DNA from: Acidobacteriota bacterium
Lineage (GTDB): Bacteria; Acidobacteriota; Blastocatellia; RBC074
Direction of reading: 5' to 3'
Assembly (NCBI GenBank): GCA_016196035.1
Contig: JACPYM010000063.1
Location: 1-38,439 of the forward strand
Length of the DNA stretch: 38,439 nt
In this document: positions 1-38,439 of the stretch, in pieces
Layout: each line of letters opens with the position of its first letter
How positions within the stretch are numbered: the stretch's first letter is position 1
Position numbers and translations under genes: made by a program
Notes under the pieces: model-generated
What the model was told of the DNA's origin: nothing
The model's input: the letters and a program-made list of their open reading frames with translations, nothing else
Databases searched by the model: none

Positions 1-132
1 ACGCGACGGTTTGTGGGTGTGGATGAAAATCAACTCCGAGGTAATATTCACTCACGGTTTCTCCTTCAAAGAACGACTCTGACTGGTCAAACTCATTGTA
101 GTTCGACGCGGGAGAAACCGTCTTTATGACAT

Positions 133-204
133 CAGACGGAAATAACGGAACAAGCGGAGTGACAGCCTGATCAACCTTTCCGTTTGTTTCGTTATTTCCG
201 TCTG
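133..204. repeat. Long inverted repeat, ggaaataacgg family, copy 1
   Basis: Arms at 133-157 and 180-204 are complementary at 23 of 25 positions, with a 22-base loop. The right arm continues into the T-rich end next to the stop of the response regulator gene, so the hairpin could end that minus-strand transcript. A closely similar hairpin lies at 17575-17671, including the shared tail that reads gtaatctctctttt. This is a dispersed palindromic unit of the REP/MITE kind; no coding sequence is seen in bases 1-220. Confidence 0.75.
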
Positions 205-220
205 TTCCGTAATCTCTCTT

Positions 221-889
221 TTAGCTTTCTTCTTTCAAGCTTGCAGCGTTCTCTGCGGCAAATTTCAACAGCGCATGGCGGCCTTTGAGATTGAGTTTCT
301 CGCTGATGTTGAGGCGGTGTTGTTCGACGGTGCGAATGCCCATAAACAGTTCGGCGGCGATTTCTTTGTTGGTCTTGTACTCGGCGACCAACTTCAAAAC
401 TTTGCGTTCGGTGAGTGTGAGTTGATTGAGCAAACAAGTTTGCGGCGGATTTTCTTGCGCCTGGCGCAAGCGCCTGAGCAGGAAACTGGTAAGTTGCGGG
501 CTGATGAATGCCTGCCCGTTGATGACCGCGTTGAGGCAATCAATGACCTCTTCAGCGGCGCTGTCTTTGACCAGGAAACCTTTCACGCCCAAGTCGAGCG
601 CGGCATTCAAAAACTGCTCGTCTTTGTGCATCGTCAGGAAGACGAACTGCAAGGTGAGGCCTTTTTCGCGCAGGACGGTAAGCACCTGAAAGCCGTCCGC
701 CTTGGGCATGTCAATGTCTAGCAAGGCGACGTCGGCGGGCGCTGCCAACAAGCGTTCAATCGCTTCTGCGCCATCTTTGGCCTCGCCGATGACGACCATT
801 TGTGGCGCAGTTTCGATGAGTTGGCGCAAGCCGCCGCGAAAAATCGGATGGTCGTCGGCGATGAAGATTTTGATAGTGTCAGGCTTCAT
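221..889 (-). CDS. NarL/FixJ-family response regulator
   Basis: A 222-residue two-domain cytoplasmic response regulator. The receiver domain (about residues 7-120) shows the acidic pair in IADDHP, the phosphoacceptor Asp58 in LLDIDMP and the conserved Lys in FLVKD. The C-terminal LuxR-type helix-turn-helix (about 150-215) has the family pattern LTERKVLKLVAEYKTNKEIA. The length is normal for NarL-type regulators. It lies downstream of, and on the same strand as, the histidine kinase at 1100-4150, its probable phosphodonor; the 210-bp spacer contains a repeat element. The ATG start gives a canonical receiver N-terminus. Seen: domains and residues. Inferred: pairing with the kinase. Target genes are unknown. 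Confidence 0.93.
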   Translation of the reverse strand: MKPDTIKIFIADDHPIFRGGLRQLIETAPQMVVIGEAKDGAEAIERLLAAPADVALLDIDMPKADGFQVLTVLREKGLTLQFVFLTMHKDEQFLNAALDLGVKGFLVKDSAAEEVIDCLNAVINGQAFISPQLTSFLLRRLRQAQENPPQTCLLNQLTLTERKVLKLVAEYKTNKEIAAELFMGIRTVEQHRLNISEKLNLKGRHALLKFAAENAASLKEES

Positions 890-912
890 TACAGTTTGGA
901 TGAGTTTTGCAG

Positions 913-1083
913 CCGCGTAGCGGCGACTTGAGTTTAGCCCGGCGTTTCAACGCCGGGAAAGGTTGGCATTGAACCCGCGCGCGTTACGACGCTTGAATTC
1001 AGGCGTCGCTAACGCGACGCGGAACGCTTACGCTTACCGTGGGTTGCAACCCACGTCTAAATTCAACTGTCGCTACGCGACAT
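913..1083. repeat. Inverted pair of palindrome-bearing repeat units
   Basis: The spacer between kinase and regulator contains two related units in opposite orientation. One begins cgcgtagcggcgacttgag and carries the palindrome cccggcg/cgccggg at 938-957. The other, read on the opposite strand, begins cgcgtagcgacagttgaat and carries an 18-bp perfect palindrome at 1038-1055. The whole segment can fold as a nested hairpin. It probably is a dispersed mobile palindrome that inserted into a two-component operon. Confidence 0.65.
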
Positions 1084-1099
1084 AAACGGAAGAGAGTTT

Positions 1100-4000
1100 T
1101 CATCCTTCGTTCTTCCGAATAATTATCGTCACCGTCGTGCCTTTGCCTGCTTCGGATTCAATAGCTTGCGTGCCGCCAAGCATCCGCACGCGCTCAGCCA
1201 AGCCGATCAAACCGAAACCGCTCGCTTGGCTTTCAACGACAGGGGCAAACCCGCGTCCATTGTCTTGGATGCGCGCCGTTACTTGGGTTTCGTTTTGCAC
1301 GATGCTGATTTCGACGGCGGTCGCCTGTGCGTGTTTGATGACGTTGTTCAAGCATTCCTGGATCACACGATAAAACAGCACTTCGTCGTCTTTAGAAAAC
1401 ACTTCGTCAAACAAGGCGACGCGGGCATTGATTTGCAAGCCGGTCGCTTCACGGATGTTTTCGATCATCGCATTGATTGATTCGCGCAGCCCCAGCCGTT
1501 CCAGATGATATGGACGCAGGTTATAGGCGATGCCGCGCACTTCTTCCAGCGCTTGTCCGGTGGCGTGGGAAATTTCATCGAGTTGGGCGGCCACTTTCGC
1601 GCCGTCGTGCGCGACGCGCTTGCCGATGCTCGTGCGGTTTTTGATGACCAACAGACTCTGGCCCAAGCCGTCGTGCAATTCGGCAGCGATGCGCTTGCGT
1701 TCGGCTTCCTGCGAAGTGATGAGTTGGCGCGAAAAGGCGGTTTTGGCTTCGGCAATTTTTCGCATCTGCACCAGACGATAGTGAGCAATCAGCCAAAGCG
1801 TTCCGGTGAGCGCCGCCACTGCCAGCAAGCGAAACCACCACGTTTGATAAAAGTAGGGACGCACCACGACTCTGAGGCTTGCGCCCTCGTTATTCCAAAT
1901 GCCGTTGGCATTGGCTGCAATGACGCGAAAGGTGTAGCTGCCGGCGGGCAAATAAGAATAATTCGCGCTGCGCTGTGTGCCGGCTTCCGTCCAATTATTT
2001 TCCAGCCCTTCGAGTCTGTATTTGAATTTGATCTGCGCCGATTTGAGCAGGCTCAGCGCCGTGTAATTGATTTCAAGCTGCGATTGCTGGGGACTCAATT
2101 CAAGGGATGAGGGATGAGGGGTGAGGGATGAACGCAAGGTTTGCGGATCAATCGGTTGGCGATCAATCGAGACAGTTTCAATGACTACAGGCGGCGGCAA
2201 GGGGTTCACGGCTTCGGCTTCGGGGTCAATGATGGCAACGCCGCCCATCGTCGGAAACCAAAACTTGCCGTCTTGGGCTTTGATGGCCGCAGGCAGCCTG
2301 CCGCCGTTGCATTCGGCGTTGAGCATGCCGTCTTTTTCGTCGTAAGAAACGCTGTTGAGTTTGGGAATCCTGCCGTCGGCAAAATCGTTGAGTTCCTGCT
2401 TGCTGACGCGCTGGAGGCCGCGATTGCTCGACATCCAGAAGTTGCCGCGTTTGTCTTCGAGGATGGCAAAGACGCCGTTATTGAACAGCCCGTGTTCAAC
2501 GCGATAGTTGAAAAACCTGGCGTGTTTATAACGAACCAAGCCGTCGCCATAAGTGCCAAACCACAACACGCCGTCAGCGTCTTCATAAATCGCACGGACG
2601 AATCCTTTCGGACTGCCAGTCTCGGCGTTGCAACTGATAAACCTGCCGTCTTTGAATTGCGCCAACCCCTCAAACGTGCCTGCCCACAAATTTCCGTGGC
2701 GGTCTAGGTGGATGGTGATCACGTTCTCACTCGGCAAGCCGTCGTTGGTGGTGTAATGCGCGATTTCCTGGTCGTCCTTGTATTTGAATAATCCTTCGCC
2801 GGTAGCGATCCAGATATTTCCCGCGCGGTCAGCGGTAAAGTCGGTAGCTCCGTTTGGAAGATCGTTTTTACCGATTCGTTTTACGGACAAAGGTGCTGCA
2901 AAGCGCCCGAATCCACCGTAGCCTTGAAAGCCGAGCCAAACCCGCGCCCGGTCATCTTCCCACAAACCTCTCATATAAAGCGGAAGTCCCGGCTGGTAGT
3001 TCAAGCCTAAATCTGTGACCTTACCTCCCGCGTAACGGTTCACACCTTGTGTCGTGCCGATAAAAACATCTCCGTTTTGCGTTTGCAGGAGCGGATAGAC
3101 CTCGTTGCTGTTCAGCCCGTCTTTGACGGAGAGCGTCGTGATCAGTTTCCGCCGCAACCGCCGCAAGCCCGTTGAAGTCGCCAACCAAAAATTGCCTTCG
3201 CGGTCAACAAGGCTGGCGGTCGCGCCGACCGCCTCGTTCAATTGATACGACGTAAATTGATTATCTTTGAAGCGCACCAACTGGCTCGGCTTGGGCACAG
3301 CAAGACCTGAAAGAAGGAACCAGAGGCCCCCTTCAGCGTCTTCCATTATCTGATTCGGAAAGAGTTCGTTTAAGGCCGGGATTTCCTTTTTCGCAAAGAC
3401 GGTAAGCTTGCCAGCTTGCAAGCGCCAGAGTTCGAAAGCGGGGGATCTTTTTCTCACCCATAATGCACCATGCCGATCTTCATAAGGTGCAAGGCGATTG
3501 ATGGCTCCTAGTTCTTCCACCGTTAAATTCAGCGGATAGGTTGTGACCTGTCCGTCTTGCTGCCGCGTAGTCTGGTTCGGCCCCATCACCCATTTGGCGC
3601 CGGATTTTCCCCAATAAATCTGCCCATAGACTTGTTTGACGTTCGGTTCTTTTTGGTCGGATGTACGCACCAACCGGTCGTCTTGCAGCGCGTAATATCC
3701 TTTGGCCGTTTCAAAAACGGCGTTCCCCTTGGCATCACTCACAATTGTCGCAATGGCCTCACCCGCCGCTGCAAAATCTGAATACGAACGAAAAACGCCA
3801 TTCCGATAAACGGTCACTACATTATTTTCCGTCACTGCATAAACCGCGCCTGCCCGATCGGCAAAAAGCCGCGCAAAGCGATTATTGACGATGCCTTTGG
3901 TGTTGCCCTTGTCAAAGATCGTAAACCGCACGCCGTCAAACCGGGCCAGCCCGTCAAACGTGCTCAGCCACAAATAGCCATCCGGCGTTTGCACTACGCC

Positions 4001-4150
4001 GGTCACGGTGTTTTGCGGCAACCCGTTCGCCGTCGTCCACACATCAAAGCCGTATTCCTGTGCGTAAGCGGTTGCGTGTAAGTGGCCCAGCAGTGCCAGC
4101 AGCACGCAGGTCATTCGTCCGCTAAGTTTTCGCCCGTCAGAAAAAAGCAT
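1100..4150 (-). CDS. Hybrid sensor: two-component-regulator propeller, Y_Y_Y domain, HisKA_3 histidine kinase
   Basis: A 1016-residue membrane sensor kinase. It has an N-terminal signal segment (ending about residue 30), then many beta-propeller blades of the Reg_prop type (patterns such as GLPQNTVTGVVQTPDGYLWL and GNLWAGTFEGLAQF, about 35-640), a Y_Y_Y beta domain (about 690-765), one transmembrane helix (about 770-792), a HisKA_3 dimerization helix with phosphoacceptor His826 in ELHDGLGQ, and a HATPase_c domain with N box ECLNNVIKH, DNGRGF and GFGLIGLAERV to the end. The propeller presumably senses an extracytoplasmic ligand, often a glycan in related proteins, but the ligand here is unknown. 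The response regulator at 221-889 is the likely partner. A short purine-rich tandem repeat (about 2105-2131) lies inside the coding region just before the Y_Y_Y domain. Confidence 0.93.
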   Translation of the reverse strand: MLFSDGRKLSGRMTCVLLALLGHLHATAYAQEYGFDVWTTANGLPQNTVTGVVQTPDGYLWLSTFDGLARFDGVRFTIFDKGNTKGIVNNRFARLFADRAGAVYAVTENNVVTVYRNGVFRSYSDFAAAGEAIATIVSDAKGNAVFETAKGYYALQDDRLVRTSDQKEPNVKQVYGQIYWGKSGAKWVMGPNQTTRQQDGQVTTYPLNLTVEELGAINRLAPYEDRHGALWVRKRSPAFELWRLQAGKLTVFAKKEIPALNELFPNQIMEDAEGGLWFLLSGLAVPKPSQLVRFKDNQFTSYQLNEAVGATASLVDREGNFWLATSTGLRRLRRKLITTLSVKDGLNSNEVYPLLQTQNGDVFIGTTQGVNRYAGGKVTDLGLNYQPGLPLYMRGLWEDDRARVWLGFQGYGGFGRFAAPLSVKRIGKNDLPNGATDFTADRAGNIWIATGEGLFKYKDDQEIAHYTTNDGLPSENVITIHLDRHGNLWAGTFEGLAQFKDGRFISCNAETGSPKGFVRAIYEDADGVLWFGTYGDGLVRYKHARFFNYRVEHGLFNNGVFAILEDKRGNFWMSSNRGLQRVSKQELNDFADGRIPKLNSVSYDEKDGMLNAECNGGRLPAAIKAQDGKFWFPTMGGVAIIDPEAEAVNPLPPPVVIETVSIDRQPIDPQTLRSSLTPHPSSLELSPQQSQLEINYTALSLLKSAQIKFKYRLEGLENNWTEAGTQRSANYSYLPAGSYTFRVIAANANGIWNNEGASLRVVVRPYFYQTWWFRLLAVAALTGTLWLIAHYRLVQMRKIAEAKTAFSRQLITSQEAERKRIAAELHDGLGQSLLVIKNRTSIGKRVAHDGAKVAAQLDEISHATGQALEEVRGIAYNLRPYHLERLGLRESINAMIENIREATGLQINARVALFDEVFSKDDEVLFYRVIQECLNNVIKHAQATAVEISIVQNETQVTARIQDNGRGFAPVVESQASGFGLIGLAERVRMLGGTQAIESEAGKGTTVTIIIRKNEG

Positions 4151-4201
4151 CTTTCTGCCTGTCGGTAAGTCAGGAGACCAAAGACTCAGGGTCTATTCAT
4201 T

Positions 4202-4310
4202 CTAGTACTCCATCAAGCTGAAAATGAGGGATGTAGGGCGGGATTAAATCCCGCCCTACATCCCGGATGCGCTCTCAGCATCCATCACTTACAGCTTGAT
4301 GGAGTACTAG
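4202..4310. repeat. Nested double palindrome (MITE-like)
   Basis: Outer arms 4202-4220 and 4292-4310 are perfect 19-bp inverted repeats that begin ctagtactcc. Inside them lie perfect 18-bp arms (4228-4245 and 4247-4264) separated by one base, in a segment containing gtagggcgggatt. The structure can form a long cruciform or RNA hairpin upstream of the sensor kinase gene. Terminal inverted repeats with a palindromic core suggest a non-autonomous mobile element; no target duplication was confirmed. Confidence 0.75.
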
Positions 4311-4319
4311 GCAAGTGTT

Positions 4320-4402
4320 CGACAAGCTGCCAGCTTGTCGAAGTCCCGGCTAACGAACCATTGGCTTGACTGCGCCGCCCGCGACAAGCTGGCAGCTTGT
4401 CG
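4320..4402. repeat. Two copies of an aagctg(c/g)cagctt palindrome
   Basis: Bases 4320-4340 and 4382-4402 are 21-bp near-perfect palindromes of the form cgacaagctg-N-cagcttgtcg. The same core occurs at 6632-6650 and 6705-6727. These are dispersed palindromic units in the spacer between divergent genes. Confidence 0.7.
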
Positions 4403-4723
4403 GACAGTCCGGCAGCCTGAATGGCACGAGCATGAATAGACCCTGCCAAAGACCGGTAGTCACATTAGCTCAATCCTGTATTACAGAGGAAAGTCTTGCC
4501 GCACGACCAAAGCGATTTTGTGCTCATAACGCGCCGGTTTTACGCTGGCATCAGCCGCTCGAGCCAACCGGGCCTGGCAATTTTTACTGCCACCCATTCC
4601 CTTTTCAGTCTGTTTGCGGTATTTGCTCAACCACGATGAGCGCCTACGCTCGTTGCCCAATTCAATTCAACCCTCAACTTTCGCATCCGCCAGCGTCAGT
4701 TCGCAGTTGGCACGGAGGACACC
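4403..4723. other. Spacer without recognisable gene
   Basis: This stretch upstream of the membrane protein gene stays open in one frame but that frame has no family resemblance, and it overlaps the well-supported gene at 4724 in another frame. Besides the palindromes on its left I see no RNA gene or clear promoter; the only signal is the ribosome site ggaggac at its right end. Confidence 0.5.
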
Positions 4724-5317
4724 ATGAAGATAGGCCGCTTATTACTCGCCGGCGTGCTCGCGGGCGTCGTTGTTTTCATTTGGAGTGCGCTCTCGCACAT
4801 GGTTCTGGGTCTGGGCGAAGCCGCCGTCAAATCGCTGCCCAACGAAAGCGCCGTGCTCACCGCGCTCAATCAAAATGTCAAGGCGCCCGGCTTTTACCTC
4901 TACCCCGGCGGGATGGAAGCCATTCAAAACGCGCCCAAAGACCAGCAGGAAGCGCTGACCAAACAATACGAAGAGGTTTACAAGGCGCAACCCCACGGCA
5001 TTCTGGTGCTGACGCCGCCCAATGGCGTGGTGTACAGCTTCCCGAAATTGCTGCTCAACGAATTGCTCAGCAACATCCTGGGCGGCGTGATCGCGGCCTG
5101 GTTGTTGTCGCTGGCGCTCGGCGCGTTGCCCTCTTTCCTCGGACGCATCGGATTCGTCGCGGCGCTGGGCCTGTTCGCCGCGCTGGCCGTAGATTTTTCG
5201 TATTGGAATTGGTACGGCTTCCCGACCAAATATCTGCTGACTTCGTTACTGGACAATACGCTGGGCTGGGCGCTGGCGGGCGTGGCGCTGGCGCTGTTCC
5301 TCAAACCGCGCGCCTAA
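4724..5317 (+). CDS. Small multi-pass membrane protein of unknown function
   Basis: 197 residues. An N-terminal hydrophobic helix (about residues 5-30) is followed by a polar stretch of about 70 residues and then three or so hydrophobic segments (about 100-195) with small-residue-rich helices and the aromatic stretch DFSYWNWYGFP. The start is well supported: ggaggac precedes ATG by about six bases. It converges with larC, with only 19 bp between the stops. I recognise no named family; the layout (helix, soluble loop, helix bundle) suggests an inner-membrane protein. A longer open frame from 4366 overlaps it but has biased composition and no recognisable domain. Confidence 0.85.
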   Translation: MKIGRLLLAGVLAGVVVFIWSALSHMVLGLGEAAVKSLPNESAVLTALNQNVKAPGFYLYPGGMEAIQNAPKDQQEALTKQYEEVYKAQPHGILVLTPPNGVVYSFPKLLLNELLSNILGGVIAAWLLSLALGALPSFLGRIGFVAALGLFAALAVDFSYWNWYGFPTKYLLTSLLDNTLGWALAGVALALFLKPRA

Positions 5318-5336
5318 CGCGAAGGAACACGCATAC

Positions 5337-6617
5337 TCACAGCGACTCGGCGTAAGCCCGCAACGCCGCCGTTTGCACCTCGCGCAAGGCAACCAACTGC
5401 GCTTCCGCCGCCGCCCGACAATCTTCGTATTCAGGCGCGGCATTCACCACACGGCCCGCAGCGTTTTTGGCCAGCTTGATGCGGATCGAACCGTAGGGCG
5501 TCGCCACGGTCACGAATTCGCGCTGCAAAATCTCGCGCTGCTCCGTGCGGTAACGCAGGCCCAGCGTCGTCGTTTCGCGGAAGAGCAATTCGCACATGCG
5601 CGCGCGATCAGCCGGCTGACAGAGCAGCGTCAACAGCACGCCGGGCCGGTTCTTTTTCATCTGCACGGGCGTGTAAAACAAATCGAGCGCGCCCGCTGCC
5701 AGCGCCTTTTCCATGACGTGTCCGAGCACTTGCGGACTGAGATCGTCGAGGTTGGCCTCGATGACGGTGATGGTGTTGGGCGTGTCATCAAGGTGGGGTG
5801 CATCGCTCAAGAGTTCACCGATGATCGCGCGCAGCACGTTGGGGAATTTCGGATATTCGCGCGTGCCTGCGCCGTAACCCGTGCGTTCGATCTTCAACAA
5901 CGGCAGCGCGCCGAAGCTTGCGGCCAACTCAGCCACCAGCGCCGCGCCGGTCGGCGTGACGAGTTCGCCCTGAATGTCTTTGGCATAAATCGGCACGCCT
6001 TGCAGCAATTCGGTTGCCGCCGGGCCGGGCACGGGATAGGTGCCGTGCGCGCATTTGAAGGTGCCGGAACCGACGTGCAACGGCGAGGCGATGATGCGCT
6101 CGATTTGCAGCGCCTCCAAGCCAACGCACACGCCGACGATATCCACGATGGAATCAAGCGCGCCGACTTCGTGAAAGTGGACGGCTTCGAGCGGGATGTT
6201 ATGAATTTTGGACTCGGCTGCGCCTAAACGCTGAAAGATTTGCGTCGCGCGGGCCTTGACGGTTTCGCTCAAGCCGGACGCCGCGATCAGGCGTTTGATG
6301 TCCGATAGCGCGCGGTGGTGCGAATGTTCGCCCTCGCCGTGCGCGTGGGCGTGCGTATGTTCATGCGGATGCGAATGCGTGTGGGTGTGCGGGACGCTCT
6401 CGGCTTCAGCATGCGTTTCCAGCAACTGCACGTCGAATTTGGCGGCGGCGATGCCGCTGCGATCTACGCGCGTCAGGCTCAATTCGTAACCGGACACGCC
6501 GAGCTTCGCCAATTCGTGTTTCAGCAGTTCAAAGTCCAGCCCGCAATCCAGCAAGGCCCCAAGCAACATATCGCCGCTGATGCCTGCAAAACAGTCTAGG
6601 TAAAGAGTTCGTTTCAT
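5337..6617 (-). CDS. larC: LarC, nickel-insertion protein for the nickel-pincer nucleotide cofactor
   Basis: 426 residues. The N-terminus YLDCFAGISGDMLLGALLD is the family signature (LarC, formerly DUF111). LarC inserts nickel into the pyridinium bis-thiocarboxylate mononucleotide to form the cofactor of lactate racemase and related LarA enzymes. Residues about 76-105 form a strongly His-rich insertion (HTHTHSHPHEHTH and more), which fits nickel binding or storage. In Lactiplantibacillus plantarum larC is read as two frames joined by frameshifting; here a single uninterrupted frame covers both halves. No larA, larB or larE is present in the window, so the rest of the pathway must lie elsewhere. 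The ATG start directly precedes the signature. Confidence 0.93.
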   Translation of the reverse strand: MKRTLYLDCFAGISGDMLLGALLDCGLDFELLKHELAKLGVSGYELSLTRVDRSGIAAAKFDVQLLETHAEAESVPHTHTHSHPHEHTHAHAHGEGEHSHHRALSDIKRLIAASGLSETVKARATQIFQRLGAAESKIHNIPLEAVHFHEVGALDSIVDIVGVCVGLEALQIERIIASPLHVGSGTFKCAHGTYPVPGPAATELLQGVPIYAKDIQGELVTPTGAALVAELAASFGALPLLKIERTGYGAGTREYPKFPNVLRAIIGELLSDAPHLDDTPNTITVIEANLDDLSPQVLGHVMEKALAAGALDLFYTPVQMKKNRPGVLLTLLCQPADRARMCELLFRETTTLGLRYRTEQREILQREFVTVATPYGSIRIKLAKNAAGRVVNAAPEYEDCRAAAEAQLVALREVQTAALRAYAESL

Positions 6618-6631
6618 CGCGATTGCTGTAG

Positions 6632-6727
6632 GGCAAGCTGCCAGCTTGCCGCGGTTTGAAGGCCCTGCGCCAGGGAGAAGCCCAAGCCGTCTTGTTCACG
6701 GTTCACCGCAAGCTGGCAGTTTGCGGT
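6632..6727. repeat. Palindrome pair of the aagctg/cagctt family
   Basis: Bases 6632-6650 (ggcaagctg-c-cagcttgcc) and 6705-6727 (accgcaagctg/cagtttgcggt) are two further members of the palindrome family seen at 4320-4402. They fill the spacer between the L,D-transpeptidase and larC. Confidence 0.7.
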
Positions 6728-6731
6728 ACCG

Positions 6732-7403
6732 TTACGGCACGATCTGCACCGGCGTTTTGACCGGCAGCAGATCAAACAATTCTTTGATCGCGGCATTTTC
6801 CAGCGCGACACAACCGAGCGTCCAATCGTGGCCTGTGCCGCCGCCGTGAATAAAAATGTCGCCGCCCAGTTTGGTGTTTTGCGGCGGTTTGGCTTGTACG
6901 CGCAGGGCCGCGACGATGGCGTCGTGTTCGGCTTTGGTCAGCAGCCCGGCTTTCAACCCGGCGGCGGCATCGCGGGCGTTCGGGTAGCTTAGGCCTAGCG
7001 ACAAGTAATAATTGCTCTTCGGATTTTTGTGGGTGAGGTAATAGTCGCCTTCGGGCGTCGCGCCGTCGCCTTGCCGTTGCTTGTGGCCCGCCGGATTGTG
7101 GCCGAGCGCGATGGGGAAGCTTTTGAACAATTGGCGCTGGCCGTTTTCGTCGCGGTAGACATAAAGCGTGCGTTCGGCTTTTTTGACCAGCACAAAGAAT
7201 TGATCTGGTGTGGATGGATCTGGTTGACTCATTTGACGGGTGGAGCGCCGAGTGCTGCGGTGCGGGGAGCGGTAGCGACCTGGTGTCTTCGAGTTGCGCT
7301 CGTCTGAAGTCACCGGGGCGCTACCGCTCCCCGTACCGCACCGCCGCGCAATACTCGGTTGCGCCAATAACAAAAAGACAAGACAGAAAAACCAAAACTT
7401 CAT
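6732..7403 (-). CDS. L,D-transpeptidase (YkuD family), exported
   Basis: 223 residues from the ATG at 7403, chosen because it begins a signal peptide (MKFWFFCLVFLLLAQPSIA) and overlaps the previous stop in ATGA. The catalytic domain (about residues 68-223) resembles YkuD: FFVLVKKAERTLYVY at the start, then DIFIHGGGTGHDWTLGC with the His and nucleophilic Cys. Such enzymes form 3-3 crosslinks or attach proteins to peptidoglycan in the periplasm. Odd: the linker between signal peptide and domain is encoded by a palindromic repeat (7257-7339), giving an Arg/Ser-rich segment. It is last in a coupled run with the TfoX-like and M16 genes. A longer open frame upstream overlaps the TfoX-like gene and is rejected. 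Confidence 0.88.
   Translation of the reverse strand: MKFWFFCLVFLLLAQPSIARRCGTGSGSAPVTSDERNSKTPGRYRSPHRSTRRSTRQMSQPDPSTPDQFFVLVKKAERTLYVYRDENGQRQLFKSFPIALGHNPAGHKQRQGDGATPEGDYYLTHKNPKSNYYLSLGLSYPNARDAAAGLKAGLLTKAEHDAIVAALRVQAKPPQNTKLGGDIFIHGGGTGHDWTLGCVALENAAIKELFDLLPVKTPVQIVP
7257..7339. repeat. Inverted repeat inserted inside the L,D-transpeptidase coding sequence
   Basis: Arms 7257-7277 and 7319-7339 are complementary at 20 of 21 positions (gcggggagcggtagcg against cgctaccgctcccc), with further partial pairing inside. The element keeps the reading frame open and encodes the linker after the signal peptide. Spacers elsewhere in the window hold comparable hairpins of other sequence families, so a coding-region insertion is the natural reading. 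Confidence 0.75.
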
Positions 7404-7657
7404 TGCTGTCGTTTCAGCGCTCGCGCCGCCGCTTGCAACTGGCGTTTCGTCTCGGCTGGCAACGCCGTCCAAGGCACTTCGCGGAGCGCGGCTTCGAGCG
7501 CATAAAGCAGATTGAGGCTGGCGTTGAAACCGTGCAGGCGCACCTGCCGATACGCTTCGATTGCGCCGACCGCTTCCAAATCGGCGCGCGAATGAATCCC
7601 CACCGCTTGCAGCCATTCGCGCGAGACCGGCCCCAGGTTTTTCAACGCGTCGCTCAC
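7400..7657 (-). CDS. TfoX/Sxy C-terminal domain-like protein
   Basis: 85 residues from a GTG start (7657) that overlaps the stop of the upstream M16 gene (GTGA); its own stop overlaps the next start (ATGA). The sequence (LKNLGPVSREWLQAVGI, then ADLEAVGAIEAYRQVRLHGF and NLLYALEAAL) fits the helix-hairpin-helix-like TfoX_C domain. Full-length TfoX/Sxy activates competence genes in gamma-proteobacteria, but here the N-terminal domain is missing, which is common for stand-alone members with no known role. Function is therefore not assigned. Confidence 0.8.
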   Translation of the reverse strand: MSDALKNLGPVSREWLQAVGIHSRADLEAVGAIEAYRQVRLHGFNASLNLLYALEAALREVPWTALPAETKRQLQAAARALKRQQ

Positions 7658-8931
7658 GGCTTGTAATCGCCCGCGATCACCGTCGTCGCGCGCGCGGGAT
7701 GGAAGTACTTGCCGATGGCCGCGTCCACCTGCGCTTTGGTAACGGCGCGGATGAGATTGGGGTAATCGTCCAGATGCTTGACGCCCAGGCCGAAAACCTC
7801 GGCGCTGGCGATTTGCCCGGCGATGCCTGCGTTCGTCGCCAGTCCAACTTTGAATCCGCCGATCATCGAGGATTGTTCGTCACTCAATTCCGCCAGCGTG
7901 ATGCCGCTCTGCTGGTAATCGTGGACGATTTCGAGCTCGGTTTCGATGGCGGTTTCGATGTTCGCGGGCGCGACGGTCACGCTGATGACAAACGGCCCGT
8001 CGGCAAAGCCCGATTCGGGAAAGCTGGAATTGATGCCATAGGTCAACCCCATCTCGTCACGAACCTTCAAGCCCAGCCGCGAGGACAGCGTGGATTGCCC
8101 GAGCGCGCGGTTGGCGATGACCGCCGCGTAATAATCCGGGTTGGCGCGGCGCAAGCCAGAGGCGTGGCCGATGACGACATTGCAATTCTGTTTGCCTTTC
8201 ATAAACACGGTGTCGCGTTGCGGCGCGCTTTGCACGGGTGTCGTCGGCACCACAATCGCCGGAGCCGTCGCGCCCTGCCAATCCCCCAAATGGTCTTCGA
8301 TCAGTTGGCGCACCTCATCGGCCACGACATCCCCAACGACCGCCAGAATCATCGTCGCAGTGCCGTAATGCTGCGCATAAAACGACTGCACGTCGGCGAT
8401 CGTGATGCCTTCCAACTCACGCACGCTGCGTTCGGAGGGGTAGCGGTGAAAAGGGCTGCCTTCCTCAAAGACCAGTTGCGTCAGCCGTTCGTAGGCGCGC
8501 GCGCCGGTGTCGTCCTGATATTCCTTGATGCTGGCGACGTACTGCTGTTTCAGCTTATCAAGTTCCTCCGCCGGAAAACTCGGCGTGCGCAACATCTCGG
8601 CCAGTGTCGCAATCAGCATGGCAAAGTCTTTGGTCAGCGCACGCCCGCCGAACGAAGCGGCAAAGGTCAGCGCGTCAAAACCCAGCCGCGCGCCGCTGGA
8701 TTCGAGCCGGTCAGCCAGTTCGAATTTGCTGTGGCGCGCCGTGCCTTTGTTAAGCATCGAGGCAGTGATATCGCCGAGCATATCTTTGCCCGGCGGATTG
8801 AAATACTCCCCGGCCATCAGGTAACCGGACATCGCCACCGCCGGGCTGGTATAATTTTCCAGCACCAACAGCGTCAGGCCGTTCGTGAGTTGATAGCGTT
8901 GGGTACGTTCAGCGAATGATTGATTGGACAT
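7654..8931 (-). CDS. M16-family peptidase-like protein, catalytically incomplete subunit
   Basis: 425 residues with the two-lobed M16 (pitrilysin/processing peptidase) pattern: N-terminal lobe with NGLTLLVLENYTSPAVAMSG, C-terminal lobe with RANPDYYAAVIANRALG and LTYGINSSF. At the place where active members carry HxxEH, this protein reads GKDMLGDITASMLNKGT, so the zinc ligands are absent. This is typical of the non-catalytic subunit of heterodimeric M16 proteases, whose conserved C-lobe residues help bind substrate. The active partner is probably the protein at 9698-11056, upstream on the same strand. Translation is coupled to the TfoX-like gene downstream. It has no evident signal peptide. 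Confidence 0.9.
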   Translation of the reverse strand: MSNQSFAERTQRYQLTNGLTLLVLENYTSPAVAMSGYLMAGEYFNPPGKDMLGDITASMLNKGTARHSKFELADRLESSGARLGFDALTFAASFGGRALTKDFAMLIATLAEMLRTPSFPAEELDKLKQQYVASIKEYQDDTGARAYERLTQLVFEEGSPFHRYPSERSVRELEGITIADVQSFYAQHYGTATMILAVVGDVVADEVRQLIEDHLGDWQGATAPAIVVPTTPVQSAPQRDTVFMKGKQNCNVVIGHASGLRRANPDYYAAVIANRALGQSTLSSRLGLKVRDEMGLTYGINSSFPESGFADGPFVISVTVAPANIETAIETELEIVHDYQQSGITLAELSDEQSSMIGGFKVGLATNAGIAGQIASAEVFGLGVKHLDDYPNLIRAVTKAQVDAAIGKYFHPARATTVIAGDYKP

Positions 8932-8990
8932 GCTTTGATTGAAATTTGTGCGAACAAAATAGAATGAAAAAGAGGCCGACCGCAGTTTCT

Positions 8991-9217
8991 TTCATTCTCA
9001 ATTCCTCATTCTCAATTCTCTTGCAGTAAAAAATCGTAACTACTCACTCCCTGGGAGCGCAGTGTTCCAGTCTGCGGGCGTTGCCAGAAGACGCTTTGGA
9101 GAACCAAGGAGTATGTCGCCACGGCTCGCAGCCTGGAAGGACTGCGCTCCCAGAAAAGGCAAAAATCAACGCCTTGGCCCGCTGCAAGAGAATTGAGAAT
9201 GAGGAATTGAGAATGAA
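8991..9217. repeat. Nested long inverted repeat, 36-bp perfect outer arms
   Basis: Outer arms 8991-9026 and 9182-9217 are perfect inverted copies built from repeats of attctcaa/ttgagaat. An inner pair (9051-9063 and 9141-9153, ctgggagcgcagt) continues as an imperfect stem over about 28 bp. The inner unit resembles the hairpin at 19335-19442 in layout (ctggg...cgca...ttccag). The element occupies most of the 359-bp spacer between the VOC gene and the second M16 gene; apart from it I see no gene there. Confidence 0.8.
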
Positions 9218-9290
9218 GAATGCTTCGTCCTCACGCTCGAACCTAATCCATTAAGCGCGGGGTTGATTGCCTCGCGCGCGCTGTACCGCA

Positions 9291-9686
9291 TCATTCGTGG
9301 CGCTCGATCAAATCCCATGGATTTCCGTACAAGTCTTCAAACACCGCCACAATGCCATACGACTCTTCTTTGGGTGGCCGGACGAACTTGATGCCAGCGG
9401 CGACCATCGCTTGATAGTCGCGCCAAAAATTATCGGTCTGCAAAAACAGAAAGACGCGCCCGCCCGCTTGATTGCCGATGAAGGCGGCTTGCTCTGGCGT
9501 TGACGCGCGTGCCAGCAGCAAGGTCGTTCCGGTTGAACCGGGCGGCGCGACGATGACCCAGCGTTTGTCTTGGGCGGGTTGATAGGTGTCTTCGACGAGC
9601 ACGAAATGAAGCTTTTGGGTGTAAAACGCAATGGCTTCATCGTAATCGCGCACAACCAGTGCAATGTGGGCAAGCGCCTGTTTCAT
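9291..9686 (-). CDS. VOC (glyoxalase/bleomycin resistance) superfamily protein
   Basis: 131 residues. The start at 9686 is preferred because ggaag lies just upstream and the protein then begins with the canonical first strand (MKQALAHIALVVRDYDEAIAFY). An ATG at 9698 that overlaps the stop of the M16 gene (TGATG) is possible. One VOC module of two beta-alpha-beta-beta-beta units is seen, with a metal-ligand-like His7 and the terminal acidic residue in GNPWDLIE. VOC enzymes act on small molecules (glyoxalase, dioxygenase, resistance roles); the substrate cannot be read from sequence. It is co-transcribed with the active M16 peptidase upstream. Confidence 0.88.
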   Translation of the reverse strand: MKQALAHIALVVRDYDEAIAFYTQKLHFVLVEDTYQPAQDKRWVIVAPPGSTGTTLLLARASTPEQAAFIGNQAGGRVFLFLQTDNFWRDYQAMVAAGIKFVRPPKEESYGIVAVFEDLYGNPWDLIERHE

Positions 9687-9697
9687 CTCTACTTCCA

Positions 9698-11056
9698 TCA
9701 AGCCGCCGCCAACAATTCTTCTTCCTCTTCAAACTCCGCTTCAGCTTCCGCCGGCAAATCGGCCAATTCCTCTTCATCCAGCTTCGGAATAAACCAGCCC
9801 ACCGTGCGGGTGTCTTCGGTGAAATACGCGTTCGCCACGCGCTGAATGTCGGCGGGCGTGACGGCTTCGACCTGTTGGGGAAACTCGATGTAAGCCTGCC
9901 AGCCAGTGACGACTTCGGCTTCGCTCAGGCCGCGCACGATGCTCATGGCGCTGTCGCGTTGGTAGACCATCTGCGTGTTGATGATGTTTTTGGCCTTGCT
10001 TAATTCGGCCTCGCCGACGGCGGTTGTTTTGAGCTTTTCGACTTCAGCGTAAATCACGCGCTCGACTTCGGCGTGTTCGATGCCGGGGTTGAGCGTGGCT
10101 TCGATGGTGAACAGGCCGGGATCAATGAAGTGCGTCGAATGTGCGCTTTCGTCCAGCGCCAGTTGGGTTTCGACCAATGCCTGATAGAGCCGCGCCGTGA
10201 CGCCCGCCGACAAAATGTGATCGAGCACGGCAAGCACGACGGCGTCTGGGTGCCTGGCTTCGGGAATGCGCCAAGCGACCTCGACGATGCCCAGTTGGCC
10301 GGGACGGCGCAAGATCAAACGCTGCTCGCCTTCCTGCGGCGGTTCGACCGTGTACATCGGCGGAATCGGATGCGGCGATGGTAGAATCGGCCCGAAGTGT
10401 TTGGCCAGCAGGTTCAGCGCGTGCGCCTCGTCAAAGTCACCCACCAGAATCGCAGCAGCGTTGTTCGGGTGGTAATACACGTCATAAAACTCTTTCAAAC
10501 GTTCGGTCGGAATGCCTTCGACATCCGAACGCCAGCCGATGGTCGGGTGGTGATAAGGATGTTCGCGGAAGGCGATGGCCCAGAGGCGTTGATCCAGCAC
10601 GCGGCTGGGTTCATTTTCGCCGCGCTCCATTTCGTTGCGCACGACGGTCATTTCGGATTGGCGGTCTTCATCAGCGATGAACGAGTTGCGCATGCGGTCG
10701 GCTTCCAGATGAATGGCCAATTCCAACTGATCGCTAGGCAGCATTTCGTAATAGCGCGTGCGGTCGTACCAAGTGTCGGCGTTATAGACCGCGCCCTGCT
10801 TTTGCAAAACGGCGGCGATTTGCGTGCCGTTTTGTTTGTTGTAACTCGGCGTGCCTTTGAACAGCATGTGTTCGAGCAAATGCGTCGCGCCGGTATGGCC
10901 GACGGCTTCGTTGCGCGAACCGACGCGGTACACGACCATAAAGGCCACCACGGGCGCGGACGTTTGCGGCAAGAGTAAGACTTTCAGGCCATTGGCATCG
11001 AGCCGGTATTCGGTGATGCCGTCGAGTGCGGTAATTTTGGTGAAGGCGTTTGTCAT
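9698..11056 (-). CDS. M16-family zinc metallopeptidase, catalytic subunit
   Basis: 452 residues from the ATG at 11056; a TTG 36 bases upstream would add a poorly conserved extension. The inverted zinc motif HLLEH occurs in GHTGATHLLEHMLFKGTP, followed downstream by the second-glutamate region. Homologues cleave peptides inside a closed two-lobe chamber as homo- or heterodimers. The catalytically incomplete M16 protein at 7654-8931 is the probable second half. The C-terminus is unusually acidic (EEEELADLPAEAEAEFEEEEE). No signal peptide is evident. The gene is divergent from the LTD protein gene. Confidence 0.92.
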   Translation of the reverse strand: MTNAFTKITALDGITEYRLDANGLKVLLLPQTSAPVVAFMVVYRVGSRNEAVGHTGATHLLEHMLFKGTPSYNKQNGTQIAAVLQKQGAVYNADTWYDRTRYYEMLPSDQLELAIHLEADRMRNSFIADEDRQSEMTVVRNEMERGENEPSRVLDQRLWAIAFREHPYHHPTIGWRSDVEGIPTERLKEFYDVYYHPNNAAAILVGDFDEAHALNLLAKHFGPILPSPHPIPPMYTVEPPQEGEQRLILRRPGQLGIVEVAWRIPEARHPDAVVLAVLDHILSAGVTARLYQALVETQLALDESAHSTHFIDPGLFTIEATLNPGIEHAEVERVIYAEVEKLKTTAVGEAELSKAKNIINTQMVYQRDSAMSIVRGLSEAEVVTGWQAYIEFPQQVEAVTPADIQRVANAYFTEDTRTVGWFIPKLDEEELADLPAEAEAEFEEEEELLAAA

Positions 11057-11123
11057 AGTTTCGTTTGCATGCTCAAAAGGCCAGTTCGACAATTAAAGCC
11101 CATCTTAACATAGAGGACGTGTT

Positions 11124-11151
11124 TTGCAGTTGCGCGCGCGCACCCTATAAT
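11124..11151 (+). promoter_or_regulatory. Candidate sigma70-type promoter for the LTD protein gene
   Basis: ttgcag (11124-11129), 16 bases, then a perfect TATAAT (11146-11151), in the spacer between divergent genes. It would start a transcript with an untranslated leader of about 105 bases before the ATG at 11264. Based on consensus match only. Confidence 0.45.
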
Positions 11152-11263
11152 CTGCCGCGTCCCACGAACAAACCGTACCACTTGACCAGGACTGCGGCGC
11201 TCCTCTGCATAGCTCATCGCGCGTTCTTTGCACAAGCGAGGCAGACAGCGGCTCGTAAACCGA

Positions 11264-13792
11264 ATGACGCAAACACACACGACAACTCGCTTGTCTACCT
11301 CTGCCTACCGCCGCCAAAAGGTGGAATGGCTGTGTATGGCGGGTGTCTTGCTGGCGGCGTGCGGCTGGGTTGTCTGGCGCGGTCAAACCTTGGCTATCGC
11401 TGAAACTGCGCAACCACACTTAGTCGCCTGGCATGTTTACACCTCACCGGATATTGTCATCAGCCAGGTTTATGGCGGCGGCGGCGAACGCAATGCACCT
11501 TACAAAAACGATTTCATCGAACTCTTCAATCGCGGCACGACGACGGTCAATTTGGCCGGCTGGTCGGTGCAATACGCCGCCGCGCGCAGCATCGGCTGGC
11601 AAGCGACCGAGTTAACCGGTGCGTTGGCGCCCGGCCAATACTATTTGATCAAGCTGGCGACAGCGGGCACAGCCGGACAGGAACTGCCTGAAGCTGACAC
11701 TATCGGCACCGTAGCGGTGAACGCCACGGCAGGCCGCGTGGCGGTGGTACGCGACACCGCGCCGTTGTCGGGGCTGGTGGTCTGCCCGACCGACCCGGAA
11801 GCCAATGGCAAGATCGTGGATTTTGTCGGCTACGGCAGCACGGCCTGTGCCGAGGGCGCGGCGGCCCCCGCACCAAGCGCTGTCACAGCCGTGTTGCGGC
11901 GCAATGCGGGCTGTGCCGACACCGATCAAAACGGCGCGGACTTCCTCACCGGCGCACCGTTGCCGCGCAGCACGGCGTCGCCATTCAATCCTTGCAACGG
12001 CGTGACCAATCCGCAGGCTGATTTGGTCATCAACACCATCACCAGCGGCGTGACGCAAACCAGCGGCGCGGCGGCGGCGCGTTTTGCCAACCTGCTGGCC
12101 CGCGCGAGGGGTTTTACCCAAACGCAAACCACCCCGGCCAGTGTGCCCGCGCGTGGTCTGCTCAGTTTCATTGTGACAGTGCGCAACAATGGCGCGGCGA
12201 CTGCCGCCAATGTGACGGTGACAGACACGCTGCCAGCGGGGTTCGGCAACCTGCAAGCCAGCAACGGCGCGCTCATCACCGGTTCCACTGTGACTTGGCC
12301 CATGATTCCGGCGTTGCCGCGCGGGGCGAGCGCCAGTTTCACTGTCATCGCCACAGCGCCTGACCAGGCGGGCAGTCTCAGCAATGTGGCGCGCTGTACC
12401 AGCGACACCTTTGACCCGGACGCGACGAATAACCGCCGCAACACGCCCATTGAGGTGCTGGCGGGCGCGCGCTTTTCCAGCCAGGATGTGGTGATGGAAC
12501 TGTTCGGCCCGCAACCCTGCTCGTCTTCATTTAGCGCGGAAGTGCGGCTGACCAATCGCGGCTTTTCAACCCAACCTGACAACCCCGATTCCGAATTCAA
12601 CGCGCTCTTGCCGCCGGGCCTTACCGTCAGTTCATGTTTCGCCAGCAAAGGGCAGTGCCGCACTAACAGCGGCGGGCAGTCGGCGCGCTGGGACGGCTCA
12701 ATCAGGGTCAACGAAACCGTGACGATCACGCTCAGTTTGCAAGTGCTCGCCAGCGGCGAGGCACCGCTCATCCCGTTTTGCGTGACGGGCAACGTCAAAT
12801 TCGACACCGACAATGACGGCAGCAACGATGCTACCACCAGCGTGACGCAATGCGGCGAATATAGCTGTAGTTCTAAAACCGATCTGGGGCCGCCGTTGCC
12901 GCCCGCGACGGAACAAAGCGCGCAAAAGGCCGGGTCGGTGCTGATCTTCAATCTTTACACCTCAAACGCCTCTGACCCGGCGCGCCAGAACACGCGCCTC
13001 AGTTTGACCAATACGAATGACACAGCGCTCGCCTATGTGCATCTGTTTTTCGTCAACAGCGACACCTGTGCGGTCAGCGATGTTTACACCTGCCTGACGC
13101 CTTTCCAAACAACCAGCTTTCTGGCCTCCGATATTGACCCAGGTGTGACGGGCTATCTGGTGGCCGTAGCGGTCAACGCACAGTTTGGCTGTCCGATCAA
13201 TTTCAATTATTTGATCGGCGACGCCGAGGTGAAATTGGCGTCTGGACATCAAGCCTCATTGGGTGCGGAAAGTTTTGCGGCCCTGGCCAATCCGCCCGTG
13301 CCATGCGACCAGTTTGTGCTGCAACCCAAACTGGCGTTTGACGGCGTGCATTACAACCGCGCGCCACGCACGCTGGCGATCAGCAACCTGGCGAGTGTCG
13401 AAGATGGGAATTCAACCTTGCTCGTGTTGAATCGGTTGGGCGGCGATCTGTCTGGCACGGTCGAGCCGTTGGGCAAGCTGGCGGGCTGGCTGTATGACGA
13501 TGCCGAGAAACGCTTCAGTTACACCGCACAAGGCGGCTGCCAATTGCGCCAGGTGCTGTCGAATAGTTTCCCGCGCACCACGCCGCGCTATGGGCAAATC
13601 ATCCCCAGCGGACAAACCGGTTGGCTGAAAATCTGGGCGGGCGAGGATTACGGCATCCTGGGCGCGGCCATCAATTTCAATCCGAACGCCAAATCGCTGC
13701 CGCGTCCGGTGAGCGGCGGCCAGAACCTGCACAAGCTGACGTTCACGAATGCGGCGTATTTCATTATGCCGGCCATCAAGCCACACTGCTGA
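11264..13792 (+). CDS. Secreted lamin-tail-domain / DUF11 repeat protein
   Basis: 842 residues from the ATG at 11264 (a TTG 36 bases upstream is also in frame). A hydrophobic segment follows a basic N-terminus (WLCMAGVLLAACGWVVW), so the protein is exported or anchored. Next comes a lamin-tail domain (about residues 45-190; IVISQVYGGGG, then NDFIELFNRGTTTVNLAGW), then a DUF11-type beta domain (LLSFIVTVRNNGAATAANVTVTD...), then further beta-rich segments and several Cys pairs. Such modules occur in large surface and extracellular proteins; a structural or adhesion role is likely but unproven. It ends 17 bp from the convergent ypdA stop. Confidence 0.85.
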   Translation: MTQTHTTTRLSTSAYRRQKVEWLCMAGVLLAACGWVVWRGQTLAIAETAQPHLVAWHVYTSPDIVISQVYGGGGERNAPYKNDFIELFNRGTTTVNLAGWSVQYAAARSIGWQATELTGALAPGQYYLIKLATAGTAGQELPEADTIGTVAVNATAGRVAVVRDTAPLSGLVVCPTDPEANGKIVDFVGYGSTACAEGAAAPAPSAVTAVLRRNAGCADTDQNGADFLTGAPLPRSTASPFNPCNGVTNPQADLVINTITSGVTQTSGAAAARFANLLARARGFTQTQTTPASVPARGLLSFIVTVRNNGAATAANVTVTDTLPAGFGNLQASNGALITGSTVTWPMIPALPRGASASFTVIATAPDQAGSLSNVARCTSDTFDPDATNNRRNTPIEVLAGARFSSQDVVMELFGPQPCSSSFSAEVRLTNRGFSTQPDNPDSEFNALLPPGLTVSSCFASKGQCRTNSGGQSARWDGSIRVNETVTITLSLQVLASGEAPLIPFCVTGNVKFDTDNDGSNDATTSVTQCGEYSCSSKTDLGPPLPPATEQSAQKAGSVLIFNLYTSNASDPARQNTRLSLTNTNDTALAYVHLFFVNSDTCAVSDVYTCLTPFQTTSFLASDIDPGVTGYLVAVAVNAQFGCPINFNYLIGDAEVKLASGHQASLGAESFAALANPPVPCDQFVLQPKLAFDGVHYNRAPRTLAISNLASVEDGNSTLLVLNRLGGDLSGTVEPLGKLAGWLYDDAEKRFSYTAQGGCQLRQVLSNSFPRTTPRYGQIIPSGQTGWLKIWAGEDYGILGAAINFNPNAKSLPRPVSGGQNLHKLTFTNAAYFIMPAIKPHC

Positions 13793-13809
13793 ACCAGGTG
13801 TGCCAAAGA

Positions 13810-14805
13810 TTATTTTTCCGCTAACGCCGCTCGAATCGCCCGCGCCACTTGCCCGCCATGAAAGCGGCCATTCTCGATAAAAATCTTGCCTGTCTCTTTG
13901 CCTGCAATCACCACGCCCGCCAGATAAACGCCGCGCGCATTCGATTCCAGCGTGTCAGGGTCGAAGGCGGGCTTTAGCGTTGCGGGATCAATCGCAATGC
14001 CCAGGCTTTGCAGGAATTCGTTGTCGGTGTGATAGCCCGTCAAGGCAAAGACGAACTCGTTCGACAACGTGCGTTCTTCATTCGTCGCCAGGCTGCGAAT
14101 CTGAATGGCCGCGGGCGTAATCGCCGTCACGAGGTGCTCAAAGTAAGCCGTCACTTCCCCGCTGGCGATGCGATTTTCGATGTCGGGCAGAATCCAGTAT
14201 TTAATCGTGCGTTTGACCTGCGCGCCACGATGGATAAGCGTCACGCGCGCGCCATGCCGCACCAGATCGAGCGCCGCCAGCGCCGCCGAATTGCCCGCGC
14301 CAATCACGGCCACATCGCGCGCGTAGTACGGATGGGCGTCTTTGTAATAATGCGAAACCTTGGGCAGGTCTTCGCCGGGAATGCCCATGCGGTTGGGCTG
14401 ATCGTAATACCCAATCGCGATGATCAATTTGCGCGCCTGGTACTGACGCGGCTCGCCCGTGGCCGCCACTTCGGTTTGCACGGTGAAATCGCCATCGCGG
14501 CCCGTCACGCTGACGACCTTTTCGTACTGATGCACGCGCAAACGATACGTGTCGGCCACGCGGCGATAATACTTGAGCGCCTCGATGCGATTGGGCTTTT
14601 CGCGTTCGCAGACAAACGGCAGATCGCCGATTTCCAGCAACTCCGGCGTCGTGAAAAAGACCATCTGCGTCGGGTAATGATAAAGCGAATTGACGACGCA
14701 GCCTTTTTCCAACACCAGGTAACTCAATCCGGCGCGCTGCGCTTCAATCGCACAAGCCAAGCCGGTCGGCCCGCCGCCAATGATGATCACATCAAAGATT
14801 TCCAT
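13810..14805 (-). CDS. ypdA: YpdA-type FAD/NAD(P)-dependent disulfide reductase
   Basis: 331 residues. The N-terminal FAD-binding motif IIIGGGPTGLACAIEA and the second dinucleotide motif VIGAGNSAALAALDL are clear. The signature region (VVNSLYHYPTQMVFFTTPELLEIGDLPF) and the absence of a CxxC active site match YpdA, the putative bacillithiol-disulfide reductase, rather than thioredoxin reductase. It implies low-molecular-weight thiol redox work in the cytoplasm; bacillithiol synthesis genes are not in the window, so the substrate is inferred from the family. The start overlaps the stop of the upstream gene (TGATG), indicating coupled translation. Confidence 0.9.
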   Translation of the reverse strand: MEIFDVIIIGGGPTGLACAIEAQRAGLSYLVLEKGCVVNSLYHYPTQMVFFTTPELLEIGDLPFVCEREKPNRIEALKYYRRVADTYRLRVHQYEKVVSVTGRDGDFTVQTEVAATGEPRQYQARKLIIAIGYYDQPNRMGIPGEDLPKVSHYYKDAHPYYARDVAVIGAGNSAALAALDLVRHGARVTLIHRGAQVKRTIKYWILPDIENRIASGEVTAYFEHLVTAITPAAIQIRSLATNEERTLSNEFVFALTGYHTDNEFLQSLGIAIDPATLKPAFDPDTLESNARGVYLAGVVIAGKETGKIFIENGRFHGGQVARAIRAALAEK

Positions 14806-15710
14806 CAGGGTTTGCGCTCCGGCGCTTTCAATTTCACGTCCTGCGTTTCGGTGCCAAAGCGTTTGAAGTCAGCGAACTCGAAGCTGTAATCCACGCCCAG
14901 CCTGTTGCCCGCCCGCTCAAAAAACGCGCGGTACGTGTCGCCATTGAGTTGCGCCTGGCGCGGCAACCAATAGCCATCCGGTAACGGCATTTGCTCGTAC
15001 AACAACGCCGGTTTGCCACTGCGCACTGCCAGATCGCGCGGCCAGCCTTCCACACGCATCAGCACACGCTCTGCCGCGTCAATCCAAACCGTCCCGCTCA
15101 ACTGTGCGAGGTAACGCAATTCGCCCGAAAACTGTACGCCCGTCATTGAACGGAACTCGAGACTGATGGTTTCGCGCCCGTCCAACAATGTCCGCCGCGC
15201 GTTCCCAAACTCGCACCCTTCCAACAAAGCGCGCACATTCAGTTGCACATCCGCGCCAAACGACCGGCCCACGCGAATCGTGAAGTACGCGCCCTTGCTG
15301 CGCGACTCTTCTTCCTGCGCGCGGCTGTTGTACTTTTGTGATTCCGTCTCCGCTTTCAACAGACGCTCTGCCGCTTTCTGCCGTTCTTTTTCGACCTTTT
15401 CCGGCGGCAGCGGCACGCCGTGCTCGGTCAACTTGAGCATCACGGCGCTGGTATTCCCCTGCCGTTTGAGCGTCGGAATGTACGACTCATACAGCTCAAA
15501 CACTTCTTTCACCGCGCCTTGCTTGTCCGTCCGCCGCTCATGCCAGCGCAAGATATAGGTGTATTCCGAAAGCAGCTTGTCGCCTTTGCCATGTGCCAGC
15601 GTATCTTTGAGCAGGGCGTCAATATCCACGGCTTCCGGCGCAGCGGTTTGTGCGCCCACTGCCAGCGCCAACCATAACCAAAGACCGACAATTGCAAACA
15701 ACGTCTTCAC
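14805..15710 (-). CDS. Exported protein of unknown function, possibly LolA-like fold
   Basis: 301 residues from the GTG at 15710, chosen because aggagg lies five bases upstream and a signal peptide follows (KTLFAIVGLWLWLALAVGAQ). The mature part has a charged, possibly coiled-coil section (about residues 95-135; PPEKVEKERQKAAERLLKAE) and a beta-rich C-terminal half with patterns (GTVWIDAAERVLMRVEG, YWLPRQAQLNG) reminiscent of LolA/LppX-type outer-membrane lipoprotein-related folds. That fold is only a suggestion. GTGA overlaps with the cupin gene and TGATG with ypdA make a tight three-gene operon. Confidence 0.78.
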   Translation of the reverse strand: MKTLFAIVGLWLWLALAVGAQTAAPEAVDIDALLKDTLAHGKGDKLLSEYTYILRWHERRTDKQGAVKEVFELYESYIPTLKRQGNTSAVMLKLTEHGVPLPPEKVEKERQKAAERLLKAETESQKYNSRAQEEESRSKGAYFTIRVGRSFGADVQLNVRALLEGCEFGNARRTLLDGRETISLEFRSMTGVQFSGELRYLAQLSGTVWIDAAERVLMRVEGWPRDLAVRSGKPALLYEQMPLPDGYWLPRQAQLNGDTYRAFFERAGNRLGVDYSFEFADFKRFGTETQDVKLKAPERKP

Positions 15711-16075
15711 ACAACCTCCTCTCCGTGGTGATCCGCAAAATAAAACGCCGGCCCGCACACCAACACAATCCGCAGCGGCTCCGCGCCGGTATTCACCAGC
15801 GTATGCCGCTGCCCCGCCGGAATGTAAATCGCATCGCCCGCGCCCACCGCGCGCACCTCGTCGCCCACCGTCATTTCGCCTGTGCCCGTCAGGATGTAGT
15901 AAATCTCTTCCAGCGCTTCGTGATGATGCGGCGTGACGCGGTGGCCGGGCGGCAAGGTTTCTTCAGCCAGGCTGCATTGCGTGATCGGCGCGGTCGTGCG
16001 GTCAATCAGCGGGCGGATTTGGGAACCGTGCGGTGTGTGCAGGATTTTGGCGTCGGCGCGATTGACGATCAGCAT
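15707..16075 (-). CDS. Single-domain cupin protein
   Basis: 122 residues. Cupin motif 1 is HRVTPHHHEALEEIYYILTGTGEM with three His and a Glu as metal ligands; motif 2 is AIYIPAGQRHTLVNTG with the fourth ligand His. These small cupins bind a divalent metal and act as enzymes or sensors of small molecules; the ligand is not predictable. Its TGA overlaps the GTG of the exported protein gene. Upstream is hisS, separated by a hairpin. Confidence 0.9.
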   Translation of the reverse strand: MLIVNRADAKILHTPHGSQIRPLIDRTTAPITQCSLAEETLPPGHRVTPHHHEALEEIYYILTGTGEMTVGDEVRAVGAGDAIYIPAGQRHTLVNTGAEPLRIVLVCGPAFYFADHHGEEVV

Positions 16076-16090
16076 TGCTTAAAATACTCG

Positions 16091-16172
16091 CCCACGAAGT
16101 CACACTAAGCAGCACGAAGAAAAGGCCAGACACTCTGTTTCTCTTCGTGTCTCCTGCGTGTGACTTCGTGGG
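16091..16172. repeat. Inverted repeat, cccacgaagtcacac family
   Basis: Perfect 15-bp arms 16091-16105 and 16158-16172, with additional pairing inside (gcacgaaga against tcttcgtg). It fills the spacer between hisS and the cupin gene. The motif cgaag/cttcg is shared in style with the hairpin at 25716-25809. Confidence 0.7.
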
Positions 16173-16187
16173 AAAACTACCTTCTCT

Positions 16188-17471
16188 CTAGTTCAACAAC
16201 TTCGCGGTGATGGCGTCCAGTGTCAGCGCTTCTTGTTCGCCCGTCGCCAGATTCTTCAATCCATACACGCCCCGCGCCACTTCATCGTCGCCGATGATCA
16301 GCGCGTAACGTGCGCCCGCCTTGTTCGCCTGCGCCATTGCCTTCTTCATTTTGCGGTCTTCAAATTCGAGCAGCACCGACACGCCCGCGCGCCGCAACGC
16401 GCTTGCCACTTGAAACGCATGCTGCCGCGCCGCGTCGCCGAGATAAACGATGAACACATCCGGCGCATCCGCCGCGCGCAATCGTGCTGCTTCAGTGTCC
16501 GGCAACGACATCACCATGCGATCCAAGCCGAACGCAAAGCCGAAGCCTTTGGTCGGCGGCCCGTCCAGCGTCTCTGACAAACCATCGTAGCGGCCACCGC
16601 CCACAATCGTATTCTGCGCACCCAGGCCATCGCGTCCCACAATTTCAAACGCCGTGCGCGTGTAGTAATCCAGGCCGCGCACCATGCGCGGGTTGACTGT
16701 GTAGGCGATGCCACGCGCGTCCAGATGCGCTTTGAATTGGTCGAAGTGAGCGCGTGAGGCTTCGTCCAGCGCATCGGTGATCACTGGCAGCGTCGCGATC
16801 ACCGCTTGGCAACTGGCGTTTTTGCAATCGAACACGCGCAGCGGATTTGTCGCGTAACGGTGTTGGCAATCGCCGCACAACTTGTCGAGTTGCGGTGCGA
16901 GCGCCACGCGCAACACTTCCAGATACGCCTCGCGCATCACCGCATCACCAACCGAATTGATCAGCAGCGTCGTGTTCGTAATTCCCAACTCTTTCAACAA
17001 CCAGTCAAGCATCTCGATGACTTCGGCCTCGATGGCCGGGTCGTCGGTCGTGCCCAGCACTTCGACGCCGATTTGATAGAACTGGCGGTAACGCCCGGCC
17101 TGCGGGCGCTCGCGGCGGAACATCGGGCCGATGTAATAGAGCTTGGTCAATTCGCCCGCCGCTTTGTTAGCGAACATCTGGTGCTGGATGTAGGCGCGCA
17201 CGACCGAGGCCGTGTTTTCGGGCCGCAGCGTCAGCGATTCACCGGCGCGGTCTTCGCGGGCGCGGTCTTCAAAGGTGTACATCTCTTTGTGGACGATGTC
17301 GGTCGCCTCGCCCACGCCGCGCGCAAAGAGTTCGGTCTTCTCAAAAATCGGTGTGCGAATTTCTTTGAAGCCGTAGCGGCGAAACGCTTCGCGCGCGACA
17401 GTTTCGATGCGCTGCCAGAGCGGCATGTCTTGGGGTAATAAGTCTCGTGTGCCTCGAACAGTTTGAATCAT
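16188..17471 (-). CDS. hisS: Histidyl-tRNA synthetase
   Basis: 427 residues, the usual length. It charges tRNA-His with histidine in the cytoplasm. Class II motifs are visible: N-terminal VRGTRDLLP, motif 2 FRRERPQAGRYRQFYQ, the histidine-binding MVRGLDYYTRTAFE, motif 3 GFGFAFGLDRMVMSLP, and a C-terminal anticodon-binding domain (VFIVYLGDAARQHAFQVA, then VLLEFEDRKMKKAMAQAN). A Cys-bearing segment (DKLCGDCQHRYATNPLRVFDCKN) is typical for bacterial forms. The ATG start sits right before the conserved N-terminus. Confidence 0.97.
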   Translation of the reverse strand: MIQTVRGTRDLLPQDMPLWQRIETVAREAFRRYGFKEIRTPIFEKTELFARGVGEATDIVHKEMYTFEDRAREDRAGESLTLRPENTASVVRAYIQHQMFANKAAGELTKLYYIGPMFRRERPQAGRYRQFYQIGVEVLGTTDDPAIEAEVIEMLDWLLKELGITNTTLLINSVGDAVMREAYLEVLRVALAPQLDKLCGDCQHRYATNPLRVFDCKNASCQAVIATLPVITDALDEASRAHFDQFKAHLDARGIAYTVNPRMVRGLDYYTRTAFEIVGRDGLGAQNTIVGGGRYDGLSETLDGPPTKGFGFAFGLDRMVMSLPDTEAARLRAADAPDVFIVYLGDAARQHAFQVASALRRAGVSVLLEFEDRKMKKAMAQANKAGARYALIIGDDEVARGVYGLKNLATGEQEALTLDAITAKLLN

Positions 17472-17574
17472 AGTGGTCAGTGGTCAGTAGTTAGTGGTCA
17501 GAATGAAGCGCGGATTGTAGCATGCGGTTTGGGGCGGCCCAATTCTCCGCTTTTACATACGGCGCACTGAAGAG

Positions 17575-17671
17575 GAGATTACGGAACCGACGGAAATAAC
17601 GGAACAGGCAGAACCGCTCTTGCTTGGGCTGCTTCCGTTTGTTCTGTTATTTCCGTCTATTCCGTAATCTC
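17575..17671. repeat. Long inverted repeat, ggaaataacgg family, copy 2
   Basis: Arms about 17575-17611 and 17633-17671 pair with few mismatches (gagattacgga... against ...tccgtaatctc). It is closely related to the hairpin at 133-204, over 17 kb away, which shows the unit is dispersed. It sits in the spacer between divergent hisS and the crotonase gene. Confidence 0.8.
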
Positions 17672-17723
17672 TCTTTTTCTCGTCTGATTTGTTGCCCGTT
17701 TTCTTTGTTACTCAGGAGGTTTC

Positions 17724-18470
17724 ATGCTGCTGATTGAACGCGAGCCTGGCATCTTGGTGCTGACGCTCAACCGCCCGGACAAACGTAATTCTCTGCATCC
17801 CGAGTTGCTCGACATTCTGAACACCGAGTTTATCCAAGTCGCCAACGACGCCAGCATCAACGTTGTCGTGTTGACCGGCGTGGGCTCCAGCTTTTGCGCG
17901 GGGCTGGATTTGCAACACCTGCTCAATCTGAGTGACGCGGGCAAGGTTGAATACATGCGCCAGTTGTTCGATCTGTTTGAACGAATGTACACGCTGCCGC
18001 AACCGATCATTGCGGCGATCAACGGCCCGGCGATGGCGGGCGGCTTTGATCTGGCGGCCTTTTGCGACTTGCGGCTGTGCGTGACGACGGCCAAGTTCGC
18101 CCAGACCGAAATTTTGCTCGGCATCACGCAAATCATGTTTCCGCTCTATCACAGCATCGGCCTCACGCGCGCCAAAGAACTGGCCTTCACCGGCGAAGCG
18201 ATCAGCGCCGAAGAGGCGCATCGCATCGGCTTCGTCAATCACGTCTATGCCGCCGAAAGCCTGATGAGCGAGGCGCTAAAGCTGGCCGACAAACTGGCCG
18301 CGCGCCCGTGCCAGACGCTCTTTGCCACCAAACGGCTGAGCCGCGAATTGTTGGACGCCGATACGCCCACGGCCTTTGGCAAAATGTTTGGAGCGATCAG
18401 CGAACGTCTGCAAGCTGAAGAGCACAAGCAAAAGGTGGTTGAGTATGTCGAGAATTTGAAGAAACGCTGA
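17724..18470 (+). CDS. Enoyl-CoA hydratase/isomerase (crotonase) family protein
   Basis: 248 residues, with the ideal ribosome site aggagg seven bases before ATG. The crotonase fold is evident: NRPDKRNSLHPEL, the oxyanion-hole loops SSFCAGLDL and NGPAMAGGFDLAAFCDLRLC, and TEILLG. Of the two catalytic acids of hydratases, the second (Glu in QTEILLG) is present, and the first is an Asp (GGFDL) where mitochondrial hydratase has Glu. That fits isomerases and many uncharacterised crotonases, so the CoA substrate is not assigned. It is alone on its strand, converging on the CinA-like gene. Confidence 0.9.
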   Translation: MLLIEREPGILVLTLNRPDKRNSLHPELLDILNTEFIQVANDASINVVVLTGVGSSFCAGLDLQHLLNLSDAGKVEYMRQLFDLFERMYTLPQPIIAAINGPAMAGGFDLAAFCDLRLCVTTAKFAQTEILLGITQIMFPLYHSIGLTRAKELAFTGEAISAEEAHRIGFVNHVYAAESLMSEALKLADKLAARPCQTLFATKRLSRELLDADTPTAFGKMFGAISERLQAEEHKQKVVEYVENLKKR

Positions 18471-18479
18471 AACAGGTTT

Positions 18480-18551
18480 GCCGCCGAGGAACGCAGAAAA
18501 GCGCAGATCAGCCTTACGATTGATCTGCGTCTTTCTGCGTTCATCTGCGGC
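18480..18551. repeat. Inverted repeat between convergent genes, gaacgcagaaa family
   Basis: Arms 18480-18510 and 18521-18551 are complementary at 27 of 31 positions with a ten-base loop. It exactly fills the gap between the convergent crotonase and CinA-like genes, the right arm touching the latter's stop codon. It can serve as a bidirectional terminator as well as being a dispersed repeat. Confidence 0.75.
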
Positions 18552-19297
18552 TAAACTTCTTCCTGTCGCACCAACTGCGCCGGATCGAGCAAGGCCAGCA
18601 AGGCCGCGACCGCTGCCTGCAAGGCCGCTTCGTCTTTCGATTCCAAGGTGAGTTTGACCTTGTAATCAGGCGTCGAGAAACTCGGATATGACCCGATGGC
18701 GACCAGGGGATGCGCGGCGGCGGCGGTGCTCAAGCGCGCCGCAATGTCGAATTCGTCTTCTAGCGTGTACAACGCCCGCGCATAAAACGGCGCGACACGG
18801 AAGCGTTCGCGCAGCGCCAGAAACTTTTGGCGAAACAGTTCGGGCACGCCCGGCAGGATATACACATTGCGCATCGCCAGTACCGGCCAGCGCATTTCGG
18901 CGGTTTCGATCAATTCCGCTCCTTGCGGCACATCGGCCATGCGCAACTTGGCTTCATCAATACCGCCGGGCCGCTCGCCAAAATACTGGCGCAAGCGCGC
19001 TTCCAATTCGGGCTGGCGCACGATGGGCACATCAAACGCCTGCGCTACACCGACCAGCGTCACGTCATCGTGCGTAGGCCCGACGCCACCCGAGGTGAAC
19101 ACATAATCAAATCGCGCCGAGAGGTCGCGCACGCTGGCCGCGATTTCTTCCATGTCGTCTGGAATGACCAGAATGCGTTTGAGCGCGACGCCCAAAGCGC
19201 GCAATTCACCAATCAGCAATTGTGCATTTTGGTCAGCAGTCTTGCCGCTCAGAATTTCATCGCCGATCACCAGAATGGCAGCGGTTGGAATTTGCAT
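18551..19297 (-). CDS. CinA N-terminal/MoaB-Mog domain protein
   Basis: 248 residues from the ATG at 19297 (another in-frame ATG is four codons upstream). The N-terminus TAAILVIGDEILSGKTADQNAQ and the motif FTSGGVGPTHDDVT define the molybdopterin-binding (MoCF) domain as in CinA. The C-terminal NMN-deamidase domain of full CinA is absent; the remaining part (about residues 170-248) is the short second domain of stand-alone members. Related proteins bind nucleotide cofactors, and the exact substrate is uncertain. An open frame extends much further upstream through the repeat at 19335-19442, but that part is repeat DNA and is not included. Confidence 0.9.
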   Translation of the reverse strand: MQIPTAAILVIGDEILSGKTADQNAQLLIGELRALGVALKRILVIPDDMEEIAASVRDLSARFDYVFTSGGVGPTHDDVTLVGVAQAFDVPIVRQPELEARLRQYFGERPGGIDEAKLRMADVPQGAELIETAEMRWPVLAMRNVYILPGVPELFRQKFLALRERFRVAPFYARALYTLEDEFDIAARLSTAAAAHPLVAIGSYPSFSTPDYKVKLTLESKDEAALQAAVAALLALLDPAQLVRQEEV

Positions 19298-19334
19298 AGG
19301 GCGTATCATAGCCAGCGTAAGAGAAGTCGCAACC

Positions 19335-19442
19335 CCTGGGTACGCACCGCTTCCAGCGTGCGGTCTCGGCGGAAGGCGGCTTCCTACCGGCAGATAAGCA
19401 TCTGCTGCCACGCCTGCACGCTGGAAGCGGTGCGTACCCAGG
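19335..19442. repeat. Inverted repeat, 27-bp perfect arms
   Basis: Arms 19335-19361 and 19416-19442 are perfect inverted copies (ctgggtacgcaccgcttcca and rest), with a smaller inner hairpin. It lies between the divergent CinA-like and macroglobulin genes. Its layout resembles the inner part of the element at 8991-9217. Confidence 0.85.
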
Positions 19443-19546
19443 AACAATTTTTTGGCAACAAACGTCCCTTGCGGCGTTCGATACCATGCGCAACCCCTTT
19501 GATAAATGTCCTCAGAAAAACGGCTCAGAAATGACGAGGTTCCATC

Positions 19547-22500
19547 ATGATGCGTTTCAATCTCAAATCCGGTCTCTGGTTTCCACTGGCAGGCGTGTTG
19601 CTGCTCTTTGCGCTTTTCGTTTTTCATCCTGCCACCAGCGGACAAATCCGCCGCGGGCTGCTTTCCACACCTATGAACCAAGCACCACAAGACGGCCTGC
19701 AATTTCGGTTGAGCGAAGGCGCGGAGACCTCAGACCGTCCGCAACAATTGCCGACGCCCACCGCGCAACCGCTGAGCGCCAACGAAACCAACGCGCTGGT
19801 GGGCCGCCTTGCGCCAATCAAAGTCGAGAAGGATGACGAAAAAGAATTCGCCTTGCGCGAACGTTCGTTGCCGCCGCCACGCACGGGCCAGACGATCAAC
19901 GAAACCTTCCCGCCCACTGGCACGGGCGCGCAAGCTGAAAAGCCCACGACCACGCCGCTCGAAATCACCCGCTTTGCGCCCGAAGGCGAAGTGCCGCTCG
20001 CGCCGCATCTGAGCATCACTTTTTCGCAACCGATGGTCGCCGTGACTAGCAACGATGATCTGGCCGCCGGGCAAGTCCCCGCGCGTTTGTCGCCGCAACC
20101 GGAAGGCCGCTGGCGTTGGCTGGGCACGAAGACGTTGCTGTTTGCGCCCAAAGACCGCTTTCCGATGGCGACGGTGTATGCGGTCGAGATTCCCGCCGGG
20201 ACGAAATCGGCCTGGGGCAATGCGCTCGCGGCAATCAAGCGTTGGACGTTCAGCACGCCGCCGCCGCAAGTCACCGATAGTTATCCGAATGGCGGGCCGA
20301 CCACGCGCAATCCGCTGTTCTTTGCCGGCTTCGATCAACGCATCAATCCGGCAGCGGCGTTGCAAACGATCAAGCTGACAGCGGCGGGCCGCACGACGGC
20401 GCTGCGCCTGGCAACTGCCGAAGAGATCGAAAAGGACGAAGCTGTGCGCCAACGCGTCAAGGCAGCGCAACCGGAACGTTGGCTGACGTTTCGTGCCGCT
20501 GCCAACAGCGAACAGGCGTTGCTGGCCGATACGGCTTACACCGTGCAGGTTGGCCCAGGCACGCCCTCTGCCGAAGGGCCGCGCGCGACCGAAAAGCCGC
20601 ACACGTTCACGTTCCGCACCTTCGGGCCGCTGGCGCTCGTGCGCCATCAGTGCGGTTATCAGGAACGCTGTGAGCCGTTCATGCCTTGGTCGCTCGAATT
20701 CAGCAATCCGCTGGACGTTGAGACGTTCGACAAGAAATGGTTTCGCGTAGAGCCGGAAGTGCCAGGGCTGCAAATCAGCAACTACGGCAACATCGTCAAC
20801 CTGCAAGGTGCGACCAAAGGGCGCACGACTTATCGCGTGACGATTGACGCGGGCGTGCGCGATCAATTTGGGCAAACGCTGGGCAAGCCGGTGGTGGTGA
20901 CGTTCACGACGACGGACGCGCAGCCGAATTTCTTTGCTTCGGGCGAAGGCATGGTCGTGCTCGATCCGTATGCCGCGCCGAAGTTTTCGATTTACAGCGT
21001 CAATCATCAGCAACTCAAAGTGACGCTCTTTGCCGTCACGCCGTCGGATTGGGGCACATACACCAACGTCATGCGCCGCGAGCAGGGCGAACAGGTGACC
21101 GCGCCAACGACCATCGGGCGCGTCGTTTCAGCCAAAGTCGTTGACCTGAACGCCAAGCCGGATGAGTTGACCGAAACGCAACTCGATCTGTCGCCCGCGC
21201 TGACCAGTGGTGTCGGCCACGTCGTCATTCGTGTAGACGCCGTGCAACCCGCGCGCAATCGCTGGGAGCGGCGGCGCCTGAATGTCTGGACGACGGCGAC
21301 GCAAATCGGATTGGACGCTTTCATAGATCAGAGTGAAGTGTTGGGCTGGGCGAGTTCGTTGAAAGACGGCAAGCCGTTCAGCGAGGTTGAATTGACGCTG
21401 GTTGAAAACGGCGCGACTGCCAAGACCGGCGCAGATGGTTTGGCGCGGCTACCACTGTCAAACAGCAAACCTGCGCCAATGTTGATTGCAAGGCGCGGCA
21501 ATGATTCGGCATTCCTGCCGGAAAATTTTTACGCGTATCGTGAAGGCGGCTGGCGCAAACAGCCGTTGCGCGATGCGCTGGCCTGGCATGTCTTTGATGA
21601 TCGCGGCTTGTATAAACCAGGCGAAGAGGTGCGCGTCAAAGGCTGGTTACGGCGCATCGGCGGTGGGCCGTTGGGCGATGTCGGCGCGGCGGGCATTACG
21701 TCAGTCAACTTCACGCTGAATGACAGTCGTGGCAATGAGATCAGCAAAGGCACGCTGAACGTCAACCCGCTGGGCGGCTTTGATACCAAATTGAAGCTGC
21801 CGCCGACGATGAATTTGGGGTCAGCGCAGTTGCGCTTGATGGCTGGCAACAACGGCTTGCCGGGCAACGAAAGCTACCACGCGATTCAGGTCCAGGAATT
21901 CCGCCGCCCCGAATACGAAGTCACCGTGCGCGCCGACGCCGGGCCGCATTTCATCAAAGGCAAAGCCGAGTTGACCGTCGCGGCCAGCTATTACGCGGGC
22001 GGCGGGCTGCCCAATGCCGAGGTCAATTGGAACGTCAACGCGACGCCGACGAATTACACACCGCCCAATCGCGGCGATTTCAGCTTCGGCACGTGGGTGC
22101 CGTGGTGGGAATATCGCAGCGAAAGCGGGCGGACAAACAGCCAACAATTTCAGGGCCGCACCGATGCGGCGGGCAAGCATCATTTGCGAATTGATTTCGA
22201 CAGCGCCGCACCGCCACGTCCGATGAGCGTGACGGCTTCGGCGAGCGTGCAGGATGTGAATCGGCAGGCGCTGTCTGGTTCGACCACGCTGCTCGTGCAT
22301 CCGGCGGAACTTTATGTCGGATTGCGCAGCCGCCGCACCTTTGTGCAACCGGGCGAGCCGTTAGTAGTCGAAGCCATCGTGACCGATCTGGATGGCAAGG
22401 CCGTCAGCCAGCGCGAGATCAGAATGCGCGCCGTGCAATTGGCCTGGACGTTTGAGAAAGGCGCGTGGAAACAGACCGAACAGGACGCGCAGGAATGCGT

Positions 22501-25500
22501 CGTGCGGTCAAGTAACGAACCTGTGCAATGCCGCTTCGCGCCGAAAGAGGGCGGGACGTACCGCGTGACGGCCACTACACTAGACGACCGCGAGCGGCCC
22601 AATCAGAGCGAATTGACGCTCTGGGTCGCGGGCGGCAAACGTCCGCCGTCACGCGAACTGGCGCAAGAGAAGGTCGAACTGATCCCGAATCAGAAAGAGT
22701 ACAAACCGGGCGACGTGGCCGAGGTGTTGGTGCAAGCGCCCTTCGCCAACGCCGAAGCCGTGTTGACCTTGCGCCGTTCGGGCTTGGTCAGCAGCGAACG
22801 CTTCACGCTCAGCGGCACATCGCACACGCTGCGCATCCCAATCAAAGACGAATACACGCCGAACATCCACGTGCAGGTTGATCTGGTCGGCGCGGCGGAA
22901 CGAACCGACGACGCGGGCCAGCCGAAAGCGGGCGTGCCGAAACGTCCGGCCTTTGCATCGGGCCAGTTGAATCTGGCGGTGCCGCCGGTGACGCGCAAGC
23001 TGACGGTTACGGCATTGCCACGCGACAAAGCGTTGGAACCGGGCGGCACGACGGCGGTGAATGTCGAAGTACGCGACGCGGCGGGTCAGCCTGTGCGCGG
23101 CGGCGAAGTGGCACTGGTCGTGGTGGATGAAGCGGTGCTGGCCTTGACGGGCTATAAGCTGGGCGATCCGCTGGCGACGTTTTATCAGCAGCGGGGCGAT
23201 GAGGTGAGCGAGCATCGGTTGCGGGAGAAAGTGATGCTCGCTGATCCCACTGCTTTGATTGGTAAAGTAAAAGCACCTTTTGAGCGGCTGGAATCATTGG
23301 GGGGCATGGGTAGATCGGCAAGTGCAGTAAAACTTTCTTCTGGTGTAGTAGCAGAAGATAGACTGGCAAGAATGGCTGCTGCGCCGATGGCCGAGGCTGC
23401 CGAGTTCGGCAAAAACAATGCACAATCTCAACCAATCCAAGTCCGCACCAACTTCGACGCCCTCGCCTTCTTCGCCGCTGAATTGCCCACCGATGCCAAC
23501 GGGCGCGCCACGGTTACGGTGAAGCTGCCCGACAATCTGACGCGCTATCGCGTGATGGCCGTTGCGGTCGCGGGCGAAAAGCAATTCGGCAGCGGCGAAG
23601 CGGCCATCACCGCGCGCTTGCCGTTGATGGCGCGACCGAGCGCGCCGCGCTTCCTCAACTTCGGCGACCGCTTTGAATTGCCCGTCGTCGTGCAGAACCA
23701 GACCGATGCGCCGCTGACCGTGGATGTCGCTGTGCGCGCGTCAAATGCTTTGCTGACGGGTGTCAGCAGCGCATCCGTGAGGGAAGGCAACACTGGCGTG
23801 GCGGGCAATTTGCCGGAGTCAGCCCTTGCTAACCCGCGGGCTACTGACACGGCGGGGCGGCGCGTGATCGTTCCGGCGAATGATCGCGTGGAGGTGCGCT
23901 TCCCCGCCGCCGCGTTGAAGCCGGGCACGGCGCGCTTCCAGATTGGCGTCAGTTCTGGCCGCTGGGCCGATGCCGCCGAAGTGAGTTTGCCGGTGTGGAC
24001 GCCCGCGACGACCGAGGCGTTTGCGACCTACGGCGAGCTTGATAACGGCGTGATGGCGCAACCGGTTAAAGCGCCTTCCGATGCGATCAAACAGTTCGGC
24101 GGGTTGGAGGTAACAACCTCGTCTACGCAATTGCAGGCGTTGACCGATGCTGTGCTGTATCTGACGACCTATCCTTATGAATGCGCCGAACAGATTTCGT
24201 CGCGCGTGCTGGCGCTTGCGGCGTTGCGCGATGTGCTGGCGGCCTTTGACGCAAAAGGGCTGCCGCCCGCCGACCAATTGGTCGCGCAGGTCAACCGCGA
24301 TGTCGAACGCCTGCGCGGGATGCAAAACCCGGACGGCGGTTTCGGCTTCTGGACGCGCGGCAACGAGTCCTGGCCGTACCTGAGCATCCACGTCGCCCAC
24401 GCGCTGGCCCGCGCCAAAGAGAAGGGCTTCGACGTGCCGGACGCGATGCTCGAACAATCAAAAGGCTACTTGCGCGCGGTCGAACAGCGCATCCCCAGTT
24501 GGTATGGCGCAGAGGCGCGGCGCTCGCTGATCGCTTATGCGCTGTTCACGCGCGCGCGGCTGGGCGACCGCGATGCGGCAAAGGCACGGACGTTGATTGC
24601 GCAAGCAAGCGGAGCCGACAAGATGCCATTGGAGTCTTTAGGCTGGCTGCTGCCGGTGCTTTCCGGTGAAGCCAATTCCAAAGTCGAAGTCGCCGCCATC
24701 CGCCGCCACCTCGCCAATCGCGTCGAAGAGACCGCTGGCACGGCGCATTTCACGACGGCTTATAAAGATGGCAGTGGTGGCGACGGCGGGTATCTGCTGT
24801 TGCATTCCGACCGTCGCGCCGACGGCATTATCCTCTCCGCGCTGATCGGCGACGATCCCACCAACGATCTGATTCCGAAGCTGGCGCGCGGGCTGCTGGC
24901 GCATCGCAAGGCCGGGCGTTGGGAAAACACGCAGGAGAACGGTTGGGTGCTGCTGGCGCTGGATCGGTACTTCAACACCTATGAAAAGGTCACGCCCGAT
25001 TTTGTCGCGCGCGTCTGGCTTGGCGCTGGCTTCGCGGGCGAGCAGGCGTTCAAAGGGCGCACGACGGACAGCCGCCAACTCAACATCCCGATGTCTTACC
25101 TGATGGCGCGAAGCGGCGCGCAAAACCTGACCTTGAGCAAGGAAGGCCCAGGACGTTTGTATTACCGCATCGGCATGCAATACGCGCCGAGCAATCTGCA
25201 ACTCAAAGCTGCTGATTACGGCTTCACGGTCACACGCACCTACGAAGCGATGGACGATCCCAACGATGTGCGGCGGCAAGAAGACGGCACGTGGCGGATC
25301 AAAGCTGGCGCGCAAGTGCGCGTGCGGTTGACGATGGTCGCGCCCACGCGGCGTTATCACGTCGCGCTGGTTGATCCGCTGCCCGCCGGGCTTGAAGCGT
25401 TGAATCCGGCGCTCGCAACCACGGGCGCGATTCCGCGCGATCCGAACGAGAGCGCGTCAAATCGGTATTGGTGGTGGCAGCGCACCTGGTACGAACACCA

Positions 25501-25684
25501 GAACATGCGCGACGAGCGCGTCGAAGCGTTCGCTTCGTTGTTGTGGGAAGGCGTGCACAGTTATTCGTATGTCGCGCGCGCAACAACGCCGGGCGTGTTC
25601 ATCGTGCCACCGACCAAGGCCGAAGAGATGTACCACCCCGAAACCTTTGGGCGCGGGGCGAGCGAGCGCGTGGTCATCGAATAA
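19547..25684 (+). CDS. Bacterial alpha-2-macroglobulin with thioester
   Basis: 2045 residues, longer than E. coli YfhM (about 1650). An N-terminal hydrophobic segment (LWFPLAGVLLLFALFVF) without lipobox Cys suggests a membrane-anchored or periplasmic protein. Then come an Ig-like domain (about residues 130-240), macroglobulin domains including VFDDRGLYKPGEEVRVKGWL (about 680-710), the bait-region domain (YKPGDVAEVLVQAP about 1050, VVVDEAVLALTGYKLGDPLA about 1190), a linker (about 1215-1300), the A2M core (LPTDANGRATVTVKLPDNLT about 1310) and the thioester domain with the intact CAEQ motif starting at Cys1546, then C-terminal domains. Such proteins trap proteases in the periplasm: cleavage of the bait exposes the thioester. 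The often associated pbpC is not next to it. The linker is AT-richer than the flanks. Start ATG at 19547 or 19550; gagg lies upstream. Confidence 0.94.
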   Translation: MMRFNLKSGLWFPLAGVLLLFALFVFHPATSGQIRRGLLSTPMNQAPQDGLQFRLSEGAETSDRPQQLPTPTAQPLSANETNALVGRLAPIKVEKDDEKEFALRERSLPPPRTGQTINETFPPTGTGAQAEKPTTTPLEITRFAPEGEVPLAPHLSITFSQPMVAVTSNDDLAAGQVPARLSPQPEGRWRWLGTKTLLFAPKDRFPMATVYAVEIPAGTKSAWGNALAAIKRWTFSTPPPQVTDSYPNGGPTTRNPLFFAGFDQRINPAAALQTIKLTAAGRTTALRLATAEEIEKDEAVRQRVKAAQPERWLTFRAAANSEQALLADTAYTVQVGPGTPSAEGPRATEKPHTFTFRTFGPLALVRHQCGYQERCEPFMPWSLEFSNPLDVETFDKKWFRVEPEVPGLQISNYGNIVNLQGATKGRTTYRVTIDAGVRDQFGQTLGKPVVVTFTTTDAQPNFFASGEGMVVLDPYAAPKFSIYSVNHQQLKVTLFAVTPSDWGTYTNVMRREQGEQVTAPTTIGRVVSAKVVDLNAKPDELTETQLDLSPALTSGVGHVVIRVDAVQPARNRWERRRLNVWTTATQIGLDAFIDQSEVLGWASSLKDGKPFSEVELTLVENGATAKTGADGLARLPLSNSKPAPMLIARRGNDSAFLPENFYAYREGGWRKQPLRDALAWHVFDDRGLYKPGEEVRVKGWLRRIGGGPLGDVGAAGITSVNFTLNDSRGNEISKGTLNVNPLGGFDTKLKLPPTMNLGSAQLRLMAGNNGLPGNESYHAIQVQEFRRPEYEVTVRADAGPHFIKGKAELTVAASYYAGGGLPNAEVNWNVNATPTNYTPPNRGDFSFGTWVPWWEYRSESGRTNSQQFQGRTDAAGKHHLRIDFDSAAPPRPMSVTASASVQDVNRQALSGSTTLLVHPAELYVGLRSRRTFVQPGEPLVVEAIVTDLDGKAVSQREIRMRAVQLAWTFEKGAWKQTEQDAQECVVRSSNEPVQCRFAPKEGGTYRVTATTLDDRERPNQSELTLWVAGGKRPPSRELAQEKVELIPNQKEYKPGDVAEVLVQAPFANAEAVLTLRRSGLVSSERFTLSGTSHTLRIPIKDEYTPNIHVQVDLVGAAERTDDAGQPKAGVPKRPAFASGQLNLAVPPVTRKLTVTALPRDKALEPGGTTAVNVEVRDAAGQPVRGGEVALVVVDEAVLALTGYKLGDPLATFYQQRGDEVSEHRLREKVMLADPTALIGKVKAPFERLESLGGMGRSASAVKLSSGVVAEDRLARMAAAPMAEAAEFGKNNAQSQPIQVRTNFDALAFFAAELPTDANGRATVTVKLPDNLTRYRVMAVAVAGEKQFGSGEAAITARLPLMARPSAPRFLNFGDRFELPVVVQNQTDAPLTVDVAVRASNALLTGVSSASVREGNTGVAGNLPESALANPRATDTAGRRVIVPANDRVEVRFPAAALKPGTARFQIGVSSGRWADAAEVSLPVWTPATTEAFATYGELDNGVMAQPVKAPSDAIKQFGGLEVTTSSTQLQALTDAVLYLTTYPYECAEQISSRVLALAALRDVLAAFDAKGLPPADQLVAQVNRDVERLRGMQNPDGGFGFWTRGNESWPYLSIHVAHALARAKEKGFDVPDAMLEQSKGYLRAVEQRIPSWYGAEARRSLIAYALFTRARLGDRDAAKARTLIAQASGADKMPLESLGWLLPVLSGEANSKVEVAAIRRHLANRVEETAGTAHFTTAYKDGSGGDGGYLLLHSDRRADGIILSALIGDDPTNDLIPKLARGLLAHRKAGRWENTQENGWVLLALDRYFNTYEKVTPDFVARVWLGAGFAGEQAFKGRTTDSRQLNIPMSYLMARSGAQNLTLSKEGPGRLYYRIGMQYAPSNLQLKAADYGFTVTRTYEAMDDPNDVRRQEDGTWRIKAGAQVRVRLTMVAPTRRYHVALVDPLPAGLEALNPALATTGAIPRDPNESASNRYWWWQRTWYEHQNMRDERVEAFASLLWEGVHSYSYVARATTPGVFIVPPTKAEEMYHPETFGRGASERVVIE

Positions 25685-25715
25685 CGCTCAAGCGTCAATC
25701 GCGGCGTGCGAATTT

Positions 25716-25816
25716 GAAACCACGAAGCGACGAAGAGCACGAAGGGAATAGGAGGATATTTCAGAATTCCTTCCCAACTTCTTCGTGCTCTTCGTCGTTT
25801 CGTGGTTTCTTTTTTT
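25716..25816. repeat. Inverted repeat with T-run, likely terminator of the macroglobulin gene
   Basis: Arms 25716-25744 and 25781-25809 match at 28 of 29 positions (ccacgaagcgacgaagagca against its complement) and are followed by a run of T. This looks both like a dispersed repeat and like a factor-independent terminator separating the macroglobulin gene from the rrf2-suf operon. Confidence 0.75.
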
Positions 25817-25830
25817 CAGCCAAACAGATT

Positions 25831-25856
25831 TATACCCGACAACCTTGTCAGGTATA
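25831..25856 (+). promoter_or_regulatory. Candidate Rrf2/IscR-type operator upstream of the regulator gene
   Basis: The centre of a 44-bp near-perfect palindrome (25822-25865; 15-bp perfect outer arms plus gacaa/ttgtc inside). It reads TATACC-CGAC, six bases, GTCA-GGTATA. IscR type 1 sites have a similar ATAC..GAC/GTC..GTAT dyad, but with one more central base. A second copy with the same GAC-N6-GTCA spacing lies before sufB (26459-26484). A possible -35 ttgtca (25845) and -10 taggat (25868) would put the operator over the promoter, fitting autoregulation. Confidence 0.6.
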
Positions 25857-25928
25857 AATCTGTTTGTTAGGATGCCTGCGAAATTAAAGGACAGTTCGAT
25901 CCCACAGGAATCAAGCAGGAAACAAATT

Positions 25929-26432
25929 TTGAAGATTACGGCACAAGAAGAATACGGCATGCGCTGCCTCTTGCAGTTGGCGAAGCAGGAGCAGGAAACG
26001 GCGGGCGAAGGCACGCTGTTGGTGCGCGACATCGCCGAACGCGAGGGGCTGTCGGTCGCGTATGTTGAAAAAATTCTCTGGATGCTGAGCCGCAGCGGCC
26101 TGGTCGAAAGCGTGCGCGGGCCGAAGGGCGGCTACAAGCTGTCGCGCTCTGCCGCCGCGATTTCATTGGGCGAAGTGATGCGCGTGCTGGGCGGCATTCA
26201 GTCAGAAGAGGAACTGTGCGGCCAGTTCACGGGGCAGCACGACACCTGTGTGCACCACGGCGATTGCGGGTTAAAGCCCGTCTGGACGAGCATCACCGAT
26301 TTCGTCAACAGCGTTTTTGACAAGGTTCCGTTGACGACCTTGCTCAACGGCGGCATGGACATGCGGTTCGTCCAGATCAACACGCCGACACGTAACGCCG
26401 CCGCCTTACCCGCGTCAGTGCGCGTGAATTGA
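25929..26432 (+). CDS. Rrf2-family Fe-S-sensing transcriptional regulator of the suf operon
   Basis: 167 residues from TTG at 25929, chosen because aggaa lies upstream, the first residues become the canonical MKITAQEEYGMRCLLQLA, and the probable promoter/operator lies at 25831-25873. An ATG at 25872 would add 19 residues. The winged helix covers about residues 1-80 (RDIAEREGLSVAYVEKIL and RGPKGGYKLSR). Cys97, Cys106 and Cys112 (C-x8-C-x5-C) are the expected ligands of a [2Fe-2S] cluster, as in IscR/SufR-like Rrf2 proteins. Placement just before sufB and the two matching dyads suggest it controls itself and the suf operon in response to Fe-S supply. Not every Rrf2 protein is a repressor, so the sign of regulation is open. 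Confidence 0.9.
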   Translation: MKITAQEEYGMRCLLQLAKQEQETAGEGTLLVRDIAEREGLSVAYVEKILWMLSRSGLVESVRGPKGGYKLSRSAAAISLGEVMRVLGGIQSEEELCGQFTGQHDTCVHHGDCGLKPVWTSITDFVNSVFDKVPLTTLLNGGMDMRFVQINTPTRNAAALPASVRVN

Positions 26433-26458
26433 CAGTTCGCTCGCTGTTTTTTTGCAGT

Positions 26459-26484
26459 TAAACCTGACTCTTTTGTCATCTATG
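26459..26484 (+). promoter_or_regulatory. Second candidate Rrf2 operator, upstream of sufB
   Basis: Reads TAAACC-TGAC, six bases, GTCA-TCTATG. By hand alignment, 18 of 26 positions match the operator before the regulator gene, including both GAC and GTCA half-sites with the same N6 spacing. It ends 28 bases before the sufB ATG, and another gtcagg half-site follows at 26484-26489. Confidence 0.55.
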
Positions 26485-26512
26485 TCAGGCGTATTGGATT
26501 GAGGGAAAAAAG

Positions 26513-27952
26513 ATGAGCACAGCAGCAATCGAGGCACTTGCCAATCGCGAATACAAATACGGCTTTGTCACCGACATCGAGGCAGAAACGATTCCGCGCG
26601 GTTTGAACGAAGACATCGTGCGCACGATTTCGGCCAAGAAAAACGAGCCGGCGTGGATGCTGGAATGGCGGCTGAAGGCCTATCGCCATTGGCTGACGAT
26701 GGAGGAGCCGGAGTGGGCCAACGTCCATTATCCCAAGATTGATTACCAGGACATCATTTACTACTCCGCGCCCAAGCCGAAAAAGAAGCTGGCGAGCATG
26801 GACGAAGTGGACCCGGAGTTAGTGGATACGTTTGCGAAGCTGGGCATTCCGTTGCACGAGCAAAAAATGCTGGCGAACGTGGCGGTGGACGCGATCTTTG
26901 ACAGCGTCTCGGTGGCGACGACGTTTCGGGAGAAGCTGGCGAAGGAGGGAGTGATCTTCTGCTCGTTCTCAGAGGCGCTGCATCAATACCCAGAGATCAT
27001 CAAGAAATACATTGGCTCGGTCGTGCCATACACCGACAACTATTTTGCGGCGTTGAATTCGGCGGTCTTTTCGGACGGCTCGTTCTGCTTCATCCCGAAG
27101 GGCGTGAAATGTCCGATGGAGTTGTCGTCGTATTTCCGCATCAACAACTCTGAGTCGGGCCAGTTTGAGCGCACGCTGATTGTGGCGGAAGAAGGCTCGC
27201 ACGTTTCATATCTCGAAGGCTGTACCGCGCCGAAATTCGACAAGAACCAGTTGCACGCCGCCGTCGTCGAATTGGTCGCGCTCGACAACGCCGAGATCAA
27301 GTATTCGACGGTACAAAACTGGTACGCGGGCGATGAGAACGGCAAGGGCGGGATTTATAATTTCGTGACCAAGCGCGGCGCGTGCCGGGGCGTCAATTCC
27401 AAGATTTCGTGGACGCAGGTGGAAACGGGTTCGGCGATTACGTGGAAGTATCCAAGCTGCATTTTGCAGGGCGACAATTCGATCGGCGAGTTCTATTCGG
27501 TTGCGCTGACCAACCACATGCAACAGGCCGACACGGGCACGAAGATGATCCACATCGGCAAAAACACGCGCAGCCGTATTGTCTCGAAAGGCATTTCGGC
27601 CGGGCGCTCGAACAACAGCTATCGCGGCCAAGTCAAGATTTTGCCGAAAGCCGAGAACGCGCGGAACTATTCGCAATGCGACAGTCTGCTGATTGGCCGT
27701 GAGTGTGGCGCGAACACGTTTCCGTACATTGAAGTCGGTAACAATACGGCCAAGGTGGAGCACGAAGCGTCTACGTCAAAGATCAGCGAAGAGCAGCTTT
27801 TCTATTTCAACCAGCGCGGCATTGCGACGGAGGACGCCGTCTCGATGATCATCAACGGCTTTTGCAAAGAAGTCTTCCGCGAGTTGCCGATGGAGTTTGC
27901 GGTGGAGGCGACGCGGTTGCTGGGAATGAAACTGGAAGGCAGTGTCGGTTAA
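26513..27952 (+). CDS. sufB: SufB, Fe-S cluster assembly scaffold subunit
   Basis: 479 residues, normal length. SufB forms the cytoplasmic SufBC2D complex on which Fe-S clusters are built. Family patterns are clear: [76 protein letters not shown], and the C-terminal [20 protein letters not shown]. The Cys in LEGCTAP and other conserved Cys are retained. A gaggg ribosome site precedes the ATG. It is first of the suf structural genes, preceded by the candidate operator. Confidence 0.97.
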
Positions 27953-27971
27953 GCAAACGAAAGGTTCACGT

Positions 27972-28409
27972 ATGACAGACAAACTTATCGCAATCGAAGC
28001 TTCATTGCCGCCCGTCCCCGACGCGGCGGGTAACTATGTTCACGCCGTGCGCACCGGCAATCTGGTTTATCTGGCCGGCAAAGGCGTGCTGGTGCAAGGC
28101 AAGGTCGGCCACGATTTCACCAAGGAGCAGGCCTATCAATTCGCCCGCGAAACCGGCCTGATCCTGCTGGCGGTGTTGAAGCAGGAACTGGGCACGCTGC
28201 GCAAGGTCAAGCGTGTGGTCAAGGTGCTGGGCATGGTCAACGCGACACCCGATTTCGGTGAGCATCCGTTTGTCATCAACGGCTGTTCCGACTTGTTCGT
28301 CGAAGTCTTCGGCGAAGCCGGACGGCACGCGCGCGCGGCGGTGGGGATGGGTTCGCTGCCACACCAGATACCCGTCGAGATCGAAGCGATTGTCGAAGTC
28401 GAAGACTAA
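27972..28409 (+). CDS. RidA-family (YjgF/YER057c) protein inside the suf operon
   Basis: 145 residues from the ATG at 27972 (an in-frame GTG 30 bases upstream lies inside sufB and is less likely). The chorismate-mutase-like Rid fold is seen: LVYLAGKGVL, LGTLRKVKRVVKVLGMVN, then ARAAVGMGSLPHQIPVEIEAI. Arg121 corresponds to the catalytic Arg of RidA, with the conserved Glu in the last strand. RidA deaminates reactive enamine/imine products released by PLP enzymes. The spacing (20 bp after sufB, 30 bp before sufC) makes it part of the operon. Protection of, or clean-up after, the PLP enzyme SufS is a reasonable inference, not shown. The longer GKG/NATPDFGEHP form indicates a Rid subfamily other than archetypal RidA. 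Confidence 0.9.
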   Translation: MTDKLIAIEASLPPVPDAAGNYVHAVRTGNLVYLAGKGVLVQGKVGHDFTKEQAYQFARETGLILLAVLKQELGTLRKVKRVVKVLGMVNATPDFGEHPFVINGCSDLFVEVFGEAGRHARAAVGMGSLPHQIPVEIEAIVEVED

Positions 28410-28439
28410 AGAACAGGAATCAAGCTGGAGAAAAACATA

Positions 28440-29195
28440 GTGCTAGAGATTCGCAACTTACACGCCACGATTGATGGCAAAGAGATTTTGCGCGGTTTGA
28501 ACCTGACGGTGAAAGCCGGTGAAATCCACGCCATCATGGGCCCGAACGGTTCGGGCAAGAGCACGCTCGCCAAAGTGCTGGCCGGGCATCCGTCTTACGA
28601 AGTCACGCAAGGTGAGGTGTTGTTTGAAGGCCGGAACCTGTTTGAACTCGCCGCCGATGAGCGCGCCCGCGCGGGCGTCTTCCTCGCCTTTCAATACCCG
28701 ATTGAAATTCCGGGTGTGAGCAACGCCAATTTCTTGCGGCTGGCGTACAACGAAAAAGCCAAGCACGAAGGCCGCGAGGAACTTGATCCGCTGGAATTCG
28801 ATGACCTGATTCAAGAGAAGATCAAGATCGTCGAGATGGACAAGAGCTTCATCAACCGTTCGGTCAACGAAGGCTTTTCGGGCGGCGAGAAAAAGCGCAA
28901 CGAAATTCTGCAAATGGCCGTGCTCGAACCGAAGCTGGCCGTGCTGGACGAAACCGATTCGGGCCTGGACATTGACGCGCTGCGCATCGTCGCGGGCGGC
29001 GTCAACAGGCTAGCGCACAAAGACAACGCCATCATTCTGGTGACGCACTATCAGCGCCTGTTGGATTACATCGAACCGCACTTCGTTCACGTGCTTTATA
29101 AAGGCCAGATCGTCAAATCGGGCGGCAAAGAGTTGGCGAAGGAGTTGGAGAAGAAAGGCTACGATTGGATCAAGGGCGCGAGCGCGGCGGCTTAA
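28440..29195 (+). CDS. sufC: SufC, ABC-type ATPase of Fe-S assembly
   Basis: 251 residues from GTG at 28440; ggag lies upstream and the product begins with the canonical [17 protein letters not shown]. Walker A is GPNGSGKST (residues 34-42), the signature is [14 protein letters not shown], and Walker B is [12 protein letters not shown]; the final His switch is in [13 protein letters not shown]. SufC is the soluble ATPase that binds SufB and SufD and drives the conformational change needed for cluster building. It is the third structural gene; the first small protease gene follows after 15 bp. Confidence 0.97.
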
Positions 29196-29210
29196 CGCAA
29201 GGAGTGAATC

Positions 29211-29645
29211 ATGGGGGAACCTAGAGTCAAAGTGCTGTTGACGAATGCGACCGATTTGGAATTGGCGCAACTCGGTCATATTTCAGCGGAACAAGTGCGT
29301 CGTTATGAGGCGGATGCTTTAGCCGATTCAGGTTCAGTTTGCACTATCTTGCCGCCTGAGGTCGTGGCACGGCTGGGCATACGCATCCGCGGACAGCGCA
29401 CGGCTGAGTACGCCGATGGACGCCAGGAATCGGTAGGGTTAACGGCTCCGTTGTTGATAGACATTGCCGGACGCGAGACAGCAGACGAAGCAATGGTGCT
29501 GGGCGAAGAAGTGCTGATTGGACAAACGGTGCTGGAAAAACTCGACATGTTGGTGGATTGCGCCAATCGCCGCGTTATCCGCAACCCGGCGCACCCCGAC
29601 CAAGCCGTCAACAAAGTCAAAACGCTGGGAGTTTCCCGGATTTGA
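29211..29645 (+). CDS. Retropepsin-like (clan AA) aspartic protease homologue, suf operon copy 1
   Basis: 144 residues; ribosome site aaggag before the ATG. The catalytic-type motif is DSG (Asp39-Ser40-Gly41) in ADSGSVCTILPPEV, followed by the flap-like region (YADGRQESVG) and the second conserved element VLIGQTVLEKLDMLVD. This pattern matches small single-domain clan AA proteases (TIGR03698-like), which act as homodimers because each chain gives one Asp. No transmembrane segment. It lies between sufC (15 bp) and sufD (5 bp), so it is surely cotranscribed. Role unknown; candidates are turnover or maturation of Suf proteins, or mere hitch-hiking. Proteolytic activity is inferred. Confidence 0.85.
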   Translation: MGEPRVKVLLTNATDLELAQLGHISAEQVRRYEADALADSGSVCTILPPEVVARLGIRIRGQRTAEYADGRQESVGLTAPLLIDIAGRETADEAMVLGEEVLIGQTVLEKLDMLVDCANRRVIRNPAHPDQAVNKVKTLGVSRI

Positions 29646-29650
29646 GCTAT

Positions 29651-31009
29651 ATGCCGCAAACTGTGACTGCAAAAGAAAACTATTTCTCCGCGCACAAACT
29701 TCTCGCTAAGGCGCGCGCCGAAATGCCTGAAAGCCAAGACCCGGTTTGGCTCGCCAACCTACGCGACAAAGCCGGTGAACGTTTCGAGGCGCTCGACTTC
29801 CCTACCCTGCGGTACGAAGAGTGGAAGTACACCAGCGTCGCGCCCATCCTGAAAACGCCTTTTCGGCAACTGCTTGATCCGGATTTGCAGGGCGTCACGG
29901 CAGAGCGCATCGCGCCGTTCACCTATGCTGAAACGCGCCGCAGCCAGTTGGTTTTCGTCAATGGCTTGTATGCGCCGCAGCTTTCCGACCTGAGCGCGTT
30001 GCCCGGTGGCATCACGGTCTGCAATCTGGCGCAAGTGCCCGCCGAGGCCGCCAAAACCGTGCACACGCATCTGGCGACGCAGGCCAATCATCACGACGAA
30101 GTCTTCACCGCGCTCAACACCGCCAGCCTGGGCGATGGCGCGCTTGTTTATCTCCCGAATGGCCAGGCCGTTGAGACGCCGATTCACCTGCTGTTTTTGA
30201 CGACCGCGAAGGAGGCGACCGTCGCACACCCGCGCGTGTTGATCGTGGCGGGCGCGGGCACGATTGCGACCGTGGTCGAAAGCTACGCTGCGTTACCCAC
30301 TGCGGGGAAAGACGGCGTTTACTTTACCAATGCGGTGGCCGAGGTCATCGCGCAAAACGGCGCGGTCGTCACGCATTACCGCTTGCAGCAGGAAAGCGAA
30401 CAGGCCTTTCACATCGCCACGACGCAGGTTTATCAAGAGCGCGGCAGCAATTACACGTCCTACGCCATCTCGCTAGGCGGGGCCATCGCGCGTCACGATT
30501 TGAATGTCGTACTCGGCGATGAAGGCACCGAGACCACGATTGACGGCCTTTACGTCGTCACCGGCAAACAGCATTGCGACAACCACACGACGATTGATCA
30601 CGCACATCCGCACGGCGCCAGCCATCAGGTATACAAAGGCATCTTGAACGATCAGGGCCGTGCCGTATTCAACGGCAAAGTTTTCGTGCGCAAAGGCGCG
30701 CTGCTGACCGATGCGCAGCAGTTGAACAAGAACCTGCTGCTCTCGAGTCAGGCGCACGTTGACACCAAGCCGCAATTGGAGATTTTTGCCGATGACGTGA
30801 AATGCTCGCACGGCGCGACCGTCGGTCAGTTGGAGGACGAAGAGCTGTTTTACCTGGCGGCGCGTGGCCTCTCGCCCGAACGCGCCCGCGCCTTGCTGAC
30901 GTATGGATTCGCCGAGCACATCATCAGCAAGATCAAGCTGCCGTCGGTGCATACGGCGTTGGATCGCGCGGTGCTCGCAAAGCTGCATCAGAGTTTGGAG
31001 GTAAATTGA
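29651..31009 (+). CDS. sufD: SufD, Fe-S cluster assembly subunit
   Basis: 452 residues from ATG at 29651, five bases after the previous stop; the open frame extends 31 codons further upstream, but that part overlaps the protease gene and is not conserved in type. Family patterns include LDFPTLRYEEWKYTSVAP at the N-terminus, the central beta-helix (FTNAVAEVIAQNGAVVTHYRLQ, TTIDGLYVVTGKQHCDNHTTI) and the C-terminal DDVKCSHGATVGQLEDEELFYL with the conserved His. SufD partners SufB in the SufBC2D scaffold and is needed for iron entry. Start by re-initiation is likely since no strong ribosome site is seen. Confidence 0.96.
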   Translation: MPQTVTAKENYFSAHKLLAKARAEMPESQDPVWLANLRDKAGERFEALDFPTLRYEEWKYTSVAPILKTPFRQLLDPDLQGVTAERIAPFTYAETRRSQLVFVNGLYAPQLSDLSALPGGITVCNLAQVPAEAAKTVHTHLATQANHHDEVFTALNTASLGDGALVYLPNGQAVETPIHLLFLTTAKEATVAHPRVLIVAGAGTIATVVESYAALPTAGKDGVYFTNAVAEVIAQNGAVVTHYRLQQESEQAFHIATTQVYQERGSNYTSYAISLGGAIARHDLNVVLGDEGTETTIDGLYVVTGKQHCDNHTTIDHAHPHGASHQVYKGILNDQGRAVFNGKVFVRKGALLTDAQQLNKNLLLSSQAHVDTKPQLEIFADDVKCSHGATVGQLEDEELFYLAARGLSPERARALLTYGFAEHIISKIKLPSVHTALDRAVLAKLHQSLEVN

Positions 31010-31010
31010 C

Positions 31011-31385
31011 GTGGTACTAACACAAAGTCTTAATTTTCGCGGCTCAAAAGGAAGGGCCGATTTACTGGCCTTGTTTGATAGCGGTTCAACCTATTCGTGC
31101 CTGAATCCAGAAGTGGCTGCCAAACTTGGCAACTTGGAAGCCTTGCCTGATCCCCTCGAAGTCAAGACTGCCGACAAAGGCCATTTCATTCGCATTGAGG
31201 AAAGCGTTCGTCTGGATTTCTATCTGAACAATTTGCGCCTCACAGATGAATTCATGGTTGTGCCCGGCTTGGCAGAGGAAGCGATCATCGGCGCAACGAC
31301 GATGCAAAAATGGCGGATCAAACTCGACTTCGAGCACGATCAGATCGTTACTGACCCGCGGGCGAACCGCATGATCTTGATGTAA
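31011..31385 (+). CDS. Retropepsin-like aspartic protease homologue, suf operon copy 2
   Basis: 124 residues from GTG at 31011, one base after the sufD stop; ggagg lies about nine bases upstream, inside the sufD end. The DSG triad is Asp23-Ser24-Gly25 in [17 protein letters not shown], a flap-like segment follows ([12 protein letters not shown]), and the second conserved element is [19 protein letters not shown]. It is a single-domain retropepsin-like fold, only remotely similar to the copy at 29211-29645, so the two are not a recent tandem duplication. It lies between sufD and sufS (13 bp). Function unknown; see copy 1. Confidence 0.82.
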
Positions 31386-31398
31386 CCGGCAATCACCT

Positions 31399-32655
31399 AT
31401 GCAAGCAGCTACGAACACCAAAAAAGCTTTTGACATTGACCGCATCCGCCAGGACTTCCCCATCCTGCAACAAACCGTGAACGGCAAGCCGCTCGTTTAC
31501 CTCGACAACGCCGCAACTTCGCAAAAGCCGCAAGTCGTGATTGATGCGCTCACGCGTTATTACACCGAGCAAAATTCCAACATACACCGCGGCGTGCATT
31601 ACCTGAGCCAACTGGCAACGCGCGAATACGAAGGCGCGCGCGTCAAAATCCAAAAATTCATCAATGCCGCCGAGGAACACGAGATCATCTTCACGCGTGG
31701 CACCACCGACAGCCTCAACCTAGTTGCGCTCAGCTTCGGGCGCAAGTTCGTCAAAGCGGGCGATGAGATCATCATCTCGGCGCTCGAACATCACTCCAAC
31801 ATCGTGCCTTGGCAGATGCTGTGCGAAGCGACGGGCGCAAAACTGCGCGTGATTCCGATCAATGACGCGGGCGAATTGCTGCTGGATGAATACGCGGCGC
31901 TGCTCAATGCGCGCACGAAACTGGTTGCGGTCGCGCACATGTCCAACGCGCTCGGCACGATCAATCCGGTCAAACGCATCATCGAACTGGCCCACGCGCA
32001 AGACATCCCCGTGCTGCTGGATGGCGCGCAAGCCGCGCCGCACTTAAAAGTGGACGTGCGCGCATTGGATTGCGATTTCTATGCGTTCAGCGGTCACAAG
32101 CTCTGTGGCCCGACGGGCATCGGCGTGCTTTATGGCAAGAGCGAGTTGCTCAACACGCTGCCGCCCGTGCAGGGCGGCGGCGACATGATTGCGTCGGTGA
32201 CCTTTGAAAAAACCACCTACAACACGCTGCCGCATCGCCTGGAAGCCGGCACGCCGCACATCGAAGGCGGCATCGGCCTGGGCGTCGCACTGGATTACCT
32301 GACCGTCATCGGACTGGATGCAATTGCGGCGTATGAGCAAGAGCTGCTCGATTACGCCACCGAAACCATCGGCGCAATCAAGGGCGTGCGTATCATCGGC
32401 ACCGCGCCCGAAAAGGCGAGTGTGCTGTCTTTTGTGATCGGAGGTGTGCTCGACGGCATTCATCCGCACGACATCGGCACGATTCTAGATCAGGAAGGCA
32501 TCGCCATCCGCGCCGGGCATCATTGCGCGCAACCGGTGATGCAACGCTTCGGCGTGCCCGCGACGGCGCGCGCCTCGTTCGCCTTCTACAACACGAAAGC
32601 CGAGATTGACGCGCTGGCCGAAGGCATTCAAAAGGCCATCGAGGTCTTTGCCTAA
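31399..32655 (+). CDS. sufS: SufS, cysteine desulfurase
   Basis: 418 residues, normal length. It removes sulfur from L-cysteine through PLP and passes it to SufU/SufB. The PLP lysine is Lys234 in [13 protein letters not shown], and the persulfide cysteine is Cys376 in [12 protein letters not shown], both in SufS-type (group II) context. N-terminal [13 protein letters not shown] and [13 protein letters not shown] are characteristic. It is followed by a hairpin-bearing spacer of 76 bp and sufU, the usual sulfur-acceptor partner in operons lacking SufE. Confidence 0.97.
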
Positions 32656-32656
32656 C

Positions 32657-32719
32657 AGTTGATAGTGGGCAGTTAACAGTTGACAGTTCCAGCCAACTAT
32701 CAACTGCCCACTATCAACT
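32657..32719. repeat. Inverted repeat between sufS and sufU
   Basis: Perfect 18-bp arms 32657-32674 and 32702-32719 (agttgatagtgggcagtt and complement), starting right after the sufS stop. It is the only long hairpin inside the suf operon. In mRNA it could lower or protect sufU expression relative to sufS; in DNA it looks like another dispersed palindrome family. There is no T-run, so a simple terminator is not supported. Confidence 0.8.
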
Positions 32720-32731
32720 ACCAACTAAACC

Positions 32732-33184
32732 ATGTCTGACTTAACCGAGCTTTACCAACAGGTCATCCTTGACCACAACAAGAAACCGCGCAACTTCAAG
32801 GTGCTGGAAACGGCCACCCGCACGCAGGAAGGCTACAACCCGCTGTGCGGCGATCAACTGAAACTGTACCTTGAACTGGATGGCGAGACGGTCAAAGACA
32901 TCGCCTTTCAAGGCCAGGGTTGCGCCATTTCCAAAGCCTCGGCCTCGATGATGACGACCGCCATCAAGGGTAAAACCAAGGCCGAAGCCGAAGTGATGTT
33001 TGACGAATTCCACCGTATGGTGAAAGGCGAGCTTGACCCTGAAGCGGGCGAGAACCACCTGGGCCGCCTGAAAATCTTCGCCGGGGTGCGCGAATTCCCG
33101 GCCCGCGTCAAATGCGCCAGCTTATCCTGGCATACCTTACGCGCGGCGTTGGAAGGCAGTCACGATGCCGTTTCTACCGAGTAA
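32732..33184 (+). CDS. sufU: SufU, zinc-dependent sulfur acceptor
   Basis: 150 residues. SufU receives persulfide sulfur from SufS. The ligand set typical of SufU is complete: Cys39 and Asp41 (NPLCGDQ), Cys64 (GQGCAIS) and Cys128 (VKCASLSW), and the roughly 20-residue insertion between the second and third Cys (VKGELDPEAGENHLGRL) separates it from IscU. The N-terminus LTELYQQVILDHNKKPRNF is standard. Last gene of the suf operon. Confidence 0.96.
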   Translation: MSDLTELYQQVILDHNKKPRNFKVLETATRTQEGYNPLCGDQLKLYLELDGETVKDIAFQGQGCAISKASASMMTTAIKGKTKAEAEVMFDEFHRMVKGELDPEAGENHLGRLKIFAGVREFPARVKCASLSWHTLRAALEGSHDAVSTE

Positions 33185-33391
33185 CCAGCCTATTCCCACC
33201 TCACCCAGCCTTGCCTTTGACCGTCTTTCGGCAGGTGAACTTACCTTTTCGTTGCGGGCTGACCGGCGCGCTTGTCTTCCATCAAACCCTCGCCTATAGT
33301 GCGCGCGTCAATCAGCGAGCTTTCAGCAGTAGCTATTACATTTGCCTCGTAACTTGATAAGAATCGTAAGCAGCAACTCTGAGGACAGGCC

Positions 33392-33757
33392 ATGTTGTCC
33401 ACACGTAAAATCACACCGGGACAAAAAGGCGCCAAGCGGCTCCACGAGCAGTATGGCGAGCGGCTGTACTGTATGCGTTACCGGTATGATCACCAATTAC
33501 GGAAACGTTATAAAACCGTTGAACTGATCGTCGAAGAAACGGCTTGGACGCCGCCACCACCGCGCTACACGCCCGCCACGCTCGTCGGCGTGCGGGTTGA
33601 ATTTGCTGAGGCTGAGTTGCAGCGCCAGGTCAAACAAGCTGGCGGTAAATGGAACCCAGCCCGCAAGCTTTGGGAGTTACGCTACGATCAGGCTTGTAAG
33701 TTGAGGCTGAAAAGTAGAATTCAAAAACCTGTGGTTTCTGATAACACAAACCGCTAA
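33392..33757 (+). CDS. Small protein of unknown function next to the repeat cluster
   Basis: 121 residues; gaggac precedes ATG. Basic, soluble, without membrane segment. It begins MLSTRKITPGQKGAKRLHEQ and contains VRYRYD-like and RKRYKTVELIVEE segments, a proline-rich linker (TPPPPRYTP) and a C-terminal module (VGVRVEFAEAELQRQVKQAG, then KWNPARKLWELRYDQ). I do not recognise a named family; the basic N-terminal half could bind nucleic acid. The last codons (encoding VSDNTN) are the first unit of the repeat cluster that follows, so the original C-terminus may have ended near LKSRI. It sits between suf and the integron cassettes. Confidence 0.75.
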   Translation: MLSTRKITPGQKGAKRLHEQYGERLYCMRYRYDHQLRKRYKTVELIVEETAWTPPPPRYTPATLVGVRVEFAEAELQRQVKQAGGKWNPARKLWELRYDQACKLRLKSRIQKPVVSDNTNR

Positions 33758-33841
33758 GGTTTCTGATAACACAAACTCACTGGTTTCTGATAACACAAAC
33801 AAGTTTCTGATAGCTCAAACAAGTTTGCGTTATCAGAAACC
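33733..33841 (+). repeat. Iteron-like cluster of ggtttctgataacacaaac
   Basis: Four direct copies (33733-33751, 33758-33776, 33782-33800 and a diverged 33803-33820) and one inverted copy (33823-33841, one mismatch). Start-to-start spacing is about 25, 24 and 20 bases. The last direct and the inverted copy can form a hairpin. The cluster begins inside the 3' end of the small gene and ends 23 bp before the first integron junction. Interpretations: protein-binding iterons, an RNA element, or part of a mobile unit. It is not a CRISPR, as the 5-6-base gaps are too short to be spacers. Confidence 0.85.
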
Positions 33842-33861
33842 TGAAGTAGCAACCTAATTAC

Positions 33862-34005
33862 ATGTTAGGCCCTCGAAAGGTAACAAGGGATAAAGACAGC
33901 AAGACACTGTCGGCACCGCGGCTTCCAGATGCCGCCCTGTCCCGCCGCGAAAAGGATGAGATGATGAAGGTTGTCAGGCGGGCCAGGGCTATTTCGGCAC
34001 GCTGA
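33862..34005 (+). CDS. Possible 47-residue ORF in cassette 1
   Basis: ATG at 33862 overlaps the junction GTTAGGC, so the start codon spans the recombination point. The frame stays open for 47 codons and gives a basic, charged peptide (LPDAALSRREKDEMMKVVRR...) with a possible amphipathic helix. There is no clear ribosome site and no recognised family. It is the only sizeable plus-strand frame I found in this 279-bp cassette, which may instead be non-coding. Confidence 0.3.
   Translation: MLGPRKVTRDKDSKTLSAPRLPDAALSRREKDEMMKVVRRARAISAR
33864..33870 (+). other. Left cassette junction GTTAGGC (attI-like or lost attC)
   Basis: GTTAGGC fits GTTRRRY and is the exact complement of the R'' box of attC1 (GCCTAAC at 34064). 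It therefore marks the left end of cassette 1. No typical attC lies to its left; cctaa at 33853 forms a short dyad with its ttagg. Cleavage would fall between G33864 and T33865. Confidence 0.7.
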
Positions 34006-34063
34006 TTGATTCAATTCTATTTCACGCTGTCGCGGTTTGAAGGCGTCTTGTTACTCGGAAAGT

Positions 34064-34149
34064 GCCTAACATCCGTGGCACCGGAGCCGCTTGCTGTAGC
34101 CGAGTAACTTGGAGCGAAAGACGCGGCCCGCTGCACAATGGCGTTCGGC
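34064..34149 (+). other. attC: attC1 recombination site (86 bp)
   Basis: R'' GCCTAAC (34064-34070), inner box CCGGAGCCGCTT (34081-34092), complementary region near acgcggcccg (34121-34130), R' GTTCGGC (34143-34149). The imperfect palindrome, 7-bp core boxes and the near-identical length to the other three sites identify it. Confidence 0.88.
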
Positions 34150-34238
34150 AGATGCTACGAAGGTAGATAGCAATAACAACGCGTTGATTGCGTTATCAAG
34201 CAGCATCTCCCTTAACCTTTAAGGAGCAAACGATCACC

Positions 34239-34649
34239 ATGAGGAAAGTAATCTCAGTTGTTTTCGGAATCGTTCTTGCGGCCACGCTTTTTGCTGGGCG
34301 GCAGGTTCTCTCTTCAAACGGCAATAACACCAGCGCAGGCAATGCCACTACCGTAATCTTGCAAGGGATGTGGAAATTGAAAAAGGATAACGGCACAAGG
34401 CTAATCAACGGAAACACAAGCACTACCACGGATAATCAATTCAAAGCCGACGTCACCGTGCAATTCTATCGGAAGGAGGGTTCCAGGCCACACGACCTTG
34501 TCACCATCGTGGAATACGAGAAAGAGGAACAATATTCAGGCAAGGGAAAATTTCGCGCCGTTTACGCTGGCACTTTTAATGGCCAAAGCGGCAAGGGAAC
34601 CTACTACGACAGCGACGGCGGATCAGGGACATTTGACTTGACCCGATAG
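34239..34649 (+). CDS. Exported small protein of unknown function (cassette 2)
   Basis: 136 residues from ATG at 34239, with aaggag about ten bases upstream. Signal peptide MRKVISVVFGIVLAATLFAG, then a polar Thr/Asn/Gly-rich beta-type sequence (MWKLKKDNGTRLI, FKADVTVQFYRKEG, FRAVYAGTFNGQSGKGTYYD). Such spacing resembles small beta-barrel or lipocalin-like secreted proteins, but no family is recognised. It is the first gene of a 1.36-kb integron cassette and is followed by its own terminator, so it is transcribed apart from the toxin-antitoxin pair in the same cassette. Confidence 0.75.
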   Translation: MRKVISVVFGIVLAATLFAGRQVLSSNGNNTSAGNATTVILQGMWKLKKDNGTRLINGNTSTTTDNQFKADVTVQFYRKEGSRPHDLVTIVEYEKEEQYSGKGKFRAVYAGTFNGQSGKGTYYDSDGGSGTFDLTR

Positions 34650-34673
34650 CCCACGCCTCTCATTCACTCTCCT

Positions 34674-34711
34674 AAAGCCTGCCGAATGTGCTGTTTGGCA
34701 GGCTTTATTTG
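34674..34711 (+). terminator. Factor-independent terminator
   Basis: Perfect 10-bp stem aaagcctgcc (34674-34683) / ggcaggcttt (34697-34706) with a short T-rich tail. It ends the transcript of the exported protein gene and insulates the downstream toxin-antitoxin pair. Confidence 0.8.
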
Positions 34712-34727
34712 TCGCCGTGACAAAACT

Positions 34728-34768
34728 GTTGACAACTATGTTGACTATAACTTCTGCCCAGTCATAAA
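34728..34768 (+). promoter_or_regulatory. Candidate promoter and operator of the toxin-antitoxin pair
   Basis: Adjacent direct repeats gttgacaactat (34728-34739) and gttgactataac (34740-34751). A -35 TTGACT (34741-34746), 16 bases and a -10-like cataaa (34763-34768) precede the antitoxin ATG at 34790, which has ggagg eight bases upstream. Repeated sites overlapping the promoter fit autoregulation by an RHH antitoxin. Confidence 0.45.
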
Positions 34769-34789
34769 CTGGGTTCGGAGGTTGAATTT

Positions 34790-35038
34790 ATGGCAAGCAC
34801 ACAAGTCAGAATCAGCAGTGCGACACATCAAACGCTCCGTCACCTGTCGGCTGAAATTGGAGAGTCCATGCAAACCATCATCGAAGAAGCGATAGAGCAA
34901 TATCGGCGGCGCAGATTTCTGGAAGGACTAAATCAAGACTTCAAGGCTTTGAAAGAGGACGCGTCGGCTTGGCAAGAAGAACTGGCAGAACGGGCATTGT
35001 GGGACAATACTTTGCTTGATGGAGTTGAAAATAAATGA
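34790..35038 (+). CDS. RHH-type antitoxin (cassette 2)
   Basis: 82 residues. The N-terminal ribbon-helix-helix (TQVRISSATHQTLRHLSAEI, then GESMQTIIEEAIEQYRRRRF) should dimerise and bind DNA; the C-terminal acidic tail (LNQDFKALKEDASAWQEELAER) would wrap and inhibit the toxin. ATG follows ggagg. Its stop overlaps the toxin start (ATGA). Integron cassettes often carry such modules, which are thought to stabilise arrays. Confidence 0.88.
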   Translation: MASTQVRISSATHQTLRHLSAEIGESMQTIIEEAIEQYRRRRFLEGLNQDFKALKEDASAWQEELAERALWDNTLLDGVENK

Positions 35039-35376
35039 GCCAACCATTGCGAGGTGAGGTTTGGCTGGCTACGCTTGACCCAACTGTCGGCAGAGAGCAA
35101 GCCGGAACAAGACCGGCTTTGATTATTTCCGACGATCTGTTTAACCAGAGCCATGCTGAGTTAGTGGTGGTGCTTCCCATCACATCGAAAAGCAAGAACG
35201 TCCGCTCGCACGTTCCGGTGTTGCCGCCTGAGGGCGGGTTACAGGTAGCGAGTTACATCAAATGTGAAGACGTTCGTTCAATCTCGATTCAAAGGCTTGG
35301 GCGACGGCTTGGTAAAGTCTCGGCCAAGACGATGAATGAAGTTGAGCAACGGCTCCGCATAATTCTTTCCCTGTAA
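35035..35376 (+). CDS. MazF/PemK-family toxin (cassette 2)
   Basis: 113 residues. The start LRGEVWLATLDPTVGREQAGTRPALIISDD is the MazF/PemK signature, with the RPALI loop Arg, and TSKSKNVRSHV and GLQVASYIKCEDVRSI follow the family pattern. These toxins are sequence-specific endoribonucleases. The gene is complete and overlaps the antitoxin by four bases, so the pair is probably functional. It ends 42 bp before attC2. Confidence 0.93.
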   Translation: MSQPLRGEVWLATLDPTVGREQAGTRPALIISDDLFNQSHAELVVVLPITSKSKNVRSHVPVLPPEGGLQVASYIKCEDVRSISIQRLGRRLGKVSAKTMNEVEQRLRIILSL

Positions 35377-35418
35377 GCCACATTGGTTTGCAGAGAAGTT
35401 TTCGATACCTCGAACAGC

Positions 35419-35505
35419 GCCGAACATCTGCTGCACCCGGAGCGGCTTCTCGTAGCCGATGGGTTTGGTAGCGAAGGCCGCCGCCCGGTGAGCGTGGTGT
35501 TAGAT
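35419..35505 (+). other. attC: attC2 recombination site (87 bp)
   Basis: R'' GCCGAAC (35419-35425), inner box CCGGAGCGGCTT (35437-35448), complementary ggccgccgcccgg (35476-35488), R' GTTAGAT (35499-35505). R'' is the complement of the junction opening its own cassette (GTTCGGC at 34143). Confidence 0.92.
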
Positions 35506-35519
35506 TTCTTTTGAACCAT

Positions 35520-36746
35520 ATGAAAGTTTACTCCATACGAAAACGCTTAATAAAAAGCCTGAGGCTAGTGACAGGATTATTGTTGATAACTCTCATAATC
35601 ACGCGAGGATCTACCGCGTGCGAGTGGGATTACCTGATTTGGATAAATCACAGCAAATCTGCTGACCCGTTATACCGCTTTGTACAAAAAGGAAAGGCTG
35701 GATACATTGACCAAGCAGGAAACATATTATTCCGACCAAAGCTTAATGCGTATGGAAACTACGGTGGTGAATTTCATGATGGGTTGCTAGAAGTAGGAGT
35801 CAGCGACGGCAAGTATGCAGACATATCGGGAACACTTGTCATTGATAAAGGGTTTTATCGAGGCTGGGACTTCTCTGAGGGACTTGCTGTAGCCATGCGA
35901 AAGGATGGTGAAAAATGGGGATACATTGATCGAGCTGGAAAGTTCGTGATCAGTCCACGTTTTGATACTTATCCCAAAGGATACGTTCATTCATTTTCTG
36001 ATGGGTTGGCGATGATTGAGGTCGCTAAAAAATATGGCTACATCGACCACACAGGGGAGTTTGTCATTCAGCCACGATTTCTGCATGCAACAGACTTCAA
36101 CGAAGGGATGGCTCGTGTGGTCGTCGAAGGCCCCTGTGTTTATATTGGCAACGGGCCTTGCCCGGACGTTCGGATGGTTGGTGAAAGTGCTCAAGGGAAA
36201 GTATCTGCCTGCAAGTTCGCCTTCATTGACAAGTCCGGCTCTATCGTCACGATTCAACGTTACGACTACGCGAAAGAGTTTTCGGAGGGACTAGCACCGG
36301 TCAAGATTGGGGAGAAGTGGGGATACATTGACAAGCAAGGGCGAACGGTAATCCCGCCCCGATTCGATGAAGCCGAACGATTCTCTGACGGACTGGCTCG
36401 CGTGCGGCAGGGCGATTTGTATGGATACGTTGATCATAAAGGTGAATATGCTGTTCAACCACAATACAAGTATGCAGATGATTTTTCAGATGGGCTTGCG
36501 GTAGTAAGTAGCAGTTGGAGCCAACAAGAATTCAGATATGAGTATTTCTATTACATCGATAAGCAAGGCAACCAAGCAATTGAAGAGAAGTTTGCTTTAG
36601 CAAGCCCTTTCTTCAAAGGGGTGGCCCATGTAAAGCTAATGCCAGACAAGAAAAGAAGCAATACCAAAGGCAATAGTGCAGAGGGGGTTTTTGCTTATAT
36701 AAGCACTACTGGCGCGAGGATTTTTACGTATTGGGGAGAAAGATAA
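35520..36746 (+). CDS. WG-repeat protein, exported (cassette 3)
   Basis: 408 residues from ATG at 35520 (a TTG three codons upstream is in frame). An N-terminal hydrophobic segment (VTGLLLITLIITRG) precedes several WG/KWG repeats of about 40-50 residues: WGYIDRAGKFVISPRFD, YGYIDHTGEFVIQPRF, WGYIDKQGRTVIPPRFD, YGYVDHKGEYAVQPQY, alternating with FSDGLA/FSEGLA. WG repeats form beta-propeller-like or repeat folds for binding; ligand unknown. It fills a 1.34-kb cassette, starts 20 bp after the junction and ends 14 bp before attC3. Base composition is AT-richer than the chromosome to the left, fitting foreign origin. Confidence 0.88.
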   Translation: MKVYSIRKRLIKSLRLVTGLLLITLIITRGSTACEWDYLIWINHSKSADPLYRFVQKGKAGYIDQAGNILFRPKLNAYGNYGGEFHDGLLEVGVSDGKYADISGTLVIDKGFYRGWDFSEGLAVAMRKDGEKWGYIDRAGKFVISPRFDTYPKGYVHSFSDGLAMIEVAKKYGYIDHTGEFVIQPRFLHATDFNEGMARVVVEGPCVYIGNGPCPDVRMVGESAQGKVSACKFAFIDKSGSIVTIQRYDYAKEFSEGLAPVKIGEKWGYIDKQGRTVIPPRFDEAERFSDGLARVRQGDLYGYVDHKGEYAVQPQYKYADDFSDGLAVVSSSWSQQEFRYEYFYYIDKQGNQAIEEKFALASPFFKGVAHVKLMPDKKRSNTKGNSAEGVFAYISTTGARIFTYWGER

Positions 36747-36760
36747 CTATCATCGGCGAA

Positions 36761-36846
36761 ATCTAACACCCATTCCACCGGAGCGGCTTTCTTTGGCGGA
36801 GTGGCTTCAAGGCGAGGGCGCCGCCCGGTAAATCAGGCCGTTCGGC
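36761..36846 (+). other. attC: attC3 recombination site (86 bp)
   Basis: R'' ATCTAAC (36761-36767), inner box CCGGAGCGGCTT (36778-36789, identical to attC2), complementary gcgccgcccgg, R' GTTCGGC (36840-36846). R'' complements GTTAGAT, the junction that opens cassette 3. Confidence 0.92.
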
Positions 36847-36902
36847 TTTTAACATTGTCATCGTAGTTCTGTAATCCACTAAGACAGAAATAGCCCCCGC
36901 AA

Positions 36903-37757
36903 ATGATACCAATGAGACTTAGAATAAATATCCTTATCCAAGCAACCAGTCCAAGCCTTAACGTTCATAAGTATAATGGCGGGACCGTTAGGGACTTGCC
37001 GTTTGCGTATCAATGGCTTTGCGGTATTGCGTTTCTTTTCTTTCTGAGTATTTCGAGTTATGGGCAAACTTGTATTGTCGCAAAAAGAACTAGCACCGAA
37101 GTTGTGATAGCTGCTGACAGTGCAGCAAGCGTCACAACAATTACCCCGAATGCAGACGGTAGCGTTACGAAGACCAGGTCTAATAAGACGGCCTGTAAAA
37201 TAAGAACAGCTAAAGGGGCCTTCATAGCGATAGCTGGCTTTTGGGGTGGCAGTGAGACTGGGGACTTGTACGCCGTCGCAATTAAAGCTGCCAATGACGG
37301 ACGAACACTGAAAGAAAAAGCGACTATCTTTGCGAGTCGCTTGAGAGAGCCGCTCAAAAAAGACCTGGAAAAAATCAGAACCACGGACATTCAGTATTAC
37401 ACTGAAAAGTATGTCGGACATGCTGTTCAGTCCATCTTTGTCGGCATTGAGAACGGGGTTCCCACAATTGTCTATCAGGGTTTTAAGACTATTAACCTGC
37501 CCACTCAGCCTGTCAGGATAAAACCGATACAAGTTATCACAAACGGTCTCATTATTGGCCACCAAGAAGCTGTGTCCCGTTATTTGGATGACACGATGTT
37601 CTGGGGAAAGTGGGGACTTGTAAGCGGATGTCGCAAATTGATTGAGATTCAATCCACGGCGACCCCCGATGATGTCGGAGGAGAGATACGTATACTCAGA
37701 ATCACTAAAACCGGCAATCAGTGGATTGAGGGTAAAAAGGGATGCGAGGATAAGTAA
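36903..37757 (+). CDS. Exported proteasome/HslV-like Ntn-hydrolase candidate (cassette 4)
   Basis: 284 residues as written. A hydrophobic signal-like segment (WLCGIAFLFFLSISSYG) ends just before Thr56, which starts TCIVAKRTSTEVVIAADSAAS. Counting that Thr as 1, Asp is at 17, as in proteasome beta and HslV subunits; a Lys in CKI (Lys99 of the ORF) and FIAIAGFWGG match the Lys33 and GFAGG regions of HslV. This suggests an Ntn-hydrolase fold with the nucleophile freed by signal cleavage, although the best cleavage site by the -3/-1 rule leaves Gln before Thr. The 30 residues before the hydrophobic part look non-essential; a later start such as TTG at about 36996 is possible. Function inferred only. 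Confidence 0.7.
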   Translation: MIPMRLRINILIQATSPSLNVHKYNGGTVRDLPFAYQWLCGIAFLFFLSISSYGQTCIVAKRTSTEVVIAADSAASVTTITPNADGSVTKTRSNKTACKIRTAKGAFIAIAGFWGGSETGDLYAVAIKAANDGRTLKEKATIFASRLREPLKKDLEKIRTTDIQYYTEKYVGHAVQSIFVGIENGVPTIVYQGFKTINLPTQPVRIKPIQVITNGLIIGHQEAVSRYLDDTMFWGKWGLVSGCRKLIEIQSTATPDDVGGEIRILRITKTGNQWIEGKKGCEDK

Positions 37758-37792
37758 ATTGCAAATCTGATACATCTCTACTGCCTAAGCAA

Positions 37793-37877
37793 GCCGAACA
37801 TCCATTCAACCGTAGCCGCTTTCCGCAGCGATGCGGTTTGGAGGTGATGACGCGGCACGGTTAATGCGGTGTTCGGT
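37793..37877 (+). other. attC: attC4 recombination site (85 bp)
   Basis: R'' GCCGAAC (37793-37799), inner box CCGTAGCCGCTT (37810-37821), complementary gacgcggcacgg, R' GTTCGGT (37871-37877). R'' complements the junction that opens cassette 4 (GTTCGGC at 36840). Confidence 0.9.
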
Positions 37878-37982
37878 GCTTCGTGGTTTTCCCAAAGGTC
37901 TTGCACAAGAACGGACAATTCGTTTTGCAAATTCGCGCTTTTATCTGAAATTCGGTAAAATGACTTCGAGAGGTCATAAATT

Positions 37983-38222
37983 ATGCTAACAGCAATTGAA
38001 ACCACCGGAACAATTGAACAAAGCGGAAGAATCGTCATTGACGAAACATTTTCCGTTAACACGCCGACTTTAGTGCGAGTTATCGTGTTGTTTCCCGAAA
38101 GCGAAGAGTTGGACGAGCGCGAATGGCTGCAAGCGGCTTCAAAAAACGAAGTGTTCGATTTTCTGAACGACCCGGACGAAGATATTTACTCTTTGAAAGA
38201 CGGAAAGCCACTTGACCTATGA
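37983..38222 (+). CDS. Antitoxin-like small protein (cassette 5)
   Basis: 79 residues; agagg lies upstream of ATG. The N-terminus (ETTGTIEQSGRIVIDETFSV) followed by VRVIVLFPE and an acidic C-terminal half with EREWLQAASKNEVFDFLNDP resembles the small proteins that precede PemK/MazF-like toxins in many genomes. The stop overlaps the start of a truncated toxin gene (ATGA), supporting an antitoxin role. No DNA-binding domain is certain. Confidence 0.75.
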   Translation: MLTAIETTGTIEQSGRIVIDETFSVNTPTLVRVIVLFPESEELDEREWLQAASKNEVFDFLNDPDEDIYSLKDGKPLDL

Positions 38223-38311
38223 AGTATAAAATCGTTCTTGTGCCATTTCCGTTCGACGATTTGACGGCAACCAAAGTTCGTCCGGCTGTTTGTTTGACCG
38301 TACTTGATTAG
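38219..38311 (+). pseudogene. Truncated MazF/PemK-like toxin (cassette 5)
   Basis: Thirty residues starting MKYKIVLVPFPFDDLTATKVRPAVCLT, the typical N-terminus of this toxin group with its RPA motif, then a TAG at 38309-38311. The following bases do not continue the family in any frame I checked, so most of the toxin is gone rather than split by a simple frameshift. The remainder to the window end (38312-38439) shows no gene and no attC. Confidence 0.75.
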
Positions 38312-38439
38312 CGGCTCGCTTTGATTTTGCCGATTGTGTGTTGAGAGTGTGGTAGTTGAATTTAGCTTTAGGACGTATTTACCGAGGCAAGCTGTTGTGG
38401 CAATGAGGTCGCAATCAGGTGGGTCAGTTTTTCCAGCAC

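Follow-up and report, generated by a model that had tools for sequence, protein, structure and literature searches.

Two different retropepsin-like protease genes flank sufD in the suf operon of an Acidobacteriota bacterium

Substrates are known for only a few of the retropepsin-like proteases of bacteria. Retroviral-like aspartic protease 1 (ASPRV1) is a mammalian skin protease; chains under this name gave the closest solved sequence (E 2.1e-6) to P2, one of the two genes P1 and P2 described here, which differs in being bacterial and in lying within suf. The NCBIfam family TIGR03698, "clan AA aspartic protease", resembles P1 and P2 in its single domain and D-T/S-G motif and was the sole NCBIfam match for both, although P1 (39.4 bits) and P2 (20.9 bits) scored below its curated cut-off of 57.35. 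A bacterial precedent is RimB of Pseudomonas fluorescens, a retropepsin-like protease which, as described in PMC11957791, needs a conserved Asp for cleavage and is encoded in one operon with its partner enzyme RimK. RimB thus shares with P1 and P2 the class of protease and the setting in an operon, whereas it acts with RimK on polyglutamate (PMC11957791), and no RimK-like gene was seen in the suf operon of the window. RloA (PMC12239564) is cited beside this precedent. APRc/ApRick of Rickettsia (PMC4140852) has the retropepsin fold in common with P1 (structure 5c9f, Foldseek E 1.2e-4), but its sequence matched the P1 profile at noise level (E 0.69), and, judging the sequences by eye, no membrane anchor was visible in P1 or P2. 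Among the papers listed in literature searches on bacterial retropepsins and SUF assembly, none was seen to describe a retropepsin-like gene in suf.

The window, that is, the whole 38,439-nucleotide stretch analysed (contig JACPYM010000063.1, assembly GCA_016196035.1), carries an operon in the order Rrf2-sufB-RidA-sufC-P1-sufD-P2-sufS-sufU (Table 1), in which P1 and P2 flank sufD. The sequence-only reading had described two different, small, single-domain retropepsin-like genes on either side of sufD, spaced 1-15 bp from suf genes. Positions, DSG motifs, profile matches and the P1 model agree with the former statement, and the measured gaps with the latter, being 15 bp for sufC-P1, 5 bp for P1-sufD (from the likely sufD start), 1 bp for sufD-P2 and 13 bp for P2-sufS. 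Downstream of suf, positions 34790-35038 of the window hold what may be an antitoxin gene, with a PSK_trans_fac score of 23.4 bits that falls short of the cut-off.

Table 1. Features of the suf operon, in positions of the window
Feature	Position	Strand	Basis
Rrf2-type regulator, operon head	25875..26432	+	named by eye; start uncertain; no NCBIfam match at E 1e-30
sufB	26513..27952	+	NCBIfam
RidA-family gene	27972..28409	+	named by eye; no NCBIfam match at E 1e-30
sufC	28440..29195	+	NCBIfam
P1, retropepsin-like aspartic protease gene, 144 aa, ATG start	29211..29645	+	motifs, weak profile matches, predicted fold
sufD	29651..31009	+	NCBIfam; start chosen by eye
GGAGGT box, 3' end of sufD	30997..31002	+	relatives' junctions compared
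P2, retropepsin-like gene different from P1, 124 aa, GTG start	31011..31385	+	motifs, weak profile matches, sequence match, sister genome
sufS-family cysteine desulfurase	31399..32655	+	NCBIfam
sufU	32732..33184	+	NCBIfam

P1 carries a DSG motif at residues 39-41, with Asp39 as the putative catalytic residue, and a hydrophobic-hydrophobic-Gly motif (LIG, 102-104), and P2 carries the corresponding pair at 23-25 (DSG, putative catalytic Asp23) and 92-94 (IIG). Against Pfam PF13975 and PF13650, with gathering scores of 28.2 and 24.3, P1 reached 25.0 and 22.4 bits and P2 20.8 and 22.6 bits, likewise below threshold; we judge the profile matches of both proteins to be real but weak. P1 was confidently modelled as a retropepsin fold (pLDDT 92.9), which superposed on XMRV protease with a VIA Z of 12.2 and an rmsd of 2.3 over 104 residues, and its best Foldseek match was HIV-1 protease (3mws, E 1.7e-5). 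The active-site Asp and Gly were invariant across 44 aligned rows. The predicted structure of P2 was poor (pLDDT 45.9). That the sister genome has P2 in the same position argues against a chance ORF.

P1 and P2 are 30% identical across 102 aligned residues, which rules out a recent duplication, as had been proposed from their dissimilarity. GC3 was 0.579 in P1 and 0.576 in P2 vs 0.715-0.756 in the seven other genes of the operon, and both genes thus look horizontally acquired. Their low identity, common GC3 shift and different relatives also support the earlier suggestion that the two acquisitions were independent. The same genome contained 12 PF13650 matches over 8 other contigs and 7 P1-like places, P1 itself counted, while the search with P2 returned P2 itself and one weak match only. 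As for vehicles, mobile-element boundaries were rejected, with no repeats found around P1, while the single inverted pair seen in the stretch around P2, 12 nt long and imperfect, was judged to be chance; phage or plasmid carriage was rejected as well, with zero phage matches for P1, three distant plasmid matches for P1 (Synechocystis) and zero plasmid matches for P2.

In the following comparison, G000 denotes the genome of the window and G001 the sister genome of the same genus, the sole congener compared. P1 matches were found in 17 of 58 genomes (own included) at 41 places in total, only three of which, in three of the 17 P1-bearing genomes (G000, G008 and G001), lay in suf. The order in G008 is sufC-P1-79 aa ORF-sufD, and the copy in G001, 46% identical, lies just 3' of sufB and is truncated by the contig end. 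Among the six family genomes readable at the sufC-sufD junction, P1 occupies the slot in G000 and G008, G001 and G006 have a PhdYefM-YoeB pair there, and G004 and G005 have nothing; at the sufD-sufS junction, also readable in six, P2 is present in G000 and G001, G005, G006 and G008 are empty, and G007 holds a 97 aa ORF unlike P2. The suf stretches of three further class members (G012, G019 and G020) matched neither P1 nor P2 at E 1e-3, a threshold at which a more distant protease could escape notice. Across the phylum sample, the P1 profile matched in 38 of 396 genomes and SufB-type matches were found in 284 of 396, and P1 and SufB shared one contig only in G000, among the 16 P1-bearing genomes with a SufB place listed.

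Under the earlier reading, the two genes should be neither absent from the suf operons of close relatives nor randomly scattered through genomes. For P1 this expectation largely fails, since 2 of 6 sufC-sufD slots hold the gene and the family is scattered; with three further class members lacking a match, P1 does not appear as a conserved SUF accessory gene. For P2 it fails less clearly, in that 4 of 6 sufD-sufS junctions are without the gene, yet P2 is unscattered and both genus members carry it. In G008 (L082, approximately 5600-5990, minus strand), a decayed copy of the sufD start, exact over 12 nt, directly follows P1 and precedes the 79 aa ORF and sufD; it suggests an insertion scar and a stepwise insertion at that point. 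The PhdYefM-YoeB pair between sufC and sufD maps to L076:1156-1700 in G001 (Pfam) and to approximately 5186-5700 of L080 on the minus strand in G006, where it was identified by translation and by likeness to the pair of G001.

The scan of named genomes returned 250 P1 relatives, and the best 80 of 250, from ten named phyla, were analysed further (Cyanobacteriota 28, Acidobacteriota 20, Planctomycetota 11, Rokuibacteriota 7, Bacillota 4, five others 8, unassigned 2). These 80 are the best-scoring loci and not a random sample, the neighbour counts rest on simple ORF calling, and the contexts were grouped by likeness and named via NCBIfam on representatives. Among the best 80 of 250, the P1 relative was flush on both sides (<=30 bp, same strand) in 13 of 20 Acidobacteriota loci vs 2 of 60 elsewhere, the 13 flush loci representing fewer than 13 insertions, since their contexts are partly common by descent. 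Within the same best 80 of 250, the contexts comprised sdhC-P1-sdhA in five Acidobacteriota loci (L096, L097, L101, L108 and L138), Cof hydrolase-P1 in six loci (with a peptidylprolyl isomerase directly adjoining in three), nuoF-P1 in two (with nuoG next in L149, its score just under cut-off), P1-hypD in two, and hemH, fabF, ileS-purN, hisB and sufB in one each; suf adjoined a P1 relative in one of the 80, the planctomycete locus L132, and no neighbour recurred across contexts. Operons in which the family lies flush in Acidobacteriota thus include sdhC-sdhA, nuoF-nuoG, hisC-hisB and Cof hydrolase-PPIase. In the 58-genome survey, hisC, thrS and citrate synthase were further neighbours of P1, and more distant protease subgroups lay between pdhA and pdhB or before citramalate synthase. 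The latter subgroup was seen in L069 and in L014 of the own genome (NCBIfam) and, by eye, in L072, and it also lies 3' of ilvC in L069 and, by eye, in L072.

The suf-borne P1-type genes thus known belong to three members of one bacterial family and one planctomycete. A tree was built from 95 rows, 90 of them different, on a short alignment of 137 columns. These four copies required four changes in it and were grouped in 0 of 200 bootstrap trees, and we favour separate insertions; one old insertion in suf is possible, because the tree does not reject the copies of G000 and G008 as sisters (AU p 0.27).

On balance, we lean towards the reading that P1 and P2 are retropepsin-like endopeptidases of the cytoplasm, acquired independently and working as homodimers, whose genes are carried along by suf transcription, P1 as an operon passenger and P2 as a genus-specific gene; of the two, only P2 makes a fair candidate for a role linked to Suf. 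Each chain would supply one catalytic Asp (Asp39 in P1, Asp23 in P2) and two chains would make up the active site, by analogy with HIV protease and with the proposal for bacterial RimB. P1 in suf would gain read-through expression under the Rrf2-type regulator, and its substrate would probably be set by the P1 family and not by Suf, because the P1 family in Acidobacteriota sits flush inside operons that are unrelated to each other. As far as gene contexts can tell, the place of P1 in suf does not by itself indicate a role in Fe-S assembly, since members of its family are found inside many unrelated operons. Flush placement in sdh, nuo, his and suf operons, with no partner gene that stays constant, is an unusual gene life style, and it serves as a warning that, for this family, operon position alone is poor functional evidence.

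The last sufD codons contain a GGAGGT box. In G005, G006 and G008 the sufS start comes directly after this box, and in G000 and G001 P2 does; no GGAGGT-type box was seen before sufS in G000. Because P2 would thus have landed on the ribosome-binding box in the sufD tail, it would probably be made together with SufD, and SufS translation would now probably depend on that of P2. This coupling is probable in G000, since sufS there is without an evident box and P2 sits on the box of the sufD tail.

P2 was found in two of the 58 genomes, both of the same genus and at the same place (G000 and G001). A phylum sample of 297 genomes gave P2 matches in two, the own genome and G130 (25 bits), with no G001 row among the matches listed. 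Between G000 and G001, P2 is 83% identical vs 69% for SufD, and dN/dS, obtained with our own script by Nei-Gojobori counting, was 0.035 for P2 (with dS saturated at 2.95), 0.037 for SufB, 0.036 for SufC, 0.060 for RidA, 0.166 for SufD and 0.205 for SufS (part). A constraint equal to that on SufB and SufC would suit a role of P2 in the suf operon, and this counts against the passenger reading. The suf-borne P1-type genes count against it too, since 3 of the 41 P1 places, judged by eye, seem more than random scatter would put there.

It is possible, though unlikely in our judgement, that one or both proteases act on Suf, trimming or removing SufD, SufB or SufS, for example when oxidatively damaged, and that their place in suf is retained because it matches dosage. 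The presence of two clan AA genes within one operon, the same place and low dN/dS of P2 in both genus members, the occurrence of P1-type genes in the suf operons of a planctomycete and of three family members, and the precedent of a bacterial retropepsin working with its operon partner (RimB and RimK; PMC11957791 and PMC12239564) would all agree with such a function. However, the P1 family occurs in many unrelated operons, and 4 of 6 sufC-sufD junctions are without P1, as are 4 of 6 sufD-sufS junctions without P2. Furthermore, no insertion or changed end common to the Suf proteins of both P2-bearing genomes alone was seen in the parts compared; these were the whole of SufD and SufS, with G001 contributing only part of its SufS, and the lengths, ends and gap counts of SufB and SufC. 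The original proposal of a function in Suf processing or turnover is thus not supported for P1, given the spread of its family, while P2, conserved in the genus at one place, stays a fair candidate and, lying beside sufD under strong constraint, offers a clean testable case.

We regard as improbable the reading of P1 as a small gene, selfish or stabilising, with a life style akin to that of toxin-antitoxin systems, which transfers, multiplies, swaps with toxin-antitoxin pairs and decays. Such a gene would fit the sufC-sufD slot common to P1 and PhdYefM-YoeB, the PhdYefM, BrnT, RelB-like and HicA genes that adjoin P1 in one genome each, the 28 P1-family matches, some tandem and three with an internal stop, in the Ignavibacteria genome G428 (that of L104), and the patchy spread over the phylum sample. 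However, the lack of a constant partner in the 80 loci and the near absence of phage and plasmid matches speak against it, and some places of the family look kept by descent, such as sdhC-P1-sdhA in its five loci. The near-far test was weak, since toxin-antitoxin-type families, by our own classing, numbered 5 among 74 small ORFs near P1 relatives (153 kb) vs at least 2 among 128 far ones (280 kb), among the matches listed (25 of 32 families).

It is quite improbable, in turn, that the P1 family serves in quality control as a protease which is transferable, prefers iron-sulfur, haem, respiratory and pyruvate-citrate operons (suf, sdh, nuo, hyp, hemH, pdh and citrate synthase) and works on the complexes that the surrounding genes encode, with P2 as a Suf-specialised member on which SufS translation would depend. 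We do not claim a preference of the P1 family for Fe-S operons; the class (sdh, nuo, hypD, suf and hemH) was picked after the data were seen. A second look at 26 further loci, mostly from Planctomycetota and Ignavibacteria, was a poor test, as 10 were without a central ORF and a few more were centred on a non-protease ORF; L213 and L181 repeated the earlier nuo and Cof hydrolase places, L222 adjoins a seemingly broken xanthine dehydrogenase FAD subunit, and no Fe-S gene was recognised by eye in the remaining loci. The preference thus stays a lead, because this second look tests it too poorly.

That P1 and P2 are inactive relics, neutral and read through in the operon, is very improbable. Such relics would fit the lack of P1 in suf of most relatives examined and the replacement of DTG/DSG by DRG, DAG or DCG in three relatives (L111, L163 and L058), but both ORFs are intact with DSG and the hydrophobic-hydrophobic-Gly motif kept, and the dN/dS of P2 is low.

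As minor observations on the neighbouring proteins, SufD of the window has two short insertions unique among the eight SufD compared, and its SufS has one insertion unique among the seven SufS that cover that place.
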